Below are positions 1 to 34,966 of a DNA stretch of 34,966 nucleotides, one piece after another. Under the pieces are notes generated by a model, which was not told the DNA's origin, ran no database searches, and saw nothing but the letters and a program-made list of their open reading frames with translations. The translations under genes and the position numbers were made by a program. The DNA comes from a virus: positions 1 to 34,966 of the IMG/VR virus record IMGVR_UViG_3300036766_002268. The stretch is one strand, 5' to 3'. Every line of letters starts with the position of its first letter. Positions within the stretch are counted from its first letter, which is position 1.

Positions 1-189
1 CTAAATCGATTTTAAATAATTTATAACTTCACCCAACATTTCTTTTTTGCCTTTTAAGAAAAGTTGATGGATCGACATATTATTATACAGCCGTTCTAAT
101 TCCTCAATTACGTCGTTGATATTTCTTAACGCACCAGGGGAACTACTAAAATGATCACTGATATTTTTGCTTAAATCATTGATGGTCAT
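1..189 (-). CDS. Small hypothetical protein, end of leftward early operon
   Basis: A 62-residue acidic, helical protein with no family I recognise. It begins with ATG preceded by GAGGG at five bases, a good ribosome site, and its TAG stop forms the first three bases of the window, so nothing of what follows it is visible. It lies 6 bases downstream of the GemA stop and is most likely cotranscribed with it as the last visible gene of the leftward early operon. Residues about 20-58 look like one amphipathic helical region. Its reality rests on the ribosome site and tight packing only; the function is unknown. Confidence 0.55.
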   Translation of the reverse strand: MTINDLSKNISDHFSSSPGALRNINDVIEELERLYNNMSIHQLFLKGKKEMLGEVINYLKSI

Positions 190-195
190 ATTCCC

Positions 196-645
196 TCACA
201 ATTTATTCGATCTTTGAAATATAGCCTTCAACGCCTCGATCATGGAGGCGGCCTGAAATCTACTTATTGTATTAAAAGCTTTGCCGTAGTTTCTCTGACA
301 AAATCTATCGGGAAGTATGGGAATTTCCCGGCCTTCGTTGCAATACTCTATCAGATCATTTATGTATTCTTTTTGCGCAGGGGTGATGATCGTCAGAACT
401 CCCGATTTTTTAGAAATTCTTTCTATTGCCGCCGGGGCTGCCGGTGTCATCTTGCGGTGCAGTGTATCGATCAGACGCCAGGCTTGGCCATACTTGATTT
501 TGCTCAGGCTAATTTCACCGTTTTCTTTTTTCGGAGCATCTGGCGCAATGGACTCGACGATCACATAAAGATCATCGCGTGAGAGACCGGCTTTGTGCGA
601 CATTGCCCAGATTTTTTTGATTTGCTTGTCGTTGATTTTATCCAT
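196..645 (-). CDS. gemA: GemA / Mu gp16 family protein (DUF1018)
   Basis: A 149-residue protein of the Mu gp16/GemA family. In Mu this early gene modulates host gene expression and DNA topology; its biochemical role is still poorly defined. The N-terminal IKKIWAMSHKAGLSRDDLY segment and the C-terminal basic/hydrophobic region with ITPAQKEYINDLIEY match the family pattern. I chose ATG at 645 because it overlaps the stop of the upstream zinc-ribbon gene (the two share ATGGATAA), giving translational coupling. An ATG nine bases upstream (654) is equally possible, whereas a longer start at 711 would run through most of the upstream small gene. It sits within the MuA-MuB-Gam early operon, as in Mu relatives. 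Confidence 0.85.
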   Translation of the reverse strand: MDKINDKQIKKIWAMSHKAGLSRDDLYVIVESIAPDAPKKENGEISLSKIKYGQAWRLIDTLHRKMTPAAPAAIERISKKSGVLTIITPAQKEYINDLIEYCNEGREIPILPDRFCQRNYGKAFNTISRFQAASMIEALKAIFQRSNKL

Positions 646-796
646 CTTCGTCATCTCGGTTAGAAATATTATCTGATTCGCAAAAAGGGCAAAAGTCATA
701 CGTAATACCATCTTTCTCGACTTCTTTCAAGTCGGTCATTTGAAAACCTTCGCCACAATCATTACACATCATTTCGTATTCAGAATTTTCACTCAT
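638..796 (-). CDS. Small zinc-ribbon protein
   Basis: A 52-residue reading frame that a length cut-off easily misses. It starts ATG AGT GAA behind GAGG at five bases and ends on a TAA that overlaps the GemA start codon. It has two CxxC knuckles, CNDC (residues 11-14) and CPFC (36-39), spaced as in a compact zinc ribbon, followed by an acidic tail. Such mini ribbons are common in phage early operons, where they may bind nucleic acid or a host protein. The role here is unknown. Good ribosome site, cysteine pattern and overlap on the downstream side make the gene convincing. Confidence 0.72.
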   Translation of the reverse strand: MSENSEYEMMCNDCGEGFQMTDLKEVEKDGITYDFCPFCESDNISNRDDEDG

Positions 797-803
797 ACTT
801 ACC

Positions 804-992
804 TCACTTCGTATTTACCGTATCAAACTCGGCCTTGTAGTGTGCCTGGAAAAAGTTTGTGAAATCACGGCTTACCGCGATGGCGGTTTTTTTCCAGGAC
901 TCGAAAAGTTCGTTTCGCGTTTCTGGTTCAAGTTTATCGTAGACTTCTCGTTTTTGCTTCTCTGTTAGTTTTAGAAAATCGCCGTATTTCAT
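804..992 (-). CDS. Small hypothetical early protein
   Basis: A 62-residue charged helical protein, starting MKYGDFLKLTEKQKREVYDK. The ATG follows GAGGG by six bases, and this GAGGG also covers the last codons of the upstream zinc-ribbon gene, so the two are coupled. No cysteines, no membrane segment and no recognised domain. The composition (many K/E, aromatic residues near the C-terminus) is normal for a real small phage protein. The function is unknown. Confidence 0.6.
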   Translation of the reverse strand: MKYGDFLKLTEKQKREVYDKLEPETRNELFESWKKTAIAVSRDFTNFFQAHYKAEFDTVNTK

Positions 993-995
993 AAA

Positions 996-1196
996 TTACC
1001 CTCTGTATACATTTGCGGCTGCCTCGGATTTGAAACAGCACGAAATGAAATTTTTTTTACCACATTTCGGGCACTCATCCTTACCGCATTCATGCCCGTC
1101 TGGGTCAGGAGGTAATTCTGTTTCAAGGCCGATCCAGCCGCAATAGGCGCATCGCGCCCAATGACCAGTATGATCATGTCGTTTTCGCTTACTCAT
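996..1196 (-). CDS. Small zinc-ribbon protein
   Basis: A 66-residue cysteine- and histidine-rich protein starting MSKRKRHDHTGHWARC. Cysteine pairs CAYC, CGKDEC, CPKC and a CC near the end would make one or two zinc ribbons. The frame is open further upstream, but the ATG at 1196 follows CAGG at five bases and lies just after the stop of the upstream coiled-coil gene (ending 1198), so this start is preferred. The basic N-terminus with zinc knuckles suggests nucleic-acid binding, which is inference only. It is the second zinc-ribbon gene in this operon segment. Confidence 0.72.
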   Translation of the reverse strand: MSKRKRHDHTGHWARCAYCGWIGLETELPPDPDGHECGKDECPKCGKKNFISCCFKSEAAANVYRG

Positions 1197-1197
1197 A

Positions 1198-1578
1198 TTA
1201 ACCTGCCAGTAGCGCCTCAGCCTGCGCCGTATCGGAATCGTGTTCAACTTCGTTTATCAGCGCTACGGATATTTTGTGATCCTTTAACGCTGACTTAATT
1301 TTTTCAGAGCATCTTGTTACAATTTCATGCTTTGAACTAATGAACGAAAGGACTCTTTCTTCTTCTCGAATCAGGTTATTCAATTTTTCCTGTAAACGAT
1401 CTATACGTTTTGCTTTAGCCTTAAAACCCTTGTTTAACAACTCGATTTCTCTGCTATGAGTTTTATTCAATTCATTACCAAGAATCGTATACTTCAGAAG
1501 ATACAATCTTTCGGCCTTGCGACGTTCCTTGTCCCTTACTTTCTGTATAAATTTTCGTCTTGTTTTAAAACATGCCAT
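1198..1578 (-). CDS. Basic coiled-coil protein, hypothetical
   Basis: A 126-residue, strongly basic N-terminal region (ACFKTRRKFIQKVRDKERRKAER) followed by a long predicted coiled coil (about residues 25-95) and an acidic end. The frame is open upstream, but the ATG at 1578 lies one base after the stop of the upstream gene, with GGCGG as ribosome site, so the shorter start is preferred. I do not recognise a family. Position between Gam and GemA suggests an early DNA-metabolism accessory protein, as inference. Confidence 0.62.
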   Translation of the reverse strand: MACFKTRRKFIQKVRDKERRKAERLYLLKYTILGNELNKTHSREIELLNKGFKAKAKRIDRLQEKLNNLIREEERVLSFISSKHEIVTRCSEKIKSALKDHKISVALINEVEHDSDTAQAEALLAG

Positions 1579-1579
1579 A

Positions 1580-1807
1580 TTAACCGCCTTTTTTGCCTGA
1601 ATGAAAATGATCGGAGAATGCATCCGACCAGACCTTGTCTGCATTTGCATGTCCGATCATTCTTTCTAAACGGGAATGAATTGTATTCATAGCGTTCATC
1701 AGGTTTATACACAGAGTCACATCGCCCATTTGAGCCGCCGCCGCAAAAGCGGCAGCATTATTGTGAAGCATTGTCTCCAGTTGTTCTATCGCCGTACCAA
1801 CGTTCAT
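1580..1807 (-). CDS. Small helical protein, hypothetical
   Basis: A 75-residue protein starting MNVGTAIEQLETMLHNN, with an alanine-rich helix and a second helix LINAMNTIHSRLERMIGHANADKVW (given here only as a description of the region around residues 35-58). The open frame extends upstream into the end of the Gam gene in another frame, but ATG 1807 has AGG at five bases and lies ten bases after the Gam stop. The lysine-glycine C-terminus ends on a TAA that is part of the ribosome site of the next gene. No known family; function unknown. Confidence 0.55.
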   Translation of the reverse strand: MNVGTAIEQLETMLHNNAAAFAAAAQMGDVTLCINLMNAMNTIHSRLERMIGHANADKVWSDAFSDHFHSGKKGG

Positions 1808-1817
1808 AACAACCTGC

Positions 1818-2399
1818 TTATGCAGCCTTTTCGACTTCGATTTCAATCTCGGTTTCAACGCCTGCCGGTTTAATGTAAAAACCTTCTGCATCATCCCTGA
1901 TTTTTACATCGATAAGGGTTTTTGCTTTTTCCTGATTTTCTTTTTTAAGAATATTGTTTTTATCGAGTTCGATTTTAACTGAAAGAAAAATCTTGGCCAG
2001 TTTTATAACGAAATTTCGATATGGAGTAAGCAGATTATTCTTTTCCAGAATTTCTTCCAGGGCTTTTTGGGTCATTTTGGTGATGACAGCATCTTTGAGC
2101 TTTCGATAGCTGATTTCGCCTGTCAGAAATTTTCTGGTTTTTGAGTCTTTCTCAAACAGAACATCTTTGTTAGCGTCACAGAAAGATTTTATTCCATGAG
2201 AGACCGCTTGCAGGTCGCTTTTCAGGGGCTCCAAATCCAGAGCCAGTTTATCGGTAATTTTCTTGATTTCTTCGTTGGCCGTATTATTTAGAGTGGAAAT
2301 GTCGCCCTGAATAGCGCCGACTTCGCCAATGGCCGCCTCCAATTCCGGGATTGAACCGATTCTCTTTTCTACAATTGTGTTCTTTGCTTTTTTGCTCAT
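1818..2399 (-). CDS. gam: Mu Gam-like host-nuclease inhibitor
   Basis: A 193-residue protein of the Mu Gam family, which binds free double-stranded DNA ends and protects phage DNA from host exonucleases such as RecBCD; it is the phage relative of bacterial Ku. Sequence signs: an N-terminal coiled coil (residues about 25-75), the FLTGEISYRK segment at 91-100, and the family's C-terminal GFYIKP motif at 173-178. The length matches the family. ATG follows AAAGGAG at seven bases. The start overlaps the stop of the upstream basic protein by ATGA. Confidence 0.88.
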   Translation of the reverse strand: MSKKAKNTIVEKRIGSIPELEAAIGEVGAIQGDISTLNNTANEEIKKITDKLALDLEPLKSDLQAVSHGIKSFCDANKDVLFEKDSKTRKFLTGEISYRKLKDAVITKMTQKALEEILEKNNLLTPYRNFVIKLAKIFLSVKIELDKNNILKKENQEKAKTLIDVKIRDDAEGFYIKPAGVETEIEIEVEKAA

Positions 2400-2668
2400 T
2401 TGTTTTCTCCTTTGATTTTTTTACGCGGCGCGCTTTTACGGGAAAGCGACGGTACAACCGAGCCGCCCTTTGCAGGTTTTTTAAACTCACTTTTTTCTTT
2501 AACCAACGGTTGGCGCGGATCGGTCTTGATCTTTTCGTAAATTGCCACCCCTTTTCGTTGTGTGACTTTTAATCGCCTGCCGTGCCTGGGCGTATCATCC
2601 ATCTTAGTTTCCCATTTTCTTTTTTTATCTTTTTTAAACCAGTTGAAGATCCTGTATAGAATTGTCAT
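2396..2668 (-). CDS. Small basic protein with MTILYRIF start
   Basis: A 90-residue very basic protein (many K/R), lacking cysteines, between MuB and Gam. ATG follows AAAGGAG at six bases; its TGA overlaps the Gam start (ATGA). The N-terminus MTILYRIFNWFKK resembles that of another tiny protein in the same operon (6647-6787, MTILFRIFKRF), so the two may share a short targeting or binding helix. Charge and context suggest nucleic-acid binding, but no family is recognised. Function unknown. Confidence 0.65.
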   Translation of the reverse strand: MTILYRIFNWFKKDKKRKWETKMDDTPRHGRRLKVTQRKGVAIYEKIKTDPRQPLVKEKSEFKKPAKGGSVVPSLSRKSAPRKKIKGENK

Positions 2669-2683
2669 ATTTACTCCTTTAAA

Positions 2684-3649
2684 TTAAATTGCCTGTTTAT
2701 ACTGCATGTGTTTTTCGATCACGTTCAATGTTGCCTGGTTGATTTGCTGAGAAAGCGCGGAATCAGGATCGAGTTTACCGTACCTGTTTTTACTGATCGA
2801 AGATTTGCTGACAGTTTTACCCGTCATGTTTTGGTATTCACTGGAAATCGCGTCATCTTTGATTCCTCTGGATTTTGCCAGCCTCATGGCGCCATTGCTT
2901 TGAGCCCGGTTCATGATATCCTCAGTAACCACGCCCGCGAAATTGTCGCACGCGCTGACGAGTTTACAGGCAAATTCTACGGCCAACGGAATTTTGTTTC
3001 GACCGATTAGTCGCGATATAAATTCCTGTCTGGTTGAAATTTTCTCAAACCTGACGCCAAACCGGACATTGGAGATTTCAATCATTTCGTCATCGGTCAA
3101 CATGCCGATTTCAGAAATGGTCACGCGAAAACCAATCTCTATGCTCTCTAAAATTCTCGTCCATTTTTCGACGGGTTTACCTATTAGAATGATTGTGAAC
3201 AAATGATCGCGACCCGGAAGATTGATCTCGTGAATTTTTTTGAGGTCACGGTGAGTCTGCAAACTCAAGTCTTGGGCTTCATCCACAATAAAAATGACCT
3301 TCATTTTTTTATTGTGTGCGCGAATTAGAACCAACCGAAGGGTCTCATAGCGGGCTTCAACTCCGACAGGAATATGAGCATCCGGCTCTATGGCCATAAT
3401 CAGTTGTTGAATATAAAAACTAATTCGACTATTGCAGTCTTTCGTTGTGAAACCCATCATCTCGCAGATCTTGTACTTGTCCCGCGAAAGATTCCAGTAT
3501 CCAGTCAGGTAGTTGTGCAGTGTCGTTTTACCCGAACCGATATCTGCGGGGATGGCCAGTATTCCGCTTTCGCGGATCGCCGTACCCACTTTCTTTTTAA
3601 CTTCATCCAGAGCCTTTGTTCTTACTATGGGAAATTCTGTTGTATTCAT
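2684..3649 (-). CDS. muB: MuB-like AAA+ ATPase, transposition target selector
   Basis: A 321-residue AAA+ ATPase next to the transposase, corresponding to Mu B, which forms ATP-dependent filaments on target DNA and activates MuA strand transfer. Walker A is PADIGSGKTT (residues 34-43), with alanine where the classical first glycine would be. Walker B is VIFIVDEAQ (118-126), and the DEAQ form is typical of MuB/TniB/ExeA-like ATPases. The C-terminal part (about 250-321) would be the DNA-binding helical domain. The start ATG has GGAG at six bases. It lies 12 bases downstream of MuA, in the same order A-B as Mu. Confidence 0.9.
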   Translation of the reverse strand: MNTTEFPIVRTKALDEVKKKVGTAIRESGILAIPADIGSGKTTLHNYLTGYWNLSRDKYKICEMMGFTTKDCNSRISFYIQQLIMAIEPDAHIPVGVEARYETLRLVLIRAHNKKMKVIFIVDEAQDLSLQTHRDLKKIHEINLPGRDHLFTIILIGKPVEKWTRILESIEIGFRVTISEIGMLTDDEMIEISNVRFGVRFEKISTRQEFISRLIGRNKIPLAVEFACKLVSACDNFAGVVTEDIMNRAQSNGAMRLAKSRGIKDDAISSEYQNMTGKTVSKSSISKNRYGKLDPDSALSQQINQATLNVIEKHMQYKQAI

Positions 3650-3660
3650 TGTCTCTCCTT

Positions 3661-5400
3661 TTATCCTATTTTTTGAATTTTATTTAATTGAATCGTGTTG
3701 TAAAAAATTGTGGCAAGCTCTCCGGGAATGTAACCCAGGGATTTGAGCGCCCTGGTAAATTCTGTCTGCATTGTCTTTGTCAAATCGTCTGACAAAATCA
3801 GGTCGCTGGTTGTCAGCTCGTTTGTCACCCATGCGGTTGTTTCTTCGATGGTATTAAACGTATCCGGCGTGATCGGCGAATGAGTTTTTACCGCCTCTGA
3901 TTTTGGCGGCATGTGGCGGATGTTGGTTTCAATCGCCGGAGGCAGACCGTCTTCAAACGTTGACGTCTGTAGAAGGGAATGCGCGATAATGCGAACTTCA
4001 TCAAACATTTTTGCGCCTTCGGTTTTAGCAAAAGATTTATAGTCGTCAAAACTGTGCGCGGTCTGTGGCGCCATTTCAAAACGTCTACCATAGCGATCTA
4101 CGGCGATCAGTCGATCGTCAATAGCAAGCGCCTTGGAACCCGGTAATGCAGGTTGTCTGAAAATTTTAATTTTCTCGCCATTGATATTTTCATTGGTAAA
4201 ATATCTTGTGTTTTGAATAGATACGCAGCCCCATTCGTCAACCACGCGCTCAAGGCGCATCACGGCAGCGTCTTTTATGTTTTGTAATTCAATCTTGCGA
4301 ATGGGATTATTTTTACAACCTTCAAGATACGTTTCGTACTTGCCATGTTTTACATTCAGATAATTACCCCAACTCATCATATGAAAATTCAAATCGTCAA
4401 TGGTATGAATGTGAAGTTTCCTGATTAATCTGTCTGGCCCGCGTTTGCCGGCTCCAATACGAGCTTCGACGCTGCCTTTTGCGCGGGGATTGCCCGGCAT
4501 ATGTTGTTGGGGCTGGATTCCCAGATTCCAGAGAAAGTGTGTCATAAAATCTGACGTCATAGCCGCGCCCTTATCTCCATACAAAATCCCTTGGCCGCCT
4601 TCGACGGGGCAACCTTCATACGGATGCGGTTTGCCCCTTAGAAAAGGAAGGTCTTTCTTTGGTAAAAAGCAAAATTTTAAAAAGGTGAACAAGTCTCTGC
4701 TATTTTCGCCGCCATAGATGGAAGTCTCTTTGGTTGGCGTCGGCGCAAAGGCCATGACAAAATATGCCGCGCTGTATTTTTCTACAAAATAGTATACCCA
4801 GATTTTCTTTGCCTTTTTTTGGTGCAGTAAATCATCGAGATGCTGGTCATTTTTAGGCGCGTCAATTTGGATCAGCGTTCGATTGTCTTCGAGACTAAGC
4901 GCGTAATGTTCGAGTACCGTTGCGTCAACCAATGCCAACTGATTTGAATAATCTGACTTAATGGCTACTGCAGCCTGTGGTCTGTTCAGACTTTTTTTAT
5001 TTAACCCATGCTTTTCAAACCAACGATCCGCCTGAGAGCGGCTATAGGTTCGTCCCTGGAAAAGCTTACGGAAATGCGCCTGCCCAAGAACCAACTCTGT
5101 AGACACAACGCCCAGTTTTTCGCCTTTGGGATATTTTAAACCGGCAAGCAGCATCATGTCTTGACGTATGATTTTGCGTTCTTCTGCAGATTTTCTGGGG
5201 GTAAATTTTTTCTTGCCCGATGCTAAATCAAAAACAGAACGACCCTCGCGAATCTCGTTAATTTTTACGTGCGCGGTGCCACGGCTGAAACCGAACATCT
5301 CGCACATTTCACGAATGACATCGCCGCGCTGTATTTTACCAATAGCATTTTCATGCTGCCGGAAAAATTGCGCAAGTATCGAAGGGTCGTAATGTTTCAT
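3661..5400 (-). CDS. muA: Mu-like DDE transposase A
   Basis: A 579-residue Mu A-type transposase, which pairs the phage ends and joins them to target DNA. Residues 1-60 hold a helix-turn-helix-like segment. The catalytic core carries D159 (in LALVDAT), D276 (in LYGDKGAA) and E312 (in AKGSVEAR), with 35 residues between the second D and the E, as in the D,D-35-E core. The beta-barrel Mu-transposase C-terminal domain follows (about 390-455) and then a helical tail where MuB would act. It is shorter than Mu A (663 residues), mostly in the N-terminus where Mu has its enhancer-binding domain. ATG follows AAAGG at eight bases. Confidence 0.95.
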   Translation of the reverse strand: MKHYDPSILAQFFRQHENAIGKIQRGDVIREMCEMFGFSRGTAHVKINEIREGRSVFDLASGKKKFTPRKSAEERKIIRQDMMLLAGLKYPKGEKLGVVSTELVLGQAHFRKLFQGRTYSRSQADRWFEKHGLNKKSLNRPQAAVAIKSDYSNQLALVDATVLEHYALSLEDNRTLIQIDAPKNDQHLDDLLHQKKAKKIWVYYFVEKYSAAYFVMAFAPTPTKETSIYGGENSRDLFTFLKFCFLPKKDLPFLRGKPHPYEGCPVEGGQGILYGDKGAAMTSDFMTHFLWNLGIQPQQHMPGNPRAKGSVEARIGAGKRGPDRLIRKLHIHTIDDLNFHMMSWGNYLNVKHGKYETYLEGCKNNPIRKIELQNIKDAAVMRLERVVDEWGCVSIQNTRYFTNENINGEKIKIFRQPALPGSKALAIDDRLIAVDRYGRRFEMAPQTAHSFDDYKSFAKTEGAKMFDEVRIIAHSLLQTSTFEDGLPPAIETNIRHMPPKSEAVKTHSPITPDTFNTIEETTAWVTNELTTSDLILSDDLTKTMQTEFTRALKSLGYIPGELATIFYNTIQLNKIQKIG

Positions 5401-5430
5401 AGTCAGCCTTTAAGAATCATCGTTCAGACT

Positions 5431-6387
5431 TTACGCGGGAACGTCTGATTCTTCATCCTCTGATTGAGAATATCCGCGCTTTTTAGTCAGCGGAAATAAC
5501 ACATCGGCGTAGGCTGAATGCAGAGAGTTGATCCAGTCTTGCAATATATCTATCAGCCGGTTAATTGAGTTGCCGATTTCTGCATCGCGAAGTTCGTCAA
5601 TTTCAGCCGCATCAACAATCTTGGTAAGGTGTTTGCCAAGAAACATACCCGTCTCTGTAATACCGGTTAATAAATCCTGTTTGCTTTTGATTTGTCTGAG
5701 CCTCTCCGGATCGATACCGCGCTCGGTCGCCATTACATCGACCATGTCTTTTAATTTTTGAATTTCGAGTTCATAGTGATTCTTTAAACCGTCAAAATTT
5801 TCCCGGTTATCATTAATTGTCTTCGTGAGGCTTTTGACCTCATCGTTTGAAGTTTTTGCTTTTGTTCGCAGCGCTTTTAGTTTCTCGTTTAGCTCTGCGG
5901 CTTTGCTGTTTAGAACCTGATCGGCGACGTCTGAATTCTCACTGTTTACCTGATCGACAAAGTCGGTGTCACGGGCAAGTTCCAGGGCGGTAGCAAACGG
6001 CAGTTCCATTATTTTGCCAAAGGCAGGCGACTGCCCAAGTTTCTCGGCTAGCCGTGTAAAATCGTATGCCTTGCTACGAGATATTTGCAGATTGTTTTTC
6101 GCGTAATCTGTAAAAGATTCAGAGCAAAACAGGTACAACTTTTTGTTTTTAATTTTTAGCAATCCTCTGGCGAATTGTATTTTGCCAAGTGCCGCATTTA
6201 AAGCCCCTGCCTTCATGTCTTGCTGGGCTGTTATAAACTCATTGTAATCGTCCTGACTCAATTGAACGGTTTCGCCGGTTTCATCGTCGATCACCTCGCT
6301 GCCTATTCTCGATTTTGCAAGTTCCAGAGCTTTGTCGTTTTCATTTTCATTCGGCGCTATCGTGGCCGGTAAATTATTTTCACTCAT
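5431..6387 (-). CDS. DNA-binding coiled-coil protein, upstream of transposase
   Basis: A 318-residue acidic protein. Residues about 60-120 contain KIQFARGLLKIKNKKLYLFC and a segment NNLQISRSKAYDFTRLAEK that reads as a helix-turn-helix like those of DUF3102-type phage proteins. Residues about 155-225 form a long coiled coil, and the C-terminus is acidic (SEDEESDVPA). The start has GAAGGAG at seven bases and overlaps the upstream stop (ATGA). It is the first large gene before MuA. It may bind phage DNA as a dimer and could help the transposition complex or act as a regulator; that is inference. Confidence 0.7.
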   Translation of the reverse strand: MSENNLPATIAPNENENDKALELAKSRIGSEVIDDETGETVQLSQDDYNEFITAQQDMKAGALNAALGKIQFARGLLKIKNKKLYLFCSESFTDYAKNNLQISRSKAYDFTRLAEKLGQSPAFGKIMELPFATALELARDTDFVDQVNSENSDVADQVLNSKAAELNEKLKALRTKAKTSNDEVKSLTKTINDNRENFDGLKNHYELEIQKLKDMVDVMATERGIDPERLRQIKSKQDLLTGITETGMFLGKHLTKIVDAAEIDELRDAEIGNSINRLIDILQDWINSLHSAYADVLFPLTKKRGYSQSEDEESDVPA

Positions 6388-6650
6388 TGTAATTCTCCTT
6401 CAGTTAAGTTTTTTTTCATTTGATTTTTTTCGGTTTGCAGCTTCGCTACAATGCCGGGGTTTAAAAAATACATTTTGTGTTGTTTGATTAACAGCTCATA
6501 GCGAGTGAGTTCATTCAATGCCCGATAAACCGCCATCTTTGTAAAACCGGTTATCAAAATAATCTCCGCCGCATGGCGACGCATGGCCGGTTCTTTCAGA
6601 AATAATTTTAAAAGTCGAAGCGGCATATTTTCGCGTTTTGCTTGAGTCAC
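6384..6650 (-). CDS. Winged-helix DNA-binding protein
   Basis: An 88-residue protein whose residues 15-65 (RLLKLFLKEP to MYFLNPGIVA) read as a winged helix: helix, HAAEIILITGF turn, recognition helix TKMAVYRALNEL, then a beta wing. The start is GTG at 6650, supported by AAGGA at eight bases and by overlap with the stop of the tiny upstream gene; an ATG eight codons in (6626) has no ribosome site. Probably a transcriptional or replication regulator in the early operon. Moderately sure of the fold, unsure of the role. Confidence 0.72.
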   Translation of the reverse strand: MTQAKRENMPLRLLKLFLKEPAMRRHAAEIILITGFTKMAVYRALNELTRYELLIKQHKMYFLNPGIVAKLQTEKNQMKKNLTEGELQ

Positions 6651-6787
6651 CGTTTAATCCTTTTTGACTTACGAGAAACAAAAGGCGAACACTGTTCTTT
6701 CCAGTTTTTACGAATTTCTTTTTCAACTTTTTTTCTTGAAAAGGTTGAAAAGCCAAATCGTTTAAATATTCTGAATAAGATTGTCAT
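6647..6787 (-). CDS. Tiny basic protein with MTILFRIF start
   Basis: A 46-residue reading frame too short for most gene callers. ATG at 6787 has AAGGAG at nine bases, and its TGA overlaps the GTG start of the winged-helix gene. The product is very basic (FSRKKVEKEIRKNWKEQ) after a hydrophobic MTILFRIFKRFGF start. That start resembles MTILYRIFNWFKK of the gene at 2396-2668, suggesting a duplicated N-terminal element. Function unknown. It would be the first gene of this part of the leftward operon. Confidence 0.6.
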   Translation of the reverse strand: MTILFRIFKRFGFSTFSRKKVEKEIRKNWKEQCSPFVSRKSKRIKR

Positions 6788-6840
6788 AAAATTAAACTCC
6801 TTCGATCCTTTTTAAAACAGGAATAACCGATAATAATAAT

Positions 6841-7245
6841 ATGGAAGAACCGATTAGATATGGCTGGTTACCTTTAAATATCTTTGATGAAGTAATTTCA
6901 GAAATACGAAATGACTTAATTAAGTTAACTGGTATAATTCCCGAGTTTTCTGAGGTCTTTGTAGAATTATCCGAAGAAAGAAGATACAATGCGTCTTTAA
7001 TTCTAACGGCCTTATTCAAGCATGACGAAACACTCATCGAAACTTTCTCCTCTGGCGCAATTTCTCAAGAGGAAATTCTGGACTCAGGTGTAGTAATTTG
7101 CGGACTTCAGCTTCTGTCAAAGAAACTTCGTGCGAATGGAAGGAAGCTGATAACTTCTCCAAAAAGTCCTTTCGATTTGATTTTTCTTGCTGACCCCAAA
7201 TTCTATTATCTCGAAGTCCTTGAAGAAATGGAGCCAACCGAATAA
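6841..7245 (+). CDS. Hypothetical protein, opposed to early operon
   Basis: A 134-residue acidic protein on the strand opposite the early operon. Its composition (LSEERRYNASLILTALFKHD, then EEILDSGVVICGLQLLSKK) is that of a normal globular helical protein, better than either antisense frame. The ribosome site is weak: AGGA lies about 20 bases before the ATG, so the start is uncertain. It ends 25 bases before the convergent stop of the HTH gene. I recognise no family. Opposite orientation and isolation suggest an independently expressed accessory (moron) gene, perhaps for lysogens. Confidence 0.5.
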   Translation: MEEPIRYGWLPLNIFDEVISEIRNDLIKLTGIIPEFSEVFVELSEERRYNASLILTALFKHDETLIETFSSGAISQEEILDSGVVICGLQLLSKKLRANGRKLITSPKSPFDLIFLADPKFYYLEVLEEMEPTE

Positions 7246-7269
7246 ATATTCTTTTAATTTTACACATAC

Positions 7270-7611
7270 TCAATTGTTTTTAAAATCCATTGCCAGTTGT
7301 TTAAGATATTTTATGGGATGAATTTTGCGCAGATTAGCTGCCCTGATCAAAATATTGACGCCGTGCGATTCGAGACGTTTGGCTGCCGCCTCGATAATCT
7401 CTGGATCGGTTGAGAGAAAGAATCCTCGACCCAGATTTACAATGGGCTGACCTTCGGCGACCAACTCGCCGATTGCCTTGCGAATGGTTCGCGTGTCGAC
7501 TTTATGCAATTCAGCCAATTGAGGTTCTGTAAAAGAAGTTTTTTGCAAATAGGCAAAAATGCTTTCTTTTAGTTCGTGGTGTTTACGTTCGCTTTCTCGA
7601 TTACCTTTCAT
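7270..7611 (-). CDS. HTH DNA-binding protein
   Basis: A 113-residue basic protein with a helix-turn-helix at about residues 28-52 (FTEPQLAELHKVDTRTIRKA), followed by a wing-like segment QPIVNLGRGFFLS and a C-terminal helical part with an HGVNILIRAANLR stretch. Similar winged-helix proteins occur in phage early regions. ATG follows AAGGA at six bases. It stands between a terminator-like hairpin upstream and the opposed gene at 6841-7245. A regulator or replication accessory role is likely from the fold only. Confidence 0.7.
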   Translation of the reverse strand: MKGNRESERKHHELKESIFAYLQKTSFTEPQLAELHKVDTRTIRKAIGELVAEGQPIVNLGRGFFLSTDPEIIEAAAKRLESHGVNILIRAANLRKIHPIKYLKQLAMDFKNN

Positions 7612-7659
7612 TTTGATTCCTTTGATTTTAAATTTTTTCTTTTTTTAAAAATATTTTTA

Positions 7660-7668
7660 TGGTATAAA
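7660..7668 (+). promoter_or_regulatory. Extended -10 promoter for the gene at 7738
   Basis: The bases TGG followed by TATAAA form an extended -10 element within a very AT-rich divergent region. There is no clear -35, as is usual for extended -10 promoters. A transcript would start near 7675 and carry a 7-bp stem hairpin almost at its 5' end, then a strong purine-rich ribosome site. Prediction from sequence only. Confidence 0.4.
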
Positions 7669-7675
7669 AATAAGG

Positions 7676-7701
7676 CAAAAATGGAGCCGACGAGCGGCTC
7701 C
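7676..7701 (-). terminator. Hairpin, intrinsic-terminator-like for leftward transcription
   Basis: GGAGCCG (7683-7689) and CGGCTCC (7695-7701) form a perfect 7-bp GC-rich stem with a 5-base loop. Read leftward, the stem is followed by ATTTTTG and a further T-rich stretch, as in a rho-independent terminator. It lies downstream of the three-gene minus-strand set ending at 7835. Read rightward, it would instead be a 5' leader hairpin of the 7738 gene. If it terminates, MuA/MuB expression would need read-through or a second promoter before 7611. Confidence 0.5.
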
Positions 7702-7737
7702 CAAAAGGGGGAAGGAGGAAGGAGATTCTTTTAAAAT

Positions 7738-8016
7738 ATGAAAACAAGAGTTAACATCATCCGAAATCAAAAGCGGGAAATCACCTTCGATGAGGTTATA
7801 GGCTTTGAGAATTTCTTTATCCATGAACATGAGGTTAACCTTCCACTTTTAAAGGAGTTGATAACTTGTGTCCGCAAGTACAACAGCGCATGGGTGGAAC
7901 TGGCGGATTCTCTTTTAAATGCTGCTCCAGTTGATTTAAAGCATTCTCTATACACTCAATTGAACCAGGTTGATTCTCTGATTGATTTTTCCCCTGATTC
8001 TGAAAAGTATACATAA
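7738..8016 (+). CDS. Hypothetical protein, overlaps a gene on the other strand
   Basis: A 92-residue protein starting MKTRVNIIRNQKREITFDEVIGFENFF. Evidence for expression: an extended -10 promoter at 7660, a leader hairpin, and a long purine-rich ribosome site (GGAGGAAGGAG) 13 bases before ATG. The last 182 bases overlap, in antisense, the end of the minus-strand gene 7835-8215. Both frames look protein-like, so one may be false or the pair may be truly convergent and overlapping. No family recognised. Confidence 0.45.
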   Translation: MKTRVNIIRNQKREITFDEVIGFENFFIHEHEVNLPLLKELITCVRKYNSAWVELADSLLNAAPVDLKHSLYTQLNQVDSLIDFSPDSEKYT

Positions 8017-8215
8017 TAGATTGAACGCGACGTGCGGCTAAATCAACCAGTCGGTCAAATCTGTCTTTTGGTTGTGGGTAACCGCTTCTACTTCGCGTTA
8101 CACATTCGTTGTGAAAATGTAATATTTTATTTCGCTTGTCTTTCGGAATCCCCTTCAAGGCGGCCCCGGCTCTAAAAAGTCTAAGTTCCATTTCTTCTGA
8201 TATTGCAACGTTCAT
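7835..8215 (-). CDS. Hypothetical protein with C-terminal zinc knuckle
   Basis: A 126-residue protein starting MNVAISEEMELRLFRAGAAL. A C-terminal RCCTCGHK resembles half of a zinc ribbon. ATG follows AAGGAGG at six bases and overlaps the upstream stop as ATGA. The junction sequence AAGGAGGGTCGGATGA is repeated exactly at the previous gene junction (8487-8502). It is the third gene of a coupled three-gene minus-strand set. The downstream third overlaps the plus-strand gene at 7738-8016. Function unknown. Confidence 0.62.
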   Translation of the reverse strand: MNVAISEEMELRLFRAGAALKGIPKDKRNKILHFHNECVTRSRSGYPQPKDRFDRLVDLAARRVQSIMYTFQNQGKNQSENQPGSIECIENALNQLEQHLKENPPVPPMRCCTCGHKLSTPLKVEG

Positions 8216-8490
8216 CCGACCCTCCTTTTCTCGTTATACTTATCCTTGGCGACTGTGAGTTTGGCGAATAACTCCTTAATAGCATCTTTGATTTCGTATG
8301 GTTCTGTCTTGTTTTGCAGCATCTCTAAAAATATTACGGTCAATTGTGCTCTGTCCGCTGATTTCATTATTGCGTTTTCATTCTCCATATGCTCTTCAAT
8401 TGCCTCTACTACCGCACGGATAAAGCTTTCACGATAGTACGCCAATTTCCCGAGCGTGGCATCTTCTTGCCAAATTACACTTGGTATCAT
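8212..8490 (-). CDS. Hypothetical helical protein
   Basis: A 92-residue protein starting MIPSVIWQEDATLGKLAYYRESF. The frame is open 15 codons further upstream, but ATG at 8490 is directly preceded by AAGGAGG at six bases and overlaps the upstream stop (ATGA), so the shorter form is real. It is mostly helical and charged and ends in RRVG, the same four residues as the upstream gene, because the coupling sequence is duplicated. No known family. Confidence 0.65.
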   Translation of the reverse strand: MIPSVIWQEDATLGKLAYYRESFIRAVVEAIEEHMENENAIMKSADRAQLTVIFLEMLQNKTEPYEIKDAIKELFAKLTVAKDKYNEKRRVG

Positions 8491-8792
8491 CCGACCCTCC
8501 TTGATTCTCTTGGCCAGATTTTCAACAGCGGCCAAAGGTTTAAAACCTGATTGTCGCTGAGATCGAGATCGTTTTGGATGGCCTCAATAACCCAGACGAT
8601 AGATTCACGACCACCTACCGCACCACTCAAACGAGGGTAGGTCATATCAAAACTGGAGGCCGCCTGTGTTAAGCTGCCGTGTTTAACGATCAACATGGTT
8701 CGAACCAGTTTCAAGTTTTTTGGCGATATTGCTCGCCAGTCCAGTTTTGGATTTGCGTCATGCATTACATTGTTCATGGTGATTGAATTCAT
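8487..8792 (-). CDS. Small HTH protein, possible early regulator
   Basis: A 101-residue protein with a predicted helix-turn-helix at about residues 36-62 (GSLTQAASSFDMTYPRLSGAV) and a helical C-terminus. Start ATG follows AGGAG at six bases. It is the first of three coupled minus-strand genes and lies downstream of the leftward promoter at 9803-9831. A small DNA-binding protein early after the main leftward promoter occupies the position of Mu Ner, but I see no specific sequence match to Ner. Regulatory role is inference. Confidence 0.62.
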   Translation of the reverse strand: MNSITMNNVMHDANPKLDWRAISPKNLKLVRTMLIVKHGSLTQAASSFDMTYPRLSGAVGGRESIVWVIEAIQNDLDLSDNQVLNLWPLLKIWPRESRRVG

Positions 8793-8839
8793 GTATTTGC
8801 TCCTATAAATTTTATTTTAAATAATGACGATATTGAAGA

Positions 8840-9226
8840 ATGAAAATAAATGAATTGCTTCAAAATGTGAAAAAACATGAAAAGAGGGTTTCGAGTTTGA
8901 TGGAATATATTTCTGAGGGGAAGTATGACGCCTCCGGTGAGAGGGGAATTCCAACCGGCAAAAAACCAGTTGAAATTCTTGCGACACTCATTAAACATAA
9001 TGGCCATAATCCCATTGCGTATTGGAAAATTTCGCATGAGAATAGAGACCTCGCCGAGGTTTCGTTCCAGATTGCCAGGCTCTTTAACCACGGAGGAGAC
9101 AGCGCGCTCTGTTTTTTTTACGACAACGAGATCATTAAAAAATATGATTTGCCGGCAGAGAACCTTCTTCATATAACAGCCTGCCTGCCAACAGCAGATT
9201 TCTTTTTCCATTCCAATCTTTTTTGA
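8840..9226 (+). CDS. Hypothetical protein, opposed to early operon
   Basis: A 128-residue protein starting MKINELLQNVKKHEKRVSSLMEYISEGKYD. The composition is protein-like (charged helices, then PVEILATLIKHNGHNPIAYW), clearly better than the hydrophobic antisense frame. The ribosome site is weak (GAAG directly before ATG). Its 3' end overlaps the convergent gene 9169-9687 by 58 bases, and its 5' end is 47 bases from the divergent HTH gene. No family recognised; candidate accessory gene expressed independently of the leftward operon. Confidence 0.55.
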   Translation: MKINELLQNVKKHEKRVSSLMEYISEGKYDASGERGIPTGKKPVEILATLIKHNGHNPIAYWKISHENRDLAEVSFQIARLFNHGGDSALCFFYDNEIIKKYDLPAENLLHITACLPTADFFFHSNLF

Positions 9227-9687
9227 GACAGGCCTCTGCAGTGGTCACTTATTATGTATAATTCAGTTGCTACAAAAATACCTGAATTAACAATCTTGTT
9301 GGCAAACGCTGGGCGTGATTTTGCGTACTCAATAAAATCATCCTGAATCAACAAAAAATTGTCAACACCAGAGCCGAGTGCAGATTTTATGCGTTTTAGA
9401 AAAGGAATCAGTTCGCGGTATTCTCCGGCAAAGTTTTGTTTTAACGAACGGATTTCTTTTCTATAAACATTCAGAAGATTTTTATATCGACGCTTGGCTT
9501 TGATTGGCGCTTCGCATGATCGTAGGTTACTATTCACGCTCTCAAGGGAACCCTCTCCGAATCGTGACATCAGTTCGATGTTTCGCTCCTGCAACTCGAC
9601 AATCTTCTTCAGGTTTATATTGACCTCCTGAAACAACCTCATCGATTCCTCGTTCATCTTGATTTCAATTCCCATTTTTCTTTCCAC
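9169..9687 (-). CDS. Coiled-coil protein, first gene after leftward promoter
   Basis: A 172-residue protein, helical, with a coiled-coil stretch around SMRLFQEVNINLKKIVELQE. The frame is open to an ATG at 9714, but that codon has no ribosome site. A GTG at 9687 follows GGAGG at five bases and is preferred; ATGs at 9675 and 9657 are other options. It is the first gene on the leftward transcript from the predicted promoter at 9803-9831. The early position suggests a control or host-takeover role, but I do not recognise a family. Confidence 0.6.
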   Translation of the reverse strand: MERKMGIEIKMNEESMRLFQEVNINLKKIVELQERNIELMSRFGEGSLESVNSNLRSCEAPIKAKRRYKNLLNVYRKEIRSLKQNFAGEYRELIPFLKRIKSALGSGVDNFLLIQDDFIEYAKSRPAFANKIVNSGIFVATELYIISDHCRGLSQKRLEWKKKSAVGRQAVI

Positions 9688-9784
9688 AAAACCCTCCATT
9701 AATCTTCTTGTCATTCCCGGCGCGGATTATATAGTTCCTTCGCCGAGGTTGCTGTGGTTGCCCGTCCCGAGTCTGGACGAAATA

Positions 9785-9805
9785 AACAACAACAACAACA
9801 ACAAT
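9785..9805. repeat. AAC trinucleotide repeat at start of leftward transcript
   Basis: Six tandem AAC units followed by AAT, read as GTT repeats on the leftward transcript. They begin right after the predicted -10 element (9803-9808), so they would form the first bases of the leader. Changes in copy number by slippage could alter promoter clearance or leader length. No gene overlaps it. Confidence 0.6.
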
Positions 9806-9831
9806 ATCGGTGGAATAATTCAACTTGTCAA
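9803..9831 (-). promoter_or_regulatory. Leftward early promoter
   Basis: Read leftward, the sequence has a perfect -35 TTGACA (9831-9826), a 17-bp spacer (9825-9809) and a -10 GATATT (9808-9803, four of six matches). The spacer contains one arm of the 13-bp inverted repeat, and the second arm lies just upstream of the -35. It would drive the leftward early genes, divergently from the repressor gene, as the Mu early promoter does. Confidence 0.65.
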
Positions 9832-9854
9832 CTAAAAAGTGGAATTATTCCACC
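9809..9854. promoter_or_regulatory. Operator region: 13-bp perfect inverted repeat
   Basis: GGTGGAATAATTC (9809-9821) and GAATTATTCCACC (9842-9854) are exact reverse complements. Each arm is also a near-palindrome on its own: GTGGAATTATTCCAC (9839-9853) is perfect around its central base, and the copy at 9810-9824 has one mismatch. A third, weaker half-site (TGGAATT, 9874-9880) follows. Centres lie 29 and 34 bp apart. This fits cooperative binding by the adjacent HTH repressor over the leftward promoter and its own start. In Mu the equivalent operators also serve as transposition enhancer. Confidence 0.7.
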
Positions 9855-9910
9855 ATTCCGCTTGTTTTTTTGCTGGAATTTAATTTTTTAGGGGTTTTTT
9901 GACCGATAAT

Positions 9911-10342
9911 ATGAGCATCGTTGCTGAAAGAATGAAAAAAATCCTAAACAAGTTAGATTTGCAAGCATCAAGTTTAGCTGAAGAATTAGGTATAACCAAA
10001 TCGGCAATGTCAAAAATTACCCTTGGCAAAGTTAAGGAACTGTCTGGTTCGGTTGTTGAACTCTTGCGCCTTAAATACAACATCAATCCAACCTGGCTGC
10101 AAACTGGCGAAGGGGAGATGTTTCTGCAACCGCAAGGCTTACCGGGCGAACTGGGAAACTTGCCGCCGGACGTTCAGGACGTAATCAAACTCTTGCTCGA
10201 AAATCCTGATTGGGCGAGGGCAACAAGGAATGTCTTAAAGGGGGGCGAAGTTGCGATCGATTATGCGCGTACCTTTGCGGAACTCCCGGAGAAGCAAAGA
10301 TTAGCCATCATGCAGATGATACAAAGTTTTCAACACGGGTAA
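9911..10342 (+). CDS. HTH phage repressor (CI-like)
   Basis: A 143-residue regulator. Residues 10-45 form a Cro/CI helix-turn-helix (QASSLAEELGITKSAMSKIT), followed by LKYNINPTWLQTGEGEMF, a phrase typical of phage CI-like repressors, and a helical C-terminus (LPPDVQDVIKLLLENPDW) for oligomerisation. There is no LexA-type peptidase domain, so induction is not by ordinary RecA cleavage. The frame is open to a TTG at 9899 that has AGGGG close by; ATG at 9911 has no clear ribosome site, so the exact start is uncertain. It lies beside the operators at 9809-9854 and divergent from the early promoter, so it most likely maintains lysogeny. Confidence 0.82.
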   Translation: MSIVAERMKKILNKLDLQASSLAEELGITKSAMSKITLGKVKELSGSVVELLRLKYNINPTWLQTGEGEMFLQPQGLPGELGNLPPDVQDVIKLLLENPDWARATRNVLKGGEVAIDYARTFAELPEKQRLAIMQMIQSFQHG

Positions 10343-10401
10343 AGTTTGTCTTTTTTATTGTCGAAAAGATCTTGATTAGTCTTTAAATTTTGGAGGTGTT
10401 T

Positions 10402-11049
10402 ATGGGTTTTGTTTTAGGGCTTCTCTATTTTTTGATTCCTATTTTTACTCTTATTGGTTTTTTGTTATTTTCAAAAGGCCAAATTTTTTTCGGCTCGTTT
10501 TTTCTACTCGTGGGTTTGGGCAACATTCACACCGTAATGAATATTCGGAAGAAGAGATTATATGCGAAAAATCCGGATGCCTATAAACCAAAGGTTGTTA
10601 AAAATGGCTTAAAGTTTAAAATATCCGCTTATTCATTCGTTATTACAAATGACGGAAAATTGAAATACTATATGGGTATGGGTAAAGATAAATCAATCCC
10701 CCTATCTGATGTTGACCGAATAGATTTTATACAGGACAAAGTGTTAACGATTCAACGTAAAGTTAAAGATGGAAATTGTCCAGAGTGTAAATCTGAATCT
10801 GCGACAACGATGACGAAAGGTTTTGGCGCAGGCAAAGCAATCGTTGGAGCCGTCGCGGTTGGTCCACTTGGTCTGTTAGCTGGTTTGGCTGGTTCTCAAA
10901 ATATTACGAGGGTCTGTAACCAGTGTGGGTATCAGTGGGTGCCTGGGTTTAACGGGGATTCAATAAAGATACCACCAATGAATCTGGTTACGCCAATCTT
11001 GAAATCTTTGAACGAACATATAAAAAAACGAAACGCTGAGACAGCGTAA
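10402..11049 (+). CDS. Membrane protein with PH-like middle and zinc ribbon
   Basis: A 215-residue protein. Two hydrophobic helices at about 3-24 and 28-46 anchor it in the membrane. Residues 65-120 read as a small beta domain of bacterial PH type (FKISAYSFVITNDGKLKYY). Then come two cysteine pairs, CPEC (126-129) and CNQC (172-175), separated by a glycine/alanine hydrophobic stretch (about 140-165). ATG at 10402 is set by GGAGG at five bases; an in-frame TTG at 10390 is unlikely. Position next to the repressor suggests expression in the lysogen and a possible superinfection-exclusion or host-fitness role, by inference. Confidence 0.62.
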   Translation: MGFVLGLLYFLIPIFTLIGFLLFSKGQIFFGSFFLLVGLGNIHTVMNIRKKRLYAKNPDAYKPKVVKNGLKFKISAYSFVITNDGKLKYYMGMGKDKSIPLSDVDRIDFIQDKVLTIQRKVKDGNCPECKSESATTMTKGFGAGKAIVGAVAVGPLGLLAGLAGSQNITRVCNQCGYQWVPGFNGDSIKIPPMNLVTPILKSLNEHIKKRNAETA

Positions 11050-11117
11050 TACTGAAGGCTGTACAATGTTAAGCGAAATCTCTGAGCAAACAGAAAATAC
11101 AGAGCCATCGGAATTAA

Positions 11118-11237
11118 TTCAGAAGTACTGTACCATGCTCCGGCAAGAAGGGCGGCGTGGTTGGTTGTACGGCTGACGGCAAGTATCAATGTAAAGACGG
11201 CAGCGTCAGCCAGAGCAAGAAGATTTGTGTGAAGTAA
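11118..11237 (+). pseudogene. Remnant of a small cysteine-rich protein gene
   Basis: One frame reads, up to a TAA at 11235, a compact cysteine-rich end: PCSGKKGGVVGC, then TADGKYQCKDGSVS, then QSKKICVK. This C/G/K pattern looks like the conserved C-terminus of small exported bacterial proteins. An in-frame TAA lies immediately upstream (11115-11117) and there is no start codon between, so the N-terminal part is gone. The local DNA is richer in G and C than its surroundings, which fits an acquired and then broken cargo gene. A 36-codon frame at 11065 overlaps it in another frame and could be the shifted upstream part. Confidence 0.5.
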
Positions 11238-11296
11238 ACGGAATATTAACGCTAAAGCGATTGCTCTTTTGTAATGAATTTTGTATATTGATAGTG

Positions 11297-11325
11297 TTGA
11301 CGTGGTGTCTATAAAGCGGTATCTG
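11297..11325 (+). promoter_or_regulatory. Promoter of the DUF5678-like/retropepsin pair
   Basis: TTGACG (11297-11302), a 17-bp spacer and TATCTG (11320-11325) form a reasonable sigma-70 promoter 16 bases before the ATG of the first gene of the pair. The short leader still contains GAGGA as ribosome site. It suggests the pair is expressed on its own, independently of the repressor transcript. Confidence 0.45.
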
Positions 11326-11340
11326 CACAGAGGAATAGCA

Positions 11341-11574
11341 ATGTTGGAACAAGAATTTAAATATTTCGACTCAAACAGGGATCAACTCATTAAGGGGCAT
11401 GAGAATCAATATATTATAATTTATAAGAATAAAGTATTGGGTTATTACGATAATGAAGTTCAAGCAATTAAAGAAACCCTTAAAACTCACGAGCTCGGAA
11501 CTTTCTTTGTAAACAAATGCATCCCAAGAGATCAGGACATTCAGAAATATCATTCCAGAGTAGCCTTTAGTTAA
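11341..11574 (+). CDS. DUF5678-like small protein
   Basis: A 77-residue protein. The segment HENQYIIIYKNKVLGYYDNEVQAI fits the DUF5678-like pattern (a short beta-sheet domain 'kyvaiyknevvg..dd..eA...'). ATG at 11341 follows GAGGA at eight bases; an in-frame TTG 20 codons upstream lies before the promoter and is rejected. Its TAA overlaps by one base the ATG of the retropepsin-like gene, so the two are translationally coupled. Small proteins of this kind are often found just before clan-AA aspartic protease genes in bacteria; the joint role is unknown. Confidence 0.65.
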   Translation: MLEQEFKYFDSNRDQLIKGHENQYIIIYKNKVLGYYDNEVQAIKETLKTHELGTFFVNKCIPRDQDIQKYHSRVAFS

Positions 11575-12128
11575 TGAGCGATCAATCATTTTTACCTCGC
11601 GCCTTTACGGCTCAGGCGGATGGAATATTAAATGTATTAAAAACGGAATTCCATGTCAGCCAGGCTTCTGATATTTCAGGGACAAATCAGGAGATGGTCA
11701 AAGCTTTGGGAATCTGGGATACCGGGGCAACCAATACGGCGATCAGTCAGAAGTTAGCCTCGCAATTATCATTAAAACCAATAAGTCAGGCCAGAGTGGA
11801 TGGAGTTCATGGTCATGAAACTGTAAACGTGTACATGGTTGATATCGTTTTACCAAATCGTGTTTTAATCGGTTCCGTAAAAGTTTCAGAAGCAAAAAAT
11901 CTTTTAGATTGTGATTTACTCATTGGTATGGATCTCATTTGTTTGGGCGATTTTGCGGTGACAAATCATGAGAATAAAACGACCTTAACGTTTAGAATTC
12001 CACCGAATAATAAACATATCGATTTCGTTGAAGAAATCAGCAGAAACAATGAGAATCAAAAAAGTTTCGCAAATAAATACACAGGCGGTCAAGGCGGATC
12101 AAAACGGAAGTCTTCGCGGCGAAAATAA
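11574..12128 (+). CDS. Retropepsin-like aspartic protease
   Basis: A 184-residue protein of the clan AA (retropepsin-like) type. The catalytic-loop signature is IWDTGATNTAIS (D49-T50-G51-A52), and the second half-site hydrophobic-glycine motif is LLIGMDLI (115-122). Single-domain proteases of this size act as dimers. No signal peptide, so probably cytoplasmic; the C-terminus after 150 is polar with a basic tail (SKRKSSRRK). Coupled by TAATG to the DUF5678-like gene. Not part of standard phage morphogenesis; likely cargo or a regulatory/immunity module, as inference. Confidence 0.8.
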   Translation: MSDQSFLPRAFTAQADGILNVLKTEFHVSQASDISGTNQEMVKALGIWDTGATNTAISQKLASQLSLKPISQARVDGVHGHETVNVYMVDIVLPNRVLIGSVKVSEAKNLLDCDLLIGMDLICLGDFAVTNHENKTTLTFRIPPNNKHIDFVEEISRNNENQKSFANKYTGGQGGSKRKSSRRK

Positions 12129-12145
12129 GCAAATCTTAAAATTTC

Positions 12146-12174
12146 TTGACATTATGTCTCTTTGATAATATTTT
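12146..12174 (+). promoter_or_regulatory. Promoter with palindrome over -35, leaderless start
   Basis: TTGACA (12146-12151), 17-bp spacer and TATTTT (12169-12174). A perfect 5-1-5 palindrome GACAT-T-ATGTC (12148-12158) overlaps the -35 and may be an operator. The predicted start of transcription (about 12181) coincides with the GTG start codon of the next gene, which has no ribosome site, so the message would be leaderless. The same CTTGACATT core occurs at 18368. Confidence 0.55.
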
Positions 12175-12180
12175 CTTTTC

Positions 12181-12420
12181 GTGTCACAAGCTCAGCAACT
12201 CACGTTTGACTTCAAAGAATATTTTCGTTTAGACGAAGAACTTTTAACACCGATAGAAATGGCCAGAAAGTTACGCATATCGACAAAGACCCTGGCTCGT
12301 AAGCGTCTTGCCGGAGAGATTGCCTTTGTGGAAATATCGCCTCGCACATTTCGATATCCCAAACAAGACGGCGTTGAATATTTAGAATCACGCTACAGAA
12401 GAAACGATTGGCTCAATTAA
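12181..12420 (+). CDS. Small HTH protein, candidate late activator
   Basis: A 79-residue protein with a helix-turn-helix of the excisionase/MerR-like type at residues about 21-50 (TPIEMARKLRISTKTLARKR) followed by a wing-like VEISPRTFRYPK segment. Start is GTG at 12181; no Shine-Dalgarno sequence precedes it and the predicted promoter places +1 at the GTG. It lies immediately before the first late promoter (12426-12495), where Mu has its late activator C. A role as activator of the late promoters is plausible from position and fold but untested; it could instead be an excisionase-type or repressor protein. Confidence 0.68.
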   Translation: MSQAQQLTFDFKEYFRLDEELLTPIEMARKLRISTKTLARKRLAGEIAFVEISPRTFRYPKQDGVEYLESRYRRNDWLN

Positions 12421-12425
12421 TCTAA

Positions 12426-12495
12426 AGACAAATCGGACAATTCGGACATTTTACCCCACTTAGGCCTTGAGATTTATTTTGATCTATGCTAGTTT
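12426..12495 (+). promoter_or_regulatory. Late promoter 1 with triple 9-bp direct repeats
   Basis: Three tandem 9-bp units of consensus rGACAwwTC/TT run from 12426 to 12452. Then GGCCTTG (12463-12469) leads into the weak -35 TTGAGA (12467-12472), a 17-bp spacer and -10 TAGTTT (12490-12495). A copy at 18650-18719 matches in sequence and in every spacing (15 bp between repeat core and GGCCTTG, 33 bp from there to GGCAT). Weak core elements with conserved upstream repeats point to an activator-dependent promoter. It drives the terminase-portal-head genes. Confidence 0.7.
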
Positions 12496-12500
12496 TCGGC

Positions 12501-12764
12501 ATGGATTTATTCACCAACAAAATAGATATCAATCAACTTCTGACTCTTGTAGTACTCGTTACCGGGGCGGCGCTTTTCTATTTTCGATCACTCAGAGACA
12601 TCTCTATAAAACTGGCCGTTCACGATCTGGAAATCAAGGCTCTGTTTGAATCTTTAAGTTCGAATACCTCAGAGCTAAAAGAAATTACAAAAGAACTACA
12701 CATCATTGCCGTTGAGCTGGCAGGCAAGACCACAATTACCCCAAAGACAAGGAAAAAATTATGA
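12501..12764 (+). CDS. Small membrane protein, lysis or holin candidate
   Basis: An 87-residue protein: short N-terminus, one membrane helix at about residues 12-30 (LLTLVVLVTGAALFYF), then a coiled coil and a basic C-terminus. An in-frame ATG at 12486 lies inside the -10 region of the promoter, so ATG 12501 is the start. It is only five bases after the -10 element, so the message is probably leaderless. It overlaps the next membrane gene by ATGA. Position and topology fit a lysis accessory (holin/antiholin or spanin-like) but no specific family is recognised. Confidence 0.6.
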   Translation: MDLFTNKIDINQLLTLVVLVTGAALFYFRSLRDISIKLAVHDLEIKALFESLSSNTSELKEITKELHIIAVELAGKTTITPKTRKKL

Positions 12765-13090
12765 GCGAAGAAAACAAACTTCTGGCCGAAGAAAATCAGC
12801 GCCTTCACGACGAACTGGGTACGGTTACTGCAGAAAGAGATGCGGCGAGACTTCTTCTCGAAGCGGAAAAGAAAAAAATGCCGGTTCGTTTTGGCCGCGC
12901 ATTCTGGGCGATGGTAACTGCGGCGTTTTTGCTCGTTGGCGGATATTTTAGCCCGCTTTCAACTGTTGAGATCATGGGGTCAAAGTTTGAGTCCACAAAT
13001 CTCTTGCAGCTTGCCGGGATTGTGATTCTTCTCGGAACATTTTTCGGCCCGTTGATTCTCGCTGCAATCACGGCATATAAATCGAAATAA
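12761..13090 (+). CDS. Membrane protein with N-terminal coiled coil, holin-like
   Basis: A 109-residue protein. Residues 1-40 are a coiled coil (NKLLAEENQRLHDELGTVTA), followed by two membrane helices at about 47-65 and 82-104. The start overlaps the upstream stop as ATGA, so it is translated by coupling. With the preceding one-helix protein it makes a two-gene membrane cassette before the terminase, a place where transposable phages often keep lysis genes. A holin function is likely but not proven; no endolysin is adjacent. Confidence 0.58.
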   Translation: MSEENKLLAEENQRLHDELGTVTAERDAARLLLEAEKKKMPVRFGRAFWAMVTAAFLLVGGYFSPLSTVEIMGSKFESTNLLQLAGIVILLGTFFGPLILAAITAYKSK

Positions 13091-13091
13091 A

Positions 13092-13658
13092 ATGGCCTAC
13101 GATGAAAACAAAAAGCTTTTTGCCTACACTCTTTTTATGCAGTCTCTTAACCCTGAAGAGATTGCAGAGAAAATCAAACAGACCTTTGCGCTAAAAAAAT
13201 TCGCCGCAAACACCGTCAGACGCTGGGCAGAAGATACCGACAAGAACGGTCTGACGTGGGAAGACCATCGTAATCGGGTTTTGCAGATCGCTCGAACACG
13301 GGTTGAAAAATCGTCGGCCAGTAAAATATCTGAAATTCAGGAACGGAATCAGAAAATTATTGAAATACTATACGACACACTCTTGACCGACCCAAAACTA
13401 AAAGGGTCAACCAAGGATGGCGTGGCATACGCAATCAAAACCCTCGATGAATTTAGCCTCAGATTGGAAGATCGTAAGGCCGGCGAACTTTCACCAATCA
13501 TGATCATTCAAACCATGTTTGATATTTTTAATTCCATACCCGAGGTGCGCGGAGTTCTAAAAAAACATTGGCCGAAAATTACGCGGGATATTAACGCCCG
13601 AATGATGCCTATGCCGGCAAAAGAAATCACGTCTGAAAATGTCGTTGAGGAAGATTAA
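13092..13658 (+). CDS. Terminase small subunit
   Basis: A 188-residue protein one base after the previous stop and directly before the large terminase. N-terminal residues 18-45 form a helix-turn-helix (NPEEIAEKIKQTF, FAANTVRRWAED), the DNA-recognition part. The rest is helical, as in DUF1804-like small terminases of Mu-type phages. It would recognise phage DNA during packaging. ATG has no strong ribosome site and is probably coupled to the upstream gene. Confidence 0.72.
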   Translation: MAYDENKKLFAYTLFMQSLNPEEIAEKIKQTFALKKFAANTVRRWAEDTDKNGLTWEDHRNRVLQIARTRVEKSSASKISEIQERNQKIIEILYDTLLTDPKLKGSTKDGVAYAIKTLDEFSLRLEDRKAGELSPIMIIQTMFDIFNSIPEVRGVLKKHWPKITRDINARMMPMPAKEITSENVVEED

Positions 13659-13664
13659 AAAATC

Positions 13665-15119
13665 ATGCGCTACTCTGATGTCTTGGAATCTCTGCTGCAT
13701 GAGGGTGAGCGCAATTTTGGTACGCCCCAAGAGAGCAACCGCAAGGGATATGCAATTGCCTACGGCAAAGATGATTTTTTAGCTTTTGCAAACCATGTAA
13801 AAAAGAATTACCAGATTGCCCATCATCATAAACTCATTGCCGAAAAGTTACAACTCATCGAACAAAGAAAAATTACCCGGCTCCTGATTTCGATGCCGCC
13901 GAGACACGGTAAATCGGAAGAAGTATCAAAACTTTTCCCGGCATGGTACAAAGGGCGCCATCCTGATCACGATGTGATTGTTTCATCTTATGCGGAGTCT
14001 CTGGCTAAAGAATTCAGCGGCGCCCAGTTAGACTACATTCAGTCCAGGGAGTTTCAAGATATTTTCCCCGATGTAAAACTCAAGAAAGATTCCAAAGCCA
14101 AAGTTGATTTTAAAACAACCGCAGGTGGTACTACTGTTGGTTCCGGCGTCGGCGGTGGTATCACCGGTAAAGGCGCACATCTGGCCATCATTGACGACCC
14201 CATAAAAAACTTCGAGGAAGCCCGATCGGAAACCATGCGGGATATTGTTTATAACTGGTATCAGACTACGCTTCTCACTCGGCTTGAAAAAGACGGCATC
14301 ATTATTTTGGTAATGACTCGCTGGGACACGGACGACTTGGCCGGCAGAATTTTAGCCCGTGAAAAAAAGATCGAAGACGGCGGTCTCTGGGATGTTCTTA
14401 CTTTACCGGCGATAAGTTCAGAAGGCAAAGCCCTCTGGCCGGAGAAATACGACATCAACGCTTTAAAGCAAATTCAATCGGCGATGTCTCCCTCTCACTG
14501 GGAGGCGATCTTTCAGCAAAACCCGATTGATGAAACGGAACGGGAGTTTCCGAAACTACAAAGGGATAACATTCCCCAGGGCAATATCATTGCGCCGTTT
14601 TTATATTTAGACCCAGCCTTCGGCGGCAACTGCGATGTCGCCCTGGTCGGCGGCGGAATTCTGGATTCAAAGGAATCTCCCTTTGACGGTCATCTTTTTA
14701 TCACCTTCGGTAAACTTTGGCGATCAGGTATTGATGAAACCTACACCCGAGTGGATCGTTACTACAAAGAAATCGGGGCTCAAATTTTATATTACGAAAA
14801 CAACGTGGGTCAATCGGCAATGGGGCCGTACCTGCGCGACATGGGTTTGCGTGTCGAAGGCATTACAAATATGCAAGAGAAGGATCTGCGTATCGTTACT
14901 TTTATTCGGCCAGTCTTACCCTACCTGCATTTTACCGAGGCAGTTGATCCGGATTTTATCCGCCGGTTGGAACTCTATTCTAAAGGCGTAAAACTCAAAG
15001 ACGCGCCGGACGCTCTGGCTGGTTTAATCAAGGCGCTCGATTATCGTGGGCCGAAAAAGGTCGCCAATATTTTCAATCGTTATGATCAATTTTTCAACAA
15101 ACTTTTAAATCGGTGGTAA
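13665..15119 (+). CDS. terL: Terminase large subunit
   Basis: A 484-residue packaging motor. Walker A MPPRHGKS (77-84); Walker B LAIIDDP (173-179); coupling motif TRWDTDDLAGR (218-228). The nuclease half has D316 (LYLDPAFGG), E378 (YYENNVGQ) and D446/D449 (KDAPDALAG). The RHGKS-type Walker A and the TRWDTDDL motif are those of Mu gp28-like and related TerL proteins. Full length, with no lesion. It follows the small subunit by six bases. Confidence 0.95.
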   Translation: MRYSDVLESLLHEGERNFGTPQESNRKGYAIAYGKDDFLAFANHVKKNYQIAHHHKLIAEKLQLIEQRKITRLLISMPPRHGKSEEVSKLFPAWYKGRHPDHDVIVSSYAESLAKEFSGAQLDYIQSREFQDIFPDVKLKKDSKAKVDFKTTAGGTTVGSGVGGGITGKGAHLAIIDDPIKNFEEARSETMRDIVYNWYQTTLLTRLEKDGIIILVMTRWDTDDLAGRILAREKKIEDGGLWDVLTLPAISSEGKALWPEKYDINALKQIQSAMSPSHWEAIFQQNPIDETEREFPKLQRDNIPQGNIIAPFLYLDPAFGGNCDVALVGGGILDSKESPFDGHLFITFGKLWRSGIDETYTRVDRYYKEIGAQILYYENNVGQSAMGPYLRDMGLRVEGITNMQEKDLRIVTFIRPVLPYLHFTEAVDPDFIRRLELYSKGVKLKDAPDALAGLIKALDYRGPKKVANIFNRYDQFFNKLLNRW

Positions 15120-15120
15120 T

Positions 15121-16515
15121 ATGAGCAAAGTAAAAGAAAAAAATTCTTTGGACGTTAGACTGGATTCCATGAGACATTCCGGTACCGGGATGGGAACGTC
15201 TCGCGACAAACTCACCGGCATGTCACCCGATGTAAAACGAGTCGACGATTCCACCGCAGAAGACTGGTATATGTCGTCCGGATTTTTTCAACGCGTGGTT
15301 GATGCGCCTGCTTATGATATGACCAGAAACTGGATTAAAGTAAAAGTCAACGGAGCCGACCATGAGCAAAGCGAGAATATTTCGCGCAAGATCATGAACC
15401 GCATGACAGAGCTTAAACTCAGGGAACGAATTTATGAATTGATAAGATTTTCGAGAATGTACAATCGAGGCGGTTGTTTGTACTACGTCATCACGGCAGA
15501 GCTTCCTCAAACTACATGGAAACTATCAGAGCCGCTGCCTTTTGAAAGTCTTAAAAAAATCAACGCGATTAACGTATTGCCGCCACGGGATTTTCAGGTT
15601 ATTCCGGTTGCACAAAATCCCTTGTCGAGTTTATACCACAGCTACGATTACCGCATTGGCGGAATCTCTGTACATGAAAGTCGCGTTGCATGGTTGGTGA
15701 ATTCATATTTCAAAAATAGAAATCGCGGAGTCTCTGCTATCGAAACGACCTACGACGCCATCATCGCACAAGAAACCGCGTTGTGGAGTGTCCGCACGTT
15801 GCTCTTTGAATTATCAGGAAAAATATTCAAGAAGAAAGGAATCGATTCTTTTAACCCGGAAAAGATGTCCGAATTCATGTACAAGATCACCAGTCTGTTT
15901 AATACCCAGGGCGCCATCGCCCTGGATATGGATGAGTCGCTGGATCGCTTAAACTCTGCCGCTGGTTTTACAGGTTTAAAAGACATGATGGAATTTATCT
16001 GGCAATTTTTGTGCGCAGTAAGTTCGATACCGCGAACTCGCATGATGGGGCAAACATCGGGTATCGTCAGAGCCGATCAGGATGTCATCGGTTATTATGA
16101 CTGGATCGCCTCACAGCAGGAATTACAGCTTAAGCCGATTCTCGAGAATGATGTGAAAATGATTATTCATGAACAAGATGGCGAGGTCTATAAAGAGTTA
16201 AATGGCCATCCTGAAAATCTTGATTGGGAAATTATTTTTAATCCGTTGTATTTGCCGGATCCACAAGACGCGGCAAAAATACGTTTGATCGATGCTCAAA
16301 CCGATCAGATATACATAACCACAGCGGTTCATTCCCCTTCGGAAATCAGAGCAAAACGACAACCCGAGCTTGAACCCTTTGGCGCAGATGAAGACCAGCC
16401 GCTGGATTTAAAAGAACCGCCTGTGCCAGAGATGGATTTTAACGATAAACAGCCAGGAGACTTGACGAATCCTGAAAATCGGGATGCCAATGTAAAACCA
16501 AAAAAAGAGACATAA
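15121..16515 (+). CDS. Portal protein, DUF1073 family
   Basis: A 464-residue portal, the dodecameric ring through which DNA enters the head. The DUF1073 features are visible: SSGFFQRVVDAPAYDMTRNW near the N-terminus, the SRMYNRGGCLYYVI segment, and the SSIPRTRMMGQTSG ... YYDWIASQQE region. The C-terminus is long, polar and proline-rich. It starts two bases after the TerL stop with GGTGG as ribosome site. Such portals go with DUF2213/DUF2190/DUF2184 head genes, all of which follow. Confidence 0.9.
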   Translation: MSKVKEKNSLDVRLDSMRHSGTGMGTSRDKLTGMSPDVKRVDDSTAEDWYMSSGFFQRVVDAPAYDMTRNWIKVKVNGADHEQSENISRKIMNRMTELKLRERIYELIRFSRMYNRGGCLYYVITAELPQTTWKLSEPLPFESLKKINAINVLPPRDFQVIPVAQNPLSSLYHSYDYRIGGISVHESRVAWLVNSYFKNRNRGVSAIETTYDAIIAQETALWSVRTLLFELSGKIFKKKGIDSFNPEKMSEFMYKITSLFNTQGAIALDMDESLDRLNSAAGFTGLKDMMEFIWQFLCAVSSIPRTRMMGQTSGIVRADQDVIGYYDWIASQQELQLKPILENDVKMIIHEQDGEVYKELNGHPENLDWEIIFNPLYLPDPQDAAKIRLIDAQTDQIYITTAVHSPSEIRAKRQPELEPFGADEDQPLDLKEPPVPEMDFNDKQPGDLTNPENRDANVKPKKET

Positions 16516-16521
16516 AACAAC

Positions 16522-16659
16522 ATGACGAAAATAACGATTTTCCGGCCTGTTTTTATGGGTTCTCATATGGAACGTACAAATATCCGGTTTCGCTACAGGA
16601 AACCACAGGAAACCAAAAGAAACCGGTTTCGTGGTTTTATACAAAAGGGTTCGAAGTGA
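16522..16659 (+). CDS. Possible tiny arginine-rich protein
   Basis: A 45-codon open frame between portal and head protein, starting MTKITIFRPVFMGSH and then very basic (RFRYRKPQETK, RNRFRGF). The ribosome site is weak (AGAGA). The frame covers an unusual repeat patch: ACAGGAAACC twice in tandem and CCGGTTTCG at 16584-16592 and again at 16623-16631, both in the same frame. It may be a real small nucleic-acid-binding protein or an accident of the repeat. The 150-bp gap holds nothing else I can identify. Confidence 0.33.
   Translation: MTKITIFRPVFMGSHMERTNIRFRYRKPQETKRNRFRGFIQKGSK
16584..16631. repeat. Repeat cluster before the head morphogenesis gene
   Basis: CCGGTTTCG occurs at both ends of this stretch; between them ACAGGAAACC is repeated in tandem and a third GAAACC follows. 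GAAACCGGTTTC (16619-16630) is a perfect 12-bp palindrome, and GGTTTCGTGGTTT pairs imperfectly with the upstream AAACCACAGGAAACC. It could be an operator or an RNA hairpin that tunes expression of the next gene. Confidence 0.5.
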
Positions 16660-16665
16660 CATAAC

Positions 16666-18153
16666 ATGTATCCGTTACACTTAGAAAAACAAAACGAAGA
16701 ACTCTATGCCTGGTTATTTAAAAAAGGCTCAAAACCGGTTCAATCGGCGGTAATTGATTTTATAAAAACAAATTACGATAAACTGGTACCGAATCATATC
16801 AAATCTGACTCATCAGATTTAAATCCGGGTGTTCGCCAAACTTCCCAGGCGAGATTTGACGAAGAAAGTTTGAGAGATTTTCTGGTTCGTCTTCGCGCTG
16901 AACACGGCAACCTTCCGATTTCATCAGAAACGTACCAAAAGCAAATCGCTCTCAATTTCAGACTGATCGATGCTCATGCAAAAGCTCTGGTTGAAAAATC
17001 TGTTGAGAAAGCGATTAAGCAAGAAACTGTAAATACATTATCAGGGCTTAAACAATCTGTTGGAGGTATCGACCTTACTAAAAATCTTACGCAGGATTTC
17101 TTAAAGAGAACAATACATGAGAATGTAGGACTTATAAAAATACTCCATACCGATTACGTGGATTCTGTTGAGAAAGTTCTTCTCGATGGATTTCTCAATG
17201 GCCATTCACAAAAGTCTATTATCGACTCTATCGTTCACACTACCGGTGTTCATGAAAGCACGGCTCGTTTTTGGGCGCAAGATCAGTCGGGCAAATTTTT
17301 CGGCAGCGTAACCAAAGCTCGATCAGAGGCCGCCGGTTTTCCCGGGTACATCTGGAGAACTCAGGGTGATGGCCGCGTTCGAGACATTCATCGACGCCTT
17401 GAGGGAACCTATCATCGATGGGATGATCCGCCATCGGTGCCATCAAATAAAGGCGGGCCGATTCGAAAATTACACCCGACGCAAGATTATCGATGTCGTT
17501 GCTGGGCAGAATCGTCGCTTGGCGAGCATGAAGCGGAAAGACAGTATGAAGATCCATTGCCGACGGGAGCTTATGAAAAATATGGAAAAAGTGAAGAAGA
17601 TAAACGAAAGGAAGATGTTGATCCGATTCACATAGAGAGAGCCAGACCTCTAAAAGATATTTTTCACTTGCCTGGCAAATTACAGGTAACACAAAACTAT
17701 GTCGAAAATACGATATGGAGTTCGCCTTACGAAATTGGCTCCGTCTTTAAAAATGGCAAAGAGTTTTTCAGTAAACGAGGGACGGTCTCAATGCTAAAAT
17801 TCCATGCAGATGAATGCGCTATGATGGAAAATGCAACATTGATACATAATCATCCGGAAGGCACTCCGTTTAGTATTGAAGATTTGGAGCTTGCTATAAA
17901 AAACAAATTACACGAAATGGTAATTATAGCCGGTCCGCCTCATAGTCGTAAATATGTAATTAAACCAAAAATAAAGCCGGAAGATTGGAATGCGTTTCTA
18001 TTGAAAAGAAACGAAATCTATTTAGAAGTCAAAAACGAAATAAAGACGCCTGGCCGAAGACGATCAGCGAAATTAGAAATAGAAATCAGGGAAAAAATAT
18101 TGACAAGGCTTTCCAAAGATTATAAATTAAACTTTGAGATCATACAATTATGA
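16666..18153 (+). CDS. MuF-like minor head protein with JAMM-like C-terminal domain
   Basis: A 495-residue protein. Residues about 1-285 are the head-morphogenesis (Mu gpF-like) part, ending in the family's arginine/cysteine motif: GYIWRTQGDGRVRDIH (228-242), RLEGTYHRWDD (244-254), then DYRCRC (274-279). A charged linker (285-325) leads to an extra C-terminal domain with HNHPEGTPFSIED at 394-406. This H-x-H-P...S-x-x-D array resembles the zinc site of JAMM/RadC-type proteins; E355 or E365 could complete it. Extra domains fused to MuF proteins are often toxins carried in the virion. The start ATG has a weak ribosome site. The stop overlaps the next gene by ATGA. Confidence 0.82.
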   Translation: MYPLHLEKQNEELYAWLFKKGSKPVQSAVIDFIKTNYDKLVPNHIKSDSSDLNPGVRQTSQARFDEESLRDFLVRLRAEHGNLPISSETYQKQIALNFRLIDAHAKALVEKSVEKAIKQETVNTLSGLKQSVGGIDLTKNLTQDFLKRTIHENVGLIKILHTDYVDSVEKVLLDGFLNGHSQKSIIDSIVHTTGVHESTARFWAQDQSGKFFGSVTKARSEAAGFPGYIWRTQGDGRVRDIHRRLEGTYHRWDDPPSVPSNKGGPIRKLHPTQDYRCRCWAESSLGEHEAERQYEDPLPTGAYEKYGKSEEDKRKEDVDPIHIERARPLKDIFHLPGKLQVTQNYVENTIWSSPYEIGSVFKNGKEFFSKRGTVSMLKFHADECAMMENATLIHNHPEGTPFSIEDLELAIKNKLHEMVIIAGPPHSRKYVIKPKIKPEDWNAFLLKRNEIYLEVKNEIKTPGRRRSAKLEIEIREKILTRLSKDYKLNFEIIQL

Positions 18154-18356
18154 ACGAATTAATTACAATTGATTCCGGCATTCCCGAAACTTCATCAATC
18201 TGTTTTAATTGCGACAGGGAAACTGGTATCCGAAAATGCGAAGCGTTTCCTGATGAAATTCCGCTGGCAATCTGGCTTGGCTATAATGACCATAAAATAC
18301 CTTTCACCGGTGATCACGGTATAAGGTTTAAACAGTATAAAACCAAACCCGCCTAA
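18150..18356 (+). CDS. Small CxAFP-type protein, coupled to MuF fusion
   Basis: A 68-residue protein with CFNC near residues 18-21 and the phrase KCEAFPDEIPLAIW followed by NDHKIPFTGDHGIRF. This C-x-A-F-P-[DE]-x-I-P ... H-x-x-P-[FY]-x-G-D-x-G-I-[RQ]-F pattern is one I know from many short bacterial proteins of unknown function, often near phage head genes. It overlaps the MuF-fusion stop by ATGA, so both are made together. Partnership with the C-terminal domain (inhibitor, immunity or maturation factor) is inference. Confidence 0.72.
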   Translation: MNELITIDSGIPETSSICFNCDRETGIRKCEAFPDEIPLAIWLGYNDHKIPFTGDHGIRFKQYKTKPA

Positions 18357-18368
18357 TCTGTTAAATTC

Positions 18369-18396
18369 TTGACATTCTAATTCCATTTTCTAAAAT
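18369..18396 (+). promoter_or_regulatory. Promoter with short leader for the gene at 18410
   Basis: TTGACA (18369-18374), 16-bp spacer and TAAAAT (18391-18396). The ATG of the next gene is 13 bases after the -10, leaving a leader of about 6-7 bases with no ribosome site. The -35 and flank (AAATTCTTGACATT) closely resemble the promoter at 12146. It suggests this small gene is expressed apart from the late operon. Confidence 0.5.
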
Positions 18397-18409
18397 CAAA
18401 GCTCAAATC

Positions 18410-18631
18410 ATGAATGATTCAGATTCAAATAATTTTGTATTTCCTGAGCCTGCTTCTTGGGATCCAAATGACCATCATGCAAATCTTGTTTGGTGTCGAT
18501 GCGTGGTGGTGCCAATGTCTCAAAACGAGAAAATTGCTGCCATGATTTCCAGAATGGATTCCGTATTGATAAAGTATTATCAAGACCATCCTGCCAAAAA
18601 AACTATCATTTTTAAACACCACAAAAACTAG
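18410..18631 (+). CDS. Small protein resembling a MuF C-terminal end
   Basis: A 73-residue protein. The segment DPNDHHANLVWCRCVVVPMSQ resembles the closing motif of MuF-type head proteins (H-x-N...CRC...P), while the rest (EKIAAMISRMDSVLIKYYQD) is helical and basic at the end. The ATG has no ribosome site but lies just behind a good promoter. It may be a free-standing fragment left by recombination of an older MuF C-terminus, or a cargo gene. Moderate confidence that it is translated. Confidence 0.5.
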   Translation: MNDSDSNNFVFPEPASWDPNDHHANLVWCRCVVVPMSQNEKIAAMISRMDSVLIKYYQDHPAKKTIIFKHHKN

Positions 18632-18649
18632 CTTCTCAAAAAAATCCAG

Positions 18650-18719
18650 AGACATATCGGACAATTCAGACGCATTGGTTTATAGCGGCCTTGCTATTTT
18701 AAAACCTTTGTGTTATTTT
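18650..18719 (+). promoter_or_regulatory. Late promoter 2 with triple 9-bp direct repeats
   Basis: The same architecture as 12426-12495: three 9-bp units (18650-18676, the 21-bp core matching 19 of 21 bases), GGCCTTG (18687-18693), weak -35 TTGCTA (18691-18696), 17-bp spacer, -10 TATTTT (18714-18719). The ATG of the prohead protease gene lies 15 bases after the -10, with no ribosome site between. It would start the second block of late genes (capsid and tail). Confidence 0.7.
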
Positions 18720-18733
18720 CTGGCATACTATTT

Positions 18734-19987
18734 ATGCCGCAACTACTTAGATATGATCGTGGAGCCATCAAAGCCGTAGAAACCGGAGAAGGTTTTTTAC
18801 GCGCCAAAGTCGTGATGGCCGTGCCTGGCGTTTACCCGTACATGGATGCAGCAGGTTCGGTTAAACTTGAAGCAAAGCTTCCCGATGAATTATCAAACAA
18901 AGTTACCATTGCCACCGCAGATGGAAAACCTGCCACAGACGGGCATCCTCCCAAAAGCGATAATCATGGTTTGGTCGTTTCTGATAATTATCAGAGGTAC
19001 ACAAAAGGCTCTATCACATCGCCTGCCTATGAAAACGGAGAGCTTGTTTCTTACGTAACGGTTTACGATGCCGCTCTTATCAAAGATATTCTGGAAAAAA
19101 GAAAGGTACAAGTTTCGCTTGGCCAATTGATTAAGTTAGATACTACTCCCGGAAATTTTAACGGATATCGGTATGACTCGGCACAACGCAACATTCGAAT
19201 CAATCACCTTGCCTTTGTAGAAGCCGGTCGACTTGGCGACAAAGCAAAAATCATTCTCGATGAAAAAGACTTACCCGAAGGCGCGGCCGTGCGCGTCGAT
19301 AACGCAGAGCTTCTCGAAAACGCAAAAATTAAAAATAATTTTGAAAATAAAAGTGAACCCAATAAAAAGGAGAATAACACAATGGGAGACATCGTCCTCA
19401 AACAAGATTCAGAAGATTACGCTCTGTGGAAATCAATCAAAGGTTTTTTTAAAAAAATCAGCGATCCACGCAATGACGCCGCTGACAAGGGGAAAGTAAC
19501 CTGCCCTGAATGCGGTGCCAAGTTTGCGCCCGATCAACGCAGTGATGCCAGCGATGCAAAATCCGCTGATTTGCAAAAACGTATGGATTCGATGCAAATC
19601 ACCATCGATACGTTGCAGGCTCAAAACACCGCATTTAAAGGCGAGCTTGAAAAAACAAGAAATGATTCTTTAACCGATGCCGCGCTTGGCGAACGAATGA
19701 AACTCATCGACATGGCAAAATCCGTCAGACAAGATTTCAAACATGACGGCCTTTCTAATCGAGATATCAAACTCAGCGTTATATCGACCAATCTTCCTTA
19801 TACGACGGGAACCGATATCGCCAAACTCGATGATGCTCATGTCAACGCTCGTTATGACGCAGCTTGTGAACTCGCCAAAGTAAAAGCCTCTCAGCAACCA
19901 AACTCAGAAACAAGTTTCATGAGAGTCGATGAAGCCGATCTCAAAAAGAAAAAAGAGGAACGCCTGAATCTCCATAAGGTTTCATAA
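18734..19987 (+). CDS. Prohead protease/scaffold fusion, DUF2213 family
   Basis: A 417-residue protein. Residues 1-180 match DUF2213: RAKVVMAVPGVYPY near the start, the ATADGKPATDGHPP segment (60-73), then VQVSLGQLIKLDTTPG and NHLAFVEAGRLGDKA. This is a proposed herpes-type prohead protease. Residues 217-417 are a polar, coiled-coil scaffold-like part with a CPECGAKF knuckle. An internal AAGGAG before M217 allows separate production of the scaffold. The first ATG (18734) has no ribosome site and follows the late promoter; an in-frame TTG further upstream lies inside that promoter. Confidence 0.85.
   Translation: MPQLLRYDRGAIKAVETGEGFLRAKVVMAVPGVYPYMDAAGSVKLEAKLPDELSNKVTIATADGKPATDGHPPKSDNHGLVVSDNYQRYTKGSITSPAYENGELVSYVTVYDAALIKDILEKRKVQVSLGQLIKLDTTPGNFNGYRYDSAQRNIRINHLAFVEAGRLGDKAKIILDEKDLPEGAAVRVDNAELLENAKIKNNFENKSEPNKKENNTMGDIVLKQDSEDYALWKSIKGFFKKISDPRNDAADKGKVTCPECGAKFAPDQRSDASDAKSADLQKRMDSMQITIDTLQAQNTAFKGELEKTRNDSLTDAALGERMKLIDMAKSVRQDFKHDGLSNRDIKLSVISTNLPYTTGTDIAKLDDAHVNARYDAACELAKVKASQQPNSETSFMRVDEADLKKKKEERLNLHKVS
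19382..19987 (+). CDS. Nested in-frame scaffold protein
   Basis: An internal start inside the prohead protease gene. ATG 19382 is in frame and has AAAGGAG nine bases upstream, a far better ribosome site than the gene's own start. The 201-residue product (MGDIVLKQDSEDYALW...) is the coiled-coil part without the protease. In phages such as lambda (C and Nu3) the scaffold is made in just this way from an internal start. Expected in excess over the full-length protease. Confidence 0.68.
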   Translation: MGDIVLKQDSEDYALWKSIKGFFKKISDPRNDAADKGKVTCPECGAKFAPDQRSDASDAKSADLQKRMDSMQITIDTLQAQNTAFKGELEKTRNDSLTDAALGERMKLIDMAKSVRQDFKHDGLSNRDIKLSVISTNLPYTTGTDIAKLDDAHVNARYDAACELAKVKASQQPNSETSFMRVDEADLKKKKEERLNLHKVS

Positions 19988-19996
19988 GGTATAACT

Positions 19997-20485
19997 ATGA
20001 ATTTTAATATTTTTAAAAAAGACGATAAACGTAAACCCATTGCACAAATGAATCCGGCTGAATTGGATAAATTTGTCGCTGAAATGGAAAAGGCTTCTGC
20101 TGAACTCGAAGCAAGTGAAAAAGAACTCAATGAACTGGCAGAGACTTTAACCCAAAAAGAAGAGTCTCTCAAAACTCTTGAAAAAGAATTAACTGAGCGA
20201 TCAAAAAAAATCAGTAACGGAAAAAACAACGAGGCAAGCGAACCTGAAACGAAGAAGAACAAACATTCAGCAGAATTACTGGCTCATGCCAAACTTGCAA
20301 AAGTTGATAAACCGGAAAAATTTTCCGGCAAAGAATTGAAATTAGAAATCATTCAACGGGGTTTCCCGTTCGGCGTTGGAACGGCGACTCATGATCTCAG
20401 TCAAGAGATTTTAGACGCAAGATTTGAAATGGCCGTCGAAGCCCTCGAAGCCCTCGAAGCCCTCGAAGCGCAAGGTAAAAAATAA
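19997..20485 (+). CDS. Coiled-coil head-associated protein
   Basis: A 162-residue acidic protein with a long coiled coil at about residues 24-72 (KASAELEASEKELNELAETL and following), a polar linker, and an alanine/glutamate-rich C-terminus built by a four-fold EAL repeat. A middle segment IIQRGFPFGVGTATHDLSQEILDAR is more ordered. Between scaffold and decoration genes it is probably a minor head or assembly protein. ATG follows AAGG at eight bases. Family not recognised. Confidence 0.65.
   Translation: MNFNIFKKDDKRKPIAQMNPAELDKFVAEMEKASAELEASEKELNELAETLTQKEESLKTLEKELTERSKKISNGKNNEASEPETKKNKHSAELLAHAKLAKVDKPEKFSGKELKLEIIQRGFPFGVGTATHDLSQEILDARFEMAVEALEALEALEAQGKK
20435..20470 (+). repeat. Four 9-bp tandem repeats in coding DNA
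   Basis: Four copies of CTCGAAGCC (first begins G, last ends G) in phase with the reading frame, encoding L-E-A units near the C-terminus of the coiled-coil head protein. The unit length keeps the frame, so copy-number change by slippage would only lengthen or shorten the helix. Confidence 0.75.
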
Positions 20486-20496
20486 GGAGCGAAATT

Positions 20497-20997
20497 ATGT
20501 CAATACCTCAAGGTTCATTAAACAACAATTCGATTCCCAATCTCGGCGAAATCGTAGAGATCAAGGATGGCGAACGAACAATCGGCGATAGAGTCGCCGA
20601 AACTGATATTCCCTTTGGTCTCGGCATCGTACAAGGCGCTGCCGCACACCAGGCAAAAATACCTGCCTCTGCGGTGAACAAATTTCTGGGAGTTGCCAGA
20701 TCACATTTTGGAGCCTCTGGTATTGCCAGTGACAAATATCTTGCCGGCGACCAGGTCGATTTCGTTGATAACGGCGTTATCTCTGTACAAGTCGAAGAAG
20801 CCGTTGATCAAAATTCGGCGGTACGTGTTCGACACACAGCCGGAGCCGCTGGAACCGCGCCCGGTCAATTTTGCACCACTGCCGATGCCGGTAAAACCAT
20901 GCTTTTAACCGGAGCAAAATTCAAAAGCTCAACCACCGGCGCAGGCCGCGCGGCTCTGGATTTAAGCGGAGTTTTTACACAAACCGCTGATGTATAA
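20497..20997 (+). CDS. Capsid decoration/cement-like protein (DUF2190-type)
   Basis: A 166-residue protein, glycine/alanine/valine-rich, predicted all-beta (IVQGAAAHQAKIPASAVNK, then AGDQVDFVDNGVISVQVEEAV). Position between scaffold and major capsid and this composition match DUF2190-type cement proteins, which sit on the capsid surface and stabilise it. ATG follows AAGGAG at seven bases. Family assignment is by pattern and context; the structural role is fairly sure. Confidence 0.72.
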   Translation: MSIPQGSLNNNSIPNLGEIVEIKDGERTIGDRVAETDIPFGLGIVQGAAAHQAKIPASAVNKFLGVARSHFGASGIASDKYLAGDQVDFVDNGVISVQVEEAVDQNSAVRVRHTAGAAGTAPGQFCTTADAGKTMLLTGAKFKSSTTGAGRAALDLSGVFTQTADV

Positions 20998-21031
20998 GTT
21001 ATGAAAATTAAAATAAAATGGAGAATATAAA

Positions 21032-21979
21032 ATGCCACAACCAGAAGTAAGAGTCGATTCACCCTTTACGCAGGAAGACCTGTCTTATATCGAAAGCCAG
21101 ATTTACGAAGTTCCCAAGCATGAACTTGTCGCAAGACGAGTGGCCAGGGTAAATACATCGTTTGATCCGGATGCGTTATTTATCAAGTATTACTGGTTTA
21201 ACCCCAAAGGTTCTGCCAAGATTCTTCGCGCGGGCGCCAATGCAAATGACATTCCCGTCGTTGGTCTCGATGGCGGCAGCGAGACCGTCGAGGTCTACGA
21301 CATTGCCACTGCCCTGAGACATAACCTGCAACAACGCAAGGCTTTTCAAATGGCCAGAAAGCGCGGCGTCAATGCGGATATTGATACCATGCAAATGGCG
21401 GGCGGCGGCAGATTCGTCGCTGAAACTGAAAACAGGTTGTTTTTTATCGGCGATGCAAAGCTCGGTATAAAAGGTACGCTAAATCATCCTGGTATTACAG
21501 CAGAGGATATTTTAGCCGATGGTACCGGAGCTACCGACGCAGAAAAGCGATTGTTCAAAAATAAAACTCCTGAACAAATTCTGGCAGTAATCACCAAAGG
21601 CAGAAAGGCTTCTCGTCAAGGCGGATTGTTTAATCCAAACACGATCATCATTACGCCAGACGCAGAGGAAGAACTCAACGGGCGTTTGATGACAGGTTAC
21701 AGCGATGTTACCGTTCTTGAATGGCTACAGAAAAAAGCCAAATTCACAAAGTGGATTGCAACATCGGCAATGTCAGCCGGCAACAACGGCTTTGCCACAG
21801 ATTGCTTCTGTATCATCGATGATAACCCTCTCTACATCGAGCTGGGTGTTATTCAAGAGATGATGCTGTATCCGCCGGTTTATGATATCATGCAAAACGC
21901 AGATCAGGCGCTCGTTGAGCGTTGCGTTGGCGCGATCATCAGACACCCAGGCATGGTGTATGTCGGCAAAGGTTGCTAA
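21032..21979 (+). CDS. Major capsid protein, DUF2184 family
   Basis: A 315-residue HK97-fold major capsid protein of the DUF2184 type: SYIESQIYEVPKHELVARRV at the N-terminus, DIATALRHNLQQRKAF, ENRLFFIGDAKLGIKGTLNH, and a C-terminal QALVERCVGAIIRHPGMVYV segment, all in the family's order. No large delta domain is present because the scaffold is supplied in trans by the upstream genes. ATG follows GGAG at eight bases; strong ribosome site as expected for the most abundant protein. Confidence 0.88.
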   Translation: MPQPEVRVDSPFTQEDLSYIESQIYEVPKHELVARRVARVNTSFDPDALFIKYYWFNPKGSAKILRAGANANDIPVVGLDGGSETVEVYDIATALRHNLQQRKAFQMARKRGVNADIDTMQMAGGGRFVAETENRLFFIGDAKLGIKGTLNHPGITAEDILADGTGATDAEKRLFKNKTPEQILAVITKGRKASRQGGLFNPNTIIITPDAEEELNGRLMTGYSDVTVLEWLQKKAKFTKWIATSAMSAGNNGFATDCFCIIDDNPLYIELGVIQEMMLYPPVYDIMQNADQALVERCVGAIIRHPGMVYVGKGC

Positions 21980-22014
21980 AATCAATTAATTAAAAAGGCA
22001 AAGGAATAAGTAAT

Positions 22015-22443
22015 ATGAAGATTAGAAATCAATTACGCCTCACCCCGACCCTCTCCATGTGGAGAGGGCGCAGGATAGGTTTACTTTGTCTTTATGTTAT
22101 GTTTTTTCTGGCATCTTGCCAAAGCGTTCAAACTGTAAAATCGGTTGAGGCAGAAAGACAACGAACAGAGGCTGCGATTGAAATTATTTCACAAAGTAAT
22201 TTATCGAAACCAGAAAAGAAAATATTGATCACGGAATTTCGAGCTAAAGACCGAATCATTGAATCGCAAAGTAACGATGTTACCAATGCCCAGGGCAAGG
22301 TCGACAAAATTCAAAAGAAGAATGTGTCGATGGCAATTGAAGTTGGTTACGGCAGAGTTTTAAAATGGATTATCTTCTTTGTCATTGTAGGAACTATTTT
22401 GTTCATCGCCTTTAAAATTGCAAAGAGGTTCGCATGGCTGTAA
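22015..22443 (+). CDS. Putative phage lipoprotein with C-terminal membrane helix
   Basis: A 142-residue protein. After a basic start, hydrophobic residues about 22-34 end in LASC (lipobox, cysteine about 35), predicting a lipoprotein. A coiled coil follows and a second membrane helix lies at 114-134. An envelope-spanning form could be a spanin-type lysis protein, but the gene sits between capsid and neck genes. The first 20 residues are encoded by a CCCTCTCC/GGAGAGGG hairpin element of the sort scattered in bacterial genomes, so the N-terminus may have been altered by insertion. AGGA stands ten bases before ATG. Confidence 0.58.
   Translation: MKIRNQLRLTPTLSMWRGRRIGLLCLYVMFFLASCQSVQTVKSVEAERQRTEAAIEIISQSNLSKPEKKILITEFRAKDRIIESQSNDVTNAQGKVDKIQKKNVSMAIEVGYGRVLKWIIFFVIVGTILFIAFKIAKRFAWL
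22049..22068. repeat. Palindromic element inside a coding sequence
   Basis: CCCTCTCC and GGAGAGGG form a perfect 8-bp stem with loop ATGT. The flank CTCACCCCGACCCTCTCC closely resembles the common dispersed repeats of many Gram-negative genomes (CTCACCCC-CCCTCTCC-loop-GGAGAGGG). It lies in frame in the first codons of the lipoprotein gene. A host-type repeat inside a phage gene suggests insertion during prophage residence. Confidence 0.6.
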
Positions 22444-22766
22444 TCGTTGCCGATTTGCAATTATTTCATAGCCTGCCGGCTCTTGATCCAGACCCAAAAT
22501 TGCAGGCATATCTTGACTTTGCAACGCGACAAGTCAAGCGCGACGGGATCACTGAGTCTCATGCTGATTTTCCCGATCTGGTCATTTTTTGTGCCAGTTC
22601 TATTCTTGAAAAAAAAGGAATTATCTCCGGAGCAATCTCGGCGAAAACCATTGCCGATATTTCGACAACATTTAAAAATTCACCAGATGAAACCATCGAG
22701 TCATGGAAGGATGCTTATACGTCGCTACTGGCATCGGTTAGAGGATTTGGTCACAGGGTTGTATAA
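22434..22766 (+). CDS. Head-tail connector, DUF4054-like
   Basis: A 110-residue protein starting MAVIVADLQLFHSLPALDPDPKLQAYL. The N-terminal phrase (FrxxFPxFxxxpDxxIxxxLxxA-like) and the C-terminal DAYTSLLASVRGFGHRVV match small head-tail adaptor proteins found after DUF2184 capsids. Overlaps the lipoprotein gene end by ten bases. A longer frame beginning at 22447 in another phase is an artefact of its overlap. Role: adaptor ring on the portal. Confidence 0.65.
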   Translation: MAVIVADLQLFHSLPALDPDPKLQAYLDFATRQVKRDGITESHADFPDLVIFCASSILEKKGIISGAISAKTIADISTTFKNSPDETIESWKDAYTSLLASVRGFGHRVV

Positions 22767-22767
22767 C

Positions 22768-23448
22768 ATGACATATGTATTCATTAAATACATTCTCATA
22801 ATTAACCTGATTCTTATTACGGGATGCAATAACATGGCTTCACGAGTTACAGAAAAAAACTTCAACCTCGACGATATTATTGCCGGTCTTGATGAGATGG
22901 CAAAGCACAAAATAAACATTGGGCCCGTTGCCAAAGACGATGCGCATATACTACTTATCGCGGGAGCGAATGAATATGGCGCCACGATAACTCCTAAAAA
23001 GGGTAAATTTTTGGCAGTACCTCTTTGTAAAGAAGCTCGTGGTAAATCCCCAAAAAACTTTCAAGATCAATTAGTTCGAGTCGGTTCAGTACTGTATAAA
23101 AAAGGCGGTAAAAAAGTCGGAAAGGAAATGTTTGTTCTGCTGAAAAAAGTAGTTATTCCTGAACGCTCTTTTCTTCGGGCAACTGCGGATAGTTCAAAAG
23201 TTCTTGAGTATGCAGTTGGCAAAACTCAACTTGCGATGGATCTGTTTATACACGGGAAGACACCCGCCATAGAGGTTTTGAATGCTATTGGGTTAGCGTA
23301 TCAAGCAAAAGTCCGTGAACGGATAACCAGCAACATTTCGCCTGGCAATAGCCCGTTGACCATTGCCTTAAAAGGTTCGGGAAAAAAGACTCTCAATGAT
23401 TCAGGCAGACTACAACAATCTATTGATTTCGAGGTCGTTCATGCTTGA
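22768..23448 (+). CDS. Virion morphogenesis/tail completion protein, possible lipobox start
   Basis: A 226-residue frame. From residue 23 on (MASRVTEKNFNLDDIIAG) it looks like a neck or tail-completion protein of the HK97 gp10/Mu gpG kind, with the family's INEYGA-like phrase NEYGATITPKKGKFLAVPLC and the segment IPERSFLRATAD. The first 22 residues read as a bacterial lipoprotein signal (hydrophobic stretch ending LITGC). ATG 22768 is two bases after the previous stop; ATG 22834 has GGGA upstream. The shorter form is the more natural structural protein; the leader may be chance or a real alternative start. Confidence 0.68.
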   Translation: MTYVFIKYILIINLILITGCNNMASRVTEKNFNLDDIIAGLDEMAKHKINIGPVAKDDAHILLIAGANEYGATITPKKGKFLAVPLCKEARGKSPKNFQDQLVRVGSVLYKKGGKKVGKEMFVLLKKVVIPERSFLRATADSSKVLEYAVGKTQLAMDLFIHGKTPAIEVLNAIGLAYQAKVRERITSNISPGNSPLTIALKGSGKKTLNDSGRLQQSIDFEVVHA

Positions 23449-23773
23449 GCATTTTCAGGAATACATGAGCCTCATTGAAGTTACGCCTGTAACCAAAGCC
23501 AAACAGGCTATGAGAGAAGTACACACTGATGGCACACCATACTCTATTTCTGCCGCCGTTTTCAGGCTTTCTGGTCGAGACGTAAAAAACGCACCAGAGG
23601 GTCAATATACCACTGAAGATATTAAAATTTATTTAGAACCAGATGCTGCCAAACCAGTTGCGAAAGGTTTCAAAATCAACGTCAACGACGGCGAAACTTA
23701 CATTGCCCAGGCTCCAAAACCAAGAGAAGAAGGTAATTTCGTTATCGTGATGTGCAAGAAGGTTGTTGTATGA
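23441..23773 (+). CDS. Neck/head-tail joining protein, hypothetical
   Basis: A 110-residue, beta-rich protein starting MLEHFQEYMSLIEVTPVTKAK. The start overlaps the previous gene's stop by eight bases; an in-frame ATG at 23396 lies well inside that gene and is rejected. It ends overlapping the next gene as ATGA. Position among connector genes suggests a stopper or head-closure role. I do not recognise a specific family. Confidence 0.62.
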   Translation: MLEHFQEYMSLIEVTPVTKAKQAMREVHTDGTPYSISAAVFRLSGRDVKNAPEGQYTTEDIKIYLEPDAAKPVAKGFKINVNDGETYIAQAPKPREEGNFVIVMCKKVVV

Positions 23774-24270
23774 TTGATGTCGTTAAACTCGAAACTGTAC
23801 TTGTTGCGATGGAAACGGCCATTGGCATTTCAGGTTACGAATCGGAGCATGTTTTCGATAAACCGGTACTTCCCTATTTTTCATATAAAATTACTTTGGA
23901 TGATGAAGACGAAAAATATCAGGAAATCCGGGTTGAGGAAGAAATCACAGACCCGACCGTATATCCTGAAACGGTTTCCCGATTTGGCGAAGCTGTCATT
24001 TCTCTAAATTTTTTCGGAAACGATGGCAAGGATTTAAGAGCCAAGATGAAATTAGCCAAAGAATTTCTCGAAGAAACGCCGCTTTGGGATGACATGACCC
24101 CGTATGAATTTACAGGAATTCAAGATCGATCTACGTTTTTGGAAACCGATTGGGAGAAACGTTTTGGTTTTGATGTAAAGATTTCTAATATGAATTCAAA
24201 ATCGGTGACTACGCCTGCAATTGATATACCGGCGACGATAGCGGGCATCGAGTTAGAGGTAACGACATAA
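23770..24270 (+). CDS. Neck terminator-like tail protein (LIC_12616-like)
   Basis: A 166-residue protein starting MIDVVKLETVLVAMETAIGI. The pattern (short helical start, KPVLPYFSYKITLDDEDEKYQEIRV, then VYPETVSRFGEAVISLNFFG) matches the phage neck-terminator family, which caps the tail tube. The start is the ATG that overlaps the previous stop (ATGA), 18 bases inside the longest open frame. It is followed by sheath and tube genes, as expected for a terminator. Confidence 0.7.
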   Translation: MIDVVKLETVLVAMETAIGISGYESEHVFDKPVLPYFSYKITLDDEDEKYQEIRVEEEITDPTVYPETVSRFGEAVISLNFFGNDGKDLRAKMKLAKEFLEETPLWDDMTPYEFTGIQDRSTFLETDWEKRFGFDVKISNMNSKSVTTPAIDIPATIAGIELEVTT

Positions 24271-24279
24271 GGAGTGACT

Positions 24280-24516
24280 ATGGCCAGAGATAAAAAAAAC
24301 GATAACGATACCCAAAACGCGGAATCAACTGATTTTTCGATAAACGATAAAATCCGCATGGTTACAGGCCAGCAGATATATGAAGGCTACGTGATTAAAA
24401 CCGATGCGAAATCAAAAACACCAATCGTCGTTTGTTTGATCGATCATCTGGCAGATACAGAACAAGAATTTTGCCGAATGGTGCGGTCACAAGATATCGA
24501 GAAAATAAACGAATAA
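24280..24516 (+). CDS. Small hypothetical protein before the tail sheath
   Basis: A 78-residue polar protein with a disordered N-terminus (ARDKKNDNDTQNAES) and a small beta domain (DKIRMVTGQQIYEGYVIK). ATG 24280 follows AAGGAG at five bases; a GTG six bases upstream is inside the ribosome site and is rejected. Similar short genes often precede the sheath gene in contractile-tail phages. The role is unknown. Confidence 0.6.
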   Translation: MARDKKNDNDTQNAESTDFSINDKIRMVTGQQIYEGYVIKTDAKSKTPIVVCLIDHLADTEQEFCRMVRSQDIEKINE

Positions 24517-24526
24517 GGAAAATAAT

Positions 24527-25567
24527 ATGTCTTTAGTAAATGACTTAAAAATAAATATTTTGTTGAACACAAAGGCGCCAACCGTAAAAGGTTTTGGTCG
24601 ATCTCTGTTATTTTCAAAAAGAACCGCAGCCGGAGCGCCTGCCGGTCTTATCGGTACTTCTCGTGTCTATTCTGAAGCCGCTGAAATGATCGCCGATGGT
24701 TACACGGTGAATGATCCTGAATACAAGATCGTAAGCAAGTATCAATCTCAAGAGGTAAAATCTGCTGATCTCGTTGTTTACACCGGAGACGATGCCAACC
24801 CTGAAGAAGTATTGCTAAATGACGCAAAATCCCAAATTGATTGTTACGGTCTGTTAAACACATCAAGGATAAAAGCCGACTTACAAGCCACAGGAGACTG
24901 GGCTTTGGCAAACGAAAAGATGTTCATTGGCGGCACAGACGATGTTACTATTGGAGCCGCCCGAAACAATATTCGCGAAGCGTATTTTTTGCATACAAAC
25001 AATGCGTTGTTTGCCGAAGCCGGAGTTTCCGGTCTTTGTTTTCCGCAAGATATCGGTTCTATTACATGGAAGTGGCAAGAACCTGCGGGGATGATTGCAG
25101 CAGCATTTACCGCGACCCAACTCAATACGATTAAAACCAATAACTGCCAGACTTTTGAAAGTGTCGGTGGTTATGTAATGTCGAATAATGGAATCACAAC
25201 CGGCGGTCAATTTATCGACATCATCATGATTCGAGACCTGATTTACGCAAGACTGTTTGAAGCTCTGATTTTTGAATTTCGAGGCGGAAAGGTTTCTTTG
25301 GATAATCCCGGATTAATGAGAATCGAAGCCGTGATGCGTAATGTCTTTGGATTGATTGGAAAAGCCGGTATTATTGCGCCTGTTGTCACAGAAAAAGACA
25401 AAGTAAATTCTGACATGGGAGCCTATCAATACATGCTAACTATACCCGATTATAATGATATTGCGACCGCCGATATCGCACTGCGAAAAGCAACGGGAAT
25501 AAAAGCTAAAGTCAGAGCCTCTGGTAAAATGCATTCTGTAGATATTGGAATCGAGATATTCGTTTAA
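24527..25567 (+). CDS. Tail sheath protein (DUF3383-like)
   Basis: A 346-residue contractile sheath subunit. The N-terminal SLLFSKRTAAGAPAGLIGTSRVYS segment, the middle GLCFPQDIGSITWKWQE and NNCQTFESVGGYVMSNNGI stretch, and the C-terminal IALRKATGIKAKVRASGKMH region fit the DUF3383 pattern. It is followed directly by the tube gene. ATG follows AAGGA at seven bases. The presence of a sheath makes this phage a myophage. Confidence 0.85.
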   Translation: MSLVNDLKINILLNTKAPTVKGFGRSLLFSKRTAAGAPAGLIGTSRVYSEAAEMIADGYTVNDPEYKIVSKYQSQEVKSADLVVYTGDDANPEEVLLNDAKSQIDCYGLLNTSRIKADLQATGDWALANEKMFIGGTDDVTIGAARNNIREAYFLHTNNALFAEAGVSGLCFPQDIGSITWKWQEPAGMIAAAFTATQLNTIKTNNCQTFESVGGYVMSNNGITTGGQFIDIIMIRDLIYARLFEALIFEFRGGKVSLDNPGLMRIEAVMRNVFGLIGKAGIIAPVVTEKDKVNSDMGAYQYMLTIPDYNDIATADIALRKATGIKAKVRASGKMHSVDIGIEIFV

Positions 25568-25576
25568 GGAGAAATT

Positions 25577-25984
25577 ATGAAAGTTGGAGTTTATAATTCT
25601 AAAAAAGTTACCATCATACTGGGTACACATGTTGTTGTCGGTTTCAATGGAAAGAAAGTTTCAATAAAGGCAATCACCAAAAAGAAATGGGAATCTGAAG
25701 GCGGTGTGGATGGCGATGTCACTCGCTCTCTGAATCATGACAAGCGTTACGAGTTAGAATTTGAACTCAAAAGTGAAAGCCCATCAAACAAGGTACTGCG
25801 ATTGCTTTCAGCCACAGACGAAGTGGCCTTCCCTGTTCTCGTCAAAAACAAGTCAGGCGGCGAGTACACAGGAGGCGGCACTGAAGGTTGGGTCAGTGAA
25901 CGCACAGACAGAGAGTTCGAAAGCAAAAGCAAACCGATTACATGGAAGGTTGAAGTCGCCGACTACGACGAAGCAGATTTATAA
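25577..25984 (+). CDS. Tail tube protein (DUF3277-like)
   Basis: A 135-residue inner-tube subunit. Features: VGVYNSKKVTIILGTHVVVGFNGK start, WESEGGVDGDVTRSLNHDKRYELEF core and a C-terminal SKPITWKVEVADYDE strand, all as in DUF3277 tubes. ATG follows AAGGAG at six bases. Sheath-tube-chaperone-tape measure is the standard order and holds here. Confidence 0.87.
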   Translation: MKVGVYNSKKVTIILGTHVVVGFNGKKVSIKAITKKKWESEGGVDGDVTRSLNHDKRYELEFELKSESPSNKVLRLLSATDEVAFPVLVKNKSGGEYTGGGTEGWVSERTDREFESKSKPITWKVEVADYDEADL

Positions 25985-26014
25985 TATTTAAAGAAAAGTC
26001 TAAGGAGTATAATC

Positions 26015-26386
26015 ATGTCAATAAAATTAAAAAATCCAGTTATTGAAAAAGTTCTTGAAAATGGAAAGGTAATCATTATCAAATTTGGCGACGGCTTACG
26101 TTATCGCCTGCAACATCCCGGTAATCGCGATTATCTACAATGGCAAAAAGAGCATTATTCCATGACTGCCGGTTTTGATCAAGAGGCCATGCTTGATAAA
26201 TTTTTCGAGTATTGCGTAATACCTGAAGACCATGACAAAAAACCCGAACTGGATAATATTTTGCCAACCGAGGTAACCGCCTGGTCAACCCTTATGCACA
26301 AATTTTTATCAGGCGATGTTCAGTTGGTTATCGAGAAGTCAGCGGGAAAAAAAAATCAAAAATCCGGAATGGAGGCTGAACAGTAA
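26015..26386 (+). CDS. Tail assembly chaperone, upstream product (G-like)
   Basis: A 123-residue protein between tube and tape measure, the place of the tail assembly chaperones. The product ends SAGKKNQKSGMEAEQ. Just before its stop lies a run of nine A (26347-26355) where ribosomes can slip into the overlapping frame (ORF ending 26618), making a longer G-T-like fusion. ATG follows AAGGAG at six bases. The chaperones coat the tape measure during tail assembly and leave before completion. Confidence 0.78.
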   Translation: MSIKLKNPVIEKVLENGKVIIIKFGDGLRYRLQHPGNRDYLQWQKEHYSMTAGFDQEAMLDKFFEYCVIPEDHDKKPELDNILPTEVTAWSTLMHKFLSGDVQLVIEKSAGKKNQKSGMEAEQ

Positions 26387-26618
26387 AGAGATCAGCCATG
26401 AAAAACGTATAGAGGCCGCCTATCACAGAATAAAAGAAACTGAATGGTTATACTGGGAACCAATTCTTGCCGGATTGGTTCCAGTATCAAAGGCTGAATA
26501 CGATCAAGCTCCTCCGTCGTTTTTATATGAGATGAATGCTCTGGCAAGAATCAAGGCAGAGATGGAAAACGAAAAATACGAAAGAATGTTTGGCAATTCA
26601 AATAACGGGAATCCATAA
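26316..26618 (+). CDS. Tail assembly chaperone, frameshifted part (T-like)
   Basis: An open frame that overlaps the end of the upstream chaperone gene. The in-frame ATG at 26316 has no ribosome site, and the residues before the A-run look unlike a real N-terminus, so translation most likely enters by frameshift at 26347-26355 and continues IKNPEWRLNSKEISHEKRIE to WLYWEPILAGL and on. Relative to the upstream frame the shift is -2 (or +1), as reported for Mu itself, not the more usual -1. The C-terminal part then joins the tape measure. Confidence 0.72.
   Translation: MFSWLSRSQREKKIKNPEWRLNSKEISHEKRIEAAYHRIKETEWLYWEPILAGLVPVSKAEYDQAPPSFLYEMNALARIKAEMENEKYERMFGNSNNGNP
26347..26355 (+). promoter_or_regulatory. 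Slippery A9 site for programmed frameshift
   Basis: In the upstream frame the codons are GGA AAA AAA AAT. A 2-base backward slip of AAA-paired tRNAs keeps full pairing and puts the ribosome in the frame of the T-like ORF; a +1 slip gives the same frame. It lies 31 bases before the upstream stop, matching the usual location. Confidence 0.7.
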
Positions 26619-26624
26619 AACAAA

Positions 26625-28439
26625 ATGTCTGTACGAAGCCTCAACATAGAAATCGATCTGAGCGGAAAAAGTCCTTTGGATGCCTTGCATCGTATCAATC
26701 AGAAAATGTATGAGTTGATAACTGGCGGCAAAGGAATGGCACATCAAATGACTGAAGCCGAACAGCAGATGATGCATTTCGCGAACACGACCGGTGTCAC
26801 AAACAGTCAAATGGAACATATGATCGCAACGGCCAGAAAAGACATTCATCTCGAAAAAGAAATGAAGGCGGCAGCAACGGCGGCAGGTCTAACCGAAGAT
26901 GAGTTAAAACGAGTTAATCAGCAATTAAAACATATCGATCCAAATGCCGAACAAGCCGGTGGCAAACTTGGTAAACTCGGAACGATCATGAAAGGCGCGG
27001 CCATATATTTCGGTTTTTCTGTTCTTAAAGGTTTTAACGACCGAATTATTGCAGACTCAAATCAAACTGAGAACGCTCTGATTGGTTTTAAAACCGTCGT
27101 TAAAAATACGCTCGGAGCCGGAATGGAAGATGCCGCTGTTGATGCGGCTAAACGATTGGTTACAAGTTTAAAAGGTTCAATGGACGAGTCGTCCGTTCAA
27201 ATGTCGATAAAAAATCTGTTAAACACAGGTTTCAGTCTCGACCAGGCAACGGGACTCATTGAGAAGAACGCCTACATGGCCTCTATCAATAGGCAGTCAC
27301 AATTTGCAAATATCTCTGATGCGGTAGTTACGTACACCGAAGGTATTAAAAATAACAATGCCATGTTGACCGATTCAACTGGTATCTCGGAGAACCTTTC
27401 CGTAACACTGAAAAAGCAAGGTCTCAGCATGGATGGCTTAAATAATGCCGCGACTAAAGGGGCGGTTATTCAGGCTATTTACAATGCGCACACCAAAGAG
27501 GCGGGGCAGTATCAAGAAGCATTTAATACGCAGATGGCTGGCTATCAGGGATTAGTAGCCAAAAATAACGTCGGTATGAAAGTGATGCTCTCTCATCTTG
27601 GAGATATGGTAAAGGTTGGTTGGTCGCCGTTACTTGCAATTAGCGGGGCGATTCTTGATTTTTTTAATGCAGGAGAAAAAGGTATTGGTCGATTGCATAT
27701 GGCTCTTGTACTCTTAGGCTCAGTCGCCCTGGTCGCCGTCATTAAATATTTAAAACTTTATAAAATTGCGACCTATGAGGCAGCGGTAGCAACCGCAGTA
27801 GAATGGGCTATCGCGCTGTGGCCTATCTTTGCCATTGCGGCCGGAATTGCGTTTTTGTTAATTTTATTCGATGATATTAAAAACTGGATGGCTGGCAACA
27901 ATTCCATGATTGGTAACTGGTTTGGCGATTATGACGGTTCAAAATTCCAGAAAATTGTATCGTTTTTTAAAAAAGTATGGGAATTTGCAAAACAATATGG
28001 TAAATACATCATCATGGCGATATTTCCTCTTTCTATATTGTATTTCTGCTTTGATGAGATAAAAGCAGCCTTCTTCGGCCTGATAAATCTTTTCAAGAAA
28101 GCATTCTCTGGCATTGGAAAGGTATTATCTGCTATCATTCCAAACATGGCTCCGATCAATGTTGAAGCTCGTGCAATGGGAGGCTCCATTGAACCCAATA
28201 AACCATACCTCGTAGGAGAAAATGGCCCAGAGCTGCGCACCTTTGGTTCCAGTGGCAGCATTACACCCAATCATAAGCTTGGCGGAAAATCTTCAAATAT
28301 AAATATAACTATAAGTATCGATGCACGAGGCGGTTCATCGTCTAATGCCCGTTCGATTGGCGAGGCCGCCAAAAATGCTATTCTTTCTGCCATTCCATCC
28401 ATTCGCGCACAACTTGGTCTTGAGGACTCATTCGCATGA
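26625..28439 (+). CDS. Tail tape measure protein
   Basis: A 604-residue protein. The N-terminal third is helical, the middle has three hydrophobic stretches (around 27700-27760, 27790-27870 and 28005-28050) typical of tape measures, and the C-terminus carries the family phrase MGGSIEPNKPYLVGENGPELRTFG. At 0.15 nm per residue the tail would be about 90 nm. It starts six bases after the chaperone stop; the end overlaps the next gene by ATGA. Confidence 0.9.
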   Translation: MSVRSLNIEIDLSGKSPLDALHRINQKMYELITGGKGMAHQMTEAEQQMMHFANTTGVTNSQMEHMIATARKDIHLEKEMKAAATAAGLTEDELKRVNQQLKHIDPNAEQAGGKLGKLGTIMKGAAIYFGFSVLKGFNDRIIADSNQTENALIGFKTVVKNTLGAGMEDAAVDAAKRLVTSLKGSMDESSVQMSIKNLLNTGFSLDQATGLIEKNAYMASINRQSQFANISDAVVTYTEGIKNNNAMLTDSTGISENLSVTLKKQGLSMDGLNNAATKGAVIQAIYNAHTKEAGQYQEAFNTQMAGYQGLVAKNNVGMKVMLSHLGDMVKVGWSPLLAISGAILDFFNAGEKGIGRLHMALVLLGSVALVAVIKYLKLYKIATYEAAVATAVEWAIALWPIFAIAAGIAFLLILFDDIKNWMAGNNSMIGNWFGDYDGSKFQKIVSFFKKVWEFAKQYGKYIIMAIFPLSILYFCFDEIKAAFFGLINLFKKAFSGIGKVLSAIIPNMAPINVEARAMGGSIEPNKPYLVGENGPELRTFGSSGSITPNHKLGGKSSNINITISIDARGGSSSNARSIGEAAKNAILSAIPSIRAQLGLEDSFA

Positions 28440-29041
28440 ATTTTACAGATGCCCTAACCTTAATTGGCGGTTCTCGTCCGTTTTTGTCAGACGGCGAAAT
28501 TGATATGTATATCGGCGTTATCACCAGTGAATCGGCGTCGTTACCTGTAGAGACTACTGACCATGCGATTGAAAATGGTTCAACGGCTCAAAGCCATGCG
28601 AAAATTTCCCCGGAAACATTCTCCATTTCAGTAAAGATGGGCGGCGGGTTCTCTTTAAGTAAAGCCATTTATAATGCCATTACAGACCCGCGAATGCCAG
28701 AGCTTACCGTTGCTGAAAAAATCGAAAAGTTGAGAGAATGGAGAAAACACAAACAGCTATTAACCTACAGCGGACCTCGACCTGGTTATGCATTACTGTA
28801 TCAGACCAGATCAATGCTAGAAGAAAATATTATCATTACGGGTTTGGAAGAAGCTCGCACAAACAAGACCGACGCCTGGGATATTAGCCTTTCATTTAAA
28901 CGAATGAATATCGTTAAAGCCATGATGACAACAATAAATTTGCCGGGAACTCCGCAGGCTGGCCAGACGGCTAAACAAACTGATGCAACCAAAAAACCTC
29001 CCAAAGATGGTTCGATGTGGTATAAAGGTGTTAAGGGTTAA
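28436..29041 (+). CDS. Baseplate protein after tape measure
   Basis: A 201-residue protein starting MNFTDALTLIGGSRPFLSDGEIDMY. Its place after the tape measure and its phrases (FSISVKMGGGFSLSKAIYNAI, YSGPRPGYALLYQTRSMLEE) suit a distal-tail/baseplate-hub adaptor of the sort found in Mu-like and Pam3-like phages. The C-terminus is proline/lysine-rich and flexible. ATG overlaps the tape measure stop. Role by position and pattern; exact family not certain. Confidence 0.65.
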   Translation: MNFTDALTLIGGSRPFLSDGEIDMYIGVITSESASLPVETTDHAIENGSTAQSHAKISPETFSISVKMGGGFSLSKAIYNAITDPRMPELTVAEKIEKLREWRKHKQLLTYSGPRPGYALLYQTRSMLEENIIITGLEEARTNKTDAWDISLSFKRMNIVKAMMTTINLPGTPQAGQTAKQTDATKKPPKDGSMWYKGVKG

Positions 29042-29049
29042 ACGTAATC

Positions 29050-29364
29050 ATGGAATACCTAAATTTCCAAAATACAGAAATTCCAATTGCTAAGACCTTC
29101 GAGATTGAAGGTAAAAACTACATTGCAGAAATTCATTATAATAAATTTGGCGATTTCTATACTCTATATTTAAAACAAGAATCTGGAGAAATGTTGTATA
29201 CCACAAAACTAACTTACGCCTGGGAAACCTTACATGCGGCTATACCCAATATCTTTTCACAAAGTATTTTGCCATTTGATTCTATCGATCTGGAAACTGG
29301 TACCTTATCGCACGACAGAATCGGTAAAGATAATTTCGATAAAGTGAGGTTATACCTTGTTTGA
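29050..29364 (+). CDS. Baseplate plug protein (Pam3 gp18-like)
   Basis: A 104-residue beta-rich protein with KTFEIEGKNYIAEIHYNKFG and FYTLYLKQESGEMLYTTKL, the strand pattern of the small baseplate plug family known from cyanophage Pam3. It lies before the hub gene, overlapping it by eight bases. It would close the tube at the hub. Assignment by sequence pattern and position. Confidence 0.68.
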   Translation: MEYLNFQNTEIPIAKTFEIEGKNYIAEIHYNKFGDFYTLYLKQESGEMLYTTKLTYAWETLHAAIPNIFSQSILPFDSIDLETGTLSHDRIGKDNFDKVRLYLV

Positions 29365-30160
29365 TCTGCAAATCGAATTATTAATCAACCAGCGAATGTT
29401 GACTGCTCCGCCCATGACCATTGAGGCTGAAATTGAATTTAGCCGCGCCGGCAAAGGTTCGACAATGGAGCTTTCGATTTATAATGTTTCTCCGGCTACC
29501 AAAAAAGAATGCGAGCAAAAAGCCGGAGAACCCGCCAAAATTATTTTAAACTGCGGCTATGCCGATGAAGGTGGTAAATCGACTGTCTTTATGGGTGATA
29601 TTATCAAAACAGATATTGAGCCAGGTATCGATGACCACTTTAAAATTACATCGGTAGATGCAACGGCAAAATTCTTAACCGTTCCAATTTCTGTATCGTA
29701 TAAGTCAAAGATGAAAGCCTCGCAACTCATTGCCGATGTTGCCTCACGAGCCGGAATTACGGCAATGACAATCGACCTTGAAAATGACAAGGAGTATGAA
29801 ACCTATGCAGTGAATTCACCTTTCGGCCAATTTCTCGACCGAATCAGCAACAAGAATGAAGCAAATACATTTTACTATTTTCGCCAGGGTCAACTTATTT
29901 TTCGTAATAATAAACAAGATACTGCCCAAGCTATCGTTTTAAATCATAACACTGGTCTTTTGTTCGCAGAGAAAATTGAAAAAAATCAGAAAAAAAGTGT
30001 AATCAAAGGCAAGGCAATTTTTCAAAACAAAATGACGGCTGGTTCATACCTGGTGATCAATAGAGACAATGTCCAGGGCAATTTTATTGTCGATAAAGGC
30101 AAACATCAAATTTCATCACAATCAGAATCAGTAACCGAATTTGAGGCGGTACCTTTGTGA
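29357..30160 (+). CDS. Baseplate hub protein (gpD/gp27-like)
   Basis: A 267-residue hub subunit. Signs: N-terminal strand-rich FSRAGKGSTMELSIYNVSPATK, GYADEGGKSTVFMGDIIKTDIEPG, and YKSKMKASQLIADVASRAGI, typical of the hub family that joins tube and spike. Start is TTG at 29357 with GAGG at seven bases; it overlaps the plug gene. The stop overlaps the next gene as GTGA. Confidence 0.78.
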   Translation: MFDLQIELLINQRMLTAPPMTIEAEIEFSRAGKGSTMELSIYNVSPATKKECEQKAGEPAKIILNCGYADEGGKSTVFMGDIIKTDIEPGIDDHFKITSVDATAKFLTVPISVSYKSKMKASQLIADVASRAGITAMTIDLENDKEYETYAVNSPFGQFLDRISNKNEANTFYYFRQGQLIFRNNKQDTAQAIVLNHNTGLLFAEKIEKNQKKSVIKGKAIFQNKMTAGSYLVINRDNVQGNFIVDKGKHQISSQSESVTEFEAVPL

Positions 30161-30864
30161 ACTTTATCGAGGAATGGGTGAAACTACTTACCGATTTTAG
30201 AAGCAAAATTGGCAAAGAAATCATTTATGGTGGTATTGGTAAAATAGAGAGTTTTGATAAACAAAAGATGCGCGCCGATGTTCAACCTTTACTTTTTCAA
30301 ACTTCAAAAGGTTCACGAATTAATAATGCCATCATCCCGCAGGTACCGGTTCAGTTTTTATTTTCAGGAGGATTTTATATCAGACCGGATTATAAAAAAG
30401 GTGATTTGGTTTGGCTCGGTTATGCTACGTTTGCGATTGAGAATCAACTCAAAGGCCATTATGAAGCAACCAACGGTGCAACAAACCATGAACATACTTT
30501 GAGCGTGATGAACGGTGTTGCTATGTCGGGGTGGAATTCTCCACCGGAGTTTTCAAAAGCCGGACTTTTATTGGGACACAAAGATTCCGGTCTATGGCTG
30601 CAAATTACAGATACAGAAATAAACGGCAAAGGCACAAAGTTTAATTGGGAAGGCGATGTAAATGTAACCGGTAAAATAAAGGCAACTCAAAACATCGAGA
30701 CAGATGCCGATGTCAAGGCTCTTGGTAAAGTTAAAGCGACTAAAAATCTTGAAACCGATATGGATGTAGTTTGGTTGGCGTCTGCAACACCTACACATGG
30801 CATATCACATATGCATCCAACAGCAGCGCCTGGTTCGCCTTCGCCGGCAACGCCGGGGTCATGA
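30157..30864 (+). CDS. Baseplate spike protein (Gp138/gpV-like)
   Basis: A 235-residue central spike. N-terminal OB domain (YGGIGKIESFDKQKMRADVQ to KKGDLVWLGYATF), then a repetitive beta-helix region with two 18-residue units (GKIKATQNIETDADVKAL and GKVKATKNLETDMDVVWL), then a tip THGISHMHP. Histidine pairs of this H-x-H kind bind iron at the tips of other phage spikes. The C-terminal PGSPSPATPGS is a disordered end. GTG start, coupled to the hub stop. It pierces the outer membrane. Confidence 0.8.
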   Translation: MNFIEEWVKLLTDFRSKIGKEIIYGGIGKIESFDKQKMRADVQPLLFQTSKGSRINNAIIPQVPVQFLFSGGFYIRPDYKKGDLVWLGYATFAIENQLKGHYEATNGATNHEHTLSVMNGVAMSGWNSPPEFSKAGLLLGHKDSGLWLQITDTEINGKGTKFNWEGDVNVTGKIKATQNIETDADVKALGKVKATKNLETDMDVVWLASATPTHGISHMHPTAAPGSPSPATPGS

Positions 30865-30871
30865 GGAATAT

Positions 30872-31093
30872 ATGCCATTACCAGTAAAAGATATATTAAA
30901 ATCACAAATAATTGCAGCCTCTCCGCAGGGCGTTGCCTTTGACCAATGGGCAGATAACCTGGCACAAATTATTTTAAATACCATAACGGCGGCAACCGTA
31001 ACCGTAAACACTGGAATTCCAGTGGCAACGGCAGGATCACCGGCAGCACAAACCGGCGCAACGACGTCGCCTGGCACAGGAAGTTTATCATGA
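30872..31093 (+). CDS. Small baseplate protein
   Basis: A 73-residue protein starting MPLPVKDILKSQIIAASPQGVAF, with an alanine/threonine/glycine-rich C-terminal half. ATG 30872 follows GAGGA at six bases; the frame is open upstream but only within the spike gene's end. Overlaps the next gene by ATGA. Its position suggests a spike-associated or wedge-linked part. No family recognised. Confidence 0.6.
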   Translation: MPLPVKDILKSQIIAASPQGVAFDQWADNLAQIILNTITAATVTVNTGIPVATAGSPAAQTGATTSPGTGSLS

Positions 31094-31434
31094 AGTGTAT
31101 AGAAGTCATCAACGGAAATTTTAACAGGGTCAATGGTCGAACGCAGGTATTGACCGGAGATAAAGCATTGAAGCAACGGATCGAACATAGTTTGAAATTA
31201 TTCCGCAATGAATGGTTTTTATCTAATTCAAAGCAGGTTAACTGGCTGAAATATTTTCGGCAAAAATATATCACAGAGCTATTTCTCAAAAAGGAAATCA
31301 AAGATGTAATCTTACAGGATTCAGAAGTCAAATCCGTAGAATCGATTGAATTGAGCCTCGTCAGTGATATTCGACAATTGCAGGTTAAATGTAAGGTTCA
31401 AAGCACTTATGGTTTCATAGGAGTCACTGTCTAA
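31090..31434 (+). CDS. Baseplate wedge protein (Mu gp46/gp25-like)
   Basis: A 114-residue protein. The segment TGDKALKQRIEHSLKLFRNEWFLS is the known pattern of Mu gp46/gp25-type wedge proteins ('ALxQrixxrLlTxkGEWfld'). It forms the inner wedge that bears the first sheath ring. It overlaps both neighbours, ending in TAATG with the J-like gene. Assignment fairly good. Confidence 0.75.
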   Translation: MKCIEVINGNFNRVNGRTQVLTGDKALKQRIEHSLKLFRNEWFLSNSKQVNWLKYFRQKYITELFLKKEIKDVILQDSEVKSVESIELSLVSDIRQLQVKCKVQSTYGFIGVTV

Positions 31435-32633
31435 TGTTTGGCGTAACTCCACAGGGCTATGTTCGTAAAAAGTATCAAGATTGGTTGGCCGATCTGCAAA
31501 CCAAGGCGCGCACGTCACAATTTTTTGGCTCCGATCAGGATTTATCAGACGTCGATCCTGTTGGCATTGTAATAAAACTCATGTCGTATGCGCTTGATCA
31601 ACAAGAACAAAAAGCAGAAGATACGTATTATGCGTTATATCCCGATACAGCGGAAGGTGTTTCTCTTGATCGAGTGATTCATATCGGCGGAGAAACAAGA
31701 CGGCCTCAACAACATGCAACGGTAGTATTAAGATTCTTTGGTTCTCCAGATTCTCCCATCGGAGTTGACGAAATTGTTGCGACTTCTCAGGGACTTCAGT
31801 TCAAAACAATCTCAACAGGAATTGTTGCCGTCGATCATGTTGATATCGTCGCCCAGTGTGTAACGCCCGGAAAAATTGGTATCGTGCCGGCAGGTTCGAT
31901 CACTACGATGGTGACATCCATAACCGGTATAACCTCGGTAACAAACCCAGAGGCTTCTCGAAGCGGACGAGACCAAGCGTCTGATGTTGAAGCCAAGTAT
32001 GATTATAAAACGGCAAAAACCGGCTCAGGCGCATCAATTGCGTCGTTAATTCGATCATTAAATTTATTAAATGGCGTGAACTTTGCCTTTGTAAATGCAA
32101 ATGAAAAAGATGTTACGGATGAAGAAGGTCGACCGGCTCACTCCATTGAAGTCGTTATCGATGGTGGAAATTCGACAGAAATTGCTAATGTACTTTGGAA
32201 ACATTATGTAGGTCTTCAATATCTTGGTTCGAATTCAGTTCAAATAACTGCCGAAAATGGTCAACCGTTTGAGATGAGATGGAATGTTCCTGCTGATAAA
32301 GCGGTTTACGTGGACATTGTCATTACAGCAGGCACAGGCTGGAAAGCTGCCAATTTGGTACTTATAAAATCTGCGGTTATTAAATACATCGGTGGAATCG
32401 ATACCATTATACAAGGTGGCGTAATCATTCAAAATGAATATCAGGGAATTGGAACGGGCAAAGATATTCATAGCCATAAAATTGAAGCTATGATTGATGT
32501 GCCAGGCGCAAAGGATGTTACAGCATCCCTTAGTTTTAGCTCTCCGGTCACATCAGGAACACGGTATTTGCATTGCCTTGCGAAAGATCGGCCATATACA
32601 GATAATGCGAAGGTAAATATCAGTGTCGTATAA
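31434..32633 (+). CDS. Baseplate J-like wedge protein (Mu gp47-like)
   Basis: A 399-residue wedge protein of the baseplate J family. Signs: MSYALDQQEQKAEDTYYALYPDTAEG, SLDRVIHIGGETRRPQQHATV, and GKIGIVPAGSITTMVTSITGITSVTNPEAS, the last being the family's characteristic turn. Follows the gp25-like gene and precedes the I-like gene, the standard W-J-I order. Ends overlapping the next start by 11 bases. Confidence 0.88.
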   Translation: MFGVTPQGYVRKKYQDWLADLQTKARTSQFFGSDQDLSDVDPVGIVIKLMSYALDQQEQKAEDTYYALYPDTAEGVSLDRVIHIGGETRRPQQHATVVLRFFGSPDSPIGVDEIVATSQGLQFKTISTGIVAVDHVDIVAQCVTPGKIGIVPAGSITTMVTSITGITSVTNPEASRSGRDQASDVEAKYDYKTAKTGSGASIASLIRSLNLLNGVNFAFVNANEKDVTDEEGRPAHSIEVVIDGGNSTEIANVLWKHYVGLQYLGSNSVQITAENGQPFEMRWNVPADKAVYVDIVITAGTGWKAANLVLIKSAVIKYIGGIDTIIQGGVIIQNEYQGIGTGKDIHSHKIEAMIDVPGAKDVTASLSFSSPVTSGTRYLHCLAKDRPYTDNAKVNISVV

Positions 32634-33522
32634 TGATTTACTTGAGAAAATTCCAACGTCGCTATTTCCATCTGGAAGCGACTTGCATAAACTGCTTCAA
32701 ATATTTTTTGAGGGTCTTGATGAAATTGACGGTAGATTACTGCAAGTCAAAAATCTGCGAGATATAGATAGTCTTAGCGGTATTAATTTAACCAAAACAG
32801 GATCGCTGATTCGAGCCAGATGCCGCGAACTTAACGAATCTGATGGTTCTTACAAAACCGTTATTGACCTTGAAAATCGAAGAACTTCGGCGTCTGGTTC
32901 TATTCCAGATATTTTAAAATCTTTAAGTTTAATCAGTAATAATCTGGCACAATACCAAATACATGAAGGTTTTAAATTTGGGTTACCTGGTGTGTTGCGC
33001 GTTGTTTTGACGGGCGGCACAAACGGTTTTGCGCCTGATGATAAATACCTGTATGCCATCGAAAATCATGCAGCAACGGGAATGCGTTACAGCATATTAA
33101 ACGAGTTCTCATTACTTGGCGCAACAATGATTTTAAAAACAATCATATCGCAAAATGGCTGGGATAATACAAGTCTTCTCGATAACTTACAAGTTTTCCA
33201 TGTTCAAAAAAACTGGTTAAATATACAAGACATCGCCGTAGGTAACGGAGCCGAGCCAGGAGGAATTTTGCGAGAGGCCCAGCAAAATGACACAGGTCTA
33301 CAAAATGAATTAATCAGGGTCTCCGTTTCAGCAATTGTAAATACAGATACCGGTCGCAGTTATTTGGCGACCATTTCTCCGCAATTTGGCGGAATCAACG
33401 TCAATGAAGTCGCCGGATTTAATAATACGGGCGATCTTGTTGCGATAAAATCTTTTCCATCATTACCATTGAGCGATCAAATTAATAACGATTTCATGAT
33501 TTCGGAGGACTACCATGCCTAA
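32623..33522 (+). CDS. Tail protein I/Mu gp48-like (DUF2612-like) baseplate protein
   Basis: A 299-residue protein starting (GTG) SYNDLLEKIPTSLFPSGSDLHKLLQIFFEG. The N-terminal segment with INLTKTGSLIRARCRELNESDGSY resembles gpI/Mu gp48-type proteins, which link wedge and fibre. AAGG stands nine bases before GTG. The C-terminal half (about 190-299) is unique and may be adapted to the fibre. Ends overlapping the fibre gene by eight bases. Confidence 0.72.
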   Translation: MSYNDLLEKIPTSLFPSGSDLHKLLQIFFEGLDEIDGRLLQVKNLRDIDSLSGINLTKTGSLIRARCRELNESDGSYKTVIDLENRRTSASGSIPDILKSLSLISNNLAQYQIHEGFKFGLPGVLRVVLTGGTNGFAPDDKYLYAIENHAATGMRYSILNEFSLLGATMILKTIISQNGWDNTSLLDNLQVFHVQKNWLNIQDIAVGNGAEPGGILREAQQNDTGLQNELIRVSVSAIVNTDTGRSYLATISPQFGGINVNEVAGFNNTGDLVAIKSFPSLPLSDQINNDFMISEDYHA

Positions 33523-34966
33523 TTTAATTGAGACCATTGCACAGTTATTTATAAAACCACTTTACGATATTTTTAATTCCGGTACAGGGCATCCAGCCAC
33601 AAACCCAAAATGGGAAGTTGGCGCAATGCCGAATGATCCTGATAAGGTCAGTCAGGAATTGTATCGGTTATACTCTAATGATAATTTTTTGGATTTAAAT
33701 AAAATATCAAACAGTCCCGTTCAAGCGGCAGATTTAAACACAATTGCACCGACAAATAAGACTACGGCATTTTGGTTTGATGCGGCGTCTGCAAATATCC
33801 CAGCGCCTGATCTCGGTAAAGGAATTCAAATCGTAGAAAGTTCAACGGCAAAGACTCAAATGGTTTCAACGGAAACCAGTAACCGATTGTTTATTCGTAC
33901 TCAGATTGGCGGGACATGGGGAGGTTGGAAAGAGTTCGCGAATAAACTCGGAGATAATACACAGAGGTTTAAGATTGCCGATGCGGTCTCATCAGATGAG
34001 GCGGCCTCGAAAGGTCAGCTTGACACGAAAGCCTTATTGGGAGGTTTAAATACACAAACCTTTAAGGCTGCAAACGGTGCTGCCTCCGATGATGTTGTAA
34101 CAAAAGCGCAACTTGACACGAAGGCCGCATTAGGTGGCTCAAATACTCAGGTGTTCAAAGCCGCGACAGCGAACGCAGCAGACGACGTTGTTAGAAAAGA
34201 TCAACTGGATGCGATTTATACAGAGCAGGCTGGGGTAATTCGGGCTACAGCTAAAATTTTTGCCAGTACAGGTTGGTTATTTTGCGATGGTAGTTCGCTA
34301 TCACGTACTACCTATGCTGCATTATTTGGCGTGCTATCTCAAGGGAAAGGTACTGTAACAATGACAATCGCAACTCCGTGCGTCGTTACATTGAACGGCC
34401 ATAACTTGGAAACTGGACACTGTATATCTTTCACCTCAACCGGATCATTACCAACAGGTTTAAGTCAAAATGTAAATTACTACGCAATAAAAATTGATGC
34501 AAATACGTTAAAACTTGCGACGTCTCGATTAAACGCAGTTGCAGGAACTGCGATCACCACTTCAGGCACTCAATCAGGAGCGCATTCGATGTTGTTTGCA
34601 CCTTGGGGGATTAACGGATCGGAAAATTTCTACCTTCCTGATTTTCGAGGTATTACGTTGGTTGGCGCCGGTTACAGCTCCTTGGCCGATATGGCCGAAG
34701 CATCGGGCGATCAATATCATGGATTTTTGGGCGTTTATCGTCAGGATCAAGTGCAGGGGCATTACCATGGCCCCCTTGCACCGTCGACGTATTTGCTCGG
34801 GACGGGCGCCAACCAACGAGCGGGGTGGAACGCCGGCTCCGGGGTAACGTACGATTGGATAACGTCGACCGGCATACCCGTCTCAGACGGAATTCATGGA
34901 ACACCACGCGTTGGAGATTACACGACCGGCCCATATGTGGGCATAAATTACGAGATTAAATATTGA
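33515..34966 (+). CDS. Tail fibre with collar domain
   Basis: A 483-residue receptor-binding fibre. Residues 1-70 attach to the baseplate; 71-142 form a shaft domain (NTIAPTNKTTAFWFDA to GGWKEF); 145-234 are three 30-residue repeats (NTQxFKxAxxxASxDxVxxKxQLD). A phage collar domain begins at 252 (GWLFCDGSSLSRTTYAALF), is split by a domain at about 279-361 (CVVTLNGHNLETGHCISF), and resumes at 368 (SENFYLPDFRG). DQVQGHYHG (411-419) precedes a tip ending NYEIKY. The tip DNA (about 34770-34880) is richer in G and C than the rest. The stop is the last base of the window. Confidence 0.85.
   Translation: MPNLIETIAQLFIKPLYDIFNSGTGHPATNPKWEVGAMPNDPDKVSQELYRLYSNDNFLDLNKISNSPVQAADLNTIAPTNKTTAFWFDAASANIPAPDLGKGIQIVESSTAKTQMVSTETSNRLFIRTQIGGTWGGWKEFANKLGDNTQRFKIADAVSSDEAASKGQLDTKALLGGLNTQTFKAANGAASDDVVTKAQLDTKAALGGSNTQVFKAATANAADDVVRKDQLDAIYTEQAGVIRATAKIFASTGWLFCDGSSLSRTTYAALFGVLSQGKGTVTMTIATPCVVTLNGHNLETGHCISFTSTGSLPTGLSQNVNYYAIKIDANTLKLATSRLNAVAGTAITTSGTQSGAHSMLFAPWGINGSENFYLPDFRGITLVGAGYSSLADMAEASGDQYHGFLGVYRQDQVQGHYHGPLAPSTYLLGTGANQRAGWNAGSGVTYDWITSTGIPVSDGIHGTPRVGDYTTGPYVGINYEIKY
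33947..34216 (+). repeat. Three 90-bp coding repeats in the fibre
   Basis: Three in-frame repeats of about 30 codons encode residues 145-234. Each contains NTQ-x-FK and ends with K-x-QLD. They are diverged at the DNA level, so they are old protein repeats of the shaft, not recent duplications. Confidence 0.7.

Follow-up and report, generated by a model that had tools for sequence, protein, structure and literature searches.

Gene order around the late genes

The window, the whole stretch of DNA that was analysed, is a 34,966-base virus record (IMGVR_UViG_3300036766_002268) from a Mu/B3-like transposable phage. Its minus strand encodes a Gam-like protein, a transposition ATPase and a Mu/B3-like DDE transposase. 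The plus strand then carries a CI-like HTH gene and a second, small HTH gene, and from 12501 to the end it carries genes for terminase, portal, a MuF-like protein, protease, major head protein, tail sheath, tape measure and baseplate. The nearest annotated transposase (28% identity over 98% coverage) is that of a Leptospira weilii plasmid prophage with the same layout as the window. As the first-pass annotation had remarked, no Mor/C-like protein is seen: translation of the window in all six frames gave no match to PF08765 at E ≤ 10.

Three other features of the window are of note. A long imperfect inverted repeat (9794-9869, core GTGGAATTATTCCAC) lies in the gap that separates the CI-like gene from the divergent early operon and is likely the repressor's operator region. 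The gene at 11574-12128, between the regulators and the late genes, has a retropepsin-like aspartyl protease domain (PF13975, E 1.8e-7), which is unusual for a phage; the matching stretch differs between the related contigs L054 and L055 described below. Within a head gene there is a short 9-base in-frame tandem repeat (20432-20467, GCCCTCGAA). An RNA-family search gave no match.

Two predicted late promoters preceded by 9-bp repeats

The first late gene (12501-12764, plus strand, 87 aa) is preceded by an array of four 9-bp frames (12427-12462, plus strand), GACAAATCG GACAATTCG GACATTTTA CCCCACTTA, which can also be read from 12430, in the register of the BldC repeats discussed below, as AAATCGGAC AATTCGGAC ATTTTACCC CACTTAGGC. 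A predicted promoter follows (12467-12495, plus strand), with the -35 element TTGAGA (12467-12472), 17 bp, and the extended -10 element TGc TAGTTT (12490-12495). The second array (18651-18686, plus strand), GACATATCG GACAATTCA GACGCATTG GTTTATAGC, has an orthologous array at position 8794 of L054 and precedes a promoter of the same design (18691-18719, plus strand): TTGCTA (18691-18696), 17 bp, extended -10 TGt TATTTT (18714-18719). The first gene past this promoter encodes the head maturation protease (18734-19987, plus strand; phrog_530, E 1.9e-70). At both sites the four frames lead into GGCC and then into TTGAGA (site 1) or TTGCTA (site 2), and the -10 element is followed by 5 nt and then an A.

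Comparison of 12427-12501 with 18651-18725 bore out the geometry given in the first-pass annotation: a 21-bp core identical at 19 of 21 positions, a 15-bp gap to GGCCTTG that is the remainder of frame three plus frame four, 33 bp from GGCCTTG to the end of GGCAT (28 bp to its start), and a 17-bp spacer before TAGTTT or TATTTT. The three tandem repeats that it described fared less well, for two units are well conserved and the third only in part (GAC...). The arrays get weaker past the second unit; despite the partly conserved third unit, the 9-bp phase spans four frames directly into GGCC. A generic sigma-70 scan did no better on the window than on shuffled sequence and missed both late promoters, as expected from their weak -35 elements. 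Sigma-54 promoters at these sites were considered and rejected, no fitting core being found by eye.

Chance and conservation

Can two such copies arise by chance? The first-pass annotation held that they cannot readily do so. Taken alone, the bare pair is only moderately improbable: a 19/21 pair arises somewhere in about 40% of dinucleotide-shuffled windows and a pair matching at 47 of 80 positions in 8 of 66, while for the given site 47/80 was reached in none of 300 shuffles. It is conservation in relatives that removes chance as an explanation.

The relatives were found in two steps. Scanning IMG/VR with the exact repeat pattern gave L043, which is syntenic with the window (terminase 83% identical) and is the same contig as L054 in the opposite orientation; a terminase profile then gave L055. 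Single-query searches with portal or terminase retrieved no relatives, a terminase profile with distant members retrieved unrelated phages only, and a viral scan with the protease retrieved L054 only. Two queries of bacterial genomes found no prophage, and a loose array-plus-GGCCTTG pattern gave no further member with the full promoter geometry among the matches listed.

Absence of the repeat-plus-core pattern from related phages had been named beforehand as the result that would speak against the proposal; the pattern is present in both L043/L054 and L055. In L043/L054 one site precedes the first late gene and the other the head protease gene, the two positions that they occupy in the window; L055 has the first site, its contig stopping before the second. 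Conservation thus draws on only three phages, with five sites between them, and two of these phages are near-identical in their late genes. In each of the five sites the array keeps its 9-bp phase and runs up to a weak -35 element of the form TTGnnn (TTGAGA, TTGCTA, TTGCAT, TTGAAC and TTGAAA), after which come exactly 17 bp, an extended -10 element TGnTAnnnT, and a conserved A 5-6 nt past the -10 element. A matrix built from the three relative sites alone gave its highest score in the window to position 18651 (56.0 bits) and its second highest to 12427 (40.1 bits), the next match scoring 15.0; with a matrix built from site-1 copies alone, site 2 was the second-best match both in the window and in L054.

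The small HTH gene and its promoter

Between the CI-like gene and the first array lies the gene for a 79-aa winged-HTH protein of HTH_17/MerR-like type (12181-12420, plus strand; HTH_17 match), our candidate for the late activator. The promoter scan placed TTGACA-17-TATTTT before it (12146-12174, plus strand). No array copy occurs at this promoter, so that no autoregulation via the array is visible. The -35 element is overlapped by a palindrome, GACATTATGTC, that is identical in all three phages (window 12148-12158, L054 2141, L055 1858). The CI-like proteins of the relatives have diverged (31-60% identity to that of the window) while the palindrome is unchanged, so that some other ligand may bind it.

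A Shine-Dalgarno-like motif precedes 29 of the 52 genes of the window; the HTH gene, the first late gene and the head protease gene are among those without one. The ATG of the first late gene lies 5-6 nt past the -10 element in the window, L054 and L055 and coincides with the conserved A, so the first late mRNA is probably leaderless, with its ATG as the predicted transcription start (12501). The GTG start of the HTH gene is 6 nt past its -10 element, and on the same reasoning from sequence the HTH mRNA is probably leaderless too. For promoter 2 the predicted start is A18725, with a predicted 9-nt leader to the protease gene.

Likeness of the protein and its putative sites to BldC

With a profile of the three HTH proteins, the best PDB matches were the BldC-DNA complexes 6ama and 6amk (E 7.6e-6 and 9.9e-6), and mycobacteriophage Xis (4j2n) came after them. 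The predicted structure of the HTH protein (mean pLDDT 82.8) matches the folds of Xis 4j2n, BldC and RdfS, with Foldseek E-values of only 0.01-0.05 over about 50 residues. Like BldC of Streptomyces it is a small MerR-like winged-HTH protein, and it shares the family trait of having neither a coiled-coil dimerisation domain nor an effector domain. None of the three proteins passed the NCBIfam BldC model NF033787 (cut-off 77 bits; window 13.1, L054 22.9, L055 24.3 bits), and we therefore file the protein as BldC-like, outside the curated BldC subfamily.

The DNA sites are alike as well. Each BldC protomer binds 9 bp, in direct repeats arranged head to tail (for instance AATTNNNNC), with the consensus AATTXXXX(C), that is, an AT-rich block plus a C-G pair (PMC5859096). 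Direct repeats of this type are present before the first late gene as AAATCGGAC AATTCGGAC (12430-12447); position 9 is C in 15 of 20 units, and the BldC unit at smeA-ssfA, AATTCGGTC, differs from the window unit AATTCGGAC by one base (PMC5859096). In BldC, Arg30 reads the C-G pair and Lys26 makes flexible contacts to the variable bases (PMC5859096). Arg30 corresponds to R40 here, which is invariant, and BldC Arg48 to R58; the position of Lys26 is filled by K in the window and L054 and by M in L055, the phage with altered variable bases.

Joint exchange of the HTH gene and the array

Starting in the promoter spacer, L054 and L055 share 98.9% identity across 4.4 kb of late genes, and they share 98% identity in a 52-bp block that covers the HTH promoter. 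Between these two blocks both the HTH gene and the array have been replaced. The two HTH proteins share only 36% of their amino acids, and the L055 array reads AATAAATCG AACAATTCA where L054 has the GACAAATCG type (in the BldC register, AAATCGAAC AATTCAAAC against the AAATCGGAC type). The window sides with L054 in both respects: its HTH protein is closer to that of L054 (61% identity, and 10 of the 12 residues near the recognition helix alike), and the array likewise follows the L054 type. This joint replacement indicates that protein and site travel as a unit, as regulator and operator do. The gene upstream of the HTH promoter differs as well, which means that the exchange involved at least two segments.

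A candidate late switch

The late genes of this Mu-like phage appear to be switched on by a BldC-like protein acting on 9-base repeats at two promoters, a mode of control that would differ in kind from that of Mu itself and be common to the window and its two relatives. We think it probable that the two sites are the late promoters of a transposable phage without Mor/C, turned on by the BldC-like HTH protein bound to the arrays. That the product of 12181-12420 is the likely ligand of the repeats, as the first-pass annotation had proposed, is suggested by the BldC-DNA matches, the fold match and the co-exchange with the array. Protomers of this product would line up head to tail on the 9-bp direct repeats, each on one unit, presumably as a cooperative filament. 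If +1 is the conserved A of each site (12501 and 18725), the array spans about -74 to -39 and abuts the -35 element; lying upstream of the -35 and leaving the core promoter uncovered, it has the position expected of an activator. The bound protein would help the host sigma-70-type RNA polymerase to use a weak -35 plus an extended -10. Switch-on at 12501 would yield the packaging and head genes, and at 18734 the protease, head and tail genes. The predicted order runs from lysogeny control by the repressor to the HTH protein and on to both late promoters, its first and last steps being those that we infer. The geometry and the relatives thus lend support to the earlier picture of paired promoters with a 9-bp activator-type array beside RNA polymerase, activation as such being the predicted part.

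Does the HTH protein activate or repress? BldC-family proteins are able to repress as well as to activate. The same protein on the same arrays could hold the late promoters silent in the prophage; the extended -10 might work unaided, and the co-exchange of HTH gene and array fits this just as well. We consider repression unlikely, however, given that the array lies upstream of the -35 rather than over the core promoter, that the -35 elements are weak, and that a phage lacking Mor/C would then be left with no known late activator.

Another view is that a host regulator or some other phage protein occupies the arrays, the neighbouring HTH protein being an unrelated regulator or an excisionase-like factor. 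Arrays of 9-bp repeats of the TCGGACA type are found in dozens of unrelated phage contigs, a number of them between divergent genes about 0.6-1 kb before a terminase-like ORF of about 600 aa, and a search of 14 records with such arrays found no BldC-like gene; the array is thus not unique to the HTH protein. The joint replacement of HTH gene and array in otherwise unchanged surroundings nevertheless makes this view quite unlikely, since a host factor would not require it. That the sites are non-regulatory, either duplicated recombination or packaging sites or chance similarities, is very improbable: the L054/L055 identity break does fall at the array and the pair by itself is only moderately improbable, but both copies lie exactly at -35/-10 distance before gene starts and the promoter elements are conserved in all five copies. 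A recombination site in particular was considered and rejected.

Some of the arrays in unrelated contigs deserve mention. Those of the form GACAwwTCGGACAwwTC in L006, L008, L028, L037, L039, L046, L048 and L051 lie about 0.55-0.95 kb before the terminase-like ORF of about 600 aa, and in several other contigs such arrays directly follow a CRP-like TGTGA-N6-TCACA site; these are possibly host regulator sites. L029 (2574-3073, minus strand), another phage fragment, repeats the order of the window: its small HTH_17-like gene is followed by a GACAAATCGGACAAATCGGAC array and this by a gene start; its HTH_17-like protein match is weak (E 0.005).

Comparison with known regulators

The activation proposed here by a BldC-like protein has a counterpart in Mor/C of phage Mu, which likewise serve as middle/late activators in a transposable phage and bind beside late promoters; they belong to another protein family, and their operators differ from the direct 9-bp repeats found here. 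The P-boxes of pyocins are short tandem repeats, and we regard the PrtN/P-box system as the closest functional parallel, by analogy. PrtN is a small activator, released by a repressor, that acts on pyocin phage-tail-like late genes via a conserved promoter element (PMC8609362). The P-box sequence, however, differs from that of the window arrays, and the Pfam pyocin-activator (PrtN) domain found no match at E ≤ 1, so PrtN membership was rejected; there was one weak tblastn match (E 3e-3) to a protein of phage VSN-002 annotated as PrtN. RdfS, a recombination directionality factor of Xis/RdfS type, forms head-to-tail oligomers and also activates promoters (PMC11963761). Such factors have the same fold as the HTH product, whereas here no tyrosine integrase context is seen, a DDE transposase being present instead, and the sites are at promoters and not att sites. 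The excisionase model TIGR01764 (cut-off 28.8) was not passed, the scores being 16.6-23.7 bits.

The first-pass annotation had suggested a new late-activation system. It is not wholly new, in that protein and site resemble the described BldC kind (PMC5859096); the novelty lies in the use to which they appear to be put, the late control of a transposable phage. BldC is a bacterial developmental regulator, whereas the protein here is phage-encoded and placed to control late promoters. A binding mode described for bacterial development would thereby be moved into phage late control. Mor/C have been treated as a marker of transposable phages; the present case offers a concrete candidate replacement, in which the protein, its predicted binding site and two target promoters are defined and nature has supplied an exchange experiment.

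The transposable prophages of Leptospira resemble the window in that the replication module lies opposite to the regulatory genes and Mor/C are absent; the passages on Mor/C in that report call the absence surprising and name no replacement (PMC8705779). The equivalent place in L. weilii NZ_CP092208, ahead of the late genes, is taken by an HTH_17 gene, but no TCGGACA array was seen before those late genes. It is conceivable, though we put it forward only tentatively, that BldC-type direct-repeat activators generally replace Mor/C in phages without it, the Leptospira group included, and that HTH gene and array are exchanged as a module that resets late-control specificity. In an L. weilii transposable prophage (L265:14800-15300) imperfect AGAACnTTCy repeats, spaced at about 10-13 bp, come after an HTH_17 gene that lies before the late genes; they could be the late operator of that prophage.
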